Below are positions 1 through 64,000 of a DNA stretch of 64,000 nucleotides, piece after piece. The stretch spans positions 8,504,501 to 8,568,500 of the forward strand of contig NZ_CP147913.1 in the NCBI RefSeq assembly GCF_037414475.1, given 5' to 3'. This DNA is from Myxococcus stipitatus. Its GTDB lineage: Bacteria > Myxococcota > Myxococcia > Myxococcales > Myxococcaceae. Under the pieces are notes generated by a model. It saw nothing but the letters and a program-made list of their open reading frames with translations. It was not told the origin of the DNA and ran no database searches. Both the position numbers and the translations under genes were made by a program. The first letter of the stretch is position 1, and every line of letters begins with the position of its first letter.

Positions 1-951
1 GCCGTGGAAGGCCCCCACCAGCGCGCCCGTCACCGCCGCGTGGACCTCCGTGTCTCCGCCTCGATGGACGACGTCGAGGAGGGCCGCCTCGGCGGTGGGG
101 GCGTGGAGCAATTCCCAGAAGGCCAGCCGGAAGGCGACGTGGATGGCGTGCTGCGCGCGGTGAAGGTGCAGCTCCGGCCCGTACAGGCGCGGGTCCTCGT
201 CCCGGGCACGCGCCAGGTCCTCGCGCAGCAGCGCGGAGGCGATGGCGACCTCCTGGACGTAGTCGGGCGCGGAGCGTCCGAGCGCCGCGCCGGCGACCAG
301 GATGCCTGACTCGGCGGCGGTGATGAGCTCGTCGGGCTTGAGGTCGGCGCCGCTGGTCACCGCCTTGGCGAGCGCGGCGGTGAAGGCGGCGCATGCGAGC
401 TGGCTGCGCGGATCGAAGTGGGTGAGCGCGGAATCTTCCAGCGCTGCGAGGGTGCGGGCCTTGGGGTCGTTCGCCAGGTACACACCCAACGGGGCGCTTC
501 TCGCCAGGCTGCCTGCGCCCGCGCTCTTGCGGAGGCCTCGCAGCCAGACTCGCCGCGCGGCGCCCAGGGGCGGCAGTCCGGCGTTGCACTCATCGAAGAC
601 TTCCTTCAGGGCCTCGCTGACCTCGAAGGCGTGGGGCTGCCAGGCGCGATATCGCCGCAAGGCATCCGCGCCGTCGTAGCGCTTGAGGTCCCGCAGACTG
701 TGTCCCAGGCAGCAGGCGAGCTGCACCTCCTCTGTCACCTGGCCCTTGCGCAGCCCGTGAGGGCCGCCTCCCGTCATGCGCGAGAAGGGTCCGTCCGCCA
801 TCGTGGGGAAGGGTGTGGATATCAACGGCCGGTGCGCGGTGGGCACCGAGAGCGCGTTGCCCACGGCGAGTCCCAGCAGGGCGCCCCGGCGTCGTTGGGC
901 GAGGAGGGGGTCGGGCCCTTGAGGGGCGTTGCGTCGGCGGGGCGGCGGCAT
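1..951 (-). CDS. ADP-ribosylglycohydrolase family protein (3' end outside window)
   Basis: Reading the minus strand from ATG at 951 gives about 317 uninterrupted codons that run off the left edge. The N-terminal part reads GALLGLAVGNALSVP, the usual opening of the DraG/ADP-ribosylglycohydrolase fold, followed by a TEEVQLACCLGHSL segment that corresponds to the first metal-binding T-(D/E)-D/E-T region. Near the edge the frame reads HRGGDTEVHAAVTGALVGAF, the GGDT(D) metal-binding motif followed by the GALxGA helix. Family members hydrolyse ADP-ribose from proteins, nucleic acids or small metabolites using two magnesium ions. The T(D/E)DT-type first motif is weak here (TEEV), so activity is not certain. 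A GTG at 966 is an alternative start. The gene is divergent from surE, with less than 80 bp between them. Confidence 0.85.
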   Translation of the reverse strand, partial: MPPPRRRNAPQGPDPLLAQRRRGALLGLAVGNALSVPTAHRPLISTPFPTMADGPFSRMTGGGPHGLRKGQVTEEVQLACCLGHSLRDLKRYDGADALRRYRAWQPHAFEVSEALKEVFDECNAGLPPLGAARRVWLRGLRKSAGAGSLARSAPLGVYLANDPKARTLAALEDSALTHFDPRSQLACAAFTAALAKAVTSGADLKPDELITAAESGILVAGAALGRSAPDYVQEVAIASALLREDLARARDEDPRLYGPELHLHRAQHAIHVAFRLAFWELLHAPTAEAALLDVVHRGGDTEVHAAVTGALVGAFHG

Positions 952-1029
952 TCGGCGGGTGGACACTGTAGCAGCGCCGCCCGCGAGCGTGCTTGCCCAC
1001 TCCGGGGGCCTCTTCTACAACCGCGCGCT

Positions 1030-1812
1030 ATGCCGAAACCGCGCATCCTCGTGTCCAACGACGACGGCTATTTCTCCGAAGGACTTCAGGCACTGGTGGA
1101 GGCGGTGAGTCCCCTGGGAGAAGTCTGGGTGGTGGCGCCGGACCGGGAGCAGAGCGCCGCGTCCCATGCCATCTCCCTGCACCGGCCCCTGCGCATCAAG
1201 GAGGTCCGGGAGCGGTGGTTCGCCGTGGATGGGACGCCGACCGACTGCGCTTATCTGGCCATCGTCCATCTCCTGAAGGATGCTCGCCCCACGCTCATGG
1301 TGTCCGGCATCAACCACGGTTCGAATCTGGCCGAAGACGTCACCTACTCGGGGACGGTGGCGGCGGCGATGGAGGGGGCCCTGTTGGGGATTCCCGCCAT
1401 CGCCTTCAGCCTCGTGGCCCGGGGGACGTTCGATTTCGCGCCCGCCGCCCGGTTCGCCCGGTCCATCGTGACGACCGCCCTGGAGCGCCCGCTGCCCCCT
1501 CGGATGTTGCTCAACGTGAACATCCCCGGCGGGGTGGAGCCGGACGGCTACAGCGTCACCCGGCTCGGACGCCACTCGTACGGGTACAGCGTGGTGGAGA
1601 AAGAGGACCCGCGCGGCCGGAAGTACTACTGGATTGGCGGCAGCGAGTATCAGCACGAGGACATTCCAGGCAGCGATTGCAACGCCGTGCATCTGGGCCG
1701 GCGGGTGTCGGTGACGCCGCTCCACCTGGACCTCACGGACCATGGCCGACTCGAGGACCTGGGAGGCTGGAGCCTCCAGGGCTACGCTCGACATGAGCCG
1801 GATGGTGCCTAG
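1030..1812 (+). CDS. surE: 5'/3'-nucleotidase SurE
   Basis: The 260-residue product matches SurE, a metal-dependent phosphatase that removes phosphate from nucleoside 5'- and 3'-monophosphates and is linked to stationary-phase survival. The N-terminus MPKPRILVSNDDGYFSEGL carries the paired aspartates that bind the metal. The SGINHGSNL segment near residues 92-100 holds the active-site Ser/Asn, and AxPDREQSAASHAISLHRPL lies near residue 40. The length is the usual 250-260. ATG at 1030 is chosen because the SurE fold begins directly there; the frame is open further upstream, but that part is antisense to the ADP-ribosylglycohydrolase gene. The next gene starts 3 bp after the stop, which suggests co-transcription. 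In many proteobacteria surE also sits beside a LysM/M23 lipoprotein gene (nlpD), as here. Confidence 0.95.
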   Translation: MPKPRILVSNDDGYFSEGLQALVEAVSPLGEVWVVAPDREQSAASHAISLHRPLRIKEVRERWFAVDGTPTDCAYLAIVHLLKDARPTLMVSGINHGSNLAEDVTYSGTVAAAMEGALLGIPAIAFSLVARGTFDFAPAARFARSIVTTALERPLPPRMLLNVNIPGGVEPDGYSVTRLGRHSYGYSVVEKEDPRGRKYYWIGGSEYQHEDIPGSDCNAVHLGRRVSVTPLHLDLTDHGRLEDLGGWSLQGYARHEPDGA

Positions 1813-1814
1813 CG

Positions 1815-2774
1815 TTGAGTCCGGGGACCTCCAGCCGAGCGTTCCGCTCGCTCCAGGTGGTGCTCTTGTCCGCGTTGTTCGCGGGCTGCGCGGTCACCCG
1901 AGCATCCGCTCCCGAGCCCGAGCTCACCCTGGAGGACTCACGGACCCCCACCTCCTCCCGCGCGGTGAGTTCGCAATCCGCGCGGGCAGGTGAGGCGCCC
2001 TCGGCCACGCCTGGCGGCACCTTCCCCTTCGCGCTGAGGTCGGCGCACGCGGAGCCGGAGCTGGTGTCCGTGCGCCACCGCGTCGCGCCCGGCGAAACGG
2101 TGTACCGCATCGCCAAGACGTACGGCCTCACGGTGGAGGAGCTCAAGGACGCCAACGGCATCAAGGACGTGCGGACCCTGTCCGTGGGGCAGGAGCTGAC
2201 GATTCCCGGCGTGGAGCGCAGCGTGCCGGTGGACGCCCCGGAGGCGTTGGCCGCCGAGGCGGACCCCGAGCCCGTGCGCACCTCCCGCGATGCTCCTCCC
2301 CGGCGCGGGGGGCCGGTCGTCGCCCGTCGTGAGGAGCCCCCTCGCCGGCCCGCGTCCCGTCCCGGCGCCGCGAGGCCCCGGCTGGCCACGCAGGGGATGA
2401 TTGACTGGCCCCTCAAGGGCGTCCTCTACGGCCGCTTCGGGAAGAAGGGCCGCGAGCCCCATGACGGCATCGACCTGGCCGCCCCCTCCGGAACTCCCGT
2501 GAAGACGGCCCAGGAGGGCACGGTGCTCTACGCCGGCGAGCAGCGCGGCTACGGCAACATCGTCATCGTCGAGCACTCCAACCGGCTCATCACGCTCTAC
2601 GCCCACAACCGCGACCTGCGCGTGCGCACCGGGCAGAAGGTCCGCAGGGAGCAGGTCATCGCCACCGTGGGTGAGTCTGGCAAGACGTCCGGTCCTCACC
2701 TGCATTTCGAGGTGCGCCTGGATGGCAAGCCCGTGGATCCGCTCGACTATCTGGGGCCGATGCCGTCCACGTAA
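1815..2774 (+). CDS. NlpD-like lipoprotein: LysM domain plus M23 peptidase domain
   Basis: The product is 319 residues and begins with TTG just after the surE stop. It has a lipoprotein signal (VVLLSALFAGC lipobox, Cys near residue 24), so it is probably anchored in the outer membrane. A LysM peptidoglycan-binding domain lies at about residues 76-130 (RHRVAPGETVYRIAKTYGLT). A Pro/Arg-rich linker follows, and then an M23/LytM-type domain from about residue 200 to 312. In M23 the zinc ligands sit in HxxxD and HLHF motifs; HDGIDLAAPSGTPV and GPHLHFEV are both present, so unlike classical NlpD this domain may be an active endopeptidase. In vivo it should cut, or activate cutting of, peptidoglycan cross-links during cell separation. 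The surE-nlpD order is conserved in proteobacteria and supports the assignment. Confidence 0.88.
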   Translation: MSPGTSSRAFRSLQVVLLSALFAGCAVTRASAPEPELTLEDSRTPTSSRAVSSQSARAGEAPSATPGGTFPFALRSAHAEPELVSVRHRVAPGETVYRIAKTYGLTVEELKDANGIKDVRTLSVGQELTIPGVERSVPVDAPEALAAEADPEPVRTSRDAPPRRGGPVVARREEPPRRPASRPGAARPRLATQGMIDWPLKGVLYGRFGKKGREPHDGIDLAAPSGTPVKTAQEGTVLYAGEQRGYGNIVIVEHSNRLITLYAHNRDLRVRTGQKVRREQVIATVGESGKTSGPHLHFEVRLDGKPVDPLDYLGPMPST

Positions 2775-2843
2775 GAGGGCGAGCGGGGAAGCGAGGTTCA
2801 GCGGCCTCCGAGCTTCGGGCAGGGAAGGGTAGAGTCCCGCGCC

Positions 2844-4052
2844 GTGCCGCGCTTCTTCACGTTGTTCGCCGTCCCGCTCGTGTTCCTGGCCCCATCCGCA
2901 TGGGCCCAGGTGTCGCCGGCCCCAGCACCGTCCGCCCCGTCCGTCTCCACTCCCGCCGAGGGGAACGGGACGCCCCCCGCGCCGTCCGCCCCGTCCGTCT
3001 CCACTCCCGCCGAGGGGAACAGGACGTCTCCTGCATCGCCCGACTCCGCGCCTCCCGCCGAGGGGAGTGGGACGTCTCCCGCGCCGACGCCCACGCCTGA
3101 AGAGGCGCCGCTCAGCGTCGCGGTGCTCGCCTTCGACGCCAATCCTTCCGCGCGGGATTCGGTGGTGGGCGTCACCTCGCTCGTCACCTCGCGGATGGCG
3201 GAGTCCCCGCGCTTGTGGGTCGTCTCGCAGCGGGATGTCGACGCATCGCTCGATGAAACGAAGCGGCATCTGCTCGCGGAGCTCAAGTCGTGTGAGCGAG
3301 GTGAGTGCCTCAAGGAACTCGCCGCGCTCACGGGCGCGCGCTTCGTCGTCACCGGCCGCGTGGACCGCTTCGGCGACACGTACCTGCTCAGCGCCAACCT
3401 GGTGGACACGGAGAGGGGACAGAGCCTGTCGACCCCTCGCGCCGAGGCACCCCAGGCGGACTCGTTGTTCCCCGCCGTGTACGCCGTCGCGGACGCGCTG
3501 GTCGTCGAGCTCCTCCAGCCGGGTTCGGGGCAGGGGGCGCGTCCGCTCATCGGGGGGGCGCCTCGGGTAGGCGGGGGAGGCCTCTCGCTGGGCCTGCGCA
3601 TCAACAACAACTTCGTCGAGAAGCTGTCCGCCCTCAATCCCGGCGGTGACCTCGAGGTGGGCTACTGGTTCCACCCCGAGTGGCTGGGCTTCATCCAGGT
3701 GGGCTTCTCCTACGTGCACTCCACCACCGAGGGCGCGAAGGGCGGCCTCAACGTCCTCCCCAGCGTCGTCGGCGCGCGGCACTACCACAACGTGGAGAGC
3801 TCGCTGCGCCCCTACTGGGGCTTTGGCCTGGGCGTGCAGCTCTCCTTCGGAGACTTCGGCATCTTCCAGTCCACGGGGGCCTTGCCCACCGTCGTCGGCT
3901 TCATCGGACTGGAGTACCTCATCGCCGGCCACGTGGGCGTCCAGTTGGAGGCCGGAACGAACGTGGCCCAGGCGGTGCTGGGCCTCGCGGATTCCAAGCT
4001 GGGGGATGGTCTCAATCTGGACCTCAACCTGGGCATCGCGTACCACTTCTAG
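2844..4052 (+). CDS. secreted two-domain envelope protein, function unknown
   Basis: A 402-residue protein starting at GTG 2844 with a clear signal peptide (LFAVPLVFLAPSAWAQ). Residues about 22-75 are a Pro/Ser/Ala-rich linker built from imperfect repeats of PSAPSVSTPAEGN; the DNA is repeated too. Residues about 85-220 (LSVAVLAFDANPSARDSVVG and GARFVVTGRVDRFGDTYLLS) resemble the alpha/beta domain of CsgG/FlgO/TolB-N type proteins that read as 'GTP-less' periplasmic domains. The last 150 residues alternate glycine, aromatic and polar residues and end in LNLGIAYHF, typical of an outer-membrane beta-barrel with a terminal Phe. I infer a periplasmic domain tethered by a small barrel. No enzyme motif is visible. 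It may be in one unit with the TPR lipoprotein that starts 14 bp downstream. Confidence 0.75.
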   Translation: MPRFFTLFAVPLVFLAPSAWAQVSPAPAPSAPSVSTPAEGNGTPPAPSAPSVSTPAEGNRTSPASPDSAPPAEGSGTSPAPTPTPEEAPLSVAVLAFDANPSARDSVVGVTSLVTSRMAESPRLWVVSQRDVDASLDETKRHLLAELKSCERGECLKELAALTGARFVVTGRVDRFGDTYLLSANLVDTERGQSLSTPRAEAPQADSLFPAVYAVADALVVELLQPGSGQGARPLIGGAPRVGGGGLSLGLRINNNFVEKLSALNPGGDLEVGYWFHPEWLGFIQVGFSYVHSTTEGAKGGLNVLPSVVGARHYHNVESSLRPYWGFGLGVQLSFGDFGIFQSTGALPTVVGFIGLEYLIAGHVGVQLEAGTNVAQAVLGLADSKLGDGLNLDLNLGIAYHF

Positions 4053-4066
4053 GATTTGGAGCTGCC

Positions 4067-5206
4067 ATGAACCCGCGCCTGCGCGCCTTGCCGCTGATTG
4101 CCCTGCTCGCCTCCGCCGCGTGTGACGACCGTCCCAAGGTGACGCCGAAGGACCACGCGGAGGGTCTCTACGTCAAAGGCACCTCCGAGTACCTCCAGGG
4201 CCAGTTCGAGGCCGCGCTCGCCTCGTACGAGCAGATGCGCGCCCTGGCCCCCAATGACCCGCGCCTGCCCGCTGCCCGGGGCGAGGTCTTCCTCTCCACC
4301 GGCAAGCTCGCCGAGGCCGCCGCCGAGTTCGAGGCCGCCCTCAAGCTGGAGCCCAAGCGCTCCACGAACTGGAGCCGGTTGGGCTTCGTCCAGGCCCAGC
4401 TCGGCCGCACCGAGGAGGCCATGGGGTCCTTGCGCAAGGCCGTGGCCCTCTATCCCAACGACTCCAACGCGCTGGAACAGTTGGCCGAAATCCACCTCAA
4501 GAAGGGGGAGCAGGACGAGGCCATCCGTCACTTCACCCTGGCCGCCGGGGCCGCCGCCTCGAGCGAGGCGAAGTCCGAGCTCCTCCTGCGCGCGTTCGAC
4601 GTGCTCGGCAAGCAGGGGCGGCACGCGGAGCTGCTCGCGCTCTCGCAGAAGTCCGTGAACGAAGGCGTGCGCTCCTCCGGGGTGTTCACCGCGCTGGGAG
4701 ATTCACTGGTGCGCGCCGGCAAGCTCGCCGAGGCCGCCGCCGCCTATCAGGAGGCCGCGAGCCTGTCGCCCAGGGACCCGACGCTCTGGGAGTTGGTGGG
4801 CACCATCCACCTGCAGCGGGACAAGCCTGGGGATGCCATCGCCGCCTTCAAGGAGTCCCTGCGCGTGAAGGACCGCGCCGTCGTCCACGTGGCGCTGGCG
4901 CGAATCCAGCTCGCCATGAAGAGCCAACTGGGCGCGGAGCAGGAACTCGCGGCGGCCCTGGAGTCCGTGCAGGGCAACGACGTGCGCGAGCTGCGAGAGC
5001 TGGCCGACCTGCTCGTCACCATGGGGCGCAAGGCGGACGCGCTGCGCATCCTGGCCAACCTGAGCGCCGAGCACGACCTGGTGAAGGACGTCGACCTCCA
5101 GCTCGCCACGGCGAAGCTCGCCCACGAGCTGAAGGACGTGGCCCTGCAGACCGCCGCGTGTGCTCGCGCCGCCGCCGCGGACCCTCGCGTGAAGAAGTGC
5201 CCCTGA
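4067..5206 (+). CDS. TPR-repeat lipoprotein
   Basis: A 379-residue protein beginning at ATG 4067. The N-terminus RALPLIALLASAACDD is a lipoprotein signal with the lipobox Cys near residue 19. The rest is made of consecutive TPR helices, for example GTSEYLQGQFEAALASYEQM, AARGEVFLSTGKLAEAAAEF and LEQLAEIHLKKGEQDEAIRH, roughly eight to ten units spanning residues 35-370. TPR lipoproteins act as scaffolds for periplasmic complexes; no substrate can be named. It follows the preceding envelope protein by 14 bp and converges on lexA. The open frame extends upstream, but the signal peptide fixes the start. Confidence 0.85.
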   Translation: MNPRLRALPLIALLASAACDDRPKVTPKDHAEGLYVKGTSEYLQGQFEAALASYEQMRALAPNDPRLPAARGEVFLSTGKLAEAAAEFEAALKLEPKRSTNWSRLGFVQAQLGRTEEAMGSLRKAVALYPNDSNALEQLAEIHLKKGEQDEAIRHFTLAAGAAASSEAKSELLLRAFDVLGKQGRHAELLALSQKSVNEGVRSSGVFTALGDSLVRAGKLAEAAAAYQEAASLSPRDPTLWELVGTIHLQRDKPGDAIAAFKESLRVKDRAVVHVALARIQLAMKSQLGAEQELAAALESVQGNDVRELRELADLLVTMGRKADALRILANLSAEHDLVKDVDLQLATAKLAHELKDVALQTAACARAAAADPRVKKCP

Positions 5207-5227
5207 GCCACGCGGGCCCAGGGGCGG

Positions 5228-5251
5228 AGGGCGGCTACGCGCGGCCGCCCT
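5228..5251. terminator. hairpin between convergent TPR gene and lexA
   Basis: An 8-bp perfect inverted repeat (AGGGCGGC / GCCGCCCT) with an 8-nt loop lies where the two convergent genes end; it overlaps the last codons of lexA. No T-run follows, so its role as a terminator is only plausible. Confidence 0.3.
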
Positions 5252-5900
5252 GCATCTTGCGGTACACGCCCACCACGAGGCCCAGAATCATCGTCGAGCG
5301 GAACTCCGTCCGGCTCACGTAGATGGGCTGCATGGTGGCGTTCGCCGGCTGGAAGCGGATGCGGTCGCCTTCCGGGTAGTAGCGCTTCACCGTGGCCTCG
5401 TCCTCGATGAGCGCCACCACGATGTCGCCCGGTTGGGCCGCCGGCGTCTTCTTCACGAAGAGGTAGTCGCCGTCGTGGATGCCGTCGTCAATCATCGACT
5501 GGCCCTTCACCCTCAGGGCGAAGACCTCCCGGCCGTTGACGCCTCCCAGGAGGAAGCTGTCAATCTTGACCGAGTCCTCCATGTGCTCCTGCGCGAGCAG
5601 GGGGGCGCCCGCCGCCACCTTGCCCAGCAGGGGCACCTCAATCATCCCCGCATCCCGCTTGGCCCCCAGCCCCAGCAGCAGCCGGGCTCGCTTGGTGGGC
5701 ACCAGCGAGCGGCTCTGCTGCTCGCCGCGGTTCAGGTAGCCCTTGCGCTCCAGCGCCTTGAGGTGGTCGTTCACCCCGTTGGTGGAGCGGATGTCCATGT
5801 GCTCGCCAATCTCCCGAATCGTCGGCGGGAAACCGCGAGTCTCGGTCTCCTTGACGATGAAGCTGAGAATCTCGCGCTGGCGGTCCGTCAGCTCTTCCAT
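5235..5900 (-). CDS. lexA: SOS-response repressor LexA
   Basis: A 221-residue LexA. Residues 1-65 form the winged helix-turn-helix DNA-binding domain ([32 protein letters not shown]). Residues about 90-215 are the S24 self-cleavage domain: the cleavage site is in [12 protein letters not shown] (Ala-Gly bond), the catalytic Ser is in [11 protein letters not shown] and the catalytic Lys is in [10 protein letters not shown]. RecA filaments trigger autocleavage and derepress DNA repair genes. ATG 5900 is chosen because the HTH domain begins there; the frame is open 40 codons further upstream, through the promoter. A LexA-box-like site 74 bp upstream suggests autoregulation. The gene is divergent from the large hybrid kinase. 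Confidence 0.96.
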
Positions 5901-5973
5901 GCGCTCCCTCGCTCGGCCGGCCTGATTCCCTTGGGACAGTTCCCCAGGCAACAGGCTTTCAGTGTCCACTTTC

Positions 5974-5990
5974 CCTGAACATACGTGTAG
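5974..5990 (-). promoter_or_regulatory. putative LexA operator (Myxococcus-type LexA box)
   Basis: On the minus strand this reads CTACACGTATGTTCAGG. It fits the published Myxococcus xanthus LexA consensus CTRHAMRYBYGTTCAGS at 16 of 17 positions as I recall that consensus. It lies in the lexA leader, as expected for autoregulation. A weaker GTTCAG half-site occurs about 15 bp further upstream. The placement and match are seen; binding is inferred. Confidence 0.65.
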
Positions 5991-6029
5991 AGTCAATGCG
6001 TTCAGTGTCCCACTGCGCACTGCGAGTGC

Positions 6030-9000
6030 GTGCCGAACTTTTCGGCATTCTCAGTTCTTGAGGGCAGGAGACGATCTCGACGTACAATTCCGCCTGCTTT
6101 GTCCGAGCTCCGCCACACGCTGCTCTTCGTCGACGATGAGGCCGACGTCCTGGACATCCTGTCGCGGATGTTTCAGCGCCGGTATCGCGTCCTCACGGCC
6201 CTGAGTGGTCAGGCCGCATTGGAAGTCCTCCGCCGCGAGCAGGTGGACGTGCTCGTCACGGACCAGCGGATGCCTGAGATGACGGGCATCGAGCTGGCGG
6301 CGACGGCGCGCGCCGAGGGCTTCGATGTCACGACGCTGTTGTTGACGGGGTTCACGGACCCCGACGACCTCATCGCGGCCATCAACCAGGGGCAGGTGTA
6401 CCGGTACATCACCAAGCCCTGGGACGTGAACGACCTGCTCATCACCGTGAAGAACGCGGTGGAGTACACGCAGCTGCGGCGCGACAAGGAGCGGCTCATC
6501 CGCCAGCTCCATCAGCGCGTGGAAGCGCTGTTCGTGTTGTACGAGGTGAGCCGGGCGAGCGCGAACGACCCGGCCAGCTACGACAACATCATCGACCGCG
6601 TGCTCATCGCGGTGGCGCGCGTGCTGCCGTACGACTGCGGCGCGGCGCTCATCGCCCCGGACGAGTCCCGCAGCGCGACGTTGCGGCTTCGCTGCCATGG
6701 CACCGTGGGCGAGCAGGCGCTGTTGGGCGTGAAGGAGTCGATGCTCGGCGCGTACCGCAAGAGCAGCGGCCTGTTGTTGCCGGAGGACCGGGTCATCACC
6801 CGCGTGGCCGGGACGACGACGCAGGACGCGGCGGCGCCGGCGGTGTACCCCAGCCAGCTCACGGTGAACCTGGTGGCCGGAGGCCGCCCGGTGGGCATGT
6901 TGTCGCTCTTCAGCCAGCGCGCGGACGCCTTCACCGAGGACGACGGTGTGCTGCTGGATGTGCTCGCCAACCAGACGGCGGATGCCATCCAGTCCCTGCG
7001 CTCGGCGGAGGAAGAGGCCCGCCACCGCATGGAGCGGATGGTGGAGTCCATGGCCGACGGCGTGGTGCTCACCGACGAGAAGAACGACATCGTGGTGATG
7101 AACCCCGCGGCGCGGCGCCTGTTGCGCGTGGGGGACGACCCGGCCGACCACACCAGCCGGATGATGGAGGAGCGGCTGGGCTTCCAGCCCTTCCACCTGG
7201 TGCGAGGCTGGGAGTACAGCGGCACGCAGGTGCTGCGCGAGGAGGTGAAGCTCTTCGACCGCCACGTGCAGACGACCACCACCCCGGTGAGCGACGCGCG
7301 CGGGACGCTGCGCGGCGTGTGCGTGGTGCTGCGCGACATCACCGACCAGAAGCGCCTGGAGGAGCGCAAGGACGAGTTCGTCTCCATGGTGAGCCACGAG
7401 CTGCGCACGCCGCTCACGTCCATCTCCGGCGCGCTGGACCTGGTGCTCAACTTCATGGCGGGCGACATCAACGAGCGGCAGCGCCGCTACCTGTCGCTCG
7501 CGAGGGACTCGACGGAGAAGCTCAACACCATCGTCGATGACCTGCTGGACCTGTCGAAGTTCGCCAAGGGCCGCCTGCGGATGAACTTCGAGGTGGCCTA
7601 CCTGGACGAGCTCGTCCAGCGCGTGGTGGAGAAGTACGGCCCGGCCTTTGGTGAGAAGCGCGTGTTGGTGACGTCGCGCCTGCCGCGCCATCCGCTGCGC
7701 TGCATCGCGGACCCGAACCGGCTCAACCAGGTCCTCAACAACCTGCTCAACAACGCGGTGAAGTTCACCCCGGAGGGCGGCGAGGTGCGCGTGGAGCTGC
7801 ACGCCACGTCCAGCCTCCCCGGCTACGTGGTGCTCTCCTGCTGGAACAGCGGAGACCCCATCGCCGAGGACAGCCTGGAGCGCATCTTCGACCGCTTCGA
7901 GCAGGCGCGCACCAAGGCCAACCGCACCGTGCGTGGTACGGGCCTGGGGCTGGCCATCTGCCGCAACATCGTCGAGGCCCACGGCGGGCGCATCTGGTGC
8001 GAGCCGTGTACGGACGGCGTGCGCTTCATGGCGGTGCTGCCCACCGAGCCGCCGCCGGAGCTGCGGCAGACGGACGACTCGGCGGACGTGCCGGGCCCTC
8101 GCAGGCGCGAGAGCCGGGGGCGGGTGCTGGTCATCGAGGGCGAGGCGGAGGTGGGCTACATCGCCAAGGCCCTGATGTCCGCGCGCGGCTACGAAGTGCG
8201 GCTGGCCTTCAACGCCGAGGAGGGCCTGGCGAGCGCCCGCAAGCACCATCCGGACATGGTGCTGGTGTCCGTGCGGCTGCCGGACGTGGACGGGCTGCGG
8301 CTGGCGGAGATCCTCCGGCATGACCCGGAGACGCGCCGCGCGCCGCTGCTGTTGACGTCCGCCTTCGACGAGCGTCAGCGCGCCTTCCGCGCCGGCGCGG
8401 ATGCGTTCCTGGTGCGGCCGCTGACGCCGGACAAGCTCCTGGCGACGGTGGACTCGCTGGTGCGCGGCCGGGCGGGCCCCGCGCATGGGCGCGTGCTGGT
8501 GGTGGACGACGACCAGAAGATCGCCGCCATCTGCCGCGAGGTGCTGGAGAACATCGGCTTCGACGTGATGGTGGCGGGCTCGCTGGACGAGGGGCGCCGC
8601 TCCCTGCGCGAGCGCCGGCCGGACGTCATCCTGCTGGACGTGACGCTGCCGGACGGGGACGGCTTCCTGTTCCTGGAGGAGATCAAGGCCGAGCGCGCCA
8701 GCGGCCACATCTCCGTCATCTTCATCTCCGCGCGCGCCGAGACGTCGTCGAAGGTTCGCGCCCTCAAGCTGGGCGGCGATGACTACCTCACCAAGCCCTT
8801 CGACGCGCTGGAGCTGGGGGCCCGGGTGGAGAGCGTGCTGCGCCGCAAGGAGCAGGAGCTGTCGGCCTCGCCCACGACGCAGCTGCCGGGCTCCACCGCC
8901 ATCGAGCGCGAGGTGCAGCGGCGGCTGGTGGCGCGGCGTCCCTTCGCGTTCTGTTACCTGGACCTGGACAACCTCAAGGCCTACAACGACTACTACGGCT

Positions 9001-9425
9001 TCGCGAAGGCGGACGGCGTCGTGCGTCAGACGGGCGACCTGATGCGTGAAATCTTCGCGCAGGAAGGGGTGCCCGGAGACTTCCTGGGCCACGTCGCCGG
9101 AGACGACTTCGTCTTCATCGCGTCGCCGGAGTCGGTGGACCGCGTCTGCCAGACGGCCATCGAGACCTTTGACCGCATCATCCCGCTCTACTACGACCGG
9201 CAGGACCGGGAGCGGGGCCACATCGAGGCCGAGGACCGCTTCGGAGAGCGCCGCCGCTTCCCCATCATGAGCGTGTCCATTGTCGCGGTGATGACCGACG
9301 GCACCCAGGACCACGCGGAGCTGGCGCGTCGTGCGGCGGACATGAAGAAGCGCGCCAAGGCGATTCAGGGCTCGGTCTACCTGCGCAGCGACCGGGAGCA
9401 GGTGGTACGCTCCGTCGCCGGGTGA
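6030..9425 (+). CDS. multi-receiver hybrid histidine kinase with C-terminal GGDEF-like domain
   Basis: A 1131-residue cytoplasmic signalling protein with no membrane segments. Order: receiver 1 at about residues 30-150 (LFVDDE, phosphosite in [12 protein letters not shown], Lys in YITKPW); GAF at about 175-330; PAS at about 335-445; HisKA with the phospho-His near 456 ([11 protein letters not shown]); HATPase_c to about 690 ([23 protein letters not shown]); a second receiver at about 695-800 whose phosphosite Asp is Ser ([11 protein letters not shown]) and whose Lys is Arg (LVRPL), so it is a pseudoreceiver; a third, intact receiver at about 820-940 ([18 protein letters not shown]); and a GGDEF-like domain at about 960-1110 whose signature is AGDDF. 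It probably integrates phosphorelay with c-di-GMP-related output. The start is uncertain: GTG 6030 or TTG 6099. The following kinase overlaps by 4 bp, so the two are likely co-transcribed. Confidence 0.88.
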
Positions 9426-11269
9426 GGCTCTACCAGCAGCTGGTCCTGTTCATGCTCGCGGCGACGGTGCTTCCGCTCGCCGCGGTCGGCTTCTTGTTGC
9501 TCTCACGCGCCGAGGCGGAGCTCGCCGCGCGCATCGACGCGGAGCAGCGCACGCAGGCGTCCGCCATCGCGGAGGCCGTGGGGGCCTCGCTCATGGAGGT
9601 GGTGGATGCCCTGGCCCGCTCGGCGGAGCTCATCGACTGGCAGGCCGCCACGGAGGCGGAGACGGTGGGAGGGCTGCGCCTGCTGTATGGCCAATCCCCC
9701 GCGGTCAGCGCGGTCCTGAAGCTGGACTCGCACGGGCGGCCCGTGGGGTCGCCCGTGTTCCGCACGCAGGGCTCGGAGGGCCACCCGGGCTTCGACGCGG
9801 AAGGCGTGGAGCAGATGCTGAGCTCGGTGCCCGTGCAGCAGCTTCGCGCGGGAGGCAAGGGGCAGGCGGCGCTGGGAAGCGCGTATGCCCACCCGGAGAG
9901 CGGCCGCGCGGCGGTGACGGTGGCCGTGAAGCTGGCGGAGGGCGAGGACGCGCCCTTCGCGCTGGCCGAGGTTGTCTTCGCGCCCTTGGAGGCCACCCTG
10001 CGCCGCCGCCCTCAAGGGGCGCTGGGGCGGGTGGACCTGGTGGACGAGGAGCGGCGCATCCTGGCCAGCTCCGAGCCCGAGCGGCGGATGACGACGCTGG
10101 CCCCGGAGCTGGTCGCGCACCTGCTGGCCCCGGTCTCCGCGGAGCCGGACGTGGTGCGCAGCTTCCGCGTGGAGGCGCCTCCCCGGCGCGTGAGCGTGGC
10201 GCGGGTCTCCCGGGGGCCGCGCTTCGACGTCGTGGTGGAGGTGGACGAGGCCACGGCCCTGGCGCCCGTGCGGGCCATGCGGCGGACGGTGCTCGTCTCC
10301 ATCGGCGGGGCGCTCGTGGTGCTCCTGGGATTGGGGGCCCTCTTCACCCGGCGCTTGAACCAGCGGCTGGCGGAGGTCGTCCAGGGCGCGGAGGCGTACG
10401 GGCGCGGAGAGCTGGACCGGCGCGTCGCGGTGCGCGGGCAGGATGAGCTGAGCGAGTTGGCCACCACCTTCAACCGCATGGGCGAGGAGCTGGAGGCGGC
10501 CCGCGCGCGGATGCTGAGCTGGAACGACGAGCTGCGCGTGCGCGTGGACGAGGCCACCCAGGAGCTACGCAGCGCCCAGGCCCAGCTGCTCGAGGCGCAG
10601 AAGCTGGCGGCGGTGGGCCAGTTGGGCGCGGGTGTGGCGCACGAAATCAACAACCCCCTGGCCGGCATCCTCGGCAACGTGCAGTTGCTCATGCTGGACC
10701 GTGGCGCGGCGGACCCGGACCTGGGGACGCTGCGCAAAATCGAGCAGAGCGCCAAGCGCTGCAAGGAAATCACCCAGAACCTCCTGCGCTTCTCCCAGCA
10801 GCGCGAGCGCGCGGACCTGCGCCCGGTGGACCTCAACGCCGTGGTGCGCGACGCGCTCAGCCTCACCGAACATCAGGTCCTCAGTGACGGAGTGACTCTT
10901 GTCACTCAGTTGGCGCCAGGCTTGAGCCGCGTCCGCGCGGACCCGGGGCACCTTTCCCAGGTGGTGCTGGCCCTGCTGTCCAACGCGCGCACGGCGATGC
11001 AGAAGTCGCCCACCCGGCGGCTCACGCTGCGCACGGGGCAGCGCGACGGGTGCACGTTCCTGGAGGTGGAGGACACGGGGAAGGGCATCTCTCCCGACAT
11101 CCGCCCCCGCATCTTCGAGCCCTTCTTCACCACGAAGGACGTGTGGTCCAACGTGGGGTTGGGACTGAGCGTGGCCTGGCGTGTCGTGACGGAGGCGGGC
11201 GGCACGCTCACCGTCCGCTCGGAGGTGGGGCAGGGGGCCTGCTTCACCGTGGAGCTGCCGAGAGTCTGA
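9422..11269 (+). CDS. membrane sensor histidine kinase with HAMP domain
   Basis: A 615-residue protein starting at GTG 9422, overlapping the previous stop by 4 bp. There is an N-terminal membrane helix (LVLFMLAATVLPLAAVGFLL), a periplasmic sensor region of about 260 residues, a second helix (TVLVSIGGALVVLLGLGALF) and a HAMP linker (GELDRRVAVRGQDELSELAT). HisKA follows with the phospho-His near residue 404 (AAVGQLGAGVAHEINNPLAG), and then HATPase_c with N box (LLSNARTAMQ), G1 (DTGKGISPDI) and G2 (GLGLSV). The AHEINNPLAG form is typical of NtrB/AtoS-like kinases that partner with NtrC-type activators. No receiver gene is adjacent apart from those inside the upstream hybrid kinase, which is the likely partner. 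Confidence 0.9.
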   Translation: MRLYQQLVLFMLAATVLPLAAVGFLLLSRAEAELAARIDAEQRTQASAIAEAVGASLMEVVDALARSAELIDWQAATEAETVGGLRLLYGQSPAVSAVLKLDSHGRPVGSPVFRTQGSEGHPGFDAEGVEQMLSSVPVQQLRAGGKGQAALGSAYAHPESGRAAVTVAVKLAEGEDAPFALAEVVFAPLEATLRRRPQGALGRVDLVDEERRILASSEPERRMTTLAPELVAHLLAPVSAEPDVVRSFRVEAPPRRVSVARVSRGPRFDVVVEVDEATALAPVRAMRRTVLVSIGGALVVLLGLGALFTRRLNQRLAEVVQGAEAYGRGELDRRVAVRGQDELSELATTFNRMGEELEAARARMLSWNDELRVRVDEATQELRSAQAQLLEAQKLAAVGQLGAGVAHEINNPLAGILGNVQLLMLDRGAADPDLGTLRKIEQSAKRCKEITQNLLRFSQQRERADLRPVDLNAVVRDALSLTEHQVLSDGVTLVTQLAPGLSRVRADPGHLSQVVLALLSNARTAMQKSPTRRLTLRTGQRDGCTFLEVEDTGKGISPDIRPRIFEPFFTTKDVWSNVGLGLSVAWRVVTEAGGTLTVRSEVGQGACFTVELPRV

Positions 11270-11304
11270 GCTTCCCACGCGGGCTGTGATACCTAGGAAG
11301 CCGC

Positions 11305-12273
11305 ATGGCCGAGCCCCGCCCCTCCCGGCGCCAGACGCCCTTCTACGTCGGCCTCGTGCTGATTCTCGCGGCGTTGCCGCTGGGTTGGTTCGTGTTCCTC
11401 CACCAGCCACCCCCGCCTCCTCCTCCGCCCAAGCCGCCCGCGGCGCCGGTGAGTCTCCCCGAGGAGGAGAAGGCCCTGGAGCTGGAGCTCACCGAGGTGA
11501 CGGGCACCGTCGAGGTGAAGGAGGGCGATGGCTCCTGGCGCAAGGCCTCGGTCGGCACCGCGCTCAGGCGCAATGACAAGGTGCGCACGGACGATGGCTC
11601 GTACGCGGTGCTCGTCGGCGGAGAAGTGGTGGAGTTCCGCATGGACCCCGGCACCGAGGTGTCCGTCGAGGACCTGAAGCCGACCCTCTCGCGCGTGCGG
11701 CTCGCCAACGGTATGGCCACCGCCATCGTTCGCTCCGGCAAGCGGCACACCTTCGAGGTGAAGGCCGCGAAGAGCGACGCGGTGGCGAAGCTGCAAGAGG
11801 CCGGTGCCTTCACCATGACCAACAACGGCGAGGGCACGGTGGCGGTGGGCACTCGCGAGGGTGAGGTGACGTTGGTGGGGCAGGGCAAGGTCGTCATCGT
11901 CCGCGCCGGTCAGCAGTCCGTGATTCGCCCCGGCCAGGCCCCGTCGGAGCCGTCTCCGGTCCCCACCAGCCTGTTGCTCAAGGTGGACTGGCCCGCGGAG
12001 CGCACGCGCCGCGAGAAGGACCTGATTGTTCGCGGGCAGACATCTCCTGGCAGCCGGGTGCAGGTGAACGACGTGCGTGTCACCGCCGACGCGGATGGGC
12101 GCTTCGAGCGCAAGGTGAAGCTCAAGGAAGGCTCCAACACCATCGATGTCCGGGCAGTGGGCGTCAGCCGCGTCGAACAACGCGACAAGGCGGAGCTCAT
12201 CGTCGACACGCGGCCCCCTTCGCTGAAGACAGACCCGGATATCTGGAATCAAGCCAGCGACGGCGCGCACTGA
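11305..12273 (+). CDS. FecR-domain membrane-anchored protein
   Basis: A 322-residue protein with one N-terminal membrane helix (FYVGLVLILAALPLGWFVFL), a poly-proline stretch, and a FecR-like region at about residues 60-210 (ELTEVTGTVEVKEGDGSWRK, LRRNDKVRTDDGSYAVL, GEVTLVGQGKVVIVRAGQQS). The last 90 residues resemble an Ig-like domain (VRGQTSPGSRVQVNDVRVTA). FecR domains sit in the periplasm; here no ECF sigma factor is adjacent, so this is not a classical FecI/FecR pair. It ends with a short tail before a gap that holds a candidate promoter for the next gene. Confidence 0.75.
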   Translation: MAEPRPSRRQTPFYVGLVLILAALPLGWFVFLHQPPPPPPPPKPPAAPVSLPEEEKALELELTEVTGTVEVKEGDGSWRKASVGTALRRNDKVRTDDGSYAVLVGGEVVEFRMDPGTEVSVEDLKPTLSRVRLANGMATAIVRSGKRHTFEVKAAKSDAVAKLQEAGAFTMTNNGEGTVAVGTREGEVTLVGQGKVVIVRAGQQSVIRPGQAPSEPSPVPTSLLLKVDWPAERTRREKDLIVRGQTSPGSRVQVNDVRVTADADGRFERKVKLKEGSNTIDVRAVGVSRVEQRDKAELIVDTRPPSLKTDPDIWNQASDGAH

Positions 12274-12297
12274 AGAGCGAGCGTGCGGGCGAGCGGC

Positions 12298-12327
12298 TTG
12301 ACCCCTGAGGGAGGGGCTTCCTAGACT
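12298..12327 (+). promoter_or_regulatory. candidate sigma-70-type promoter for the surface-protein locus
   Basis: TTGACC and TAGACT are separated by 18 bp in the gap before the 12520 gene. If used, the transcript would have a leader of about 190 nt. The motif match is visible; function is inferred. Confidence 0.35.
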
Positions 12328-12519
12328 TCGTCCCCACAGTCGTTCCTGTTCAAGGGCAATCCAGGGCGAAAGCTCTGGTGCGCAAAGCCGCGGGGCCCGC
12401 AGTCTGGCCGGCCGTGGTTGCCGTGGGAAGCACGCTCCGGGGTGGACTCCGGGCCCACTGCGCCTTGTGCGGGCCATGGGTCTGTCGTTGTGGAATCCCC
12501 CCTCGGAAGGTGGTCGCCG

Positions 12520-14202
12520 ATGCCACGTGCTCTCGCCCTTGTGACGTGTCTGCTTCCCGCACTGTCGGGCGCCACTCCCGAGGTCGGTGAACTCTCGGGA
12601 ATCTCCAAGCTCGTGAATGGCGGGCCGGGTGACCAGACGGATCCGCACGTGAGCGGCTCTCTGGTCGCCTACACGAGCGAATCCGGAGGCCAGAGCGAGA
12701 TTCGCTACCACGACCTGGTGGCTGGAACGGACCGGGCCATCCCCAACGGCGGCGCGTTCGACTTCGTGTCGGACGTCAGCGGGAAGACGGTGGTGTTCAC
12801 CCGGGTCAGCGCCTCCAGCGCCATCTACACGTACGACGTGTCCACGGAGCAGGCCCCGGTGGAGCTGGCCCCGCAGGAGGGCAGCAGCCGCAGGTCCGCG
12901 GTGGTGGGAGGCCGCACCGTGGCCTGGCAGGACTTCGGCTACACCGGCAGCACGCTGGAGCCGGAGATCGCCATCTACGACCTGGACAAGGCCACGCTCA
13001 CCCGGCTCACGAATGACCGGATGCTGGACCGCACCCCCGCGGTCTCCCCCGACGGCAAGACGGTGGTCTGGGTCAAGTGTGATGCGCAGGGACAGGCCTG
13101 CGATGTCTGGCAGGCGCGCTGGGGCGGCTCGGGGTTCTACTCGCAGGCGCTCACCGGCAGCGAGGGCGAGGAGTCCCAGCCGGACACCAACGGGGACATC
13201 GTCGTCTACGCGAGCACGCGCACCGTGGATGGTGTGACGGACCGGGACATCTACTGGAAGTCCGTCAACGGCGGCACCGAGCAGCGCCTGGCCCTCCCGG
13301 GGCTCGATGCGAACCCGAGCATCAGCGGCTCGTTGATCGCCTTCGAGCGCAAGGACCCCGCCAAGGGCGACTTCGACATCGCGCTCTACAACCTGGACAC
13401 CCAGACGCTCTACCGGCTCACCGACGCGCCGGGAGACGAGAGCCTCAATGACTTGAGCGTGAGCGAGGACGGCACCGTGCGCGTGGTGTGGACCGCGCGG
13501 GAGAACGGCGACTACAACGTGCACGCCTTCTCCTTCAAGTTGCCGGGACGAAACCCGTGCATGGACGCGGCGGCGATGGAAGGCGAGGCGGCTCCCACGC
13601 CGGAAGCCGTGTGCTTGCAACCGGGCAAGACGCCGTTGCTCGCGGCGCTGGAGGTGGCTCGCACCACGGGACAGCCCAACGCCGTGTCCCTGGGATTCTT
13701 CGGCCGCGGCCCCGGTGTGTTGTGTGTCGACAACGGCTACAGCGGCGAGCGCGCCACGTCTGGTTGGGTTTGGCTGGATGGCGCTGAAATCGTCGACCCG
13801 TCCAGTTTCAAGCCCACCGTGTCGCTCGTGGCGCGCAACGTCACCCTGAAAGGCAACTCCTGGCTGGCGGCGCTCATCTCAGGAAATGCAGGAAGCTCGT
13901 TCCGCATTCGTGTCTACGGCAACGCGTCGCAGTGCAGCGCGAGCGGCGCGGCGCCCTCGAGCGAAGAGGGCTTGCAGCGCATCCCGGGGCAGCATGTGGC
14001 GCCCATGTCCCTGGATTTCGGTGGGGTGTCACCCATGACCTTTGTCCCAGAGGAGTCGGAGCGGGGCGGGGGCTGTAGCACGGGTGGGAGTTCGTTGGCG
14101 GCGGCGGGATTGGTGCTGGTGGCGCTGTGGCTTGGGCGTCCCCGGCACGGGTTCGTGATGGTGAGGCGGAACAAACTTCGGCGGAGCGGAAGGGCCCTGT
14201 AG
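12520..14202 (+). CDS. secreted TolB-like beta-propeller protein with MYXO-CTERM-type tail
   Basis: A 560-residue protein. ATG 12520 is chosen because it is preceded by a GGAAGG ribosome site and followed by a signal peptide (ALALVTCLLPALSGA); the frame is open a little further upstream. Residues about 40-380 contain repeated WD40-like/TolB propeller blades (SGSLVAYTSESGGQSEIRYH, AVSPDGKTVVWVKC, SGSLIAFERKDP). The C-terminal region has GGGCSTGGSSLAAAGLVLVALW followed by basic residues, which is the MYXO-CTERM pattern (Cys, hydrophobic helix, basic tail) used for surface anchoring in myxobacteria. The basic tail is longer than usual. It is the first of four tandem exported proteins. Confidence 0.8.
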   Translation: MPRALALVTCLLPALSGATPEVGELSGISKLVNGGPGDQTDPHVSGSLVAYTSESGGQSEIRYHDLVAGTDRAIPNGGAFDFVSDVSGKTVVFTRVSASSAIYTYDVSTEQAPVELAPQEGSSRRSAVVGGRTVAWQDFGYTGSTLEPEIAIYDLDKATLTRLTNDRMLDRTPAVSPDGKTVVWVKCDAQGQACDVWQARWGGSGFYSQALTGSEGEESQPDTNGDIVVYASTRTVDGVTDRDIYWKSVNGGTEQRLALPGLDANPSISGSLIAFERKDPAKGDFDIALYNLDTQTLYRLTDAPGDESLNDLSVSEDGTVRVVWTARENGDYNVHAFSFKLPGRNPCMDAAAMEGEAAPTPEAVCLQPGKTPLLAALEVARTTGQPNAVSLGFFGRGPGVLCVDNGYSGERATSGWVWLDGAEIVDPSSFKPTVSLVARNVTLKGNSWLAALISGNAGSSFRIRVYGNASQCSASGAAPSSEEGLQRIPGQHVAPMSLDFGGVSPMTFVPEESERGGGCSTGGSSLAAAGLVLVALWLGRPRHGFVMVRRNKLRRSGRAL

Positions 14203-14257
14203 ACTCCGCGCCGTCCTGAAACGTTTTCCTCCTCCCCCAGCCCTGCTGCTGCTGTGC

Positions 14258-16156
14258 GTGTGTGCCGTCTCGGCGTGGGCCGACACGCTCGAAGTCCTTG
14301 GCCCTTCGTCCGCCGTGGCGCCCGATGGCTTCCCCGTGGCCGTCGTGCGCAAGGACGCGTCCGGCGCACCCGTGCCCTTGTTGGGTGCGCCCACGCTCGT
14401 GGCCGAGGGCGCGGACGTGCGCCCAGGGCAGGCGCAGCCACCTCTGCACGGCTTCGTCGTCGTGCCGCGCGCGGGCTCTCGCGATGTGGTGGTGCGGGCG
14501 CGGGTGGATGGGCTGGAGGCCCAGGCTCGTTTCGTGCTCGGTCCTCCAGCCACCGAGGTGAAGCTGGGGCTGGAGCCCGCGGCGCCGGTGAAGGGCCGGG
14601 ACAAGGAGGCGGTGCTCACGGTGAGCCTGCTGCGGCCGGACGGCACGGCCGATGACAGCGGGGCGCCGCCGGTGGTTCGCGCCAGCACCGGGCGCGTGGA
14701 GGGACTGGAGCGCGTGGCGCCGGGCACGTACCGGGCGCGCTACGTCCTTCCGGACACGCGGCACCCGGAGGTGGCCATCCTGGTCGCGTTCTCCGCGTGG
14801 CCCAGTCCCCAGTCGGTGCATGGTGCGTATGGGCGGGTGCTCGTGCCGCTGGCGGCCTCGGTGAATCTGCCGGGGACGACGGAGCCGGACGCACGCATCT
14901 CCATCGACATCGCGGGGGAGCGCTTCGGTCCGGTGACGGCCGGGCCGGATGGCCGGTTCCGCCTGCCCATCGTCGTGCCGCCGGGGCATCGCTTCGGACA
15001 GGGCCACGTGATGGACCGCGTGGGCAACCTGCGCCGGGAGCGCATCGACCTGATGTTGCCTCCGACGGACGGGCTGGCCTGTGTGCTTCAGCCGCAGCGG
15101 CTTCCGGCGGATGGCGTGTCCCGGGCCCGGCTGCTGTGCGCGACGAGCGACCCCATGGGCAAGCCCGTGGAGGACGCGAAGGTGACGGCGCAGGCGCGGC
15201 ACGGCGTCCTCAAGGGCCCGTCGCGCGCGGTGGGCGGCATGTTGGAGTGGCTCTACACCGCGCCTCGCTCGTTGACGGGTGATGAGCACATCGAAGCGGC
15301 GTGGCCTCAACGCGGCGCGGGCTCTCGCGAGGTGCTCTCGCTCCAACTCGTCCAGGGGCCAGTGGCCGACGTGGCGCTGGCGGTGTCCGACTCGCTGGTG
15401 CATCGCGGTGGAAGGGTGGGGGTGACGGTGCGGACGCGGGATGCGCTGGGCCATCCGCGCCCCGGCGCCGTGCTGTCCCTGGAGGCTCCCGAAGGGCGCT
15501 TCACGTCGCCCGTGGAGTCCACTCCCGGCGAGCTCACCAGCCAGTGGCATCCACCGGATTCAGGAGGCGCGGAGCGGGTGGACTTGAGTGCTCGGGCCTG
15601 GGGCCCGGCGGGTGGCGAGCCCGCGCGCATCTCCGTGTGGCCTCGGAAGGGTGTGCTGCACGTCGGCGTGTCGGACCTCGCGGGGCTGCCCGTGCCGTCG
15701 CAGCCGCTGCGCGTGGATGGGCACCCGGTCATGACGGGGCCGGACGGCACGGTGTCATTGGGCCGGTTGGCCCCGGGGACCCATCTGGTGGCGCACGGCG
15801 TGTGGACGGGGCTGGCCCGGACGCTTCATGTCCTGGGTGACGCGGGGCTTGCGTATCCGCTCGATGCGCCCGCGATTCCCGACGATGTCTCGCGGCAGGT
15901 GCAAGTGGCGCCTGCGGTTCCCGTCAACGTGCGGCTTCGCGTGGACGGTGCTCGCGTGACGTACTGGGTGGAGGACGCGAACGGGCAGTTGATCGAGGGA
16001 CGTCAGGTGCATGTCGCGCTGTCGGAAGGCGCTCGCGAGGCCCAGGAGGTTCATGGCGGACGCACGTCCTTCACGGTGCGCGCGGAGCGTCCGGTGAGTG
16101 TCTCCGTGGCGGACGTGGCCACGGGGGTCACCGCGCTGGCCGAGGTGCGCCCATGA
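14258..16156 (+). CDS. secreted multi-domain Ig-like surface protein
   Basis: At least 632 residues. The first in-frame GTG (14258) leaves only half a signal peptide (VCAVSAWA). Upstream in frame, CTG 14216 would give LKRFPPPPALLLLCVCAVSAWA, a convincing signal sequence, so the true start may be this rare CTG. The body consists of beta-rich repeats with Ig/bacterial-Ig character, for example SLVHRGGRVGVTVRTRDALGHP and LPGTTEPDARISIDI. No catalytic motif is visible. The stop overlaps the start of the next gene (ATGA), which indicates translational coupling with the SdrD-like protein. Confidence 0.7.
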   Translation: MCAVSAWADTLEVLGPSSAVAPDGFPVAVVRKDASGAPVPLLGAPTLVAEGADVRPGQAQPPLHGFVVVPRAGSRDVVVRARVDGLEAQARFVLGPPATEVKLGLEPAAPVKGRDKEAVLTVSLLRPDGTADDSGAPPVVRASTGRVEGLERVAPGTYRARYVLPDTRHPEVAILVAFSAWPSPQSVHGAYGRVLVPLAASVNLPGTTEPDARISIDIAGERFGPVTAGPDGRFRLPIVVPPGHRFGQGHVMDRVGNLRRERIDLMLPPTDGLACVLQPQRLPADGVSRARLLCATSDPMGKPVEDAKVTAQARHGVLKGPSRAVGGMLEWLYTAPRSLTGDEHIEAAWPQRGAGSREVLSLQLVQGPVADVALAVSDSLVHRGGRVGVTVRTRDALGHPRPGAVLSLEAPEGRFTSPVESTPGELTSQWHPPDSGGAERVDLSARAWGPAGGEPARISVWPRKGVLHVGVSDLAGLPVPSQPLRVDGHPVMTGPDGTVSLGRLAPGTHLVAHGVWTGLARTLHVLGDAGLAYPLDAPAIPDDVSRQVQVAPAVPVNVRLRVDGARVTYWVEDANGQLIEGRQVHVALSEGAREAQEVHGGRTSFTVRAERPVSVSVADVATGVTALAEVRP

Positions 16157-19100
16157 GGCTCTCGGGTGCGTGGGTGTTGGTGCTGGGGCCCTTGTTGTGG
16201 ACGGGAATGGCGCGGGGCCAGGGTGTGCCCATGGACGTGCCCTCGCTTGCGTCCACCATCGCGGGCCGCGTGTGTCACGACACGAATGGTGACGGGCTGT
16301 GCGGCGCGGACGAGCCCGGCGCCGCCGGCGTGAGGCTGGTCTTGTCGACGGGACGCGAGGTGCTCAGCGACGCACGAGGACTCTTCCACCTCACGGGCGT
16401 GGACTCCCGGACCCCGGACCTCACGCGCGGACTCCATCTGCGGCCAGGGCGTCACCGCCTCAAGGTGGATGTGCGGACCTTGCCGCGTGCGAGCCGCGTG
16501 ACTCCGGAGGCCGCCACGGTGGAGGTGCCGTGGGGCGCGGTGGTGCTTCAGGACTTCGCGGTGCGGACGCTCGCGATGGAGGCTCGGCCGTTGGAGTCTT
16601 CCTACGCGCGTCAGCCTCCCGTGGCGGATGTGGTGTCCGGTCAGGACGCGGTGCGCTTCCGGGTCGCGGGACAGGCGGGCGAGGGTGACCACGTCCGAGT
16701 CGGCGACGTGAGCGCGGACGTGGACGCGAGTGGAGGATGGAGCGCGCTCGTGCCGCTCATCGCCGGTGAGAACATGCTGGCCATCACCGCCACCGCGCGC
16801 GATGGCACGGTGCGCCTGTATCGCCAGCACATCGACGTGGTGCACCGGACGGAGGGCTGGTTGGTGGTGCCCAGGGCCATGGAGTTCGTGGCCTCGCTGC
16901 GGCTTCCGGCCGCGCGCGATGAGGCCACGGCGACGGGCGTCACCCGGCTGACGGTGGAGGCGGCGCAAGGAACGTCGGTGCGAGGGCCTGACGCGGAGAC
17001 CGTGGTCATCGGTCCCGAGGGCCGCGTGGACCTTCCCGTGACGCTGAGCGCGGGGGTGAACCCCGTGTCGTTGGCGTTGACGCCGCCGGGGACGAGCGAG
17101 CGGACCCTGGCGTTGGAGATTCTCGCGGAGCCCAGGCCCTTCGCCGTGGGGCTGCTGGATGTCGAGCTGGCGTATGTGCTCGAAGGCGGCGACTTCCAGC
17201 TCCGAGGCCGAGGCTCCGCGCACGCCGAAGCGCGCCTGGGGCCCGTGGATCTCGTGGGCGAGGTGGACCTTCGCGACACCGATGGTCGCACGCTGCGGGG
17301 CGCGGAGCTTCCGGATTGGTTGCGCCCCCGTGTCCCCGAGCGATTCGAGCGTGTCGCGGACCCGGACTTCTCTCCCGAGGAGTGGGGCGATGACTCGGTG
17401 TCGCTCACGCCCAATCCCACGGAGGCGCGGCTGCGCGTGGAGGCTCGCCATGCGGAGTTCGGACGCGCGGGTCTGGGCACGTACCGTGCGCTGATCCAGG
17501 ACCGGGAGGTGGGGCGCTACCACCGGCCCCTCTTCGGTCCCTACGCGGAGCTGCGGTCCTCGCCGGAAGGCTCGGACAAGGCACATCCGCGCGTGGGGGT
17601 TGAGGCGTTCGGCGGGGCGCTCGCGGACCCGACGCGTGGACTGGCGGCCGTTCCCGCACACGAGGAGCTTCGCGCCACGGGCGGCAGTCTCTACTACCTG
17701 GGCGCGGTGTCGGTGGCCGAGGGGTCGGAGCTCTTGCGCGTGGAGGTGCGCGACGGCGTCACCGGCTTGCCCCTGGCGGAGCGGCATCTGGTGCGGGGCC
17801 GCGACTATGACATCGACTACTTCGCCGGCCGCATCCTCCTCTCGCGTCCGTTGTCCTTCCTCGCGTCGGACACCTTCTTTCGCACGGACCTGGTGACCCA
17901 GGCGCCGGAGCCCGTGCTGGTGGCGGACTACGCGGCGCTGCGCTCGGCGAGCACGCACGACTCGGGTGGCGGCGAGGTGTGGGCCGAATGGGCGGGTGTC
18001 CACCTGGGGCTCGCGGGTGTCCGCGAGGGGCGCGAGGGCCGTCCGTACACGCTCTACTCCGGCCGGGCGTCGGCGCAGGTGGGCGCGTACGCGCTGGAGG
18101 CGGAGGCCGCGTCGAGTCGTGGCACGGCGGTGGACGTGGGCGTGTTCGGCGTCTCCGATGATGGTGGCTTGAGCTTCCTGCGTCCTGGCGCGGGGCTGGG
18201 GACCGGGGGCGAGGCGCTGGGCCTGCGGGTTCGTGGACCCGGGGCCTGGGGTGAGGGCTCCGTGGATGCGTCGTATCGCTGGCGCGAGCGAGGCTTCTCG
18301 GACGGCGCGCACCTGGACGCGGCCCGCTTCCAGCAACTCTCGCTGCGCGTGCGTCAGCCCGTGGGCAAGCTGCGGCTGTCGCTGCTCGCGGATGGGCGTC
18401 ACTCGGTGGACCCTCGCGAGCCCTTCGTGGACAACCCCTTCTCCGCGAGCACGGTGGGCGTGAGCGTCGGATGGGAGGAGCCCACCTGGAGCGTGAGCCT
18501 CGATGCCCGAGACTCACGGCTGAAGGCGGCGGAGGTTGTCGGGCAGGGCGCCGCGCTCTCGGGAGGGCGCACCTCCGCGGGTGTCGCGGGCGGCTACCGA
18601 TTGCTCGACGGACTCTGGTTGCAGGCCTCGCATCGGCAGAAGCTGGCCCTGCATGGCGCGGGACCGGGGCGCATGAACGACACGTTCACGGCGGCGGGCG
18701 TGGACGTGGAGCTGGACCGGGATACGCGCGTGGTGGCTCGAGGTGGGTGGGGGCCGACGCTGGGGCCTCGCGCGTGGGCGAACGTGGAGTCGCGGCGCGG
18801 GGCGGACGTGTTCTACGGCGGCTACTCCGTGGACGTGGACGGGCCGGACTTCGGCGCCGGGCGGACGCTCACGGGCGCGAGGACGGAGCTGCCCGACAGC
18901 GGCACGGCGATCTTCGTCGAGGAGGTGGGCCTGCATGACGCCAACTCCGTGCGCCTGTCGCGGGCCGTGGGATTCCAGAAGACGGTGCCGGGGGGCTTCA
19001 CCGTGGGGGCTCGTTACGAGCGCGGTGTGCGCAGCCTCCTGGATGTGAATCCTCCGCTGCGGCGGGACACGGGGGGCGTCTTCGGCCAGTGGCTCTCCGA

Positions 19101-19770
19101 GCGGTTGCGCGTGGAAGGGCGGGTGGAGCTGCGCAAGGAGAAGGGCACGCCGGAGCGTGGCTCCGCCGTGGAGGTGGATCGCCTCCAGACCGTGGTGGCC
19201 CTGGCCGCCGAGGCGCGGTTGATGCGAGATGTGACGGCCTCGGGCCGCGTGGACTTCGCCCGCACCGTCAATGAAGGACTGTTGGAAGCGCGGATGCTGG
19301 AAGGTTACGCGGCGGTGGCGTGGAGGCCCGGGCCGTGGCTGGTGATGGCGCGTTATGCCGTCACGCGCGAGCTGCTGCCGGGAACACGCGCCGCGTTTGG
19401 TGACCGGGCGTTGCAGATTCTGTCGCTGATGCCGGCGGTGCGGCTGGGCGACAGGTTCGCCGTGAGTGGGGGACTGCACGCGGGGCGCAGCAGCTTGAAG
19501 GACTCGGCGCGTTGGGTGTGGACCGGCACGGTGCGCCCGTCCGTCCGACTGGTGGGCGGGCTGGAGGTCGCGGCGGAGCTGGCTCGCCGGACGTCGTCTC
19601 CCGAGGGGGAGCGGCTGACAGCGGTCCGGGCGGAAGTGGCATATCGGATGAATGAGACACTCCGAATGGCCGTGGGGTACACACTGCTGGGCTTCAGCGG
19701 TTTGGGTCTGGCTCCCGAGTCGTCCGACAATGAGGACCGGCTCTATCTGAGGGCGGAGCTCGCCTACTAG
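16153..19770 (+). CDS. large outer-membrane protein with SdrD-type B domain and beta-barrel-like C-terminus
   Basis: A 1205-residue protein starting at ATG 16153 with a signal peptide (GAWVLVLGPLLWTGMARGQG). Residues about 37-110 are an SdrD/Cna B-like domain with a calcium-binding-type loop (GRVCHDTNGDGLCGADEPGA). A domain at about 500-570 reads LYYLGAVSVAEGSELLRVEV and YDIDYFAGRILLSRPL, a module I recognise from large outer-membrane/surface proteins. The last 600 residues alternate in the manner of outer-membrane strands and end with ESSDNEDRLYLRAELAY, with a terminal aromatic residue. It is probably an outer-membrane anchor or exporter for the neighbouring surface proteins. It starts inside the previous stop codon, and the next gene follows after 9 bp. 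Confidence 0.72.
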   Translation: MRLSGAWVLVLGPLLWTGMARGQGVPMDVPSLASTIAGRVCHDTNGDGLCGADEPGAAGVRLVLSTGREVLSDARGLFHLTGVDSRTPDLTRGLHLRPGRHRLKVDVRTLPRASRVTPEAATVEVPWGAVVLQDFAVRTLAMEARPLESSYARQPPVADVVSGQDAVRFRVAGQAGEGDHVRVGDVSADVDASGGWSALVPLIAGENMLAITATARDGTVRLYRQHIDVVHRTEGWLVVPRAMEFVASLRLPAARDEATATGVTRLTVEAAQGTSVRGPDAETVVIGPEGRVDLPVTLSAGVNPVSLALTPPGTSERTLALEILAEPRPFAVGLLDVELAYVLEGGDFQLRGRGSAHAEARLGPVDLVGEVDLRDTDGRTLRGAELPDWLRPRVPERFERVADPDFSPEEWGDDSVSLTPNPTEARLRVEARHAEFGRAGLGTYRALIQDREVGRYHRPLFGPYAELRSSPEGSDKAHPRVGVEAFGGALADPTRGLAAVPAHEELRATGGSLYYLGAVSVAEGSELLRVEVRDGVTGLPLAERHLVRGRDYDIDYFAGRILLSRPLSFLASDTFFRTDLVTQAPEPVLVADYAALRSASTHDSGGGEVWAEWAGVHLGLAGVREGREGRPYTLYSGRASAQVGAYALEAEAASSRGTAVDVGVFGVSDDGGLSFLRPGAGLGTGGEALGLRVRGPGAWGEGSVDASYRWRERGFSDGAHLDAARFQQLSLRVRQPVGKLRLSLLADGRHSVDPREPFVDNPFSASTVGVSVGWEEPTWSVSLDARDSRLKAAEVVGQGAALSGGRTSAGVAGGYRLLDGLWLQASHRQKLALHGAGPGRMNDTFTAAGVDVELDRDTRVVARGGWGPTLGPRAWANVESRRGADVFYGGYSVDVDGPDFGAGRTLTGARTELPDSGTAIFVEEVGLHDANSVRLSRAVGFQKTVPGGFTVGARYERGVRSLLDVNPPLRRDTGGVFGQWLSERLRVEGRVELRKEKGTPERGSAVEVDRLQTVVALAAEARLMRDVTASGRVDFARTVNEGLLEARMLEGYAAVAWRPGPWLVMARYAVTRELLPGTRAAFGDRALQILSLMPAVRLGDRFAVSGGLHAGRSSLKDSARWVWTGTVRPSVRLVGGLEVAAELARRTSSPEGERLTAVRAEVAYRMNETLRMAVGYTLLGFSGLGLAPESSDNEDRLYLRAELAY

Positions 19771-19779
19771 GAGTCTTGC

Positions 19780-22700
19780 GTGCGCGCCGGCATCGTCATC
19801 TGCCTCTGTGTGGGTCTGTCCACGGTGGCGTCCGCGGAATGGAAGGTGGGGCTCACCGTCACCGGAGAGCCCTATGACGTGAGGGCCTGGAGCCCCAACA
19901 CAGTCACCATCGCGCACTCCACTGGCGCGGAGCTCCACGTCAACGAGCAGTTGCAGGCCCAGGTGCCGTTCTCTCCAGGGGTCGGCTCGTTGCTGTTGTC
20001 GTCGGCTTGCTTCGCGGGGGTGGGGCCGGAAGGTGACGTCTACGGCCAGGATGCGTGCCTTCCCGTCGGTCCGCTCTTCGTGGATGCGCCCAGTGGCGCC
20101 CGGATTCGGCGATTGATGCAGACCGCGTCGGGCACCAGCTACGCGGTGATTGGCACCGACCCCATCGGGCTCCGGGTGGTGAGCGCGACGCCTTCGGGCA
20201 CGCCGATGTTTCCGTGGAGCCGCCTCGTCCTGGACTCGCCGGGTTTCTTGAGGGCGACGTCCGTGATGGGAGTGACGGAGACCGCGGGGAACGTCCCGCA
20301 CGCCCTCATCGCGGTCATCGGCCCACCCAACATGTACTGGTTCCGCGACGACAAGATTGAAGCGGAGGTCAACATCTCCGCGGCGCTGACCACTCGCGTC
20401 GCGCAGACGGTGGACCTCATCCCCACGAGTGGCCCCCATCCCATCGTGCTCATGGGCAACGCGGACGGACTGTTTCGGGGACAGCTCCAACCGGCGCCTA
20501 TCGGCTCACCCATCATGCCCTTCACGAAGGTGCCGTTGGACAACATGGGGGTGGTGAACATCCGGTCGGTGGACGTGAACACGGAGCTGGGCAGCAGCCG
20601 AGGCACGGGCTTTGGCCTCGCCGTCGGCTCACGCAACGGGGGAGAGCCCGTGGTGCTGGGCGCGGTGCCCGCGGCGAGCGCGTCGGAGGCGGGGACGCAG
20701 TGGCGGGTGCATCCGGCGTTCGAGAACGCATCGCTGCCGGTGACGGACCCGTTCGACCAGGTGTCCTGCGTGGACTCGGGCTTCTGCGTCATCACCCTGA
20801 AGAACCAGGGGCAGAACGTCCTCTATTACTACAACCGGGCGGCGCCCCAGTTCGCGGCCATTCCCGAGCCGGTCACCCTCAACGAAGGGACGCTGCGCAC
20901 CCTGGACATCGCCGCGACCGACGCGGACTTCGACGCGGTGCGAGTCTCGGTGGAGACACCCCCGTCGTTGTTGAGCGTCAACGCCACGCTGCGAGTGGAT
21001 GGCGTGACACTCTCGCTCTCGGCGCCCGAGGTCTGCGAGCCGACGACCGCGCAGTTCTTCGTGCACGCGTCGGATGGACTGGGCGCGCATGACCAGCGGG
21101 CCACGGTGTCCGTGCGCATCGAGAACACAGAGGGGCCGCGGCCTCCCGTCGTGACACCGCTCACCGCCACCACGTCCGCTGGTGGCGCGCTGGTCGAGTT
21201 CACCGCGTCACCGGGGGCCGGCCCCTGCGCGCCGGTGGACTACCAGTGGAGCAACGCACCCGGGCAGCCTCCGTTGCAGAAGGGGGCCAACGGGCGCGCA
21301 TCGTTCGAGCCGCCGGCCTTTGTCTGCTCACCCACGGGCGCGCGCTACACCTACGAGGTCAGGGCGCTCGACCGGGGACAGCAGCCGTCCGTGCCCGCGA
21401 CGGTGAGCGTGGACGTGCGTCCCTGGGGGAAGCCTTCCGCGCCGTTCGTTCCGGATACCGTGCGGCGCCTGCCTTCGGGGGGCAGCCTGGAGCTTCGTCC
21501 CGAGTCGCTTCACCCCTGTGATGGAACCCAGGGGCTGCCCGTGGTGGAGACGGTGTGGCAACTGGCCCAAGGGGCCGCGGGGCTCCCCTCGGGAATCACG
21601 GTGAAGAACGCTTCGGGTGGCGCCGTGGACTTGTCGTCCCCGGTGTCCTCTCCCTCGCTCCAGGTGTCCTCGGCGGCTTGTTCCGGAGGCACCGTGATGT
21701 TGAGTGTCCGCAACCGGCTCGCCATCACCGGCGGAGGCATCCTGGAGGGGCCGGAGTCGCTGGTGCGCGTGGAGGTGGAGTTCGCGCCGGAGGATATCTC
21801 CACCGCGCGGCTCGACATGGCCATGCACACCTCGAACAACCAGGACGTGGAGGCGAACCTGGACACGTCGTTGCGGTGCCCGGGCGCACACGCGCTCAAG
21901 GCCCGCATGTTCCTGGAGTCCTCCGACGGCGTGCTCATCTCCTCCGACGTGGTGCCCGTGCCTGGCGCGTGGCGCTTCCAGTTGCCCGCGGTGTGCTCGG
22001 CGACGCCGTTCACGGTGCGCGGGGAGTTGTTCGCGGAGGGCGCTCCGCCCATCGAGGCGGGGCGCGCGCGGCAGACGCTCACCTCGGAGGCGCGTGCGGT
22101 GGCCCTGGGCGGGCTGGACGGCGAGGCGCTCGTGGCTCGCTGTGGCGAGGGCGCGACGGCCACGCTCACCCAGCTGATTCCCGCCGAGGCCTGCGCCGAT
22201 GTGAAGGTCTCCTGGGCACAAGAGGCGGGACCGGCGCTCGAGCACTCCGAACTCGAGGGCCTGCGGGTGACGTTGGAGACGCGCGAGACGGGCTTGCAGG
22301 AGCTGGTGGGTGAGTCCGTGGCGCTGCGGGTCCTCGCCGACGGAGGCCGTGGCAACCACGCTGTGAGGGTGCACACGGTGCCGATTGTCGCGGAGCCCTT
22401 CGTCGACGTGGCGCACTCCACGGAGGCCGTGTCGGGTCAGGAGACGGGCCTGGTCGGAGTGGTGGTCGAGCTGAACAACACCACGGCCTGCCCGGTGTCG
22501 GGACTTCGCTTCGTGGAGCAGCTCGAGGGCATGGACCTGGTGCCCGGCAGCGTGAAGCTGGCGGGGCAGTCCGTGGTGGAGCACCTCGTCGAGGGCGGCT
22601 TCCAGGTGGAGGGCATGGTGTTGCCCGCCCACGCTGGGAGCACGTTGACGTACGTGGCTCGGCCCCGGCTGTTGTCCTCTCCGCGCTTCAGCGGCGAGGT

Positions 22701-22854
22701 GTTCCTCAACGGTGTTCCGGTGGCGGGGCCAGGCAGGCGCGAGCCGTCGTCGTCGTGTGGATGCTCACAGGGCAGCTCGGGCGCGGCCCTGTTGGGTCTG
22801 CTGGCGGTGGCCCAGCTGCTGCGCCGTCGTCGCGGTGGCGGCGCGCGGGGCTGA
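19780..22854 (+). CDS. giant secreted protein with MYXO-CTERM tail
   Basis: A 1024-residue protein from GTG 19780. It has an N-terminal signal peptide (VICLCVGLSTVASAEW), a first third resembling a beta-propeller, central Ig/cadherin-like beta domains (PVTLNEGTLRTLDIAATDAD is a typical cadherin/BIg entry) and a late DUF11-like segment (ELNNTTACPVSGLRFVEQLE). The extreme C-terminus SSSCGCSQGSSGAALLGLLA plus an Arg-rich tail is a classic MYXO-CTERM anchor: Cys, hydrophobic helix, Arg cluster. This is expected to be processed and displayed on the cell surface. It is the last gene of the surface locus and converges, with 1 bp spacing, on the receiver-PATAN gene. Confidence 0.78.
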   Translation: MRAGIVICLCVGLSTVASAEWKVGLTVTGEPYDVRAWSPNTVTIAHSTGAELHVNEQLQAQVPFSPGVGSLLLSSACFAGVGPEGDVYGQDACLPVGPLFVDAPSGARIRRLMQTASGTSYAVIGTDPIGLRVVSATPSGTPMFPWSRLVLDSPGFLRATSVMGVTETAGNVPHALIAVIGPPNMYWFRDDKIEAEVNISAALTTRVAQTVDLIPTSGPHPIVLMGNADGLFRGQLQPAPIGSPIMPFTKVPLDNMGVVNIRSVDVNTELGSSRGTGFGLAVGSRNGGEPVVLGAVPAASASEAGTQWRVHPAFENASLPVTDPFDQVSCVDSGFCVITLKNQGQNVLYYYNRAAPQFAAIPEPVTLNEGTLRTLDIAATDADFDAVRVSVETPPSLLSVNATLRVDGVTLSLSAPEVCEPTTAQFFVHASDGLGAHDQRATVSVRIENTEGPRPPVVTPLTATTSAGGALVEFTASPGAGPCAPVDYQWSNAPGQPPLQKGANGRASFEPPAFVCSPTGARYTYEVRALDRGQQPSVPATVSVDVRPWGKPSAPFVPDTVRRLPSGGSLELRPESLHPCDGTQGLPVVETVWQLAQGAAGLPSGITVKNASGGAVDLSSPVSSPSLQVSSAACSGGTVMLSVRNRLAITGGGILEGPESLVRVEVEFAPEDISTARLDMAMHTSNNQDVEANLDTSLRCPGAHALKARMFLESSDGVLISSDVVPVPGAWRFQLPAVCSATPFTVRGELFAEGAPPIEAGRARQTLTSEARAVALGGLDGEALVARCGEGATATLTQLIPAEACADVKVSWAQEAGPALEHSELEGLRVTLETRETGLQELVGESVALRVLADGGRGNHAVRVHTVPIVAEPFVDVAHSTEAVSGQETGLVGVVVELNNTTACPVSGLRFVEQLEGMDLVPGSVKLAGQSVVEHLVEGGFQVEGMVLPAHAGSTLTYVARPRLLSSPRFSGEVFLNGVPVAGPGRREPSSSCGCSQGSSGAALLGLLAVAQLLRRRRGGGARG

Positions 22855-22855
22855 G

Positions 22856-24235
22856 TCAGAGTCCGAACGAGATGCGATGGCGGCGGCTGGGCGTCTCCGG
22901 CCGCTCCTCCAACACCCCGAGCAGCTCGAGTCCACGAAGCGTGGCCAGGGCCTGCCGCTCCGACACATCCGTGAGCGCGAGGAGGTCCTCCACCGTCTTG
23001 CTCCCGTCCGCGTAGGCCAGGAGCAGGGCCTGGGGGCCTTGCAGTTTCAGCTCGTGCAGGCCGTAGGGCGGGTCCGCGGTGGGGAACAAGCGGCGCCCGT
23101 GGCCCATGCGTTGGCGCAGGGCCATGAGTGTCTCTGTCTTCTCCACGCCCTCGAGAATCAGATTGCCTGGGAAGACGGACAGCTTCACCAGGTCCGAGCG
23201 CCGGGGCCGCATGGCGCTGAAGCCATAGGCTCCGTCCATCCACGTGAAGGTGGACCAGAGCATCTCGCGGACCTGGTCCTCCAGCAGCTGCTTGCGCCGC
23301 GCGGCATCCAGCACACCCTGCCGAATCATCGCCTCGCCCGTGCGCAGCCCCTCTCGCTTGGCGAACGCCGCCACGTCCGCGAGCCGCTCCTCCGTGAGGA
23401 CACCTCGGCGGACGCAGAAGCGTCCGAAGCGCTCATGGGCCAGGTTGGAGGCCGCGTACACGATGTGGCCGGACTCGAAGTAGACGACCTTGAGGATGGA
23501 GCCCTGCTGGAGCTTGAGCTCTCCGTGGTGACGCGACTCGTAGTAGGCGTTGAGGAGCCGCGCGACGGAGGTGTCCCTCAGGTTGCCCGCCAGGGACCAT
23601 TCGGGGAGCGCGCGCCGCCCCTTGCCTGTTGCGGACGGCGCGGCGCCGGACCACACCTTCTCGCGGTGGGCGAAGGGGAGGGGAAGCGCGGCCTCCTCGT
23701 TCTCCAGCCCAGGGAGCGGTGCGGAGTCGGGGATGGCCTGCATGGGGGCTCCCGCGTCCGGGGACTCCTCGGGGTCCGGCATCAGCTCCTCGAGGACGAT
23801 GAGGTCCTCGTCGTCGAGCAGCTCGTTCGGAGTCTCTGCCTCCTCCACGGGTGGGGGCGCTCGAGGCGCGGGCGCCACGCCCCCCGCCTGCTCGAGGGCC
23901 TCCAGCACCTGAATCAGCTCGAAGGGCTTCTCGAAGAAGCCTCGGGCTCCGTGGACCTGCACGGCCTCCTGGGCGAAGCGGTCGCCCTTGTAGACACCGC
24001 TCACCGCGATGGCGGGGATGCCGTGGGCGCGCAGGGCACTGAGCACCTCGCTGCCTCGGATGTCTGGCAGCAGCAGGTCCACCAGCGCCGCGTCCCACTT
24101 CGAGCTGGGATGCAGGGCCTCCAGCGCGGCCTCGCCCGTGTGGACGGCGCGTGCGTCATGACCCCGGCCTTGGGCGGTGGAGACGATGAGAGAGGCCAGC
24201 TCGTGGTTGTCCTCGACGATGAGCAGTCGCGCCAT
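22856..24235 (-). CDS. response regulator with PATAN (DUF4388) domain
   Basis: A 459-residue protein. Residues 1-120 are an intact receiver (MARLLIVEDNHELASLIV, ALVDLLLPDIRGSEVL, GFFEKPFEL). An acidic and Pro-rich linker follows, and then from about residue 215 a PATAN/DUF4388 region (SLAGNLRDTSVARLLNAYYE, GELKLQQGSILKVVYFESGH) seen in proteins controlling gliding, pili and gene expression in myxobacteria and cyanobacteria. The receiver start fixes ATG 24235; the frame is open further upstream. No DNA-binding domain is present, so the output is likely protein-protein interaction. Confidence 0.85.
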   Translation of the reverse strand: MARLLIVEDNHELASLIVSTAQGRGHDARAVHTGEAALEALHPSSKWDAALVDLLLPDIRGSEVLSALRAHGIPAIAVSGVYKGDRFAQEAVQVHGARGFFEKPFELIQVLEALEQAGGVAPAPRAPPPVEEAETPNELLDDEDLIVLEELMPDPEESPDAGAPMQAIPDSAPLPGLENEEAALPLPFAHREKVWSGAAPSATGKGRRALPEWSLAGNLRDTSVARLLNAYYESRHHGELKLQQGSILKVVYFESGHIVYAASNLAHERFGRFCVRRGVLTEERLADVAAFAKREGLRTGEAMIRQGVLDAARRKQLLEDQVREMLWSTFTWMDGAYGFSAMRPRRSDLVKLSVFPGNLILEGVEKTETLMALRQRMGHGRRLFPTADPPYGLHELKLQGPQALLLAYADGSKTVEDLLALTDVSERQALATLRGLELLGVLEERPETPSRRHRISFGL

Positions 24236-24262
24236 GGGCGGGCGGACCATACCATCGCCCCC

Positions 24263-24649
24263 ATGAACGTTCAGGGCTTCCACCATGTGGCAATCCAGGC
24301 ACGCGACGTCGAGAGGGTGACGGCGTTCTACAGGGACTTGCTGGGCTTTCCCGAGCTGACCCGACACACGAGGCCGGATGGCTCCCTGCGGAGCATCTGG
24401 GTGGGCGTGCCTGGGGGTGGTTTCCTGGCCATCGAGGCGGTGGGCGGCGAGCCGGACAGGGGGCCCTTCAAGCACGAGCGGCCTGGCTTGTTGATGCTGG
24501 CGTTCCGGATTGCGAAATCGGAGCGAGACACCGTGGTGTCCGAATTTGCTCGGGTGGGTGTTCCGCTGGAGCACGAGACACGATGGACGGTGTACGTGAG
24601 AGATCCCGAGGGGAATCGGGTGGCGCTCAGCCACCATCCGGAGGACTAG
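24263..24649 (+). CDS. VOC-family (glyoxalase/dioxygenase-like) protein
   Basis: A 128-residue single-domain protein with the vicinal-oxygen-chelate pattern: HHVAIQARDVERVTAFYRDL at the N-terminus and YVRDPEGNRVALSHHP at the C-terminus. VOC enzymes bind a metal using a His/Glu facial set; the first His (FHHVAI) is present and the last-strand Glu/Asp is less clear, so substrate and activity cannot be named. It is divergent from the PATAN regulator, with 27 bp between the two start codons. Confidence 0.85.
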   Translation: MNVQGFHHVAIQARDVERVTAFYRDLLGFPELTRHTRPDGSLRSIWVGVPGGGFLAIEAVGGEPDRGPFKHERPGLLMLAFRIAKSERDTVVSEFARVGVPLEHETRWTVYVRDPEGNRVALSHHPED

Positions 24650-24699
24650 GGGCCGGGGGTGTGCTTGCGGAGTGGGAGGGGCGCGGCTACAAGCCGGGC

Positions 24700-26511
24700 A
24701 TGCGTCTGGGCGAACAGCTCCTGAAGGACGGACTCGTCACCGCTGAAGGGCTCGAGGAGGCGCTCGAGGCGCAGGTGGTGCACGGAGGTCGGCTCGGGAC
24801 GAACCTGGTGGAGCTGGGGCTCGTGTCCGAGGTGGACCTGGCCCGGACGCTCGGCACGTTGCTCAACTGCGCATTCGCATCCGGAGAGATGGTGCCGGAT
24901 CCCAAGGCGCTGGAGCTGGTGCCCACGAATCAGGCGGATGACAAGGAGCTGTTGCCGATGCGGGTGGATGCGACGCGGTTGAGCGTCGCGGTGGTGAACC
25001 CGCATGACTTCACGACGCTGGATGCGATTGCCTTCAAGACGGGCAAGCGCGTGGTGCCGGTGCTCATCCCCGAGTTCCGGATGAACCAGCTGCTGCGGCG
25101 GTACGCGAAGGCGTTCCGCCCGCTGCGGGCCATCGACATGAACGCGGTGCGGCCGCGTCCGAAGCCGGGCTCGCGGGAGGACGTGGAGCTGGCGAAGTCG
25201 CGGGAGAAGCCCCCCGACCTGATGAGCGAGGAGGAGTTCCAGTCGCTCTACGCGCAGGCCCTGAGTGGCGGGGCCGACGACGACGCCGAGCTGGGGGCGG
25301 AAGAAATCATCACGGGGATCGAGGTCTCGGACGCGCCCCTGGGACACGCCGCGCCGGTGCGTACTCAGCCGCAGCCGCTGCACGGGCAGCCGTCCGCTGG
25401 TGCTGGGAGGACTGCTTCCGCTCCGCCGTCGGCGCCGTTCGCGGGGCAGATGCCTCCGCCCGCGGTTCACGTGCCGACTCCCGCCGCGCAGCCTCCGCCG
25501 GTTCATGCGCAGTCACATGTCGGGCATGGACCCGCGTTGGGTGGGCCGCCGCACGCTCCGCAGGCGGGCCATGCTCCACCACGAGGTCCCGCACCCATTC
25601 CGCCCGCGCAGATGCCCGCGGGTGCCGGGCACGCGGCGCAGCCCGGTGCGCAGGCTCCGCGTCCGGTCGCGCAGATGCATCCAGTGGCGGGGCAGGCTCC
25701 GCATCCGGCGGCGCAGGTTCCTCCTGGCGCGGGACATGCGCATGGGCCCGCCGTGCATGGAGTGCCGCCCGGCGCACAGGTTCCTCCTGGCGCGGGACAT
25801 GCGCATGGGCCCGCCGTGCATGGAGTGCCGCCCGGTGTGCGGGCCCCGCCTCCGATGGGCGGTGCTCGGCCGGTCGCAGGTCAGGCCCCTTCGGGGCTAC
25901 AGGCTCCGCCACCTCCGCCGCTCTCCGCGCAGCCCTTCGGTGGCGGCCCGGTGGCGCCCCCTTCAGCGCAGGGGAGTGCGGAGGTCCCGGTGCCTCCCGC
26001 GGCTCCACCGCCGCCTCCGCTTTCTCCGCTGTCCTTCTCCGAGGCGCAGGCGGAGTTGGCCCGCAGCTTGGACCGCGAGGACGTGGCGCGGACGGTGCTG
26101 CGCTTCGCCGCGGGCAAGTGGCGCCGCAACCTGCTCCTGTCCGTCCAAGGCAGTCTGGTGACGGGCTGGCACGGCATGGGCTCGGGTGTTCGCGAGTCCT
26201 CCGTGCGGCGCATCGGTGTGGCGCTTCGGGAGCAGAGCACGTTCCGGCTGGTGCGTGACACGCGCTCGCACTACGTGGGCCCCATCCGCAGGGATGCGGC
26301 GATGGGCGTGTTCTACAAGCTGCTGGGTGGCGGCTTCCCGACGACGGCCGTCATCCTGCCTCTGCTGGTTCGAGGCAAGGTGGTCCACCTGCTCTACGTG
26401 GACAATGGGCCGGATCAACTCACGCCGCCGGACGTCGGCGAATTGCTGATTCTGTCGCAGAGCGTGGGTCGCTCGTACGAGGCGATGATGAAGCGTCGCA
26501 AGGGCACGTAG
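24700..26511 (+). CDS. MshEN/GspE-N-like protein with long Pro/His-rich linker
   Basis: A 603-residue protein. Residues 1-145 match the N-terminal domain of type II secretion/pilus ATPases (MRLGEQLLKDGLVTAEGLEE, GTNLVELGLVSEVDLARTLG, MRVDATRLSVAVVNPHD), often a c-di-GMP-binding MshEN module. No ATPase domain follows. Instead there is a Pro/Ala/His/Gly-rich linker at about 215-440, with a duplicated 21-residue unit, and a C-terminal alpha/beta domain of about 150 residues (LPLLVRGKVVHLLYVDNGPD) resembling a GAF fold. This architecture recurs in myxobacterial pilus/gliding-associated proteins. ATG 24700 is chosen because the domain begins there. It is probably a c-di-GMP-responsive adaptor rather than a motor. 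Confidence 0.72.
   Translation: MRLGEQLLKDGLVTAEGLEEALEAQVVHGGRLGTNLVELGLVSEVDLARTLGTLLNCAFASGEMVPDPKALELVPTNQADDKELLPMRVDATRLSVAVVNPHDFTTLDAIAFKTGKRVVPVLIPEFRMNQLLRRYAKAFRPLRAIDMNAVRPRPKPGSREDVELAKSREKPPDLMSEEEFQSLYAQALSGGADDDAELGAEEIITGIEVSDAPLGHAAPVRTQPQPLHGQPSAGAGRTASAPPSAPFAGQMPPPAVHVPTPAAQPPPVHAQSHVGHGPALGGPPHAPQAGHAPPRGPAPIPPAQMPAGAGHAAQPGAQAPRPVAQMHPVAGQAPHPAAQVPPGAGHAHGPAVHGVPPGAQVPPGAGHAHGPAVHGVPPGVRAPPPMGGARPVAGQAPSGLQAPPPPPLSAQPFGGGPVAPPSAQGSAEVPVPPAAPPPPPLSPLSFSEAQAELARSLDREDVARTVLRFAAGKWRRNLLLSVQGSLVTGWHGMGSGVRESSVRRIGVALREQSTFRLVRDTRSHYVGPIRRDAAMGVFYKLLGGGFPTTAVILPLLVRGKVVHLLYVDNGPDQLTPPDVGELLILSQSVGRSYEAMMKRRKGT
25714..25835 (+). repeat. tandem duplication of a 63-bp unit in the linker of the 24700 gene
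   Basis: Two copies, starting at 25714 and 25777, share 59 identical consecutive bases and encode QVPPGAGHAHGPAVHGVPPG twice. This is an in-frame recent duplication within low-complexity coding sequence. Confidence 0.9.
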
Positions 26512-26534
26512 GCTGTATTCGAGACGCCCGGTGG

Positions 26535-28541
26535 ATGCGGGACGAGGTCACGTCGTGGGACCGGGTGCGACCCATCGGCCAGATGGGCGCGGGTTCACGG
26601 GAGCGAGCCTTGGAAGACGATGGCAACCATCCATGGACGCGAGCCGAGGAGGCACGGCTTCGAGACCTCCTGTCCGCGATGGAGGCCGCCAACCGGGGCG
26701 ACTTCTCGCGGCGCGTGCCTGTCCTCGGAAACCATCCGCTGCTGGACCAGCTGGCGGAGACATTCAACGCCGGGGCCGTCCGCCTCACGTCGCTCACGCA
26801 CTCAGTCTCCCGTGTCGCACGTGAGGTGGGCGTGGAGGGGCGGCTCGGAGCCCAGGTCGAGGTGGAGGAGACCTCGGGGGCGTGGAGGGAGCTGGCGGAC
26901 GGAGTGAACGTCCTCGCGAACAGCCTCACGGCCCAAATCCGAGACCTCATCCGGGTGAGCGGCGCGGTGGCGCGAGGAGACCTGTCGCAGACGCTCGCCG
27001 TGGAGGTTCGCGGCGAATCGCTGGAGCTCAAGACCATCGTCAACACGATGGTGGAGCGGTTGACGGCGTTCGCTCGCGAGGTGACTCGCGTCGCGAGGCA
27101 GGTGGGCGTCGAAGGTTCATCCGAGGACGTGGGGGCTCCCAATGGACCCCTGGGCGTGTGGAAGGACCTCAACGACAACGTGGGCTTCACGGAGAAGCTG
27201 GCGCTCGCGTCGAGGCACAAGAGCGAATTCCTGGCGAACATCAGCCACGAGCTGCGCACGCCGCTCAACAGCCTGCTCATCCTGGCGAAGATGCTCTCGG
27301 AGGACTCGGCGCATCGGTTGGGGCCGAAGGAGGCGGAGTACGCGAGGACGATTCACGCCTCGGGTGTCGACCTGCTCAGCCTCATCAATGATTTGCTCGA
27401 CCTGTCCAAGGTGGAAGCGGGACAGCTTCGAATCGAACCCGCGGAGGTGGCGCTCGCGGAGACGAAGTCGCTCCTCGAGCGAGACTTCCAACATGTGGCG
27501 GAGCAGAAGGGACTGGGGTTCTCCGTCACGCTCGTGGGCGCGTTGCCGCCGATGGTGCGCACAGACTCTCTGCGGCTGCGGCAGGTGCTCAAGAACCTGC
27601 TCGCCAACGCGTTCAAGTTCACGCACCTGGGCCGGGTGGAGCTGCGCATCTCCCAGGTGAATCCGGGACTGTTCCACTTCGAGAACGAGGTCCTCAACCG
27701 GGCCAACAGCGTGCTGGCGTTCAGCGTGGTGGACACGGGCATCGGCATCGCGCAGGACAGCCTTCAGCGCATCTTCGACGCCTTCCAGCAGGCGGAAATG
27801 AGCACGAGCCGGCAGTACGGCGGCACAGGCCTGGGCCTGTCCATCAGCCGCGAGCTGGCGCGCTTGTTGGGAGGAGAGCTTCACGTCGCCAGCGAGCTGG
27901 GACGGGGCAGCACCTTCACGCTCTACCTGCCGGACGTCTACGAGGAGTCCTCGGCCTCCGGTGCACGCGCGGCCGAGCGCTTGGGTGCCCCCGTCGAGGT
28001 GGATAGCGCGGACATTCCCGTGTTCGCCCGGGCAACTCCCGCGGCGCTCGAGTCGAACGCGACCGACGGGAGGGTGGCTCCGCCCGACGCGACGCAGACC
28101 TCGTCACGCGTGAAGTCGCTCGAAGACATGCCCTCGAGCGAGAGGGGTGGGAAGCGGCGCGTGCTCGTCGTGGACGACAACATCCGGGAAGCCTTCTCGC
28201 TCATCAGCGTCCTGGAGTCGCGGGGGCTGGAGAGCCGCCACGCGGAGGCGGCGGGCGAGGCCCTGCGGATGCTCTGGGACACTCCCGAGGTCGATGGCCT
28301 GCTGTGGCTCACCTCGGTGGGGGAGGCGGACTACGAGGTCCTCCGGTCGATTCGAAGGGATGCGAGGTTCGGCGACCTGCCCATCGTGGTCGTCCTGGCG
28401 CCAGCGCGAGACGAGGACCGAATCAGGTGCCTCGAAGCGGGGGCCAGCGATTGTGTGTCGCGGCCCGTGGACATCGACCGCGTCATCGAGCTGCTTGGCG
28501 GGGGTGGCCGCGCCGGGAAGCGGAGCGAAGCTTCCCGGTAG
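26535..28541 (+). CDS. soluble hybrid histidine kinase with HAMP-type repeats and degenerate receiver
   Basis: A 668-residue protein with no membrane segment. Residues about 40-210 contain two HAMP-like units ([40 protein letters not shown]), as in Nik1/group III hybrid kinases. HisKA has the phospho-His near 238 ([14 protein letters not shown]). HATPase_c motifs are [20 protein letters not shown] and [11 protein letters not shown] receiver-like domain at about 540-660 keeps VLVVDDN, but the phosphosite strand reads [14 protein letters not shown], with no Asp in the expected place, and the Lys position is CVSRPVD (Arg). The receiver is therefore probably a signalling-dead pseudoreceiver. The start ATG at 26535 is the first in frame. 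Confidence 0.87.
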
Positions 28542-28559
28542 ATGGCGGCTGCCGTCGAA

Positions 28560-28585
28560 CGGCGGAGGACCTGAGTCCTCCGCCG
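28560..28585. terminator. bidirectional hairpin between convergent genes
   Basis: A perfect 10-bp inverted repeat (CGGCGGAGGA / TCCTCCGCCG) with a 6-nt loop sits between the stop codons of the hybrid kinase and the pseudokinase genes. No long T-run flanks it. Confidence 0.6.
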
Positions 28586-28591
28586 TGAGGG

Positions 28592-30871
28592 TTACTCCTC
28601 CGGGGGCGCTTCGAAGTCGACGTCGAACGAGATGCGCTGTCCGCCCTCGACCTTGAAGGTCTTCTGCCAGCGTGCGCCATTGGCGATGACGAGGAGCTGG
28701 TGGGTTCCCTCGTAGATGTCCTGCTCTTCGACGGGGGCCGCGCCAACGAGCCTTCCGTCGAGCGTCACGATGGCGTCCTTGGGCGCGCGCACGTTGACGA
28801 AGGCCTTGTTGAGATAGATCTGCTGCGCGTTGCGACCGCCCGCGGTGATGGTGACGGTGCGTGCGATCTGGATGCCCAGCACGGAGTTGCTGAGCGTGAG
28901 CACATGGCGGCCGGCGGGCAGGGCCACGCTGAGCGGAGTGCGGCCGAGGAATCCACCGGGATACGACACGTCCACGCGCGGGTCGACGGTGAGGTCCAGA
29001 TACCCGGTGGCAATCGCCTCGACGCCCGCGTCCGCGCCGGCATCCGAAGCCGCTCCTCCATCAGGCAACGCGGTGGCGGATGCAACGGAAAGAGGTCCTG
29101 CATCCTCCAGCTCCGCTTCGATTCGCGAAGGAAGTCGCTGGAGGACGACCGCGGCCCCGGCAATCGCGAGCGCCGCGCCCACTCCGACGACGGCGAGCCA
29201 TCCACGCGAAGACTTCGCTGGAGCCGTCCCTGGAGGCACTGGGACCGGGGACGTGGCGCTCGCTGGTGCCGCGCCACCGGGCGTCCCTGTTCCAATCGCG
29301 CCGGGAGCAGGCGATGCCGACGAACCCAATCCGGGGACTGGCACCGATGACGATGCCGGCGTGCCCGTTCCAGAAGCCGTCGTCGTGGACGATGCCGAGG
29401 TGTCCGCGCCCGACGCCACGGACGATGCCGGCATGCTGGGAGCATGCGCCGTGGAGGTGCTCCCCGCGCTGGGGGCAGTCCCCGCGGATGAGGCCACCAT
29501 GCCGAACGCATTCGCCGTGGATGCGTTCCCCGCGCTGGAAGCTGTCCCCATGGACGAGGCCGCGATGCCGGGAGCTGGCACCGTGGACGAAGTCCCCGCG
29601 CTGGAAGCTGTCCCCACGGATGATGCAGCCGTGCTGGGAGCCGACACCGTGGCCGAGGGCCCTGAAGCGGGCGACGCGGAAGGCGCAATCCCAGGCGCGG
29701 ACGAGGCGTTCGCGGCCGGAGTCTCGGGAGACGTCGCGGGCGGAGCGGCGGCTCCGGCGCTCGCGGCCTCCGATGTCGTGGGCGCGGTCTCTGCCACCTG
29801 GATACCGCTGGTGCCACCGGACACTGCCGCGAGGATGGAGAGCTGCCCCTGCAACGCGGGCCACGTCTTGGGAATGGCCGATGGGGGCAGGGTGCCCGAG
29901 ACGAGGAACTCGGCCACGGCGGGAGGCGGAACGCCGACCTTCTGCAGCACGTCCGCGATGCCAGCTTCAATCACGCGGCGGCGCGCGGCGCGGGCTTCGT
30001 TCTCCGGCGGGAACAGCTTGGCCAGGTAGTCCGCCAGCACCGTGTGCGCGGGCAGCGTGCCCACGGCCTCGACGATGGCCTCGCGGAAGGCATGCGCGGA
30101 GGGATACCGGTCATACGCGCGCTTCGCCGTCGCCTTGCGCACCACCGCGTCCAGCTTGAGCGGCACGTCCTGCGACATCGTCGGCAGCGTGCGCGTGAGC
30201 GTCGCCTTGTCGGGGTCCGCGTTGTCCTTGAACGGCATCTTTCCGGACAGGCACTCGTGCAGCACCAGCCCGAGGAGGAACACGTCCGACTGGACGTTGA
30301 CGGCCTCGCGTCCACCCAGCAGCTGCTCCGGGGCGCTGTACGCGCGCCGGTTCTTCACGCGCTTTCCGTCGCGCTCCCGAGGCGCCACGCTCAGCGCGCC
30401 GTAACCCGTCACCTTCGTCAGCCCGCTGAAGGACACCATCAGCGTCTCGGGCCTCACGTCGCCGTGCACCAACGGCGTGCCGTCGTCGTTGCCCGCCATG
30501 TGCGCGTAGTGCAACCCGGTTGCGGCATCGGCGGCCACCAGCGCGGCCAGCGAGGGCGGCAGCTTGGGGCTCGCCTCCAGCACGCGGCGCAGGGGCTCTC
30601 CGTCGGCGAACTCCGTGACACGCGCGAGTCCTCCGTCCTGGGCCGCCAGGCTGTGCACGCGGAGGATGTTGGGATGCTCGAAGACGAGCGCGCGGCCCGT
30701 CTCTCGCGTCAGCTTCGCCGTCAGCTCCGGGCTCTGAACCACCTCTTGCGGCGCCCAGATGAGAACGACGGGTCGAGGGGGAGACCCATCCTCCAGCGCG
30801 AGCCCCAGGAACGCTCGCGAGCCTGCTCCGGAGAGCAGGGGACCAAGTGAGAGGTAACGCACGGTGCTCAT
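28592..30871 (-). CDS. pseudokinase with Ser/Thr/Ala-rich linker, membrane helix and PEGA-type C-terminus
   Basis: A 759-residue protein starting at ATG 30871. Residues 1-270 follow the Ser/Thr kinase fold, but key residues are missing: the glycine loop is LLSGAGSRAF, the VAIK lysine region reads RPVVLIWAP, the catalytic loop is LVHGDVRPETL (Asp kept, Asn lost), and the DFG position reads TGYG. Catalysis is unlikely. Residues about 370-535 are a very low-complexity Ser/Ala/Thr/Gly/Pro region with repeats such as SSVGTASSAGTSS. A membrane helix (GWLAVVGVGAALAIAGAAVV) precedes two PEGA-like beta modules (GYLDLTVDPRVDVSYPGGFL, AFVNVRAPKDAIVTLDGRLV). I infer a cytoplasmic pseudokinase scaffold linked through the membrane to a periplasmic PEGA part. 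Confidence 0.82.
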   Translation of the reverse strand: MSTVRYLSLGPLLSGAGSRAFLGLALEDGSPPRPVVLIWAPQEVVQSPELTAKLTRETGRALVFEHPNILRVHSLAAQDGGLARVTEFADGEPLRRVLEASPKLPPSLAALVAADAATGLHYAHMAGNDDGTPLVHGDVRPETLMVSFSGLTKVTGYGALSVAPRERDGKRVKNRRAYSAPEQLLGGREAVNVQSDVFLLGLVLHECLSGKMPFKDNADPDKATLTRTLPTMSQDVPLKLDAVVRKATAKRAYDRYPSAHAFREAIVEAVGTLPAHTVLADYLAKLFPPENEARAARRRVIEAGIADVLQKVGVPPPAVAEFLVSGTLPPSAIPKTWPALQGQLSILAAVSGGTSGIQVAETAPTTSEAASAGAAAPPATSPETPAANASSAPGIAPSASPASGPSATVSAPSTAASSVGTASSAGTSSTVPAPGIAASSMGTASSAGNASTANAFGMVASSAGTAPSAGSTSTAHAPSMPASSVASGADTSASSTTTASGTGTPASSSVPVPGLGSSASPAPGAIGTGTPGGAAPASATSPVPVPPGTAPAKSSRGWLAVVGVGAALAIAGAAVVLQRLPSRIEAELEDAGPLSVASATALPDGGAASDAGADAGVEAIATGYLDLTVDPRVDVSYPGGFLGRTPLSVALPAGRHVLTLSNSVLGIQIARTVTITAGGRNAQQIYLNKAFVNVRAPKDAIVTLDGRLVGAAPVEEQDIYEGTHQLLVIANGARWQKTFKVEGGQRISFDVDFEAPPEE

Positions 30872-30946
30872 GGGCACGCATGCTAGTGCGAGAGGCGTGC
30901 CCTCTGGAATCCGAGGAACCCGTCGTCACCCCTCAAATACGTCGTG

Positions 30947-32287
30947 CTACAGGTTTTGCCCGGAGCCCTGCTCGAAGGCCAAGGTGACGTGGTAGCCGTA
31001 TCGGCCCCGTCTCACGAGCAACAGGACACTGGGATTTCGTCGGGCCGTGAGCAGTGCTTCCTTGAATGCCTCGGCCGTGGCCACCGGCTGGTTGTTCACT
31101 CGAAGAATGATGTCGCCGGGGGCCAACCCCACCTCCGCCGCCACGGAGCCCGCCCGGATGCCCGACACCGCCAACCCCATCCTCGCGTCCTTCACTTTGA
31201 GTCCCAGCCGGTCCCAGGCGAGTGACTCCACCATTCGCGCCGGGAACTCGGACGGGGTGACTTGGAGGGTGCGCATGTTGCCATCCCGGAAGAGGGCGAG
31301 CGGGAAGGCGGAGCGGGCCGGATAGCCGCGCACGCGGGTGTCGAAGTCCTCCGCGTCCTGGATGCGGGAGCCCCCCAGCTCCGCGACGATATCTCCGCGC
31401 TGCACGCCTGCCTGGGCGGCGGGGCTGCCTGCTTCGACGGACGTCACCAGCGCGCCATAGGAGCGGTCCCAGCCCAACTGCCGGGCCACGCGCGGCGGCA
31501 GGTCCACCGCATCCATGCCCACCCAGGAGGGACGCATCTTTCCGAAGCGGGTGAGCTCATCGACGATGCGGCGCACCTTGTCCGCGGGGATGGCGAAGCC
31601 GATGCCCTGCGCGCCGCCGCCGAAGATGGCGGTGTTGATGCCGATGATTTCCCCATCCACGTTGAGCAGCGGTCCGCCCGAGTTGCCCGGGTTGATGGCC
31701 GCGTCCGTCTGGACGAAGTCGTTGTACACGCGGTTGTCGGCGCGGAAGGTGCGTCCGATGGCGGACACCACCCCCGCCGTCACCGTCTTGCTCAAGCCGA
31801 ACGGACTGCCGATGGCCACCACCGTCTCGCCAATCATCAGGTCGGAGCTGGTGCCCAGCTTGGCGATGGGCAGCGCTTCCTTCGCGGCCACCTTGAGGAC
31901 GGCCAGGTCATTGCGCGCGTCACTGCCGATGACCTCCGCGTCGTAGGAGCGGCCATCCGCGAGCACGACGTGGATGGCCGAGGCGCCCCGGATGACGTGG
32001 TCATTGGTGACGATGGTGCCCGTCGGGTCGATGATGACGCCGCTGCCCAGGCCCTCGATCTTCTGGCGGTCGGGTTCGCCACCGGGTCCCCCGAAGAACT
32101 CTTCCAGCGGGGAGCGGCGGCGGAAGCGTGACTCCACCTCCTGCTCGGTGCCGATGTAGACGACGGCCGGGGAGACCTTCTGCACCACTTCCACGATGGC
32201 GTCGCGCCGCCGGGCCAGATCCGCGCTGGCACCGCTGGACGCGAGCAGCACCACCATCAGCCCCCACCTCATGACTCCAGCCTTCAT
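30947..32287 (-). CDS. HtrA/DegP-family periplasmic serine protease
   Basis: A 446-residue protein with a signal peptide (MRWGLMVVLLASSGASAD). The trypsin-like domain has the catalytic His in VTNDHVIRG (near residue 98), Asp in ARNDLAVLK (near 128) and Ser in NPGNSGGPLL (near 204). Two PDZ domains follow (SYGALVTSVEAGSPAAQAGV; LAVSGIRAGSVAAEVGLAPG). DegP-type enzymes degrade or refold damaged envelope proteins. ATG 32287 is chosen from the signal peptide; the frame continues upstream through the promoter. Upstream lie repeated GTCATTCC elements that may regulate it. A homologue of this type is often stress induced; the inducer here is unknown. Confidence 0.93.
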   Translation of the reverse strand: MKAGVMRWGLMVVLLASSGASADLARRRDAIVEVVQKVSPAVVYIGTEQEVESRFRRRSPLEEFFGGPGGEPDRQKIEGLGSGVIIDPTGTIVTNDHVIRGASAIHVVLADGRSYDAEVIGSDARNDLAVLKVAAKEALPIAKLGTSSDLMIGETVVAIGSPFGLSKTVTAGVVSAIGRTFRADNRVYNDFVQTDAAINPGNSGGPLLNVDGEIIGINTAIFGGGAQGIGFAIPADKVRRIVDELTRFGKMRPSWVGMDAVDLPPRVARQLGWDRSYGALVTSVEAGSPAAQAGVQRGDIVAELGGSRIQDAEDFDTRVRGYPARSAFPLALFRDGNMRTLQVTPSEFPARMVESLAWDRLGLKVKDARMGLAVSGIRAGSVAAEVGLAPGDIILRVNNQPVATAEAFKEALLTARRNPSVLLLVRRGRYGYHVTLAFEQGSGQNL

Positions 32288-32322
32288 GTCTGCCCTCCGT
32301 GCACCCTCCGCGGATTGTTGAC

Positions 32323-32467
32323 GGAATGACAGCCCGACTGTCGGGAAGCTGGCGTCATTCCCACGATTCGCTGGAGGCGCTGCGTCGCCTTTCATAGATC
32401 ACTCCCCACGTCCGTGAACGATTGCATCACCGGGAGGTGGCTGGGCCCTGAATTTTGGCGTCATTCC
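32323..32467. promoter_or_regulatory. three GTCATTCC elements between divergent htrA and response-regulator genes
   Basis: GGAATGAC at 32323-32330, its complement GTCATTCC at 32354-32361 (the first two form an inverted pair 23 bp apart) and another GTCATTCC at 32460-32467. The second and third copies share the longer context TGGCGTCATTCC. This is the pattern of a regulator-binding site or an extracytoplasmic sigma -35 element; which one is not known. Confidence 0.45.
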
Positions 32468-32530
32468 AGGGGCAGGCCGAAGTCCTGGCGGCGTGGCTTG
32501 GGGGCCGCGTTGGAGCAGAGGAGCGGAAGC

Positions 32531-33166
32531 ATGAGTCTTGTCCTGGTCGCGGACGACGAGCCCGCGGTGCTGGAAGTCCTCAGCCATGTGGTGGAGGACC
32601 TGGGTCACGAAGTGGTGAAGGCCCGGGATGGAGAGGAAGCCCTGGCCATGGCTCGGGCCTGTCGCCCCCATCTGGTGGTGACGGACCACATGATGCCTCG
32701 GTTGAGCGGGGTGGAGCTGTGCCGCCGCTTGAAGCGCGACGCGGAGCTCAAGAGCGTGCCGGTCATCCTCCTGAGCGCCGTGCTCCCACAGGGTGCGCCA
32801 GAGGCGGATGCCTTCCTTCACAAGCCATTTGAAATCACGGACTTCGAGGCGCTGATCCATAAGTCCCTGGTGGGCGCTCCCAAGTCCCCGCCAGACAGCG
32901 GGCACGTCCCGGGGACTCCCTGGGGACAGTGGGCGGCGCGAGCGCTCCAGGGGCCGTTGGAAGAGGCGCGGCGGCAGCTGCGGCGCCTGGAGGCGGGGGC
33001 TCCCGTGGACCGCTCGGCGCTGGAGGCGCTCCGGGTGCAGCTCGAGTCCATGGACCTGGTGGCCTCGGAGCTGGCGCGTCCACAGGGGCGCGCGCTCCCC
33101 GTGGAGCCCCCGGTGGTCCGGGGGGCTGCGTTCGGCTTGCGGCTGACGAAGGGAAGCGTGAGCTGA
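32531..33166 (+). CDS. single-receiver response regulator
   Basis: A 211-residue protein. Residues 1-117 form an intact receiver (MSLVLVADDEPAVLEVLSHV; phosphosite in LVVTDHMMPRLSG; Lys in AFLHKPFEI). The remainder is a Pro/Ala/Arg-rich helical tail of about 90 residues with no recognised output domain. It starts at ATG 32531 after a GGAAGC ribosome site. It is divergent from htrA across a region with repeated GTCATTCC elements and converges on the agmatinase-type gene with 3 bp between stops. The partner kinase is unknown. Confidence 0.86.
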   Translation: MSLVLVADDEPAVLEVLSHVVEDLGHEVVKARDGEEALAMARACRPHLVVTDHMMPRLSGVELCRRLKRDAELKSVPVILLSAVLPQGAPEADAFLHKPFEITDFEALIHKSLVGAPKSPPDSGHVPGTPWGQWAARALQGPLEEARRQLRRLEAGAPVDRSALEALRVQLESMDLVASELARPQGRALPVEPPVVRGAAFGLRLTKGSVS

Positions 33167-33169
33167 GGC

Positions 33170-34207
33170 TCAGGCCTTCTGGGATTTCAGCATCCAGCCA
33201 ATCATCTTGTAGAGCAGGCGAGCGCCCACGTTGCCATCCCACTCCCCGCCCTCGGGGTCGGGGGCGACTTCCGTGAGGTCGAAGCCGACGATGGTGCGGC
33301 CGGAGCGGACGACGCCGGACAGGAGGGCGATGGCCTCGGGGAAGGAGAGGCCGCCGGGCACGGGCGTGCCGGTGTGGGGGCAGAGGACGGGGTCCAGGCC
33401 GTCGATGTCGAACGACAGGTAGACGTGCTGGGGCAGGAGGGCGACCATTTCATCGACCTGCCGGTTCCAGGGGACGCCGTCGAACCGCTTGTTCTGGAGG
33501 GTGGCGTCGAAGAAGCCGTGGACGCGGCCCTTGGAGTCCTCGATGTAGCGGTGCTCTTCCTGGCTCATGTCGCGCAGGCCGACCTGGACCAGCGTCTTCA
33601 CGCCGGGGATGCGCTCGGCGACGTTGTACATGATGGAGGCGTGGGACCAGGTGAAGCCCTCATAGGCGACGCGCAGGTCGGCGTGGGCATCCAGGTGCAA
33701 CACGCCGAGGCCGGGGTACTTCTCGGCGTGGGCGCGGATGATGCCGAAGGAGATGGAGTGGTCTCCGCCGACGGCGGCCACGCGCTTGCCCTGCTCCAGC
33801 CAGTGCCGGGTGGTGCGGTAGACGTAGTCGTTCATCTGGTCGCAGAGGGCGTTGACGTCCTTGGCGGCGGCGAGCAACTCGGCCTCGCCGGAGTGGATGC
33901 CGCCTGCGTCGATGACGACCTGGGCGCGCTCCTTGGCGCGGGTGTTCCAGTCGCGCAGCTCCTGGGACTCGGGGAGCATGGCGATGCCCCGCTCGTAGGG
34001 GCGGCCCGTCTCGACGTCGAAGAGGTCCACCTGGCGGCTGGCATCGAGGACGGCGGCGGGGCCGTCGGACGTGCCGCCGCCGTAGCTGGTGGTGGCCTCG
34101 AAGGGGACGGGGATGAGGACGACGTGCGCCTCATCGGGAGTGTGGGGGAGTCCGAAGACGCCGGAGCCCGGCTGTGCGGCGGCGCTGGGGTCGAATTGGG
34201 TGGCCAT
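33170..34207 (-). CDS. speB: agmatinase/arginase family ureohydrolase
   Basis: A 345-residue binuclear manganese ureohydrolase. Metal-ligand motifs are all present: GGDHSISFG (first His), LDAHADLRVAYEG (Asp-His-Asp) and LSFDIDGLDPVLCPHTGTP (Asp-Asp), with a conserved EVAPDPEGGEWDGN near the end. SpeB-type enzymes convert agmatine to putrescine and urea; arginases, formiminoglutamases and guanidinobutyrases share these motifs, so substrate is inferred. The WDGN ending matches the agmatinase/arginase branch. ATG 34207 is chosen over an upstream in-frame GTG because of the ribosome site and the family length. Confidence 0.85.
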   Translation of the reverse strand: MATQFDPSAAAQPGSGVFGLPHTPDEAHVVLIPVPFEATTSYGGGTSDGPAAVLDASRQVDLFDVETGRPYERGIAMLPESQELRDWNTRAKERAQVVIDAGGIHSGEAELLAAAKDVNALCDQMNDYVYRTTRHWLEQGKRVAAVGGDHSISFGIIRAHAEKYPGLGVLHLDAHADLRVAYEGFTWSHASIMYNVAERIPGVKTLVQVGLRDMSQEEHRYIEDSKGRVHGFFDATLQNKRFDGVPWNRQVDEMVALLPQHVYLSFDIDGLDPVLCPHTGTPVPGGLSFPEAIALLSGVVRSGRTIVGFDLTEVAPDPEGGEWDGNVGARLLYKMIGWMLKSQKA

Positions 34208-34253
34208 GGCGGCGGAGGATACGGACCCGGGCGTGCGGTGCAACTGTCCCGTG

Positions 34254-36128
34254 CTAGAGCGCTTGACACTGGCCCGTGGGGCGTCCTCCAGATTTCACGC
34301 ATCGGCCCGGTCCCAGCAACGTGGGGGCGCAGTCGTCATTCGACGTGCAGCCCATCGTGATGGGGCAATCCAGACCGTGGCCCCCCTGCATCGTCTCCAC
34401 CCGGAAATCCTCATCGTCGACAGATTCGACGATGGGCTGGTTGCCAGAGGCACCGAGGGCTTCGGCCTCCAGCACCACCGTGGATCCGCCAGAAGGCGTC
34501 CGCGTCGCGACAACGGGCAGTCGATTGGGCCAGCTCGGGCTGGCGACGTATCGGATTCGCTCGAGGAGTCGTCCGGCAATCTCCTGGGGGGTGGTGAGCC
34601 CTTGGACGTTGACCTGGACATGGAATGGCCGCGAGTTGCTGTCGTTGTCGAACTCAAACCAATGGCGAACCGCACCCGCCGCGACGGAGACGAGATCTCC
34701 GTCTTGGATGGTGTCTCCTATCGTGATGGAGCCCCGTGCCCTGCTGAGCGGTTGCGCTTGGGTGCAGTCGTGGTTGCAGGTGCCGCATTCGCTGGTGTTT
34801 CCGTCATCACAGTCTTCAGCGGAGTTGCCGTGCGTGTTGATGATGCCGTCTCCGCAAACGGCGCGGGTGCAATTCGAGAGGCAGTCGTCGTTGTCATCCT
34901 TGTTGCCATCGTCGCACTGCTCCCCAGTATCGAGGACCTTGTTTCCACAGACGTCGGTGGAGCGGCAGTCCGAGCTGCATCCGTCCTTGCCTCGGGTGTT
35001 TCCGTCGTCGCAGACCTCGCCGACGTGTGCGTCGACAATGCTGTTGCCGCAGCGCTCGGTGGAGCGACAGTCCGCGCTGCACCCATCGCCGCTCTGGGTG
35101 TTGCCGTCATCGCAGACCTCATCCCGTTGGGATTCGACGACTCTGTTCCCACACCCCGCGAACGAGCGACAGTCCGCGCTGCAGTCTCCTCCCGCGCCCC
35201 TGCTTCCGTCGTCGCAGACCTCCCCCGTGCTGGAGTCCACGATTCGATTGCCGCAGACTTCGGTGGACTTGCAGTTCGCGCTGCATCCGTCGCCATCCAC
35301 GGTGTTGCCGTCGTCACAGACTTCGCCCAACTTCGCGTCGCGGACCCCATTCCCACACGTCTCGTTCGAGCGGCAGTCCGCGCTGCATCCGTCCCCATCG
35401 AGCTTGTTTCCGTTGTCACAGACCTCGCCCGCGGCGGTGTCTATGATTTGGTTGCCACAGCTCTCGTTGGACTTGCAGTCCGCGCTGCATCCGTCCCCGC
35501 TCTCGTGGTTTCCATCGTCACACACCTCGTTGGCGGCTCGATCCACGATGCCGTTGCCACATTCCTCGAAGCGACAGTTCCGGCTGCACTTGTCTCCGTC
35601 CTGCCGGTTGCCGTCATCGCAGTCCTCGCCCAAGGCCGGTTCGGTCACCCCGTTCCCACAGCGCTCGTTCGAGCGGCAGTCCGCGCTGCATCCATCGCCG
35701 CTCAGGGTGTTGCCGTCATCGCAAACCTCCCCCTTGGAGAGGTCTGTGATTCCGTTGCCGCAGCGCTCGGTGGAGCGGCAGTTGGCGCTACACCCGTCGC
35801 CATCGGCGATGTTCCCGTCGTCGCATACTTCGTTGCGCCAGGGCTGAACGGTGCCGTCGCCGCATGACTCCACGGTGCACTCGATGGTGCACCCATCGGT
35901 GCTGTCGTTGTTGCCATCGTCACAGGCTTCGGGCGCCTCCTGGATGCCATTGCCGCAGGTCTTGAGGATGCACTTGTCCCCGCTGGGGGAGCACTTCTGG
36001 TCCCCGGGACACACGAGCCCGGACTCGCAGGTGGTGCTCTCGGAACCCGTGCAGGCGCTCAGCCATGGAAGGACGAAGAGGACGCAGGACAGGGCCGTGA
36101 CGCCCGGACTCCAATGGGTTCGATTCAT
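34254..36128 (-). CDS. lipoprotein with 12 Cys-rich DUF4215 repeats
   Basis: A 624-residue protein with a lipobox signal ([11 protein letters not shown]). Residues about 50-470 contain twelve consecutive repeats of the form CGNG...GEVCDDGN...DGCSADC, each with six conserved cysteines; repeats 6, 8 and 11 deviate (CDNGN, CDDGSRG, shorter). This is the myxobacterial Cys-rich DUF4215 repeat, expected to bind metal or form disulfide-linked rods outside the cell. The C-terminal 160 residues form a separate beta-rich domain of unknown function. It is the last gene of the minus-strand set that begins with the STAND kinase; the upstream TPR/PEGA gene ends 11 bp before its start. ATG 36128 is supported by the lipoprotein signal. 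Confidence 0.88.
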
Positions 36129-36138
36129 GTCGCGTCTC

Positions 36139-37164
36139 CTAGAAACGGACCGTGCCCACGATTCCATGGGAGGAGGTTCCGACCACGGGCGCAATGACCA
36201 CGCCTGGGGCGCTGTCTTCGATGTTGATGCGATAGGGCTGCTGTCGATTGAGATAGAGGAGGACGGCCCCTGTCACCACCGCTGCTCCACCCACGGAGTA
36301 CCCGCTGATGGCGCCTACCTGGAGCGCCGAACCCCTCTGGCGGAGCGATTTCATCTCAGGGGTCAGGTGCATCCCGTTGGGACGAAGGCGTGAGTCGAAG
36401 TCGCGGAAGGACTCACGGGCCTTCCAATGCAAGACGCCGCTGCCGCCCGCCACCGCCAGGCCCGTGCCTAACACGGTCCAAGGAACCCACGCCGACCACC
36501 GCCGCCGGTATCGGATGACGTCGTCTTCCGTGTACAGCTCCAGCGCGAGTTCCGCCTTCTCTCCTGGCATCATCGGCCGCCGCTTCTCCGTGGGGAGAAA
36601 CCCATCCTTGAACGCGATGATGCTGTGGACCCCTGGACGGATGAGCCCCTGGTACCGTCCGGGCGCCGTGAACAGGGGCTGTCCATTCAGCGTCACGACC
36701 GCGCCCTCCGCCTCGCACCGGATGTCCACCCACGCGAGCTGCTTCTCGAGGAGTGCCTTGTAGGCCCGAGCATGCTCGTACCGGCCGCTGTCGAGCGGCT
36801 CGGGGCCATGACTCATCGCCTGCTGCAAGTGCTTGTAGACCTCGATGGGCTGGTCGAGGTTCATCAACGCCAGCGCGAGGTTGTAGTGAATCGCCGGGTG
36901 GTTCCAGTGCTGGAGCGCGCGCTTGTAGCTCCGCGCGGCGTCCACGAAGACCGACTCTCGCAGCCGCTCGTTGCCTTCGTAGAAGAAGGCCTGAGCCTGC
37001 TGCTGCTGTGCCCGTGGCACACCCACGGCCCAGGGGCGGTTGCCGCCGATCTCCAGCGGCACATCCACCCGCTGCGCCGAAGCCACGCAAGCCCACAGCG
37101 CTAGCCACACCGCGGCCAGCGCGGATACCCGCGGGCCTCGTCTCTGCATGGGGGTCATGAGCAT
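36139..37164 (-). CDS. secreted TPR/PEGA-domain protein
   Basis: A 341-residue protein with a signal peptide (SALAAVWLALWACVASAQ). Residues about 55-130 are TPR-like (AFFYEGNERLRESVFVDAAR, AIHYNLALALMNLDQPIEVY). A PEGA-like beta module follows at about 145-210 (EAEGAVVTLNGQPLFTAPGR, RPGVHSIIAFKDGFLPTEK). Two hydrophobic helices lie towards the C-terminus (VPWTVLGTGLAVAGGSGVL, GGAAVVTGAVLLYL). It is translated directly after the STAND kinase (1 bp gap), so the pair probably works together: kinase inside, TPR/PEGA outside. Several ATGs occur within the first six codons; the first is used. Confidence 0.78.
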   Translation of the reverse strand: MLMTPMQRRGPRVSALAAVWLALWACVASAQRVDVPLEIGGNRPWAVGVPRAQQQQAQAFFYEGNERLRESVFVDAARSYKRALQHWNHPAIHYNLALALMNLDQPIEVYKHLQQAMSHGPEPLDSGRYEHARAYKALLEKQLAWVDIRCEAEGAVVTLNGQPLFTAPGRYQGLIRPGVHSIIAFKDGFLPTEKRRPMMPGEKAELALELYTEDDVIRYRRRWSAWVPWTVLGTGLAVAGGSGVLHWKARESFRDFDSRLRPNGMHLTPEMKSLRQRGSALQVGAISGYSVGGAAVVTGAVLLYLNRQQPYRINIEDSAPGVVIAPVVGTSSHGIVGTVRF

Positions 37165-37165
37165 C

Positions 37166-40003
<2,838 letters not shown>

Positions 40004-40301
40004 GACCGTTCTCGTCGAGGCATCCGCCTCGGATAAAAACGAGCAGCCCAGCGCCTCCGCGCAGGATACGGGCCGTGCTTCAGCGAGTCTGAATGGAGCT
40101 GGCCGACAGGGACGTGGCTGCGACTGCGCCTCTGTTCGCGGAGACTGGCGCCAGTACTGAAAGCTCTTGAGGGGAGGTCTGGTTATCCAGAGAGAGCTTT
40201 CGTTGCCAATCTTGAGCGGAACAGGCTGCTTGCCTATGTGAACGCAAGGGCATGTCTGTGTTGGCTACAGGACGCATGCGGCCCGCATGCGGGCCAATGA
40301 C
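40004..40301. other. intergenic region, no gene seen
   Basis: About 300 bp upstream of the STAND kinase and downstream of the quinone oxidoreductase (both minus strand). I see no coding sequence. It should hold the kinase promoter; no clear -10/-35 pair stands out. A 16-bp perfect palindrome lies at its right end. Confidence 0.6.
40280..40295. terminator. 16-bp palindrome after the quinone oxidoreductase gene
   Basis: GGCCCGCATGCGGGCC is a perfect palindrome 7 bp after the stop codon of the minus-strand oxidoreductase gene. It could form part of a transcription terminator or be a protein-binding site; there is no T-run. Confidence 0.35.
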
Positions 40302-41291
40302 TTACTTCCAGCGCACGACCAGCTTTCCCACCAGGTCGTTGCGCGCCATCCGCTCCAATCCCTGACGCAGCTCGGCTTGGGGGAGGACCGCGTCCACGAC
40401 TGGACGCAGCGCGCCGGAGCGGAACAAGGGCAGCAGGTGGCGCTCGGCGCTCTGGGTGAGGGCCATCTTCTCCTCGAGCTGGCGGCTGCGCAGCACGGTG
40501 CCCGTCACGCTCAATCGCCGAGACAGCAGCAGGCCCAGGTTCACCTCGGTGTGGGCTCCCGCGACCAGTCCCACCAGCATCATCCGGCCGCGAGGCGCCA
40601 GGGCCCGCATCGACTCCGGCACATAGTCACCGCCCACCAGGTCCAGGCACAGGTCCGCGCCGATTCCTCCTGTCGCCGCGTGCACCGCGTCCGCGAAGCG
40701 GGGAGGGGAGGACTCGCACAGCACCGTGGTCGTCACGCCCCACTCGGAGGCGCGAGCGAGCTTGGCGGCGTTGCGCCCCGTGCCCACCACACGGGCTCCC
40801 GAGGCCTTGCACAAGAGCGCCGCCGCCGAGCCCACGCCGCTGGCCACCGCGTGCACCAGCACCGTCTCGCCGGGCTTCATGCCGCCCTGGAGCACCAGCG
40901 CGTCGTACGCGGTGAGGTACACCTCCGGGAGCGCCGCCGCGTCGGTGAAGTCCATGCCTTCGGGGATGGGCAGCGCCTCGCGCTCGTGGGTGAGCAGAAG
41001 GTCCGACCAGGCCCCGCCACCCACCAGCCCCATCACCCGGTCGCCGACCTTGAAGCGATGCGTCCGAGGACCGACGGCCACCACCTCGCCCGCGTACTCC
41101 AGGCCCGGCACGTCGGGCGGCGCGTCGAGTGGGGCGGGATAGAGCCCGCGAATCTGCAGCAGGTCCGCGCGATTGAGCGCGGTGGCTCGCACGCGCACCT
41201 TCAGCTCGCCAGGGCCTGGCACGGGCTCGGGGCGGTCAGCCTCCTCGAGGACCTCGGGACCTCCGGGCTCGGTGATGCGGACGACTTTCAT
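40302..41291 (-). CDS. NAD(P)H-quinone oxidoreductase, PIG3 family (zinc-free MDR)
   Basis: A 329-residue medium-chain dehydrogenase/reductase. The N-terminal GroES-like domain has ATALNRADLLQIRGLYPAP and DVPGLEYAGEVVAVG, a signature of the PIG3/TP53I3 quinone-reductase branch; zinc ligands are absent. The Rossmann motif is HAVASGVGSAAALL. Members reduce quinones with NADPH; the physiological quinone is unknown. ATG 41291 is supported by family length; an in-frame GTG at 41351 is less likely. It is divergent from yacG, with 84 bp between. Confidence 0.9.
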   Translation of the reverse strand: MKVVRITEPGGPEVLEEADRPEPVPGPGELKVRVRATALNRADLLQIRGLYPAPLDAPPDVPGLEYAGEVVAVGPRTHRFKVGDRVMGLVGGGAWSDLLLTHEREALPIPEGMDFTDAAALPEVYLTAYDALVLQGGMKPGETVLVHAVASGVGSAAALLCKASGARVVGTGRNAAKLARASEWGVTTTVLCESSPPRFADAVHAATGGIGADLCLDLVGGDYVPESMRALAPRGRMMLVGLVAGAHTEVNLGLLLSRRLSVTGTVLRSRQLEEKMALTQSAERHLLPLFRSGALRPVVDAVLPQAELRQGLERMARNDLVGKLVVRWK

Positions 41292-41375
41292 GGCGGCGAC
41301 CTCTCTCTTGGACGCGCGGCCACGAAACGTCCTGGCCCGCGAGAGCGTCAAGGTTTATCTAATGCTGGGTTCAAC

Positions 41376-41585
41376 ATGAGTGTCGCCAACTGTCCCATCT
41401 GCAAGAAGCCGTCGCCTCCGCGTCCGGAGAACACGTCCTTTCCTTTCTGCTCCCGGCGCTGCCGCGCGGTGGACCTGGGCCGGTGGTTGGGGGAGGAGTA
41501 CCGGATGCCCGACCGCCAGGCCGAGGAGTCGGAGGATGAGCTGCCCTCCGGCAGCCACCCCGAGCGTCAGCGCGAGGACGCGTGA
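41376..41585 (+). CDS. yacG: DNA gyrase inhibitor YacG (zinc-ribbon)
   Basis: A 69-residue protein with the YacG pattern: CPIC near the N-terminus, FCSRRCRAVDLGRWLGEEYR in the middle and an acidic tail. The four Cys bind zinc. In E. coli YacG binds the GyrB subunit and blocks DNA binding by gyrase. The ATG at 41376 fits the usual 60-70 residue length. The stop overlaps the next gene's GTG start (GTGA), so the two are translationally coupled. Confidence 0.92.
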   Translation: MSVANCPICKKPSPPRPENTSFPFCSRRCRAVDLGRWLGEEYRMPDRQAEESEDELPSGSHPERQREDA

Positions 41586-42313
41586 GCGGCTTCGTCGACC
41601 TGCACTGTCATCTGCTGCCCGCGGTGGATGACGGCGCGCGCACGTTGGAGGACGCGCTGGAGATGGCTCGGGCCCTGGTCGACCTGGGCTTCTCCACCGT
41701 GGCACCCAGCCCCCATGCCCGCCCGGAGTACGCCCCCGTGGAGGTGGTGGAGGCCCGGCTGGCGGAGCTCCAGGCCGCGCTGGCTCGCGAGCGCATTGCG
41801 TTGAAGCTGGGACGCAACGCGGAGAACGTGCTGGATGATGCGTTCCTGCGAGGCCTGGGGACTCCCTCGGCGCGCATGCTGGGCGCAGGCCGGGTGGCCC
41901 TGGTGGAGCTGCCCTATACGGCGCCCGTCCCCGCGCTGCCGGACATCCTGTTCCGCATCCGCACCAAGGGCGTGGTGCCGCTCATCGCGCATCCGGAGCG
42001 TTGCATGGAGTTCGAGCGCAAGGGCCGCGCCGCCGAGGCCGTGCGCGCGGGGGCCCACCTCCAACTGGACGTGGGGGCGCTCATCGGCCGCTATGGACCC
42101 ACGGCGAGGAAGCTCGCCCGGGCGTTCCTGGAGGAGGGGCTCTACGCCGTCGCCGCCACGGACCTGCACGGCCCGGTGGGGGCTCGGGACTGGGTCGGCC
42201 GCTCCCTGGACGAGCTCAAGGGGAGGGTGGGGGTGCAGGCGTACGTCCGCCTTCTTCGCGACAATCCTTTCCGCCTGCTGAGCGGCGAGTCGCTGGAGTC
42301 CGACCAGGACTGA
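41582..42313 (+). CDS. CpsB/CapC-type protein-tyrosine phosphatase (PHP fold)
   Basis: A 243-residue PHP-domain protein. It begins FVDLHCHLLPAVDDGARTLE, the characteristic metal-binding DxHCHxLPxxDDG of CpsB/YwqE phosphatases, with later metal ligands in APSPHARPEY, LIAHPERC and ATDLHGP. These enzymes dephosphorylate BY-type tyrosine kinases controlling exopolysaccharide export. No BY-kinase gene is nearby in this window. The GTG start lies inside the yacG stop. Confidence 0.88.
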   Translation: MSGFVDLHCHLLPAVDDGARTLEDALEMARALVDLGFSTVAPSPHARPEYAPVEVVEARLAELQAALARERIALKLGRNAENVLDDAFLRGLGTPSARMLGAGRVALVELPYTAPVPALPDILFRIRTKGVVPLIAHPERCMEFERKGRAAEAVRAGAHLQLDVGALIGRYGPTARKLARAFLEEGLYAVAATDLHGPVGARDWVGRSLDELKGRVGVQAYVRLLRDNPFRLLSGESLESDQD

Positions 42314-42330
42314 CGGTATACCCGGCCGCC

Positions 42331-43395
42331 GTGAAACGCGCAGTCAAGCTCTCGGCCAGCATTCTCGTCACTCTCCTCTTCCTCTGGTGGGCCTTCCGGG
42401 ACACCGACTGGGGGACGCAGTTGGCCAGCATGAAGTCGGCCAACTACCTCTGGTTGGTGCCGTACTTCCTGTGCCTCGTGGCCATCCACGTGTTCCGCAC
42501 GTTGCGTTGGGGCAGCCTGTTGTCGGGGATGGAGAAGATTCCCTTCCGCAAGCTGAACGAGGCCTCCGGCATCGGGTTCATGATGCTCCTGGTGCTCCCG
42601 TTCCGGCTGGGGGAGTTCGCGCGGCCCTTCCTCATCGCCCAGCGCAGCTCCATCCGTCGCAGCGCGGCGATGACGTCCGTGGTGCTGGAGCGAATCGTCG
42701 ATGGCCTCTTCGTCGCCGCGTCGATGCGGGTGCTGCTCTTCTTCGTCCCGAACGAGACGCCCGAGGTCCGCTACGTCAAGCTGGGCTCGTGGCTGATGTT
42801 CGCCGTGTTCGGAGGCGGGCTGCTCTTCCTGCTCTTCGGCCTGTGGCAGCAGGAGCGCACGGTGCGCCTGGTCCGCTCGACGGTGGGCCGCTTCGCGCCG
42901 GGGCTCGCGGACAAGGTGGCGGACGTCGTGGACACCTTCGTGGGGGCCATGCGGCAGCTCCCGGACGCGAAGCAGGTGGTCCTCTTCTTCCTCTTCACCG
43001 TGGGGTACTGGGGGGTGAACGGCCTGGGGATGATGCTCCTGGCCAACGCCTTCGACTGCACGGGCGCGGCGGCGGGAAGCGCCTGCCAGCCGATGGAGCT
43101 GTCGCTCTTCCAGGCCTACGTGGTGCTGTGTGTGCTGGTGGTGGGGGTGATGATTCCCGCGGCGCCGGGCATGGTGGGAACGTTCCAGGCGGCCTGCAAG
43201 GTGGGCCTGAGCCTCTTCCTGCCGGCGGGCGTGGTGAACGCCGGCGGCCTGGCCTACGCGAACGTGATGTGGCTCGCGCAGACGGCACAGACGGTGGGCT
43301 TCGGGCTCATCCTCATGTCCATGGGACACATGTCCTTCAAGGACATCGCGGGCAAGCTGGAGAAGGAAGGCGAAGCTCCGGCGTCCACGGCTTAG
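42331..43395 (+). CDS. lysylphosphatidylglycerol-synthase-like integral membrane protein (UPF0104/AglD family)
   Basis: A 354-residue protein with about eight membrane helices, starting at GTG 42331 (VKLSASILVTLLFLWWAF). The central LPFRLGEFARPFLI and VVLERIVDGLFVA segments and the late IPAAPGMVGTFQAA motif are hallmarks of the YbhN/UPF0104 membrane family (flippase-like domain of MprF, archaeal AglD). The family has been linked to lipid or glycolipid handling; the exact cargo is unknown. It follows the phosphatase by 17 bp and may share its transcript, suggesting an envelope polysaccharide or lipid role. Confidence 0.86.
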   Translation: MKRAVKLSASILVTLLFLWWAFRDTDWGTQLASMKSANYLWLVPYFLCLVAIHVFRTLRWGSLLSGMEKIPFRKLNEASGIGFMMLLVLPFRLGEFARPFLIAQRSSIRRSAAMTSVVLERIVDGLFVAASMRVLLFFVPNETPEVRYVKLGSWLMFAVFGGGLLFLLFGLWQQERTVRLVRSTVGRFAPGLADKVADVVDTFVGAMRQLPDAKQVVLFFLFTVGYWGVNGLGMMLLANAFDCTGAAAGSACQPMELSLFQAYVVLCVLVVGVMIPAAPGMVGTFQAACKVGLSLFLPAGVVNAGGLAYANVMWLAQTAQTVGFGLILMSMGHMSFKDIAGKLEKEGEAPASTA

Positions 43396-43407
43396 TCCCC
43401 CCAGGGA

Positions 43408-43521
43408 CTACAGCTCCTGTTCCAACCAGCGGATGATGGCCTCGCGGATGGACGAGGGGCGCTCGGCGCCCTTCGAAACCCGCGTGGGCAGGGGCGCCCA
43501 CGCGAGGTGAGGCCCTCTCAC
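43408..43521 (-). CDS. possible 37-residue peptide overlapping the ribbon-helix-helix gene
   Basis: A GTG at 43521 overlaps the stop of the ribbon-helix-helix gene in a GTGA arrangement and opens a 37-codon frame ending in RPSSIREAIIRWLEQEL. This tail resembles a helix of an antitoxin-like protein. The 4-bp overlap favours real translation, but the peptide is too short to judge by itself. Confidence 0.25.
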   Translation of the reverse strand: MRGPHLAWAPLPTRVSKGAERPSSIREAIIRWLEQEL

Positions 43522-43775
43522 GACTGGCCTTCTTCCTTGGCCGCGCCGCGCCCGTACTTGCCGAGCAGGTCATCCACGGCCTCGCGCAGGTACTCGCTCT
43601 GGTGGATGCGGGTGCGCCGCGCCAGCTCGCGCAGCTTCTGGACCTGCTCCTCCGGCACCAGCACGTGCGTGGAGACGATGTCGGCGTCGGGCCCACGTGC
43701 GTCGACGGACACCTCGGCGGCCGCCGGGGAAGGGGCAAGCTCGGGACTCAGGGTGCTGGGGTTTCCATCTTGCAT
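43518..43775 (-). CDS. ribbon-helix-helix (CopG-type) DNA-binding protein
   Basis: An 85-residue protein. Residues about 35-75 (STHVLVPEEQVQKLRELARR followed by HQSEYLREAVDDLLGKY) form a CopG/MetJ-like ribbon-helix-helix: a short beta strand plus two helices that bind DNA as a dimer. Such proteins are autorepressors or antitoxins. A strong AGGAGG ribosome site precedes the ATG at 43775. No obvious toxin gene neighbours it. Confidence 0.82.
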   Translation of the reverse strand: MQDGNPSTLSPELAPSPAAAEVSVDARGPDADIVSTHVLVPEEQVQKLRELARRTRIHQSEYLREAVDDLLGKYGRGAAKEEGQS

Positions 43776-43902
43776 CGGGGGTTCCTCCTGGCGTGGCGCT
43801 ACAGGCCGCTACCGGCCTGTCCGGGCATTAGGAGGGTGGTCCGAGGACTCGTCAAAAAAACGGCCCGGGAGCCAAGGGGCATGTCTGACCCCTTTGTTAT
43901 CT

Positions 43903-43929
43903 GTTTTCTCAGATTGGTGTGCTATTGCG
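43903..43929 (+). promoter_or_regulatory. upstream element shared with the paralogue at 44646
   Basis: The stretch from GTTTTCTCAG to GCTATTGCG can be aligned with GTTTGTCAGG to GTTATTGTG before the 44705 gene. The leaders also share CACCTGGAGC just before the start codons. Likely a common promoter plus ribosome site inherited by duplication. Confidence 0.4.
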
Positions 43930-43954
43930 CGCCCTTCTCACCTGGAGCCGACTG

Positions 43955-44530
43955 ATGAACTTTCGTGGATTGATTGTTTCCGCTGTCGCTGTTCTTGCGT
44001 CCTCTGCCTTCGCGGATGGGGTTCGTGCCCCCCTGTCCGTGGCGACTGGCTCCGTCGTCGCGCAGTCGTGTCAGCCGAAGCCGTTCTCCCTGACGGCCAT
44101 CAACGCCTCCTCCCTGGAGCCCACGCGGCTGACGTGGAACCAGGGCTCCAACTGGGGCGCGTGGCACTACATGGACACCATCTCCGCCTACGTCACCCCG
44201 GAGTGCCCCGCGACGCCCGTGACGATGCAGGCCGTGGTGGACGAGGTGTCGTGGATGCACCAGGGCATGCCGGCCTCCGAAGATGGGACGTTCACCAACC
44301 GGGCGGGTCTGTCGCAGAGTGTCTTCCTGTCCTCGAACTACTACGGCAACGGCCTTGCGGTGCTGGCGGCCATTGACGCGTTCGCGGGTGGTGGCGAGGT
44401 CCAGGCCTGGATTGCGAACCAGGAAGTGCCTTGCCACAACTGCCACGAGTTCCAGGAGTACGCGGTGCTGTACTACCCGGCGACCCGCAAGGTCATCGTG
44501 CTGCAGGGCTACACCGGCTACGATTCCTGA
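43955..44530 (+). CDS. small secreted protein with C-terminal CHNCH domain
   Basis: A 191-residue protein with a signal peptide (FRGLIVSAVAVLASSAFADG). Nearly all of the mature protein is a domain shared with the C-terminal 140 residues of the protein encoded at 44705: TNRAGLSQSVFL, YGNGLAVLAAIDAFAGGGEV, VPCHNCHEF, AVLYYPATRKVIVLQGYTGY. The CHNCH motif fits CXXCH, the haem-c attachment signature, but a single CXXCH plus other cysteines (QSCQP, PECPA) could equally form disulfides or bind metal. ATG 43955 is chosen because the signal peptide begins there. I do not recognise the family. Confidence 0.75.
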   Translation: MNFRGLIVSAVAVLASSAFADGVRAPLSVATGSVVAQSCQPKPFSLTAINASSLEPTRLTWNQGSNWGAWHYMDTISAYVTPECPATPVTMQAVVDEVSWMHQGMPASEDGTFTNRAGLSQSVFLSSNYYGNGLAVLAAIDAFAGGGEVQAWIANQEVPCHNCHEFQEYAVLYYPATRKVIVLQGYTGYDS

Positions 44531-44548
44531 GTGAATCCGAAGTGAGCG

Positions 44549-44584
44549 CGGCGCCGGTCCCTGTTCTGGGGCCGGCGCCGTTTG
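44549..44584 (+). terminator. rho-independent terminator after the 43955 gene
   Basis: A perfect 9-bp GC stem (CGGCGCCGG / CCGGCGCCG) with a 14-nt loop is followed by TTTG, 18 bp past the stop codon. Confidence 0.75.
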
Positions 44585-44645
44585 TATTACATGTATCAAC
44601 TCAGAGGGGCTTCGGCGTTCGCGGTGTGACGGGATTGATACGTCC

Positions 44646-44671
44646 GTTTGTCAGGTGGTCACGTTATTGTG
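44646..44671 (+). promoter_or_regulatory. upstream element shared with the paralogue at 43903
   Basis: GTTTGTCAGG to GTTATTGTG aligns with the element 26-52 bp upstream of the smaller paralogue's start. It sits 34-59 bp before the start codon at 44705. Likely part of the same promoter type. Confidence 0.4.
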
Positions 44672-44704
44672 ATTATCCTGGAGTGACCCACCTGGAGCGG
44701 ACGG

Positions 44705-46087
44705 ATGAGTCTTCGCAATGGATTGATGGCGTTGTGTGTGGCTTGGGGTGTTGCGGGCTGTGGGGCGACGCAGCCGGAGCCGGTGACGGAGCAGGAGACG
44801 GGGGTCTCCGAGGCGGCGGCGACGGCCACGCGCATCTATGCGACGGAGGCGTCCCTGGAGTTGAGCTTCGAGACGATGGGGACCTTCGAGACGCGCAATG
44901 GCAGGCGGGTCATGGTCCTCCGGGCGACGGCCAATCGCTATCTCCAGGATGTGTTCAGCTTCATCCCGGATGATATCTACGGCGAGGCGAACGTCATCAG
45001 CGAGCGCCGGTTCGAAGTGGTGCTGGATGTGGAGAACGAGCTCAACGCGGTGTTGTCGGGCCTGCCGCTCTTTGTCGGGGTGAGCACCTTCACGGGCACG
45101 CCGACGCACTACACGGCGAAGATCGAGGTGTTCCCCCGGTTCTTCGACTTCCGTGGCTCGGAGGGGATGTGGGTCGACGAGAAGGTGGACCCGTACTTCG
45201 TGCAGACCGGGACGGGCAACGTCGTGTACCGGGGGCGGGTGGATGGGCCGCTCCAGTCGCTCGCGGTGACGGCGGCGGACGGGGTGCCGACGGTGTCGGC
45301 CTCGGGGGCGAATTCGTACCGACTGGACTGGTCCTATGTGACGGCGCATGAGGCGATGGATCCGCACACGGTGCCGCTGACCTTCACGGCGAGCCTGGTG
45401 GACGGGTCGACGGTGCAGAAGACGGCGCGGCTGGTTCCGAGGGTGACGAGCCTGGCGCTCACCACGGGGGATGCCTACGAGGTCTGGCCGACGCCGGAGT
45501 GCCAGCTGCCCGTGTACAACTGCATCCACGCGCAGCCGCAGGGGACGACGGACTACGCGGCGTGTGGGACGTTCCGGCAGGTGCAGCGTTGCTGGTACGT
45601 GAACGACATCTGTGGCGCGACGACGCCGCAGGCCCTCTCGCTGGAGCCGCGTGACGCGGCCTCGCTGGAGCCGGCGCGGTTGGCGTGGAACGTGGGGTCC
45701 AATGGGGGTGTGTGGTATGGGCTGAAGCCCATCGAGGCGTACTCCACGCCGCAGTGCCCGCAGTCGCCGCCGACGCTCCAGGGCATCTTCGAGAAGCTCC
45801 AGTGGTCCGCGGAGTACCGGGACATGCCCGGCTTCGAGAGCGGCACTGTCACCAACCGGGAGGGCCTGGCGCAGAGCGTGTTCCTGGGGAACAGCGGCTA
45901 CGGCAATGGCGTCGCGCTGCTGTCGGCGCTGGACGCCTACGCGGGTGGGGGCGAGGTCCAGGCATGGTTCGCCACCAGTGAGGTGCCGTGCCACAACTGC
46001 CACGAGTTCAACCGGTTCGCGGTGCTCTACTACCCGGCCACCCGCACGGTCATCGTGCTCCAGGGGTACACGGGTTACGACTCGTGA
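44705..46087 (+). CDS. lipoprotein paralogue with C-terminal CHNCH domain
   Basis: A 460-residue protein with a lipobox signal (ALCVAWGVAGC). Residues about 45-280 are a beta-rich N-terminal region of unknown family. The C-terminal 140 residues are clearly related to the mature part of the 43955 product: VTNREGLAQSVFL, GYGNGVALLSALDAYAGGGE, VPCHNCHEF and the identical ending QGYTGYDS. A region with extra cysteines (AACGTFRQVQRCWYVNDICG) precedes the shared domain. The pair arose by duplication or domain fusion. Function is unknown; secretion and conserved cysteines point to a surface or extracellular role. The promoter leader also resembles that of 43955. Confidence 0.75.
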   Translation: MSLRNGLMALCVAWGVAGCGATQPEPVTEQETGVSEAAATATRIYATEASLELSFETMGTFETRNGRRVMVLRATANRYLQDVFSFIPDDIYGEANVISERRFEVVLDVENELNAVLSGLPLFVGVSTFTGTPTHYTAKIEVFPRFFDFRGSEGMWVDEKVDPYFVQTGTGNVVYRGRVDGPLQSLAVTAADGVPTVSASGANSYRLDWSYVTAHEAMDPHTVPLTFTASLVDGSTVQKTARLVPRVTSLALTTGDAYEVWPTPECQLPVYNCIHAQPQGTTDYAACGTFRQVQRCWYVNDICGATTPQALSLEPRDAASLEPARLAWNVGSNGGVWYGLKPIEAYSTPQCPQSPPTLQGIFEKLQWSAEYRDMPGFESGTVTNREGLAQSVFLGNSGYGNGVALLSALDAYAGGGEVQAWFATSEVPCHNCHEFNRFAVLYYPATRTVIVLQGYTGYDS

Positions 46088-46165
46088 GGTGACGCTGGGG
46101 CCCGGGTGGGAAGCGAGTCCGGCTTCCTGCCTGGGTGGGCTGGGCGCACATGGGCGGCCCCTTCG

Positions 46166-46561
46166 CTATACCTTCTTGGCCTTGGGCGCGCGCCTGGACG
46201 AGGGGGAGGGCTTGGGCGCAGCCCGTGGGGCCACGGCCGCCGGTTCGGTCGAGGCACCTCCCGGAGCCGCCGCGGGCGCCTGCGCCGCCAAGAGCTGCTG
46301 TCGCGCACGGGAGCTGAAGTTGGGGTTGGTCGTCCACCAGTCCAGGCCCATCTCCTGCGCCCGCTCCACCGAGCAGATGATGAGTCGGATCTGGATGGTC
46401 AGCAGCTCGACGTTCGTCAGATTGATCTTGATGTCCCCGGTGATGACGATGCCCTTGTCCAACACGCGCTCGAGGATGTCGGCCACGGAGCTGCTGCGGG
46501 TCGAGGTGGGCGGGTAGTGTCGCTGAGGGGACTCCGTCGCGCGATCATCGATTTGGGCCAT
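46166..46561 (-). CDS. gvpJ: gas vesicle protein GvpJ (GvpA family)
   Basis: A 131-residue protein. Residues about 25-80 carry the GvpA-family core (SVADILERVLDKGIVITGDI, LTNVELLTIQIRLIICSVER), followed by EMGLDWWTTNPNFSS, which is characteristic of GvpJ. The last 40 residues are an Ala/Pro/Lys-rich tail. GvpJ is a minor wall component that shapes the conical ends of gas vesicles. A GAGGAG ribosome site precedes the ATG. It is the last gene of the operon. Confidence 0.93.
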   Translation of the reverse strand: MAQIDDRATESPQRHYPPTSTRSSSVADILERVLDKGIVITGDIKINLTNVELLTIQIRLIICSVERAQEMGLDWWTTNPNFSSRARQQLLAAQAPAAAPGGASTEPAAVAPRAAPKPSPSSRRAPKAKKV

Positions 46562-46595
46562 GGCTCCTCGCTCCCTGTCCGCTGCGCGGCCAGCC

Positions 46596-46922
46596 TCACA
46601 GCGTCGTGCCGAGCGGCCCGAGGTCCAGATTCAGGTCCTCGTCCGTCAGGTGGAATTGCTTCTTCAAGGCATCCATCTGCTCCTGCAGGCGCAGGAAGGT
46701 GACGCCCAGCCTTTCAATCTGCTCCTCGCTCAGTGAGCCGCCGTCGATCCGGCGCAGCGCCTGCCTCTCCAGCAACTGGCGGATGAGCTCGACGACGGCG
46801 AGCACCAGCCGCACCAGCCCGGCCTGGACGTTCTCCTCGTCCAGCTCCAGCTTGGGCGGCTTCGTCGGCTCCAACGCCCGGGCAAGCTCCTCCACCGCCT
46901 GTGGTGCGCCCTCGACCGCCAT
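46596..46922 (-). CDS. gvpK: gas vesicle protein GvpK
   Basis: A 108-residue GvpK: LELDEENVQAGLVRLVLAVV, LIRQLLERQALRRIDGGSLS and EEQIERLGVTFLRLQEQMDA are typical of the family. GvpK is a conserved assembly protein of unknown biochemical activity. It follows gvpS by 48 bp, one of the larger gaps in the operon. Confidence 0.94.
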   Translation of the reverse strand: MAVEGAPQAVEELARALEPTKPPKLELDEENVQAGLVRLVLAVVELIRQLLERQALRRIDGGSLSEEQIERLGVTFLRLQEQMDALKKQFHLTDEDLNLDLGPLGTTL

Positions 46923-46970
46923 CGTTCACCCCGTCATTCATCTCGCGTTTGGGCGGGTCCTCCTCCCGCC

Positions 46971-47192
46971 TCACTGCAGGTGCTGCGGAGGTTCGGAAAG
47001 GGTGCCCACCTCCAGCGCCGTCTCCACCGAGGTCAACAGCAGCCGCAGGCCCAGGTAGATGAGGTCCACGTCGGCCACCGAAATCACCAGGTCACCGCTG
47101 ATGACCACGCCCTTGTTGAGCACCCGGTCCAGCAGCTCCAACACCGAGGCGCGCTCCTGCTGTGCCTCGGGTGTCTGCGCCGGTCCGTTCAT
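46971..47192 (-). CDS. gvpS: gas vesicle protein GvpS (short GvpA-family member)
   Basis: A 73-residue GvpA-family protein: SVLELLDRVLNKGVVISGDL followed by VISVADVDLIYLGLRLLLTS. The VDLIYLGLR form matches GvpS of actinobacterial gas vesicle clusters. It overlaps gvpG by 4 bp and probably acts as a minor wall or nucleation component. Confidence 0.88.
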   Translation of the reverse strand: MNGPAQTPEAQQERASVLELLDRVLNKGVVISGDLVISVADVDLIYLGLRLLLTSVETALEVGTLSEPPQHLQ

Positions 47193-47470
47193 CTGTTCTC
47201 ACCTCCAGGGCCTGTTTCAGGAGGCGCAGGCCCTTGCCCCTTCCGCGCCTCCTTCAACGCGTCCAGGCGGTCGAGCAGCTGCGACTCCTGCTCGTCGAAC
47301 TGCTCCTCCGTTATCTCGCCGCGCTCGAGCTCCCGGTACAGGTCGCTCAGGCGGGCGCGGAGGTCGGTCTGCTCCTTGGCCTGTTCGTCCTGTACGGCCT
47401 TGTGCACCGAGCGGAAGATCCACGCGATGCTCCGGACAGGGGCCATCAGGATGTCGTCCAGGATGATCAA
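47189..47470 (-). CDS. gvpG: gas vesicle protein GvpG
   Basis: A 93-residue protein: MIILDDILMAPVRSIAWIFR followed by a charged coiled-coil region (LRARLSDLYRELERGEITEE). This fits GvpG, an accessory protein required with GvpF and GvpL. It overlaps both neighbours by 4 bp. Confidence 0.93.
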   Translation of the reverse strand: MIILDDILMAPVRSIAWIFRSVHKAVQDEQAKEQTDLRARLSDLYRELERGEITEEQFDEQESQLLDRLDALKEARKGQGPAPPETGPGGENR

Positions 47471-48279
47471 GGCGCCCCCTGTGCTGCCTCCTCCTCCTCC
47501 TGCTCGAAGTGGATTCGCAGATGGGTGAAGTTGTACGGCGGCCAGGGGCCGGTCACGTCCACCTGGAAGTTCTCGGGCAGCGTCGCGGCCAGCTTTTCCA
47601 CGGCCGCGTTGAAGGCGTTGACCTTCTTTTGTGGCACCAGCGCGGCCAGATTCACCACCTCCGACTCATTGCGCGGCTCGTTGACCAGGGTCTGGCTGGC
47701 CACGGACTTGATTCCAGCGAGCACCCTGTCGGCGGTCTCCTCACGGAAGCCGTTGAGCATGTCGACGAAGCGCTTGCCCAGCTCGATCTTCTCTTCGCGC
47801 GACGGTTCCCCCTCGCGGTAGAGGTCGTCCCGCATCGCCTCGAGCTCGGGGAAGGCGTTGACGTAGTACCCGAACGCATTGGGGTCGCTCAGCCGGATTC
47901 GAAGGCCCAGCTCCACGTTCCCGCTCACCGCACGGAGCTGCGTGAGGAAGTCATTCTCGTGCTCTGCCAGGAGGTTCCGGACCTCCCGCTCGCTGCCGGC
48001 AATGATGCCGAACGCGACCGGCAGCATCGGCGCCTGGTCCATCACGTGGCCCAGCACCTTGCTGTGGGTGCTGAGGAGTTTGCGCTCCGGCCGAAGCGTC
48101 TGCTGCTCGATATCGCTGACGATGGCCGCCAGTTGTCCGGAGGTCACCGGGTGCAGGTCTGTATCCTCGATGCCGGGAATGTCGAGGTCGAGTGAGTCGA
48201 CCACCTCCATCGGAACCACCGCGTACAGGTAGCGTCCGTCTGGGGTGGACTTCTCGTGTCGAGTCTTGGCGCGTGGCAT
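47467..48279 (-). CDS. gas vesicle protein GvpF/GvpL family, copy 3
   Basis: About 270 residues. The N-terminal YLYAVVPMEVVDSLDLDIPG, middle PMLPVAFGIIAGSEREVRNL and C-terminal VDVTGPWPPYNFTHLRI are the GvpF/L signature. GvpF/L proteins are accessory or wall-associated; F interacts with GvpA. Two ATGs compete: 48297 has no clear ribosome site, whereas 48279 is preceded by AAAGGA at good spacing and is preferred. F and L cannot be told apart reliably from sequence. Confidence 0.9.
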   Translation of the reverse strand: MPRAKTRHEKSTPDGRYLYAVVPMEVVDSLDLDIPGIEDTDLHPVTSGQLAAIVSDIEQQTLRPERKLLSTHSKVLGHVMDQAPMLPVAFGIIAGSEREVRNLLAEHENDFLTQLRAVSGNVELGLRIRLSDPNAFGYYVNAFPELEAMRDDLYREGEPSREEKIELGKRFVDMLNGFREETADRVLAGIKSVASQTLVNEPRNESEVVNLAALVPQKKVNAFNAAVEKLAATLPENFQVDVTGPWPPYNFTHLRIHFEQEEEEAAQGAP

Positions 48280-48309
48280 GACGTTGTCCTTTCCCATTCA
48301 AGTGGGGAT

Positions 48310-48534
48310 TCAGACCGCGGCAGGCGCGGCCGCGGCGGCGGTGAGTCCGATGGCGTCGGCGTACTTGAGGTAGGTCTCGACCGAAGCGATCACGACGCGT
48401 GCCTCGATCGAGAGCACTTCGATGCCGACCAGCGAGACCTTCACCCAGGCATCGACCACGATTCCCTTGTCGAGGATCCGGTCGATGACGTCGCCCAACG
48501 AGGACGTCCCGGTAGAAGTTGAGACATTGGCCAT
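48310..48534 (-). CDS. gvpA: gas vesicle structural protein GvpA
   Basis: A 74-residue protein with the classical GvpA core: [53 protein letters not shown]. GvpA forms the hydrophobic ribs of the gas vesicle wall. A good AAAGGA ribosome site precedes it. It sits in the middle of the operon between two GvpF/L genes, separated by 7 and 30 bp, rather than at the front as in many clusters. Confidence 0.96.
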
Positions 48535-48541
48535 GACGTAT

Positions 48542-49309
48542 TCATCCTTTCTCTTGGAGGTGCTCCAGCTCGGCGAGGGCCGCGACGGCTGGCTTTGCCA
48601 GGTCCGCCACGAAGCCGTAGGGGGGCCACGGGCCGCTGCACATCACCTTGCCGGGGAAGTCTTTCTGGATGCGATGGAAGGTCTGCCGGAACTCGGCGAG
48701 TTTGGGGCGCTCCACCAGGAAGGCCATGGAGAGCAGCTGCCCGTCTGGGCGCGCGGCATGGTCCCAGGTGCAGCGGACGAACAGCTCAGAGAAGGCCGCC
48801 TGCGCCCGCTCCGCCAGGCGCCGGGCAGCGCGGTCCACACGTGTCTGCTGCGCGTAGAAGCGACGCCGGTTGTCCAGGTAGGCCCGTCCGCGGGTCTGGG
48901 CGTCCGCCTCGGTGGGTGCCCCTGTCTGCTCCGGGGGCTCGGCCATGTCCGACTCCTGGAACAGGATGCGCAGACCCATCTCCTCACAGCCCTCCACCTG
49001 GACCAGCGCGTCCGAGAACTGCCGCTCGTAGCGGCGCAGGAACTCCACCACCTGTTCGGGGTGATGGACGAAGCAGCCGTAGCGCATGGGCAACACCGTC
49101 CGTTGGCGGTGCAGCTGCTCGACCACCCGGGCGTACTCCAGCGCTTGCTCGATGCCGGCCGAGGAGGCCAGCTCCTCCTCCACCGGCGAGATGGCCGCTG
49201 CCAGGTTGCCGTGCTTCACCGCCATCAGCGGCGCCTGGTCCAGCCCTGGTGGCAGTGCCTCCTTCGCGGCCTGCCGTGCGTCCAGGATGCCGTACACAAT
49301 GGACTTCAC
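48542..49309 (-). CDS. gas vesicle protein GvpF/GvpL family, copy 2
   Basis: A 255-residue protein from GTG 49309: [40 protein letters not shown] and [20 protein letters not shown]. The final GPWPPY is the GvpF/L hallmark. The start overlaps the upstream gvpF/L stop by 4 bp. The open frame extends upstream but that portion is antisense noise. Confidence 0.9.
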
Positions 49310-50148
49310 GGCCGCTCCTCCAGACTGGGGCAGAAGCTGTAGGGGGGCCAGGGGCCGGTCACCTCCACCGTCAACCCCTGAGGCTGGTGGCGGGCCGCGA
49401 GCCGCCGCACGTGCTGGGTGAACCGCTGCACCTGTCCGGAGCGCACCAGGAACGCGGAGTTCAGCACCATGTCGTCCTGCCGGCCCGAGAGCCCGCGATC
49501 CGCCAGGCGCAGGGGTTTCACCGAGATTGCTTCCGGGGTGAGTTCCTCGCGGATGTGGGCCGCCAGTCTCTGTCCTTCGTTGCGGCCGCGCTCGTCGAGC
49601 TCGCGCTGCAGCTTCTTCTCGTGGAAGTAGCGCGCGCCGGGAGTCTCGGGGAGGTGCTGGAGGCGCTGGCGGAACTCGGGCGCCTGCTCCAGATGCGCGC
49701 GCAGGCGCTGGGCGTTGGCGTAGACCTTGACGGCCCATTCCTCCTTGTTGGCGATGTCGTCGAGGAAGCTGGAGATCTGCTGCCGGTGGGCGTCGACCAC
49801 CTCGGACAGCGCTCGTGGTGAGGAGAAGATGGCCCCGAAGCTCACCGGAAGCACCGGCGAGGACTGCATCACCTCCTCGAGCACGTGCTCGTGCCTGACG
49901 GCCCGAGGGGCCACCCACTCCAGGTCCTGGGTGTGTTCCGCGCCCTCCGGCCCCAGGAACTCCTCCATCGAGAGAGGACTGTAGATGGCGGCAAGGTTCC
50001 CCAGCTTCAGCGTCCGCACGTCGGCGGCGCCGCTGACTCCGGGAGCAGAGAATCGCTCCACCGCGCCCGCCCGCGTGAAGCCATAGACGTACAGGGCTTG
50101 CTGGCCCTTGCGCCGCCTCTGCACCTCGGGATGACCGTGGGCTCTCAT
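49306..50148 (-). CDS. gas vesicle protein GvpF/GvpL family, copy 1
   Basis: A 280-residue protein from ATG 50148: GQQALYVYGFTRAGAVERFS, SSPVLPVSFGAIFSSPRALS and [20 protein letters not shown]. It is the third member of the family in this operon. Its start overlaps the CDC48-like gene stop and its end overlaps the next gvpF/L start, both by 4 bp, so expression should be tightly coupled. Confidence 0.9.
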   Translation of the reverse strand: MRAHGHPEVQRRRKGQQALYVYGFTRAGAVERFSAPGVSGAADVRTLKLGNLAAIYSPLSMEEFLGPEGAEHTQDLEWVAPRAVRHEHVLEEVMQSSPVLPVSFGAIFSSPRALSEVVDAHRQQISSFLDDIANKEEWAVKVYANAQRLRAHLEQAPEFRQRLQHLPETPGARYFHEKKLQRELDERGRNEGQRLAAHIREELTPEAISVKPLRLADRGLSGRQDDMVLNSAFLVRSGQVQRFTQHVRRLAARHQPQGLTVEVTGPWPPYSFCPSLEERP

Positions 50149-52280
50149 GGCCGGCGTGCCCCCTTGTGACCACGGATTGCCTTGAGCAGGCTCTCGGAGG
50201 TGATGACGAGGCGCTTTCCCTTGCCGCTGATGATGTGACGCACGGCATCCCAGGCGGCCTGGTTGCACACGGCCTGGATGTCGGCGCCGGAGAAGGAGTC
50301 GCTGCGTGCGGCGAGCACGTCCAGGTCGAGGTCCTTCGCCACGGGTTTGTCGCGCAGGTGGACCTGGAAGATTTCGCGCCGCGCCTCGCGGTCCGGGAGC
50401 GGCACGTCGACGAGCAGGTCGAAGCGTCCCGGGCGCAGCAGCGCGGGGTCGAGCAGGTCCGCGCGGTTGGTGGCCGCGAGCACCAGCACGCCGGTCAGCT
50501 CCTCGATGCCATCCATCTCGGACAGGAACTGGCTGACGACCCTCTCCGTGACGCGCTCGTCCATCCCCCCGGAGGAGCGCGTCGGCACGAGCGAGTCGAT
50601 CTCGTCGAAGAAGATGATGCAGGGGGCCGCCTGACGGGCCTTCTGGAAGAGCTCGCGCACCCCCTTCTCGGACTCCCCCACGAACTTGCTGAGCAGCGCC
50701 GGGCCCTTGACCGAGATGAAGTTGACCTGACTCTCGTGGGCGGCGGCCTTGGCCATCAGCGTCTTGCCGCAGCCGGGAGGGCCGCTCAGCAGCACGCCCT
50801 TGGGAGGCCGGACCTTGGCCCGCGCGAACTCCTCGGGGTACCGCAGCGGCCACTCCACCGCCTCGATGAGCCGCTGTTTGAGCTGCCCCAGTCCGCCCAC
50901 GTCCTTCCAGCCCACGTCCGGGGTCTCCACGAACACCTCGCGGATCGCCGAGGGCCCCACCTCGTGCAGCGCCGCCTGGAAGTCGGCCATCGTCACCTGG
51001 ACCTGCATCAGCTCGTCATAGGGAATCTCGGCCGAGGCGAAGTCGATGTGGGGAATCAGCCGGCGCAGGCAGAGCATCGCCGCCTCGCGGCACAGGGCCT
51101 GGAGGTCTGCGCCGACGAAGCCATGTGTCACGGCCGCCAGATGGTCCAGGTCCACGTCCTCCGCCAGCGGCATGCCCCGGCTGTGGATGGCGAGGATTTC
51201 ATTGCGCGCCGTGCGGTCCGGGATGGAGATGGCGATCTCCCGGTCGAACCGCCCTGGGCGGCGCAGCGCCGGGTCCAGCACGTTGGGGATGTTGGTGGCG
51301 GCCAGCACGATGACGTGCCGGCGTTGGGCCAGGCCATCCATCAGCGACAGCAGCTGCGCGACCACGCGCTTCTCCACCTCGCCCTGCACGTTCTCGCGCC
51401 GGGGCGCGATGGCGTCTATCTCGTCCACGAAGATGATGGCCGGGGCCTTGCGCTGGGCCTCGTCGAAGATCTGCCGGAGGTGGGCCTCACTCTCTCCGTA
51501 GAACTTGTGCATGATCTCAGGGCCGGTGATGGTGAAGAACGCCGCCGCCGTCTCGTTGGCCACCGCCCGGGCGATCAGCGTCTTGCCGCAGCCCGGCGGG
51601 CCATACAGCAGCACCCCCTTGGGCGCGTCGATGCCGAGCCGCTCGAACACCTCCGGATACCGCAGCGGCAGCTCCACGATCTCCCGGATGCGGCCCAGCT
51701 CCCGCTTCAGCCCACCCACGTCCTCGTAGCTGACGGCGCGCGCCCGCTCGTGCGCCACCTTCTCCTTCTCCGGCGCCTTGGCGACCTCCAGCGAGGTGTT
51801 GGGCTGAATCACCACCGCCCCCACGGGAGCGGTCTCGACGACGCGGAAGTCAGCCGTGCGGCTGCCGAACAGCAGCGCCCGGACCCGGTCTCCCTTCACC
51901 ACCGGCAGTCCATCCAGCAGCGTGCCGATGTAGGCCAGGTCACGCTGCGTGGGGGTGAACTCCAGGGGCGCCAGCACGACCTTCTCGGCGTGTCGGGCAG
52001 GGGCCAGGGTCAACTTCACGGGCTCGTCCAACTGCACCCCGGTGTTGGCCCGCGTCACCCCGTCAATCTGGAGGATTCCTCGCCCCCGGACGTCCGGGTA
52101 GGCGGGCATCACCCTAGCCGCGCTGCGGCGCTTGCCGGACAGCGTGACGATGTCGCCGATCTGCGCCCCCAGCCGCTGCATGTCGGCGGGGTCCATGCGC
52201 GCGAGGCCTCGGCCCAGGTCCTTGCCGAGGGCCTCGGCGGCACGCAGCGTCCGCGGATGTTCCCGTGTCGCCACGCTCAC
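50145..52280 (-). CDS. CDC48/VCP-like tandem AAA ATPase in gas vesicle operon
   Basis: A 711-residue protein with an N-terminal CDC48-N-like domain at about residues 10-180 ([20 protein letters not shown]) and two AAA modules. Module 1: Walker A GPPGCGKT near 227, Walker [11 protein letters not shown], Arg fingers RRPGRFDR. Module 2: Walker A GPPGCGKT near 500, Walker [18 protein letters not shown]. Both are intact, so it should hydrolyse ATP and remodel or unfold proteins as a hexamer. It overlaps both operon neighbours by 4 bp. No GvpN (MoxR-type ATPase) gene is present, so this enzyme may supply the ATP-driven assembly step; that is an inference. Confidence 0.94.
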
Positions 52281-52801
52281 GAGCGGCTCTCCTCCTGGGC
52301 GGTGAGGCGGATCTCGAGCACGCCGTTGCGGCAGAGGGTGTGCATCTGCTGGCGGGTGGAGCGCCTGGGGAGCAGGACCTCCTTGTGGTACTTGAGCGCC
52401 CCATGCTCGGCGTGCAGGGTCAGGATGTCTTCGCGGAGCTCCAGCGTGATGTCCTTGCGGTCGACACCTGGCAGCTCGGCCACCACCAGCACGTCCGGCC
52501 CCTCTTCGAAGACATCCACCAGGGGCTCTCGGATGGGGTGGACGACCGCCTTGCCGGTCTGGTGGTCCTGGCGGATGTTCCCGAAGGGCTCCACGCGCGG
52601 GATGCTGCTCGGTTGACCGGGTGTGCCTCCCCCGAACCGCACGTTGAAGCCATACACGCCCCTGAGCCCCTGGTCGGAGGCTCCGAACTCTCCGGAGCGT
52701 TGGAGCTGTTCGCCCTTCTCCGCGAGCTCCGCCAGTTTCGTGACGAGGGTGGTGATTCCTTCGAGGAACCCTCCACCGCTGATGCCGGTCTTCTCTGTCA
52801 T
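52277..52801 (-). CDS. Hsp20-family chaperone, gas vesicle GvpH-like
   Basis: A 174-residue protein with a C-terminal alpha-crystallin domain (PLVDVFEEGPDVLVVAELPG, VDRKDITLELREDILTLHAE, VLEIRL end). The N-terminal part (GGGFLEGITTLVTKLAELAE) is as in GvpH-type gas vesicle Hsp20 proteins. It is the first gene of the operon and probably keeps hydrophobic GvpA/J/S soluble. It overlaps the ATPase gene by 4 bp. Confidence 0.88.
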   Translation of the reverse strand: MTEKTGISGGGFLEGITTLVTKLAELAEKGEQLQRSGEFGASDQGLRGVYGFNVRFGGGTPGQPSSIPRVEPFGNIRQDHQTGKAVVHPIREPLVDVFEEGPDVLVVAELPGVDRKDITLELREDILTLHAEHGALKYHKEVLLPRRSTRQQMHTLCRNGVLEIRLTAQEESRS

Positions 52802-53134
52802 TGATTCACCTGCCGTGATTCAACGCTGTGGCATCCCCCCCGCCATGCCCAGCGGCAAGACTCGAGCGCGGGGATTCCGCCCGCCCCACGCCCAGCGAGG
52901 AGCGGCACGGAGAGGGGCCGGCTGGTGATGCCTGGTCGGCGGGTATCGGCGCATCGCCTGAGGGGGCTCGGCAGTCATGGCGACCCCCTGCCCATCGCCC
53001 GGGAGGTGGCATATCGACCTTGGGAGGGACGGGGCCGCCTCACCTCCCTGAACTTCGCCGCCTGTCGTGTCTACGTTCTCCATGGACAACGCATGCGCGT
53101 CCGGTGCGCGTATGCGTCAGCGGTGTGAGCACCC
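52802..53134. promoter_or_regulatory. divergent intergenic region: promoter of the gas vesicle operon
   Basis: About 330 bp between the divergent gas vesicle operon and the 53135 gene. No gene is visible. It must hold promoters for both directions; I could not identify a clean -24/-12 or -35/-10 pair. Confidence 0.5.
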
Positions 53135-54415
53135 ATGGCCTTGGTCAAAGGAAACGCGAACGAGGGGAACACGCGCAAGCGCGCCCAGCAAGAGACGTTC
53201 CCCCAGGATGGACAGGCGCAGGAGATGGAACGGTTCCACTCGCAACGCGAGGCGCTCATCGCCGACGTTGCGCAGTCCGGAGCGAGGCTCCTCACGGTCG
53301 CGGCCAGGCGGTTGCCGACCGTGCTGACGCGGCCCGTGCTCGAGGGGGGAAGCCGCATTCTCCAGGACACGGCCCTCTACCTCCAGGAAGGGTCGATGGA
53401 GGAGTGGCTCCACGACGCTCAAAAAAAGCTGAAGGAGAGGCCGGGGAGCTCCATCCTCGGGCTCCTGGGCATTGGACTGCTCGCCGGGCGGCTGCTCCGC
53501 AAGATGGCGGAGAAGGGGGGCAAGAAGGGCGGGGCCGAGGCCTTCCGAGAACACGTGCGCGAGAGCATGTTCCTGGCGACCCACGGTGGAGTGGGGCGGC
53601 CCCCTGCCGCCACACGTCAGCGGTTGATGAGGGGTGGCGCGGGTGGATCGTCGACGCAGGGAGGAGTGGCCGAGGGCTTCAAGGAGCGATTGCGCGAAGG
53701 CATGTCCATGGCGACCCATGGTGGTGGAGTGGGGCGGCCCCCGGCCGCGACGCGCCTGCGCCTGCAGAAAGCTGGAGGGCCGAAGCAGGGGCCGCCACGC
53801 AAGCGCGACGTGGACGTGAAGGAGCGAGAGCCGCGAGAGCCCGCGGTGAGGGCGAAGGAAGTGGCGCGAGACGTCGCCGAGGGCACCCAGGACGCAACAC
53901 GCGCCTTTGACGAGGTCACCAAGCGCGCCCAGGGGGCAACACGCTCGTTCGCGGAGGCGACCCGGGGGGCGGCGCGCGAGGGCGGCAAGGTTGCGAGCGG
54001 CGCACGCAAGGCGATGAAGGACACAACGCGCGAGGTCGCTCGAGGGGCCGCGAAGCCAGGGGGGAAGAAGTCGCCGCCCAGCACCGAGGCCACGTCCACG
54101 AAGGCGCCCGCGCAAGAGTCGGGCGGCTACCTCGGCATGGGGGCCTTCCCCGTCCGGCTGCCGGGGAGTCTTGCGAAGGCCCATGGCACCCAGAGCGGCC
54201 TCAAGATCGCGAGCGTGGAGCCGGATGGCCCGGCCGAGGAGGCGGGGCTGCATCCGGGTGACACGCTGCTCACGCTCGAGGGTCAGCCCTTGCGAGAGGT
54301 GGATGACCTGGTCGCGCGGCTGCCTCCGGAAAGTGTGGGCCAGACCGTGCACGCCAAGGTGCTGCGCGCCGGGGCTGCCAGGGACATCGACCTCACCGTT
54401 GGCGCGCACCCCTGA
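53135..54415 (+). CDS. PDZ-domain protein with basic Ala/Lys-rich linker, next to gas vesicle operon
   Basis: A 426-residue protein. The N-terminal 130 residues include a short hydrophobic segment (SSILGLLGIGLLAGRLLRKM) like that of DUF3618/YqjD-type membrane-associated proteins. The centre is a Lys/Arg/Ala/Thr-rich linker with a duplicated segment (MFLATHGGVGRPPAATRQRL and MSMATHGGGVGRPPAATRLR). The last 85 residues are a PDZ domain (GLKIASVEPDGPAEEAGLHP, GDTLLTLEGQPLREVDDL). It is divergent from the gas vesicle operon. A role in vesicle anchoring or regulation is possible but not shown. Confidence 0.72.
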   Translation: MALVKGNANEGNTRKRAQQETFPQDGQAQEMERFHSQREALIADVAQSGARLLTVAARRLPTVLTRPVLEGGSRILQDTALYLQEGSMEEWLHDAQKKLKERPGSSILGLLGIGLLAGRLLRKMAEKGGKKGGAEAFREHVRESMFLATHGGVGRPPAATRQRLMRGGAGGSSTQGGVAEGFKERLREGMSMATHGGGVGRPPAATRLRLQKAGGPKQGPPRKRDVDVKEREPREPAVRAKEVARDVAEGTQDATRAFDEVTKRAQGATRSFAEATRGAAREGGKVASGARKAMKDTTREVARGAAKPGGKKSPPSTEATSTKAPAQESGGYLGMGAFPVRLPGSLAKAHGTQSGLKIASVEPDGPAEEAGLHPGDTLLTLEGQPLREVDDLVARLPPESVGQTVHAKVLRAGAARDIDLTVGAHP

Positions 54416-54442
54416 GCCGGGTGTCGCGAGCGCTCATGCGGC

Positions 54443-54997
54443 TCACGATGGCTTGACGGAGTCGGAGGAGGAGGTGCGGGGCCTGCGCCGGGCATCTCGG
54501 GGGCGTTCGCCGTGCGCCTCGGACTTCGTGGAGGCCGCCTCACGGGTCTGGGGTTTTCCGCCGCGGGCGTGGGCCTTGCTGCGTGTCCGTGCCTCCTTCT
54601 GGGGCTGGCGCGTGCTGGGCTCGGAGGGTGTGTGGCGTTCACCGGAAGTGGGGATGGGCAGGAGCGCTGCCGCGAGCACCCCCACCGTGAGGGCGCTGAG
54701 GCCCAGCGGCACCGCGTGTTCCTTGAGCTGATGCCTGGCCCAGCGCTGGGCCACGCGCGCGCCGACGCTGACTTTCCAAGAAGGGCGTATCTGCTTCCTC
54801 ATGCTCGAGCTGGCACCGCGTGCTCTCCGAGTCATGGAACGGGCCTTCTCTGTCATGGAGCGGGCCTTCTCTTCTGTACCTGTACCGGCATCCGACCCGC
54901 GACCCCATGGGATCAGGCGGCGCAGACCCGTCCGTCTGCCCGCGGCGTCGGTCTTTCGTGTCACGTCTGCATCGGTCGGCCTCGGCTGCTCTTGCAT
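54443..54997 (-). CDS. small basic protein with one membrane helix (DUF3618-like)
   Basis: A 184-residue protein starting at ATG 54997. The middle (SSSMRKQIRPSWKVSVGARV) and hydrophobic helix (HAVPLGLSALTVGVLAAALL) resemble DUF3618 proteins. The N- and C-terminal parts are Arg/Lys/Thr-rich and probably disordered. It converges on the PDZ gene, which carries a similar short hydrophobic segment. Together they may be envelope-associated partners of the gas vesicle locus; this is inference. Confidence 0.6.
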   Translation of the reverse strand: MQEQPRPTDADVTRKTDAAGRRTGLRRLIPWGRGSDAGTGTEEKARSMTEKARSMTRRARGASSSMRKQIRPSWKVSVGARVAQRWARHQLKEHAVPLGLSALTVGVLAAALLPIPTSGERHTPSEPSTRQPQKEARTRSKAHARGGKPQTREAASTKSEAHGERPRDARRRPRTSSSDSVKPS

Positions 54998-55680
54998 GAC
55001 CCACACCTCCTCATCGACGGCAGCGCTCGAGGCACACGGTTCGTTGTGTCCCGTCACCGTCCTGGTCCCGATGCATGGACGACTTCCGCCTTCATCTAGG
55101 GTTAGGGTCAGGCGTGGTCTATCGCAATGGCCCGCAGGCGAGCGGGGCGGCGCGGGCGTGGCTACACGCAGCCCGATTCGCTGACCTGGGAACGGAGGAG
55201 CGGCGCCGTGAGGAGCAGCGTCAGGCCGATGCGCTCTTGGAGCAGAGGCAGCAATGGCAGCGGACCCATCCAAGTCCAGGTCTCTCCGCGTCGGCGGCCC
55301 GACAGGAGGCCGGAGGCTGTCCAGCTGATCGCGTCGAGCGCCCGGGTAGACCTGACCTCAAACTCTTGGGGGGCGCGGAGCGTGGTCAAGGAGCTCAGCC
55401 ATTGCTTGCGCCCGGTAGTGCCTGACACTGGCGGTCCTGCTCCAGGTCGAGCAGAACCTGGGCTCCCGTTTGAGCTTCCCGGGCCGGGTCACTCGGTCCG
55501 GGCGGTGGAAACAGGCATAGGAGGGCAGGGCGGCGTTGGGATGGCTTGGGGGCGAGGGGGGCTGTACGCCTGCTGAACAGCCCGGTGGGGTGGCGTTTCA
55601 GCGACCCTCGGCTACACGCGCCTCGTGGGTAGCCACCTCATACCCACTCTCGTGGCCATCCGCGGACACGCGTGGACAAC
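54998..55680. other. gene-poor stretch upstream of tRNA-Met
   Basis: About 680 bp. Short open frames exist in several phases but none has a ribosome site, a recognisable domain or a stable reading preference. I see no convincing gene, repeat or RNA here. Confidence 0.5.
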
Positions 55681-55716
55681 AAAAAGCCCCCGGAATCTTG
55701 ACGATTCCGAGGGCTC
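55681..55716 (-). terminator. rho-independent terminator of the tRNA-Met gene
   Basis: Just past the tRNA 3' end, the minus strand forms a strong hairpin (GCCCTCGGAATC / GATTCCGGGGGC, one G-T pair) followed by TTTTT. Confidence 0.88.
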
Positions 55717-55721
55717 TTATG

Positions 55722-55795
55722 TGGCCAGGGTCAGACTTGAACTGACTACCTGCGGATTATGAGACCGCCGCTCTAACCAGGTGAGCTACCTGGCC
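55722..55795 (-). tRNA. tRNA-Met (CAT), elongator type
   Basis: A 74-nt cloverleaf. The acceptor stem is GGCCAGG / CCTGGCC plus A73, D arm GCTC/GAGC, anticodon loop CTCATAA with anticodon CAT, a 5-nt variable loop and T arm GTCAG/CTGAC with a TTCAAGT loop. The first acceptor pair is G-C, so it is the elongator or a CAT-decoding isoleucine tRNA rather than initiator. The CCA end is not encoded. The anticodon stem has four good pairs and a T-T mismatch next to the loop. Confidence 0.93.
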
Positions 55796-55849
55796 GTGAA
55801 GTACCGGCCCCCTATACCGGGTGCGACGCGTCACTGCAAGGACTTCGAC

Positions 55850-55885
55850 ACGAAGTCGTCGAACAGGACGAAGTCGTCGAACAGG
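55850..55885. repeat. 18-bp tandem duplication upstream of tRNA-Met
   Basis: ACGAAGTCGTCGAACAGG is present twice in direct succession. Just before it lies GACTTCG ACA CGAAGTC, an inverted repeat. This is the promoter side of the tRNA gene. Confidence 0.85.
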
Positions 55886-56435
55886 TTCGGTGTTGGCGGG
55901 AGGACGGGGCGGGGGCGACGCCGTATCTCGTGGGGGGACGCGGGGATGAGCATCACGAGCAGGGGCGGCCTCCACTCCATGTGAAAAGCAGGGCCTCTCA
56001 GCCACAGGTCTCGGGTTCAGATGGGCCAGGGGGCATCCGGCCAGTGACACAGGCCCTTCGCATCCTTCTTGATGGGGGGGGGCTGCGGTCCTTCAGGAGG
56101 GGCGCGGGGACATCATCGACGAGGGCCTTGTGTAGGCAACGACGATGGCGCCGAGAACGGGGCAGGGCCCGGCGCCCATCGACACGCCGACGGTCGCTGT
56201 CTGCGGCGAGCCGCAGAGCGGCCCTGGCCTGACCGGCGACGAGAGTTGCTCGGGTGGGGGGCCCTGTTCGCGCCGATGTCCACCACGGTTCCGCCCTCTG
56301 TTGCTGGAGTATTCGCTCACCCAGTTCATTCATGAGGTAGAGCGGCACCCGCGCTGATTGGGGCGCGTCATCGTCACCTTGGCGCGAGAGTTGTTGGGAC
56401 GGCTGCGTTCTGGATGCAGGAGACTGCATCCGAAG

Positions 56436-56479
56436 CCAGGACAAGCGCCACCAGGAGGTCCTCGTGGCGCTTGTCCTGG
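56436..56479. terminator. long hairpin downstream of the PPC lipoprotein
   Basis: A perfect 16-bp inverted repeat (CCAGGACAAGCGCCAC / GTGGCGCTTGTCCTGG) with a 12-nt loop, 78 bp beyond the stop of the minus-strand gene. There is no T-run. It could be a terminator or a remnant of a mobile element end. Confidence 0.5.
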
Positions 56480-56556
56480 CGAGCCTCTCTCGTTGTGAGC
56501 CGAATGCGTCATCGGCGAGCAGAAAAGCGTCTCTGCCTTCCTGATGACTGCTGCGC

Positions 56557-57300
56557 TTAGTACATCTTCAGGTCGTACTTCGGAGTGGCGGTCCAGTCGC
56601 TCCCGGCGGGCATACCACGCATGTCTGTTACCTTGATTGCGTAGACGTTGTTTGCCTGGGCGTTGGTTGAGACCCGGTACTTGTCACACAACGAGATGGG
56701 CTGACTGCAAATACGGCTCTGAGTGCTGCCGAGCAGCGTCCCCAGCGTGCGGGTGGCATAGTTGTACGAATAGAGGTCAAGCCGCATCGCGGGGCCATTG
56801 CGCAGATTGTAGGTCTCCACGGTCAGCAACTGAGCGGCCGGCACGAAGACGATGACCCAGTCGATGTCGCCCTGGCGGTGGAACGAGTGATTGAGCTGGG
56901 GCGAGCCGGGGTAGGATGAGGCGGTAGCGTGCGTGTTGTCGCTCTCATATGCATCCGCGGGCGCCAGCAGGCAATTGACGGGGGGGCCGAACCCATCGTC
57001 GATACAGACGTTGCCCACACAGTTGCAGCCAGAGAGACAGTCCGCCCCTGTGCTGCAGGCTCGCACGGGAGATAGTTCGCAGAGCTCCGGCGGGGTAGGG
57101 GGGCCAAAGTCGTCTGGCTCGCAGTGGCCAGCCAGGCATTGGCATCCGGACGCGCAATCCAGGCCGGTCACGCATGGGCGGTCCCCGAGTCCTGCTTCCT
57201 GGGTCATCAACTCGGGTGAGAGCGTCGTTTCTTCCTGCGTTACGTTGCCGCAACCCACTGCGACCAACAGCAGCGCTGCCGCAATCCAATGCATGTTCAT
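56557..57300 (-). CDS. Cys-rich lipoprotein with PPC-like domain
   Basis: A 247-residue protein with a lipobox signal (AAALLLVAVGC). Residues about 40-100 hold two small Cys-rich units (CVTGLDCASGCQCLAGHCEP and CSTGADCLSGCNCVGNVC). The remainder resembles a bacterial pre-peptidase C-terminal domain (DAYESDNTHATASS, GDIDWVIVFVPA). PPC domains accompany secreted proteases but no protease is present here. Likely surface exposed. Function unknown. Confidence 0.75.
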   Translation of the reverse strand: MNMHWIAAALLLVAVGCGNVTQEETTLSPELMTQEAGLGDRPCVTGLDCASGCQCLAGHCEPDDFGPPTPPELCELSPVRACSTGADCLSGCNCVGNVCIDDGFGPPVNCLLAPADAYESDNTHATASSYPGSPQLNHSFHRQGDIDWVIVFVPAAQLLTVETYNLRNGPAMRLDLYSYNYATRTLGTLLGSTQSRICSQPISLCDKYRVSTNAQANNVYAIKVTDMRGMPAGSDWTATPKYDLKMY

Positions 57301-57623
57301 TGCTGAACTTCCTCCGGGTGGGCCTCTCGGGGCGCTTTATCGCGCAGTCATGGAGTTGTTTTCACCCGGTGTGAATCGTGCATTGAGTGGAAGGGTCTGG
57401 CAATATGCATTCGTTGTTGAGCTGCATGTCCTGGGTTATTGGAAGATGAGGCTGGCATGCTTTGCTCGAAAGGGAAGGGTTGAGAGGGGTGCTGGCTCTG
57501 CGATACGAAAGACAGGCATATCGTCTTCGGGCTGTAGGGGCGGATCCAATCTCACCTCACTCTTGGTCGAAATAATGTGACATTGTGATGGGCGTTTGGG
57601 CGGACGACGGGTTTGAGGTAGCG
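57301..57623. other. intergenic region, no gene seen
   Basis: About 320 bp with noticeably lower GC than the rest of the window. No supported coding frame. It should contain the promoter of the PPC lipoprotein. Confidence 0.5.
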
Positions 57624-57845
57624 TTAGAGTTGTTGACGTAGCGCTCGATGTGCGGCGGTGCCCACGACGCCCGCGTCCCGCGCCTGGGCCTCCACCCGGT
57701 AGAGCTTCAGGATGAAGTCCATCGCCTCCCGGGCTTCAGGCGCGGTGGGCAGTGCCTCGAAGAAGCGACGACGCAGGTGGGCCCCGTGCGCCTCAATCCC
57801 ACTCCCAACCTCACCCCGCTTCTGCAGGAAGTGCGGTCCGTCGGC
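57624..57845 (-). pseudogene. IS66-family transposase (TnpC) remnant
   Basis: Minus-strand frame reading RRRFFEALPTAPEAREAMDF then ILKLYRVEAQARDAG and ALRQQ before a stop matches the C-terminal part of IS66 transposases (HARRxFFEA...LYxVE). Only about 70 codons remain; the rest of the element and its ends are gone. Confidence 0.65.
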
Positions 57846-58018
57846 TGAACCCTCTCACGCGACAACGACCTTGACGCTCACCGCAGGACCGGGCAGGCCG
57901 ACGGAGGCCGCCCCGCGCCTGGGGGCCAAGAAAGTCCTTGGTCTGGGCCTGGGAATCCACGCCGTTATGCGGGGCCGCACAGTGCGCGAATCCACTCAAC
58001 CGTGGAGATGGCCTCGGT
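57846..58018. other. intergenic, no gene seen
   Basis: A short stretch between the IS66 remnant and the HEAT-repeat gene with no supported feature. Confidence 0.4.
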
Positions 58019-58831
58019 TCAGGACCCGCCTTTCTGCAAATACTCGAGGTTGAGCTTCATGACGTCCAGTGCGTCCTCGTTTTTCTCCGCGGCCACGGCT
58101 TTGCGCAGGTGAGGTATTGCCGCCGCATCTCCGAGCTCTCGCAAGGAGCTGGAAGCCTGCTCCCGGACCGTGGCTGATGTGTCCTTCAGCGCCAGGGTCA
58201 GCGCATCCAGGAGGAGCTTCTTGGTGGGCGCGGTCAGCTTTCGCTCCCGGACGAAGGACGAGGGCCCCAGGACCGCGGCGGCGCGTACTGGCTCGGCCTT
58301 GTCTTGGAAGAGGGGGACGACGGGCTCGACAGCCGCGGGACCGCCCAGCGCCCAAGCGGTGATGACGGCGTGGAGCCGGATTTCCTTCTTCGCGCTTCCA
58401 AGGTGACGCACGACGGCCGGGAAGGCGCGGAAGTCCACAAAGTACCGCTCCGAGATGGCACCCAATGCTTCGAGGGCCTTCTCCACGACCTTGGGGTCCT
58501 CATCCGCCAGGGCCGCCGTCAACTCATGGGTGGTTCTGGGATCCTTGAGCCACGCATCGAGTTCGGTTGAGACCTCATCCAGCGCCGCCTTGTCGATGAG
58601 TGATGCGGCTTTTCGCCGGGTGGCCGCATCCTTGGCCTTGAGCTGTTTCAGGGGCCCCTCGAGTTGCTTCTTCAGGATCCCTTGGACAGGGAAGAGCGCT
58701 TCGAAGGAGTCCTGCAGAGTGGGGGCCAATTCGGGGCCATAGGCTTCCTTCAGCAGAAGATCTCGCGCCTTCCATGCCTCGCCATCCTCGAGGAGCTTCT
58801 TCGCCTGCCCAAGAATCTTTGACGCTGCCAT
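58019..58831 (-). CDS. HEAT-repeat protein, candidate immunity protein
   Basis: A 270-residue all-helical protein (ATG 58831 after a GAGGTG ribosome site; a GTG two codons upstream is the alternative). HEAT-like repeats run through most of the sequence: LTAALADEDPKVVEKALEAL, VVRHLGSAKKEIRLHAVITA, ALKDTSATVREQASSSLREL. It contains no catalytic motif. It lies 40 bp downstream of the RHS gene's C-terminal nuclease domain on the same strand, the usual place for an immunity gene. Immunity function is inferred from position only. Confidence 0.8.
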   Translation of the reverse strand: MAASKILGQAKKLLEDGEAWKARDLLLKEAYGPELAPTLQDSFEALFPVQGILKKQLEGPLKQLKAKDAATRRKAASLIDKAALDEVSTELDAWLKDPRTTHELTAALADEDPKVVEKALEALGAISERYFVDFRAFPAVVRHLGSAKKEIRLHAVITAWALGGPAAVEPVVPLFQDKAEPVRAAAVLGPSSFVRERKLTAPTKKLLLDALTLALKDTSATVREQASSSLRELGDAAAIPHLRKAVAAEKNEDALDVMKLNLEYLQKGGS

Positions 58832-58871
58832 GCGCACCTCTACGCCGCCGAGTTGGTCGTTGCCGGGGACT

Positions 58872-59497
58872 CTATCTCGGCAGGGTGATGACGTTCTGTT
58901 CCAGTGCCGTTCGGGTGGCGCTGGTGCTCATGGGCCGGCGGACGGGATCACCGTTGTCACGGTAGGCATGCCAGTAGCCACCGTTGTTCACTCGTTTCTT
59001 GTTGAGGAGAGAGCCTCGAGGAATGCCAGGAATTTGACCCTTCGAGATGCGGAAGAGCGCCGACCCCTCGATGTTGCGCGCCTTCCGTCGGCTGGAGAGA
59101 CCTGTCGCGATGACGCGCATATTGTCGAAGCTCCCGGGGGCCTTGTTGTTGCGGTGGTCGCTCAATCGGGCATGGGGATGCTGCTCGGTAATGCCCACGT
59201 AGACGATCTTGGGCGGTTCGCCCTGGGTGAGCACGTAGACGCTCCAGCCGCTGGTCTTGGCGCCGCACGCGAGCCCGAAGGGATCCTCCCAGCTCAGCGG
59301 GTTCGGGGCGTAGCGGAAGAGGTGAGGGCCTCCCAGATAGCCAATGGGATCCGGGGAGATGAACTGGCCGGCCGCGGGGTCGTAATAGCGGAAGCGGTTG
59401 TAATGGAGTCTGGTCTCCTCATCCCAGAACTGCCCCGGGAGCCTCAGCCGGGGAGCTTGGGCGCTGCCCTGCTGCCGGACCAGCGTCCCCCTGGGCG
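58872..59497 (-). pseudogene. RHS-repeat core with C-terminal GIY-YIG-type nuclease toxin, 3' part of split gene
   Basis: The minus-strand frame from the insertion-element edge reads LRLPGQFWDEETRLHYNRFR, YYDPAAGQFISPDPIGYLGG and NPLSWEDPFGL, the hallmark RHS-associated core and its DPxG-type boundary. After it comes a different 130-residue domain: GWSVYVLTQGEPPKIVYVGI, then ARLSDHRN and IEGSALF. This fits GIY-YIG nucleases (Y-x-Y...YVG...R...H...E). RHS proteins release such C-terminal toxins into rival cells. The 5' part of the gene lies beyond the IS3 element, so the gene is interrupted and presumably inactive. Confidence 0.8.
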
Positions 59498-59545
59498 TGA
59501 TCCGCCTCAGTGGACACCAAGGAAGAGGCAGGTACGGTGTCCGAC

Positions 59546-59857
59546 ATGACGGAAGCGAAGAAGCCGAGACGGCCCCGGCGTAGCTACACGGAGGAGTTCA
59601 AGGCCGGGGCCGTGAGGCTGGTGCTGGAGGAAGGAAAGACGACGTCTCAGGTGGCAAGGGACCTGGACTTGACGCTGTCGGCACTGAGGATGTGGGTGGA
59701 CCAGGCCCGGGCGGACAAAGGCCAGGGCAAGCCAGGGGCGCTGACGAGTGCGGAGCGGCAGGAGCTCACGAAGCTGCGCAAGCAGGTGCGCGAGCTGGAA
59801 ATGGAGCGGACGCTGCTAAAAAAATGGGTGGCCTACACCGCGAAGGAGAACGGGTGA
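59546..59857 (+). CDS. IS3-family transposase OrfA
   Basis: A 103-residue protein: RRSYTEEFKAGAVRLVLEEG, TSQVARDLDLTLSALRMWVD and a leucine-zipper-like LRKQVRELEMERTLLKKWV. This is the helix-turn-helix plus coiled-coil of IS3 OrfA. ATG 59546 is used; a GTG at 59510 lies inside the left repeat. Near the end an A7 run at 59818-59824 is a typical -1 slippage site that yields the OrfAB fusion transposase. Confidence 0.9.
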   Translation: MTEAKKPRRPRRSYTEEFKAGAVRLVLEEGKTTSQVARDLDLTLSALRMWVDQARADKGQGKPGALTSAERQELTKLRKQVRELEMERTLLKKWVAYTAKENG

Positions 59858-60705
59858 AGTTCGAGTTCATCCGTGCGGAGCAGGCCCACTTCTCCGTCAG
59901 TTGGCTGTGCCGCATGCTGGAGGTGTCGCGTTCTGGCTTCTACGCATGGAGCCGGAGACCGAAGAGTGCGCGACAGAGGGAGGACTCCCGGCTGAAGGTG
60001 CTGGTGTATGAGGCCCACCAGAAGGGCCGCTGTACCTACGGAAGCCCGCGGATCCACCGTGCCCTGCACAACCAAGGAGTCCGCGTCGGCCGCAACCGTG
60101 TCATCCGTCTCATGCGCGAGGAGAAGTTGGTGGGCCGAATGCGTCGACGCTACCGCGGCACGACGATGAGCGACCACCAGCAGCCGGTGGCGGGCAATCT
60201 GCTCGACAGGCGGTTCACCGCGCACCGCGCGAATGAGCGCTGGGTGGGAGACACCACGGAGCTGTCCATCCCCGGAGGCAGGCTCTTCCTGGCGGCCATC
60301 ATCGACCTCTATTCACGCTTCGTCGTGGGTTGGGCTCTCAGCGCGGTGAACGACAGGCACTTGACGCTCAAGGCGCTCGACATGGCGCTGCGCCGTCGAT
60401 GCCCGGCCGCAGGTCTCTTGCACCACACCGACCAGGGGAGCACGTACGCGAGTGAGGACTACCAACGCGTCCTCGAGCGACACGGCATCGTCTGCAGCAT
60501 GAGCCGACGCGGCAATTGCTACGACAACGCAGCCATGGAGAGTTGGTTCAGCACGCTCAAGAATGAGTTGGGAGAGGTTTTCGAGAGCCCCAATGCCGCG
60601 AAGGTAAAGCTGTTCGACTACATCGAGGTCTTCTACAACCAGCAACGCATGCACTCGGCAATCGGCTATGCTGCGCCGGCCGAGTTCGAACGGGCAGCGG
60701 CATAG
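59854..60705 (+). CDS. IS3-family transposase OrfB (DDE integrase core)
   Basis: A 283-residue protein in the -1 frame relative to OrfA (GTG at 59854 overlaps the OrfA stop). The N-terminal FSVSWLCRMLEVSRSGFYAW and YGSPRIHRAL are the HTH_21 type. The rve domain has ERWVGDTTEL (first Asp), LLHHTDQGSTYAS (second Asp) and GNCYDNAAMESWFSTLKNEL (Glu). All three catalytic residues are present, so the element may still be mobile. Confidence 0.92.
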   Translation: MKFEFIRAEQAHFSVSWLCRMLEVSRSGFYAWSRRPKSARQREDSRLKVLVYEAHQKGRCTYGSPRIHRALHNQGVRVGRNRVIRLMREEKLVGRMRRRYRGTTMSDHQQPVAGNLLDRRFTAHRANERWVGDTTELSIPGGRLFLAAIIDLYSRFVVGWALSAVNDRHLTLKALDMALRRRCPAAGLLHHTDQGSTYASEDYQRVLERHGIVCSMSRRGNCYDNAAMESWFSTLKNELGEVFESPNAAKVKLFDYIEVFYNQQRMHSAIGYAAPAEFERAAA

Positions 60706-60730
60706 TCAACCTGTCCACCGAATCGGATCA

Positions 60731-61118
60731 CGCCCACCCACGCGTCATACTCCCCCCACCAGACCTGCTGCCCGTTCTCGTCGAGCAGCTCATGGGGGAT
60801 GCCCATGTCGGACACGACGACGTGGCGAAGCTGTCCGTCTTCCCAGAGCGCGTGAGGCCAGAAGCAGTCGATGGCGTAGTCCACCACCCCGTGAGGCCCG
60901 TGTTCACTGAGCAGGTCGTTGCCCGCCCAGTAGAAGAGGGTCCGCTGTCCGTTGTGCTCCTTGAAGACGCGGCGGCCCAACCCGTCATAGCCGTACGTCG
61001 TCACCCCTCCGTCCGGGTGTTCCACCCGGATGAGCTGATCCCGGGCGTCCCAGAAGTAGGAGGTCTGCGTCTCTCCGTCGATGACCGCGAGGAGGTTGCC
61101 GTTGGGTGAGCGTTCTCA
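60731..61118 (-). pseudogene. RHS/YD-repeat fragment, 5' part of split gene
   Basis: The minus-strand frame reads SPNGNLLAVIDGETQTSYFW, DARDQLIRVEHPDGGVTTYG, YDGLGRRVFKEHNGQRTLFY and then DENGQQVWWGEYDAW just before the insertion element: RHS YD-repeats and the entry to the RHS core. The other side of the element continues with RITPRG. The upstream 1000+ residues expected of an RHS protein are missing; instead the sequence switches to the reading frame of a TPR gene near 61115. So this is a truncated fragment. Confidence 0.78.
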
Positions 61119-62218
61119 GGTTGGCCGCTGCCTCCCAGTTCAACACTGCTTTGTTCAGCGTTCCTTGCTTCTCCTGGCAGAGGCCGAGCCATTCGAGTGC
61201 CCGAGCCTTGCCTTCGGGATCCAGCATGCGCGCCGCAATCTGGTCCAGGCCCTCGAAGTAGCGCTCGGCCTCGGCGTAGCGCTTGCGCTCAAAGGCGACT
61301 TCGCCCAAACACTTCACCACGATGGCCAGGACCACGGGAGCCTTGGAGGCCACCGCTGGGACCAGCGCGCACTCGTACCAGTGCAAGGCTTGTTCGGTCG
61401 CCCCCGAGCGGCGGAACGCGTCCCCAATGCCTTGCATGACCAGCGCCTGCATCGAGTGGTTCTCCGTCTGCTGATAGTAGCCCAGCAGCACCTTGTACTT
61501 CTCGGCGGCCTCGGTGAACTGGCCCTGTGAGTAGTTGAGGGCGGCCAATGACAACAGCGCCTGCATGCGATCCGCCAGGGGCCGCTCTGGATCCGCCATC
61601 TCTTGCTGAAAGCTGGCCTGAACGGCGCTGGGGCCGAGGTCGATGTAGAGCGGGCGCACGCGCGGCCATCGAGGCGCCTCCTGAGGCGCTCCCGCCCTGG
61701 GAGGGGGCTGCCGGAAGATGAGACGCAGTCCCTTCATCCAGGGCTGGATGCTTTTCTTCGGAACAAAGGATGAGACGAGGGCTTCATACCCGGCGCAGAT
61801 CCGCAATCTGCTCGGGAACCATCGCCCATATCAGCCGATGGCCACCTTCAAAGGGGAACAGCGTGCGTGCGAAGGAGATGGCATCGTGGAGTCGCTCCAG
61901 GGCTGGGCGGGATGGGGACTGGAGTTCCAGGGGGAATGGCGCCATGGGTGACTTCCCGGCCTCGACGAGTGCTTGAGAAGCGAGCTTGTGCTGCTCCTGG
62001 AGCTGCTTGATGGCTTCGTCAACGAAAGCGCGTGGCTCATGGAACGAATGCCCGAAAAGGAGGAAGACATCTACGTCCGAGGACTGCTCCAGGTCGCGCA
62101 GCACCTTGAGGAAGATGGCCGTGTCGTTCTCGGTGCACGAGGCCAGCAGCATCAGGTCCTCGCGCTGCTCGATGAACTCCTCGAGGCGCTGGTGGACCTC
62201 CTGAAGAATCCTTCGCAT
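61119..62218 (-). pseudogene. frameshifted TPR-type protein gene of RHS/PAAR locus
   Basis: Two adjacent minus-strand frames look like one gene. The 62218-61784 frame ends GGHRLIWAMVPEQIADLRRV-stop; the next frame, offset by one base, continues AGYEALVSSFVPKKSIQPWM and carries TPR-like helices (AALNYSQGQFTEAAEKYKVL, VMQGIGDAFRRSGATEQALH, GEVAFERKRYAEAERYF). The join near 61795 suggests a single-base indel. The 3' end is replaced by RHS sequence near 61115. The N-terminal 140 residues (LASCTENDTAIFLKVLRDLE) are not of a family I recognise. From context it may be a loading factor for the PAAR/RHS effector. Confidence 0.65.
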
Positions 62219-62751
62219 GGCCCTGACGTCCCCCCGGCAATGAGTCTCCTGCTCGGCGGCGGAACGCTACTGTGCCAGGGATTTCCGCTCAATGACATCA
62301 AGCCTGATGTGGCCCTGAGGGAGCACCCGTTCCGCGGTCCTCGGTGCATCGAGACCGCATGTCATTCGGACCATGCAGGGCGGAGTGTTCAATAGGCAAC
62401 CAAAAGACGTCGAGGCCCAGGGACGAGCACCCCTCCACCAGTCCGGGCGATGTCTGGGTTTGGGGCATCGCCTGCCGGCATTCTCCTCGGGACAGCCCCT
62501 CCCGGACGGATGCACCAGGTGGTCGCATCCACTGTGCACTTGGTGGGCCCGCCGCTTTCACCAGGCGAGCTTCCTGTCCTTGATGTGAAGGCGCCCGATG
62601 CGAGGTGCGCCGAAGCGCTGGAGAGCCTTCGAGACGAAGTCGTCGAGTCGGCTCGATATGGGCGGAAGGACGCGCCCACCGTCCGGTTTCAAGCGGCCAG
62701 CTCGCGAGGGCAACACGCGAGCCGTCAGGACCCAAATGCGGCAGGAGCCCG
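62219..62751. other. gap between PAAR gene and broken TPR gene, no gene seen
   Basis: About 530 bp. Open frames are short and of no recognisable family. It may contain decayed coding sequence. Confidence 0.45.
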
Positions 62752-63819
62752 CTACATGCAGCTCGCGCAGAAGAGCCGGCCCTGTTTGCGTCCGCCTCGG
62801 ACGCCGCGGCGCAGGCCCTTCACGACCTTCTTGAGCCCGTCCGCGACATCGCTCCAGGAAGGCATCGGGAATCCACCGATGAGCACGTTCGGGTGGCCCA
62901 AGACGATGGCGCCAAAGTCCGGGACGAGCCCTGGGTCCTTGCCCACCATCATGCCCATGGCCATGGCCGCGGCATCCGCGGCGAGCTGCGCGGCGGCCAC
63001 TCCGGCTCCGATGGCCTGACCCGCCGCGGCCGCGGAGCTGGCGGCCGCCGCATTGGCGTCATCGGCGGCAGCGGCCGCTGCGGCCTCCGCGCTCGAGTTC
63101 GCCGAGTCCATGGCGGCTGTCGCCACGCCGAGCGCCCCCGCGACCATGCCGGCGCCCGCCATCACCTTGCCCGCCACCGCCATCACCTTCTGCATCTTCG
63201 ACATGGCCCCGCCCCCCGCCGAGGGGGTGCAGTGTTTGGTGATGTCCCCCATGCGCGCGGCCCGGGAGCCGCCGATGAAGACCTTGCTGGAGCCCGTGAA
63301 GATCTCCAGCGGAGGCATGAAGCTGCCGCACGTCACCGCCAGCCCCACGTCCCCCGCGCGCGCCGCGGGCAACCCGTTGATGAGCACGGACACGCAGCCG
63401 CTGAGCATCACCGCGCCCAGGCTGGGCAACGGAATGGGAGGCGCCGGAGGAATGAGGCTCGGCGGATGGGCGTGCGGATGCGGCAGCCCGACATGCAGCG
63501 CGGTGAGCGTGGCGGCCGGCAGCGCGGGAAAGAGGGCGGCGAGCGGCGCCGTCGCCAGGGCGAAGCCGGTGTTGAGCAGCTCCACCGGCGCGTTGATGAC
63601 CCCCAGCACTCCACCCAGCACCTGATTGACGGCGCCCACCGTGCCCTGGTGCGCGGGAGGCGCCTGGCGGAAGGGGTCTGTCGTCCGGTTGACGACGCTG
63701 GCGAACGAGTCGACCGCGACGTTCTCACCCGTGGGCTGGATGAGGGGAGGCACCGGCGCGGGCGGTCTGTCCGCCTGACGCGCGCCATGGGCCGAGGTGG
63801 ATCCTGGAGTAGCGCTCAC
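62752..63819 (-). CDS. PAAR-like domain protein (type VI secretion spike/effector carrier)
   Basis: A 355-residue protein from GTG 63819, which overlaps the upstream gene's stop by 4 bp. The region around residues 135-215 matches DUF4150/PAAR-like proteins: VSVLINGLPAARAGDVGLAV, FIGGSRAARMGDITKHC, and later VLGHPNVLIGGFPMPSWSDV. PAAR proteins cap the VgrG spike and carry effectors. A central Ala-rich segment (about 225-300) is low complexity. The C-terminus is Gly/Arg-rich. No other type VI secretion structural genes lie in the window. Confidence 0.82.
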   Translation of the reverse strand: MSATPGSTSAHGARQADRPPAPVPPLIQPTGENVAVDSFASVVNRTTDPFRQAPPAHQGTVGAVNQVLGGVLGVINAPVELLNTGFALATAPLAALFPALPAATLTALHVGLPHPHAHPPSLIPPAPPIPLPSLGAVMLSGCVSVLINGLPAARAGDVGLAVTCGSFMPPLEIFTGSSKVFIGGSRAARMGDITKHCTPSAGGGAMSKMQKVMAVAGKVMAGAGMVAGALGVATAAMDSANSSAEAAAAAAADDANAAAASSAAAAGQAIGAGVAAAQLAADAAAMAMGMMVGKDPGLVPDFGAIVLGHPNVLIGGFPMPSWSDVADGLKKVVKGLRRGVRGGRKQGRLFCASCM

Positions 63820-64000
63820 GCGAGATTCTCCCGAGGCAATCCCTGCAACTCTTTCTTGCACGCCCGCTGCTCAATCACCATCCCCGCCTCCCCATAGACT
63901 TTCTCCAGACGCTCGAGCACCGAACGAAGCCGCACGTTGTACTCCACGGAGCGGCAGAACGCCGCCGCGTCCTTCCACGCCACCACGGCCTTGCCCAAGT
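63816..64000 (-). CDS. C-terminal part of unidentified protein upstream of PAAR gene (start outside window)
   Basis: The frame enters from the right edge and gives about 61 residues: WKDAAAFCRSVEYNVRLRSV, LERLEKVYGEAGMVIEQRAC. It overlaps the PAAR gene by 4 bp, so they form an operon. Too little is visible to name it; in such loci adaptor/chaperone genes usually precede the PAAR gene. Confidence 0.6.
   Translation of the reverse strand, partial: LGKAVVAWKDAAAFCRSVEYNVRLRSVLERLEKVYGEAGMVIEQRACKKELQGLPRENLA

Follow-up and report, generated by a model that had tools for sequence, protein, structure and literature searches.

A predicted surface lipoprotein of Myxococcus stipitatus and an adjacent, presumably secreted copy of its cysteine-bearing head domain

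Two adjacent genes of Myxococcus stipitatus were found to encode putative exported proteins that share one cysteine-bearing domain. They are located in a stretch of 64,000 nucleotides (hereinafter referred to as the window; NCBI RefSeq assembly GCF_037414475.1, contig NZ_CP147913.1, positions 8,504,501 to 8,568,500 of the forward strand). Our preferred reading, to which we give a probability of roughly one half, is that the larger protein is an outer-membrane display lipoprotein with a disulfide-stabilised head, that the smaller one is a freed soluble copy of this head, and that the CXNC motif present in both is structural and not a haem site. The 460-aa lipoprotein would then consist of a lipid anchor, a flexible tether, two stalk domains predicted to be beta-sandwiches, a disulfide neck and a predicted alpha/beta binding head, and the 191-aa protein would be the same head without the anchor.

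Gene pair and shared domain

The gene for the small, putatively secreted protein (43955..44530, + strand, 191 aa) encodes a type I signal peptide and the head domain alone. The signal peptide (residues 1-21, ending in ...SAFA before DG), judged by eye from the sequence, lacks a lipobox Cys. The head spans residues 38-191 (44066..44527, + strand) with Cys at residues 39, 84, 160, and 163, and its CHNCH motif (residues 160-164; 44432..44446, + strand) falls in the turn of a predicted beta-hairpin. The lipoprotein gene (44705..46087, + strand, 460 aa) follows in the same direction after a gap of 174 bases. A terminator-like hairpin, recognised as a consensus match only, lies between the two genes (44548..44581, + strand; 14 pairs, 12 of them G-C). 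The lipoprotein carries its lipobox Cys at residue 19 (44759..44761, + strand), with Gly at +2 and Glu at +7, which fits outer-membrane sorting. It continues with a stalk (residues 43-253; 44831..45463, + strand) of two predicted, weakly matched beta-sandwich (Ig-like) domains and a Cys-rich neck (45500..45613, + strand) containing Cys 266, 273, 287, and 296 plus Cys 303, which goes with the head. The head itself (residues 304-460; 45614..46084, + strand) contains Cys 351, 429, and 432, and the second CHNCH motif occupies residues 429-433 (45989..46003, + strand).

Residues 41-191 of the small protein were aligned to lipoprotein residues 308-460 with a BLOSUM62 score of 517 (best of 200 shuffles, 59). 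Identity was 60% over small-protein residues 38-191, and both VPCHNCHEF and the QGYTGYDS end were identical in the two proteins. The initial annotation had described tandem secreted paralogues, the small one being almost only the end domain of the lipoprotein, with these two stretches in common; this description was borne out, coordinates included. The 10.3 Mb genome yielded no further copy. A gene for a ribbon-helix-helix protein (RHH_3; 43518-43775, - strand) is located upstream of the small gene and is divergent from it, and a gas vesicle cluster (three GvpA-type genes, GvpK, GvpG, and GvpL/F by Pfam; 46166-48534, - strand) comes immediately after the lipoprotein gene and is convergent with it.

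Occurrence of the family in Myxococcota

A full-protein profile matched 59 of 195 Myxococcota genomes. When genome contigs were scanned, the alignment gave 44 loci, and a pattern made from the small protein alone gave no relative. Intact head-only small genes occurred in nine genomes, all belonging to the genus of the window (Myxococcus). Sixteen genomes were flagged for stalk-only genes, whose profile match is interrupted by a stop shortly after the neck. At nine such loci from Corallococcus, Archangium, Hyalangium, and a MAG (L125-L132, L134), the stop comes directly after ...RCTY. Stop read-through was rejected for these nine loci, the codon being TGA in six and TAG in three with no head-like frame behind it. 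Another locus (L133) runs approximately 20 residues past the neck and then stops.

Distant MAGs (L136-L138, L141, L142, L144) join the N-terminal part of the family to other C-termini, and no Pfam match passed its cut-off in the five that were scanned (L136, L138, L141, L142, L144). L136 ends in VVLYFSGAARLVVFTLR, like the last strand pair of the head. Distant heads were also present in other lipoproteins (L145, L146), in L146 together with a sub-threshold PPC domain. In one genome (G012) the tandem array has three copies, the additional one being a second lipoprotein whose motif reads CQNCH (L061, 6609-9606). The Gemmatimonadaceae MAG that carries L118 may be misbinned.

Conservation of the CXNC motif and cysteine sets

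The motif was counted in 59 complete heads; frames shorter than 120 aa, broken copies, copies cut by the locus end, and duplicates were left out. The broken or short rows dropped in this way were L071, L072, L073, L099, L148, L149, L027, and the collapsed copy in L006/L039, and the distant heads L139, L145, and L146 were dropped as well. CHNCH was found in 41 heads, CHNCT in 7, CQNCH in 4, CPNCH and CNNCH in 3 each, and CLNCH in 1. Both motif Cys and the Asn were kept in 59/59 heads and the last His in 52/59, the first His also being variable; the Cys are thus conserved over the His. CHNCT requires a minimum of two changes, one in a Polyangium-side group of five and one in a pair inside the genus, as counted on a quick tree in which one of the seven (L026) forms a long branch. 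The within-genus pair is nested among CHNCH rows, and its sisters have His. In 53 heads, the columns that are invariant or nearly so (90%) contained no Met and no His other than that of the motif. Of the dropped rows, L073 reads CHNRH, and L145 and L146 are without CXXC.

Eight Cys follow the lipobox in 44/44 full proteins of alignment A2, in which row L044 prints nine, its lipobox falling beyond the cut used. The same number was found in five of six further full proteins (L113, L116-L119), the sixth (L143) having ten, so that the total is eight in 49/50. Mature small proteins contained exactly four Cys (9/9), and stalk-only proteins contained the four neck Cys and ended before the fifth (9/9). 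For the most part, the eight fall into two sets, Cys 266, 273, 287, and 296 of the neck and Cys 303, 351, 429, and 432 of the head, and in either set the Cys could all form pairs among themselves. Exceptions were L133, with six (a counterpart of Cys303 and one new), and L143, with two extra head Cys, both numbers being even. In the distant heads (L145, L146) Cys351 has no counterpart, and each has a single Cys in the hairpin and another as its last residue; L145 also has no Cys at the position of Cys303. L133, L143, and L146 make the division between neck and head less clean. Because the sets are even in whole, head-only, and stalk-only proteins, they probably represent structural disulfides that use both motif Cys, one of them within CXNC. 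The motif would then be a structural element at the tip of a beta-hairpin, with a likely disulfide Cys429-Cys432 in the lipoprotein, and Cys303-Cys351 would be the other bridge of the head.

Predicted folds and family searches

The model of the head (mean pLDDT 90.6, pTM 0.84) was alpha/beta, with CXXC between strands 129-137 and 142-153. Foldseek gave no match at E ≤ 0.001 with the head or the full-length model. In VIA-align, four Maf1 chains came first for the head (Z 10.3, 10.2, 9.7, and 8.9), the best with an rmsd of 3.8 over 132 of 170 residues (5u50_B) and the next with 3.6 over 135. NuiA (2o3b) was matched by the head at Z 5.7 (rmsd 3.9 over 109 residues) and by the full-length model at Z 5.8. 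According to the note of VIA-align itself, models that have no clear match often reach a best Z of 7 to 8, and on this scale the Maf1 match appears to be somewhat above noise and the NuiA match does not. Maf1 is a repressor of RNA polymerase III. The head shares only the predicted fold with Maf1 (5u50, 3nr5) and differs from it in sequence (9% identity), in being an exported bacterial protein, and in its Cys pairs; the modelled likeness is one of fold and carries no claim of kinship or function. For NuiA, the inhibitor of nuclease A, the likeness is also of fold only, with 7% and 6% identity and a Z within the range of common arrangements, and NuiA is named intracellular in its entry, whereas the head protein is exported. 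Literature searches found nothing joining Maf1 with NuiA or CHNCH with Myxococcus, and CHNCH was absent among the matches listed for CHNCH, lipoprotein, and myxobacteria.

The full-length model (pLDDT 86.2) had residues 1-38 under 50 and a disordered stretch after the lipobox. The stalk was matched weakly to Ig-type chains (Z ≤ 6.2, large rmsd), single domains mostly giving 3.3-4.0 Å over 78-89 residues at Z 5.0-5.6. In the model, the N-terminal part of the lipoprotein looks like two beta-sandwiches and a Cys-rich neck. Neither window protein reached a Pfam, NCBIfam, or PADLOC model, in agreement with the initial annotation, in which the family was not recognised. Among solved chains no match was better than E 0.097; the chitinase chains at that value and a cytochrome c3 chain (E 0.68) were taken as chance, as were DUF1454 (best E 0.0011, 2/53 heads) and a model of LptM on the signal peptide (best E 0.02, 6/44). 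A defence system was rejected on the lack of a PADLOC match, and a mobile element on the lack of a tblastn match (P0001 in plasmids, P0002 in phages).

The lipobox Cys was aligned in 44/44 full-length relatives. A passage of PMC5562445 gives the absence of Lys at +2 and of Ala at +7 as suggestive of the outer membrane for lipoproteins, and this pattern was present in 39/44, including the window lipoprotein, which points to an outer-membrane location.

Alternative explanations

The CHNCH motif had initially been read as that of haem c, in which case both proteins would be exported monohaem cytochromes. As in c-type cytochromes, the proteins look exported and most members of this lipoprotein/small-protein family have CXXCH, the last His being retained in 52/59, and the cytochrome c3 chain mentioned above was matched at chance level. 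If the sixth position of the haem were left open, no distal ligand would be required. Unlike in c-type cytochromes, Thr replaces the His in 7/59 heads, by at least two changes, one of which lies within the genus and is surrounded by CHNCH rows; CXXCH is therefore not invariant, and homologues without the second His do occur. Moreover, no further His or Met is conserved in the 53 heads, the motif is set in a predicted beta-hairpin, and no cytochrome family was found among the family-search matches. Since an invariant His and a conserved second ligand are missing and the Cys counts are even, the haem-c reading was rejected and is considered extremely unlikely. A redox-active dithiol would make the proteins extracytoplasmic thiol-disulfide enzymes; the Cys spacing, kept in 59/59, is that of oxidoreductases, but the motif lies between two strands of the model and not at a helix start, and no thioredoxin-type family was seen in the head family search or among the 50 fold matches listed, which leaves this explanation quite improbable. 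The four invariant head Cys might instead bind zinc or another metal, with CXNC as a knuckle at the beta-hairpin. The location of CXXC at the hairpin tip and the retention of two more Cys in 44/44 full and 9/9 small proteins speak for such a site. On the other side, the protein is exported, the adjoining four-Cys neck is most simply read as disulfides, and in L145 and L146 a last-residue Cys replaces the second motif Cys, a replacement more readily explained by a disulfide than by a metal site; we regard metal binding as unlikely.

The pair also has the layout of the SitA/SitB cassettes of Myxococcus, in which case the lipoprotein would carry a toxin and be transferred by outer membrane exchange, with the small protein in the role of SitB. 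A type I signal protein precedes the lipoprotein, the order of sitBA in the part of PMC5562445 that describes it, and the disordered stretch after the lipobox in our model has its parallel in a section of PMC8546572. The halves are modular, the N-terminal one being fused to other C-termini in distant Myxococcota, and in one genome (G003) a same-direction gene of 310 aa follows the lipoprotein. In contrast, the gene called next after the lipoprotein has the opposite orientation in the window and in three near relatives (G013, G008, G014), leaving no immunity gene there, and a terminator-like hairpin separates the two genes, whereas sitB1 overlaps sitA1 according to the same part of PMC5562445. 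The C-terminal head is conserved (53 rows) and not polymorphic, no nuclease family was among the family matches, and heads and stalks occur as stand-alone genes. The SitA-type toxin was thus rejected on gene context and the conserved C-terminus, and is very doubtful; as far as these sources describe the cassettes, the resemblance appears to be in layout only.

Origin and maintenance of the small gene

In the tree of 59 heads, a quick tree without bootstrap, the nine small heads formed one clade (SH-aLRT 94), which was sister to seven lipoprotein heads of the same genome place (85). One clade placed in this way beside the adjoining lipoprotein heads indicates one tandem duplication, which may have occurred in the ancestor of a Myxococcus subclade and been followed by internal deletion of stalk and neck and loss of the lipobox. 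Internal deletion is probably the simplest route to a small protein without these parts. With the anchor lost, the small protein would be exported as a soluble protein, expressed from its own transcription unit. Pairwise Nei-Gojobori dN/dS (point values only) was below 1 in 36/36 pairs of small genes (0.14-0.63) and in 21/21 lipoprotein pairs (0.19-0.64). In G025, the lipoprotein gene beside an open small gene has collapsed to a frame of 230 aa that has lost internal parts and is frame-shifted in places. Because of the frame shifts, it does not appear to be a clean example of an in-frame deletion, and an assembly error is possible there. In G004, the lipoprotein gene is reduced to a 5' remnant and the small gene is open.

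The leader of the small gene (43895..43954, + strand) contains TGTGCTAT at 43918-43925 and a ribosome-binding CACCTGGAGC at 43939-43948. That of the lipoprotein gene (44645..44704, + strand) contains a promoter-like TTGTCA-17-GATTAT (44648-44676), a consensus match only, and a ribosome-binding CACCTGGAGC at 44689-44698. Without gaps, 32/60 upstream bases agree, a level reached by 0/271 control gene starts (called by a simple gene finder in 32 neighbourhoods, many of them interrelated, after removal of 38 family starts). Of the 127,880 60-mers of the window, two reached 32 matches, and these were the leaders of the small gene and of its partner. With the first 45 coding bases included, the leaders scored 22.1, equalled by 0/271 controls from either side (best control 16.3); by themselves, the coding bases from +1 to +45 showed no more than a marginal likeness between the genes. 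Upstream of -16 alone the agreement was weak (18/44 matches, equalled by 1,085/127,880 in the window). Local alignment of the 60-nt leader alone was also weaker, with 1/271 (small gene against controls) and 3/271 (lipoprotein gene against controls) reaching the score. For 150 nt upstream, 60/1000 shuffles reached it, and with the last 30 bases removed from both leaders the alignment was no better than shuffles (720/1000). The signal consists mainly of the 14-nt ribosome-binding stretch CACCTGGAGC.GAC, plus TGTG at -37. CCTGGAG occurs within 30 nt of the start in 35/52 family genes (the assigned start being off in row L044), and much of the leader likeness is therefore family-wide and not private to the pair. 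The initial annotation had concluded that the upstream DNA is alike and that the promoter was duplicated; the duplication does appear to have taken the leader and first codons along, but most of the remaining likeness is the ribosome-binding region of the family. No Rfam match for an RNA element was found within 43500-46300.

Possible function and significance

In our judgement, binding is likelier than catalysis as the function of the head, because the 53 heads show no conserved polar residue set suggesting an active site beyond the Cys. If the small protein is a soluble copy of the displayed head, it may bind partners of the same class at a distance from the cell, serving as a decoy, a carrier, or a soluble binder. 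A wider reading, speculative and fairly unlikely in our estimate, is that myxobacteria use a Maf1/NuiA-type fold extracellularly as a lipid-anchored recognition head, that head and stalk have repeatedly been split into separate genes (stalk-only lipoproteins in Corallococcus and relatives, secreted heads in one Myxococcus subclade), and that the free head, being soluble, antagonises the anchored form or serves as its messenger. If true, this would be a receptor/soluble-receptor logic in bacteria, and if the free head and the anchored form share a ligand, this ligand would be a new participant in the interactions at the myxobacterial cell surface. In place of a false cytochrome lead, the analysis offers a putative three-module lipoprotein family of social predatory bacteria. 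The family is naturally cut into modules, so that head-only and stalk-only proteins could be tested without designed truncations.

Gene neighbourhoods of relatives

A ribbon-helix-helix gene in divergent orientation is present in 10 of the 32 neighbourhoods. Six others encode a secreted fn3-type protein shortly behind the lipoprotein and on its strand; such a gene is absent beside the present pair. The arrangement is a possible operon in those six and gives a lead to a partner. These secreted proteins (L083, L093-L096, L098) have 538-706 aa, with a near-threshold fn3 match in the one member scanned, and L095 contains three of them in a row.
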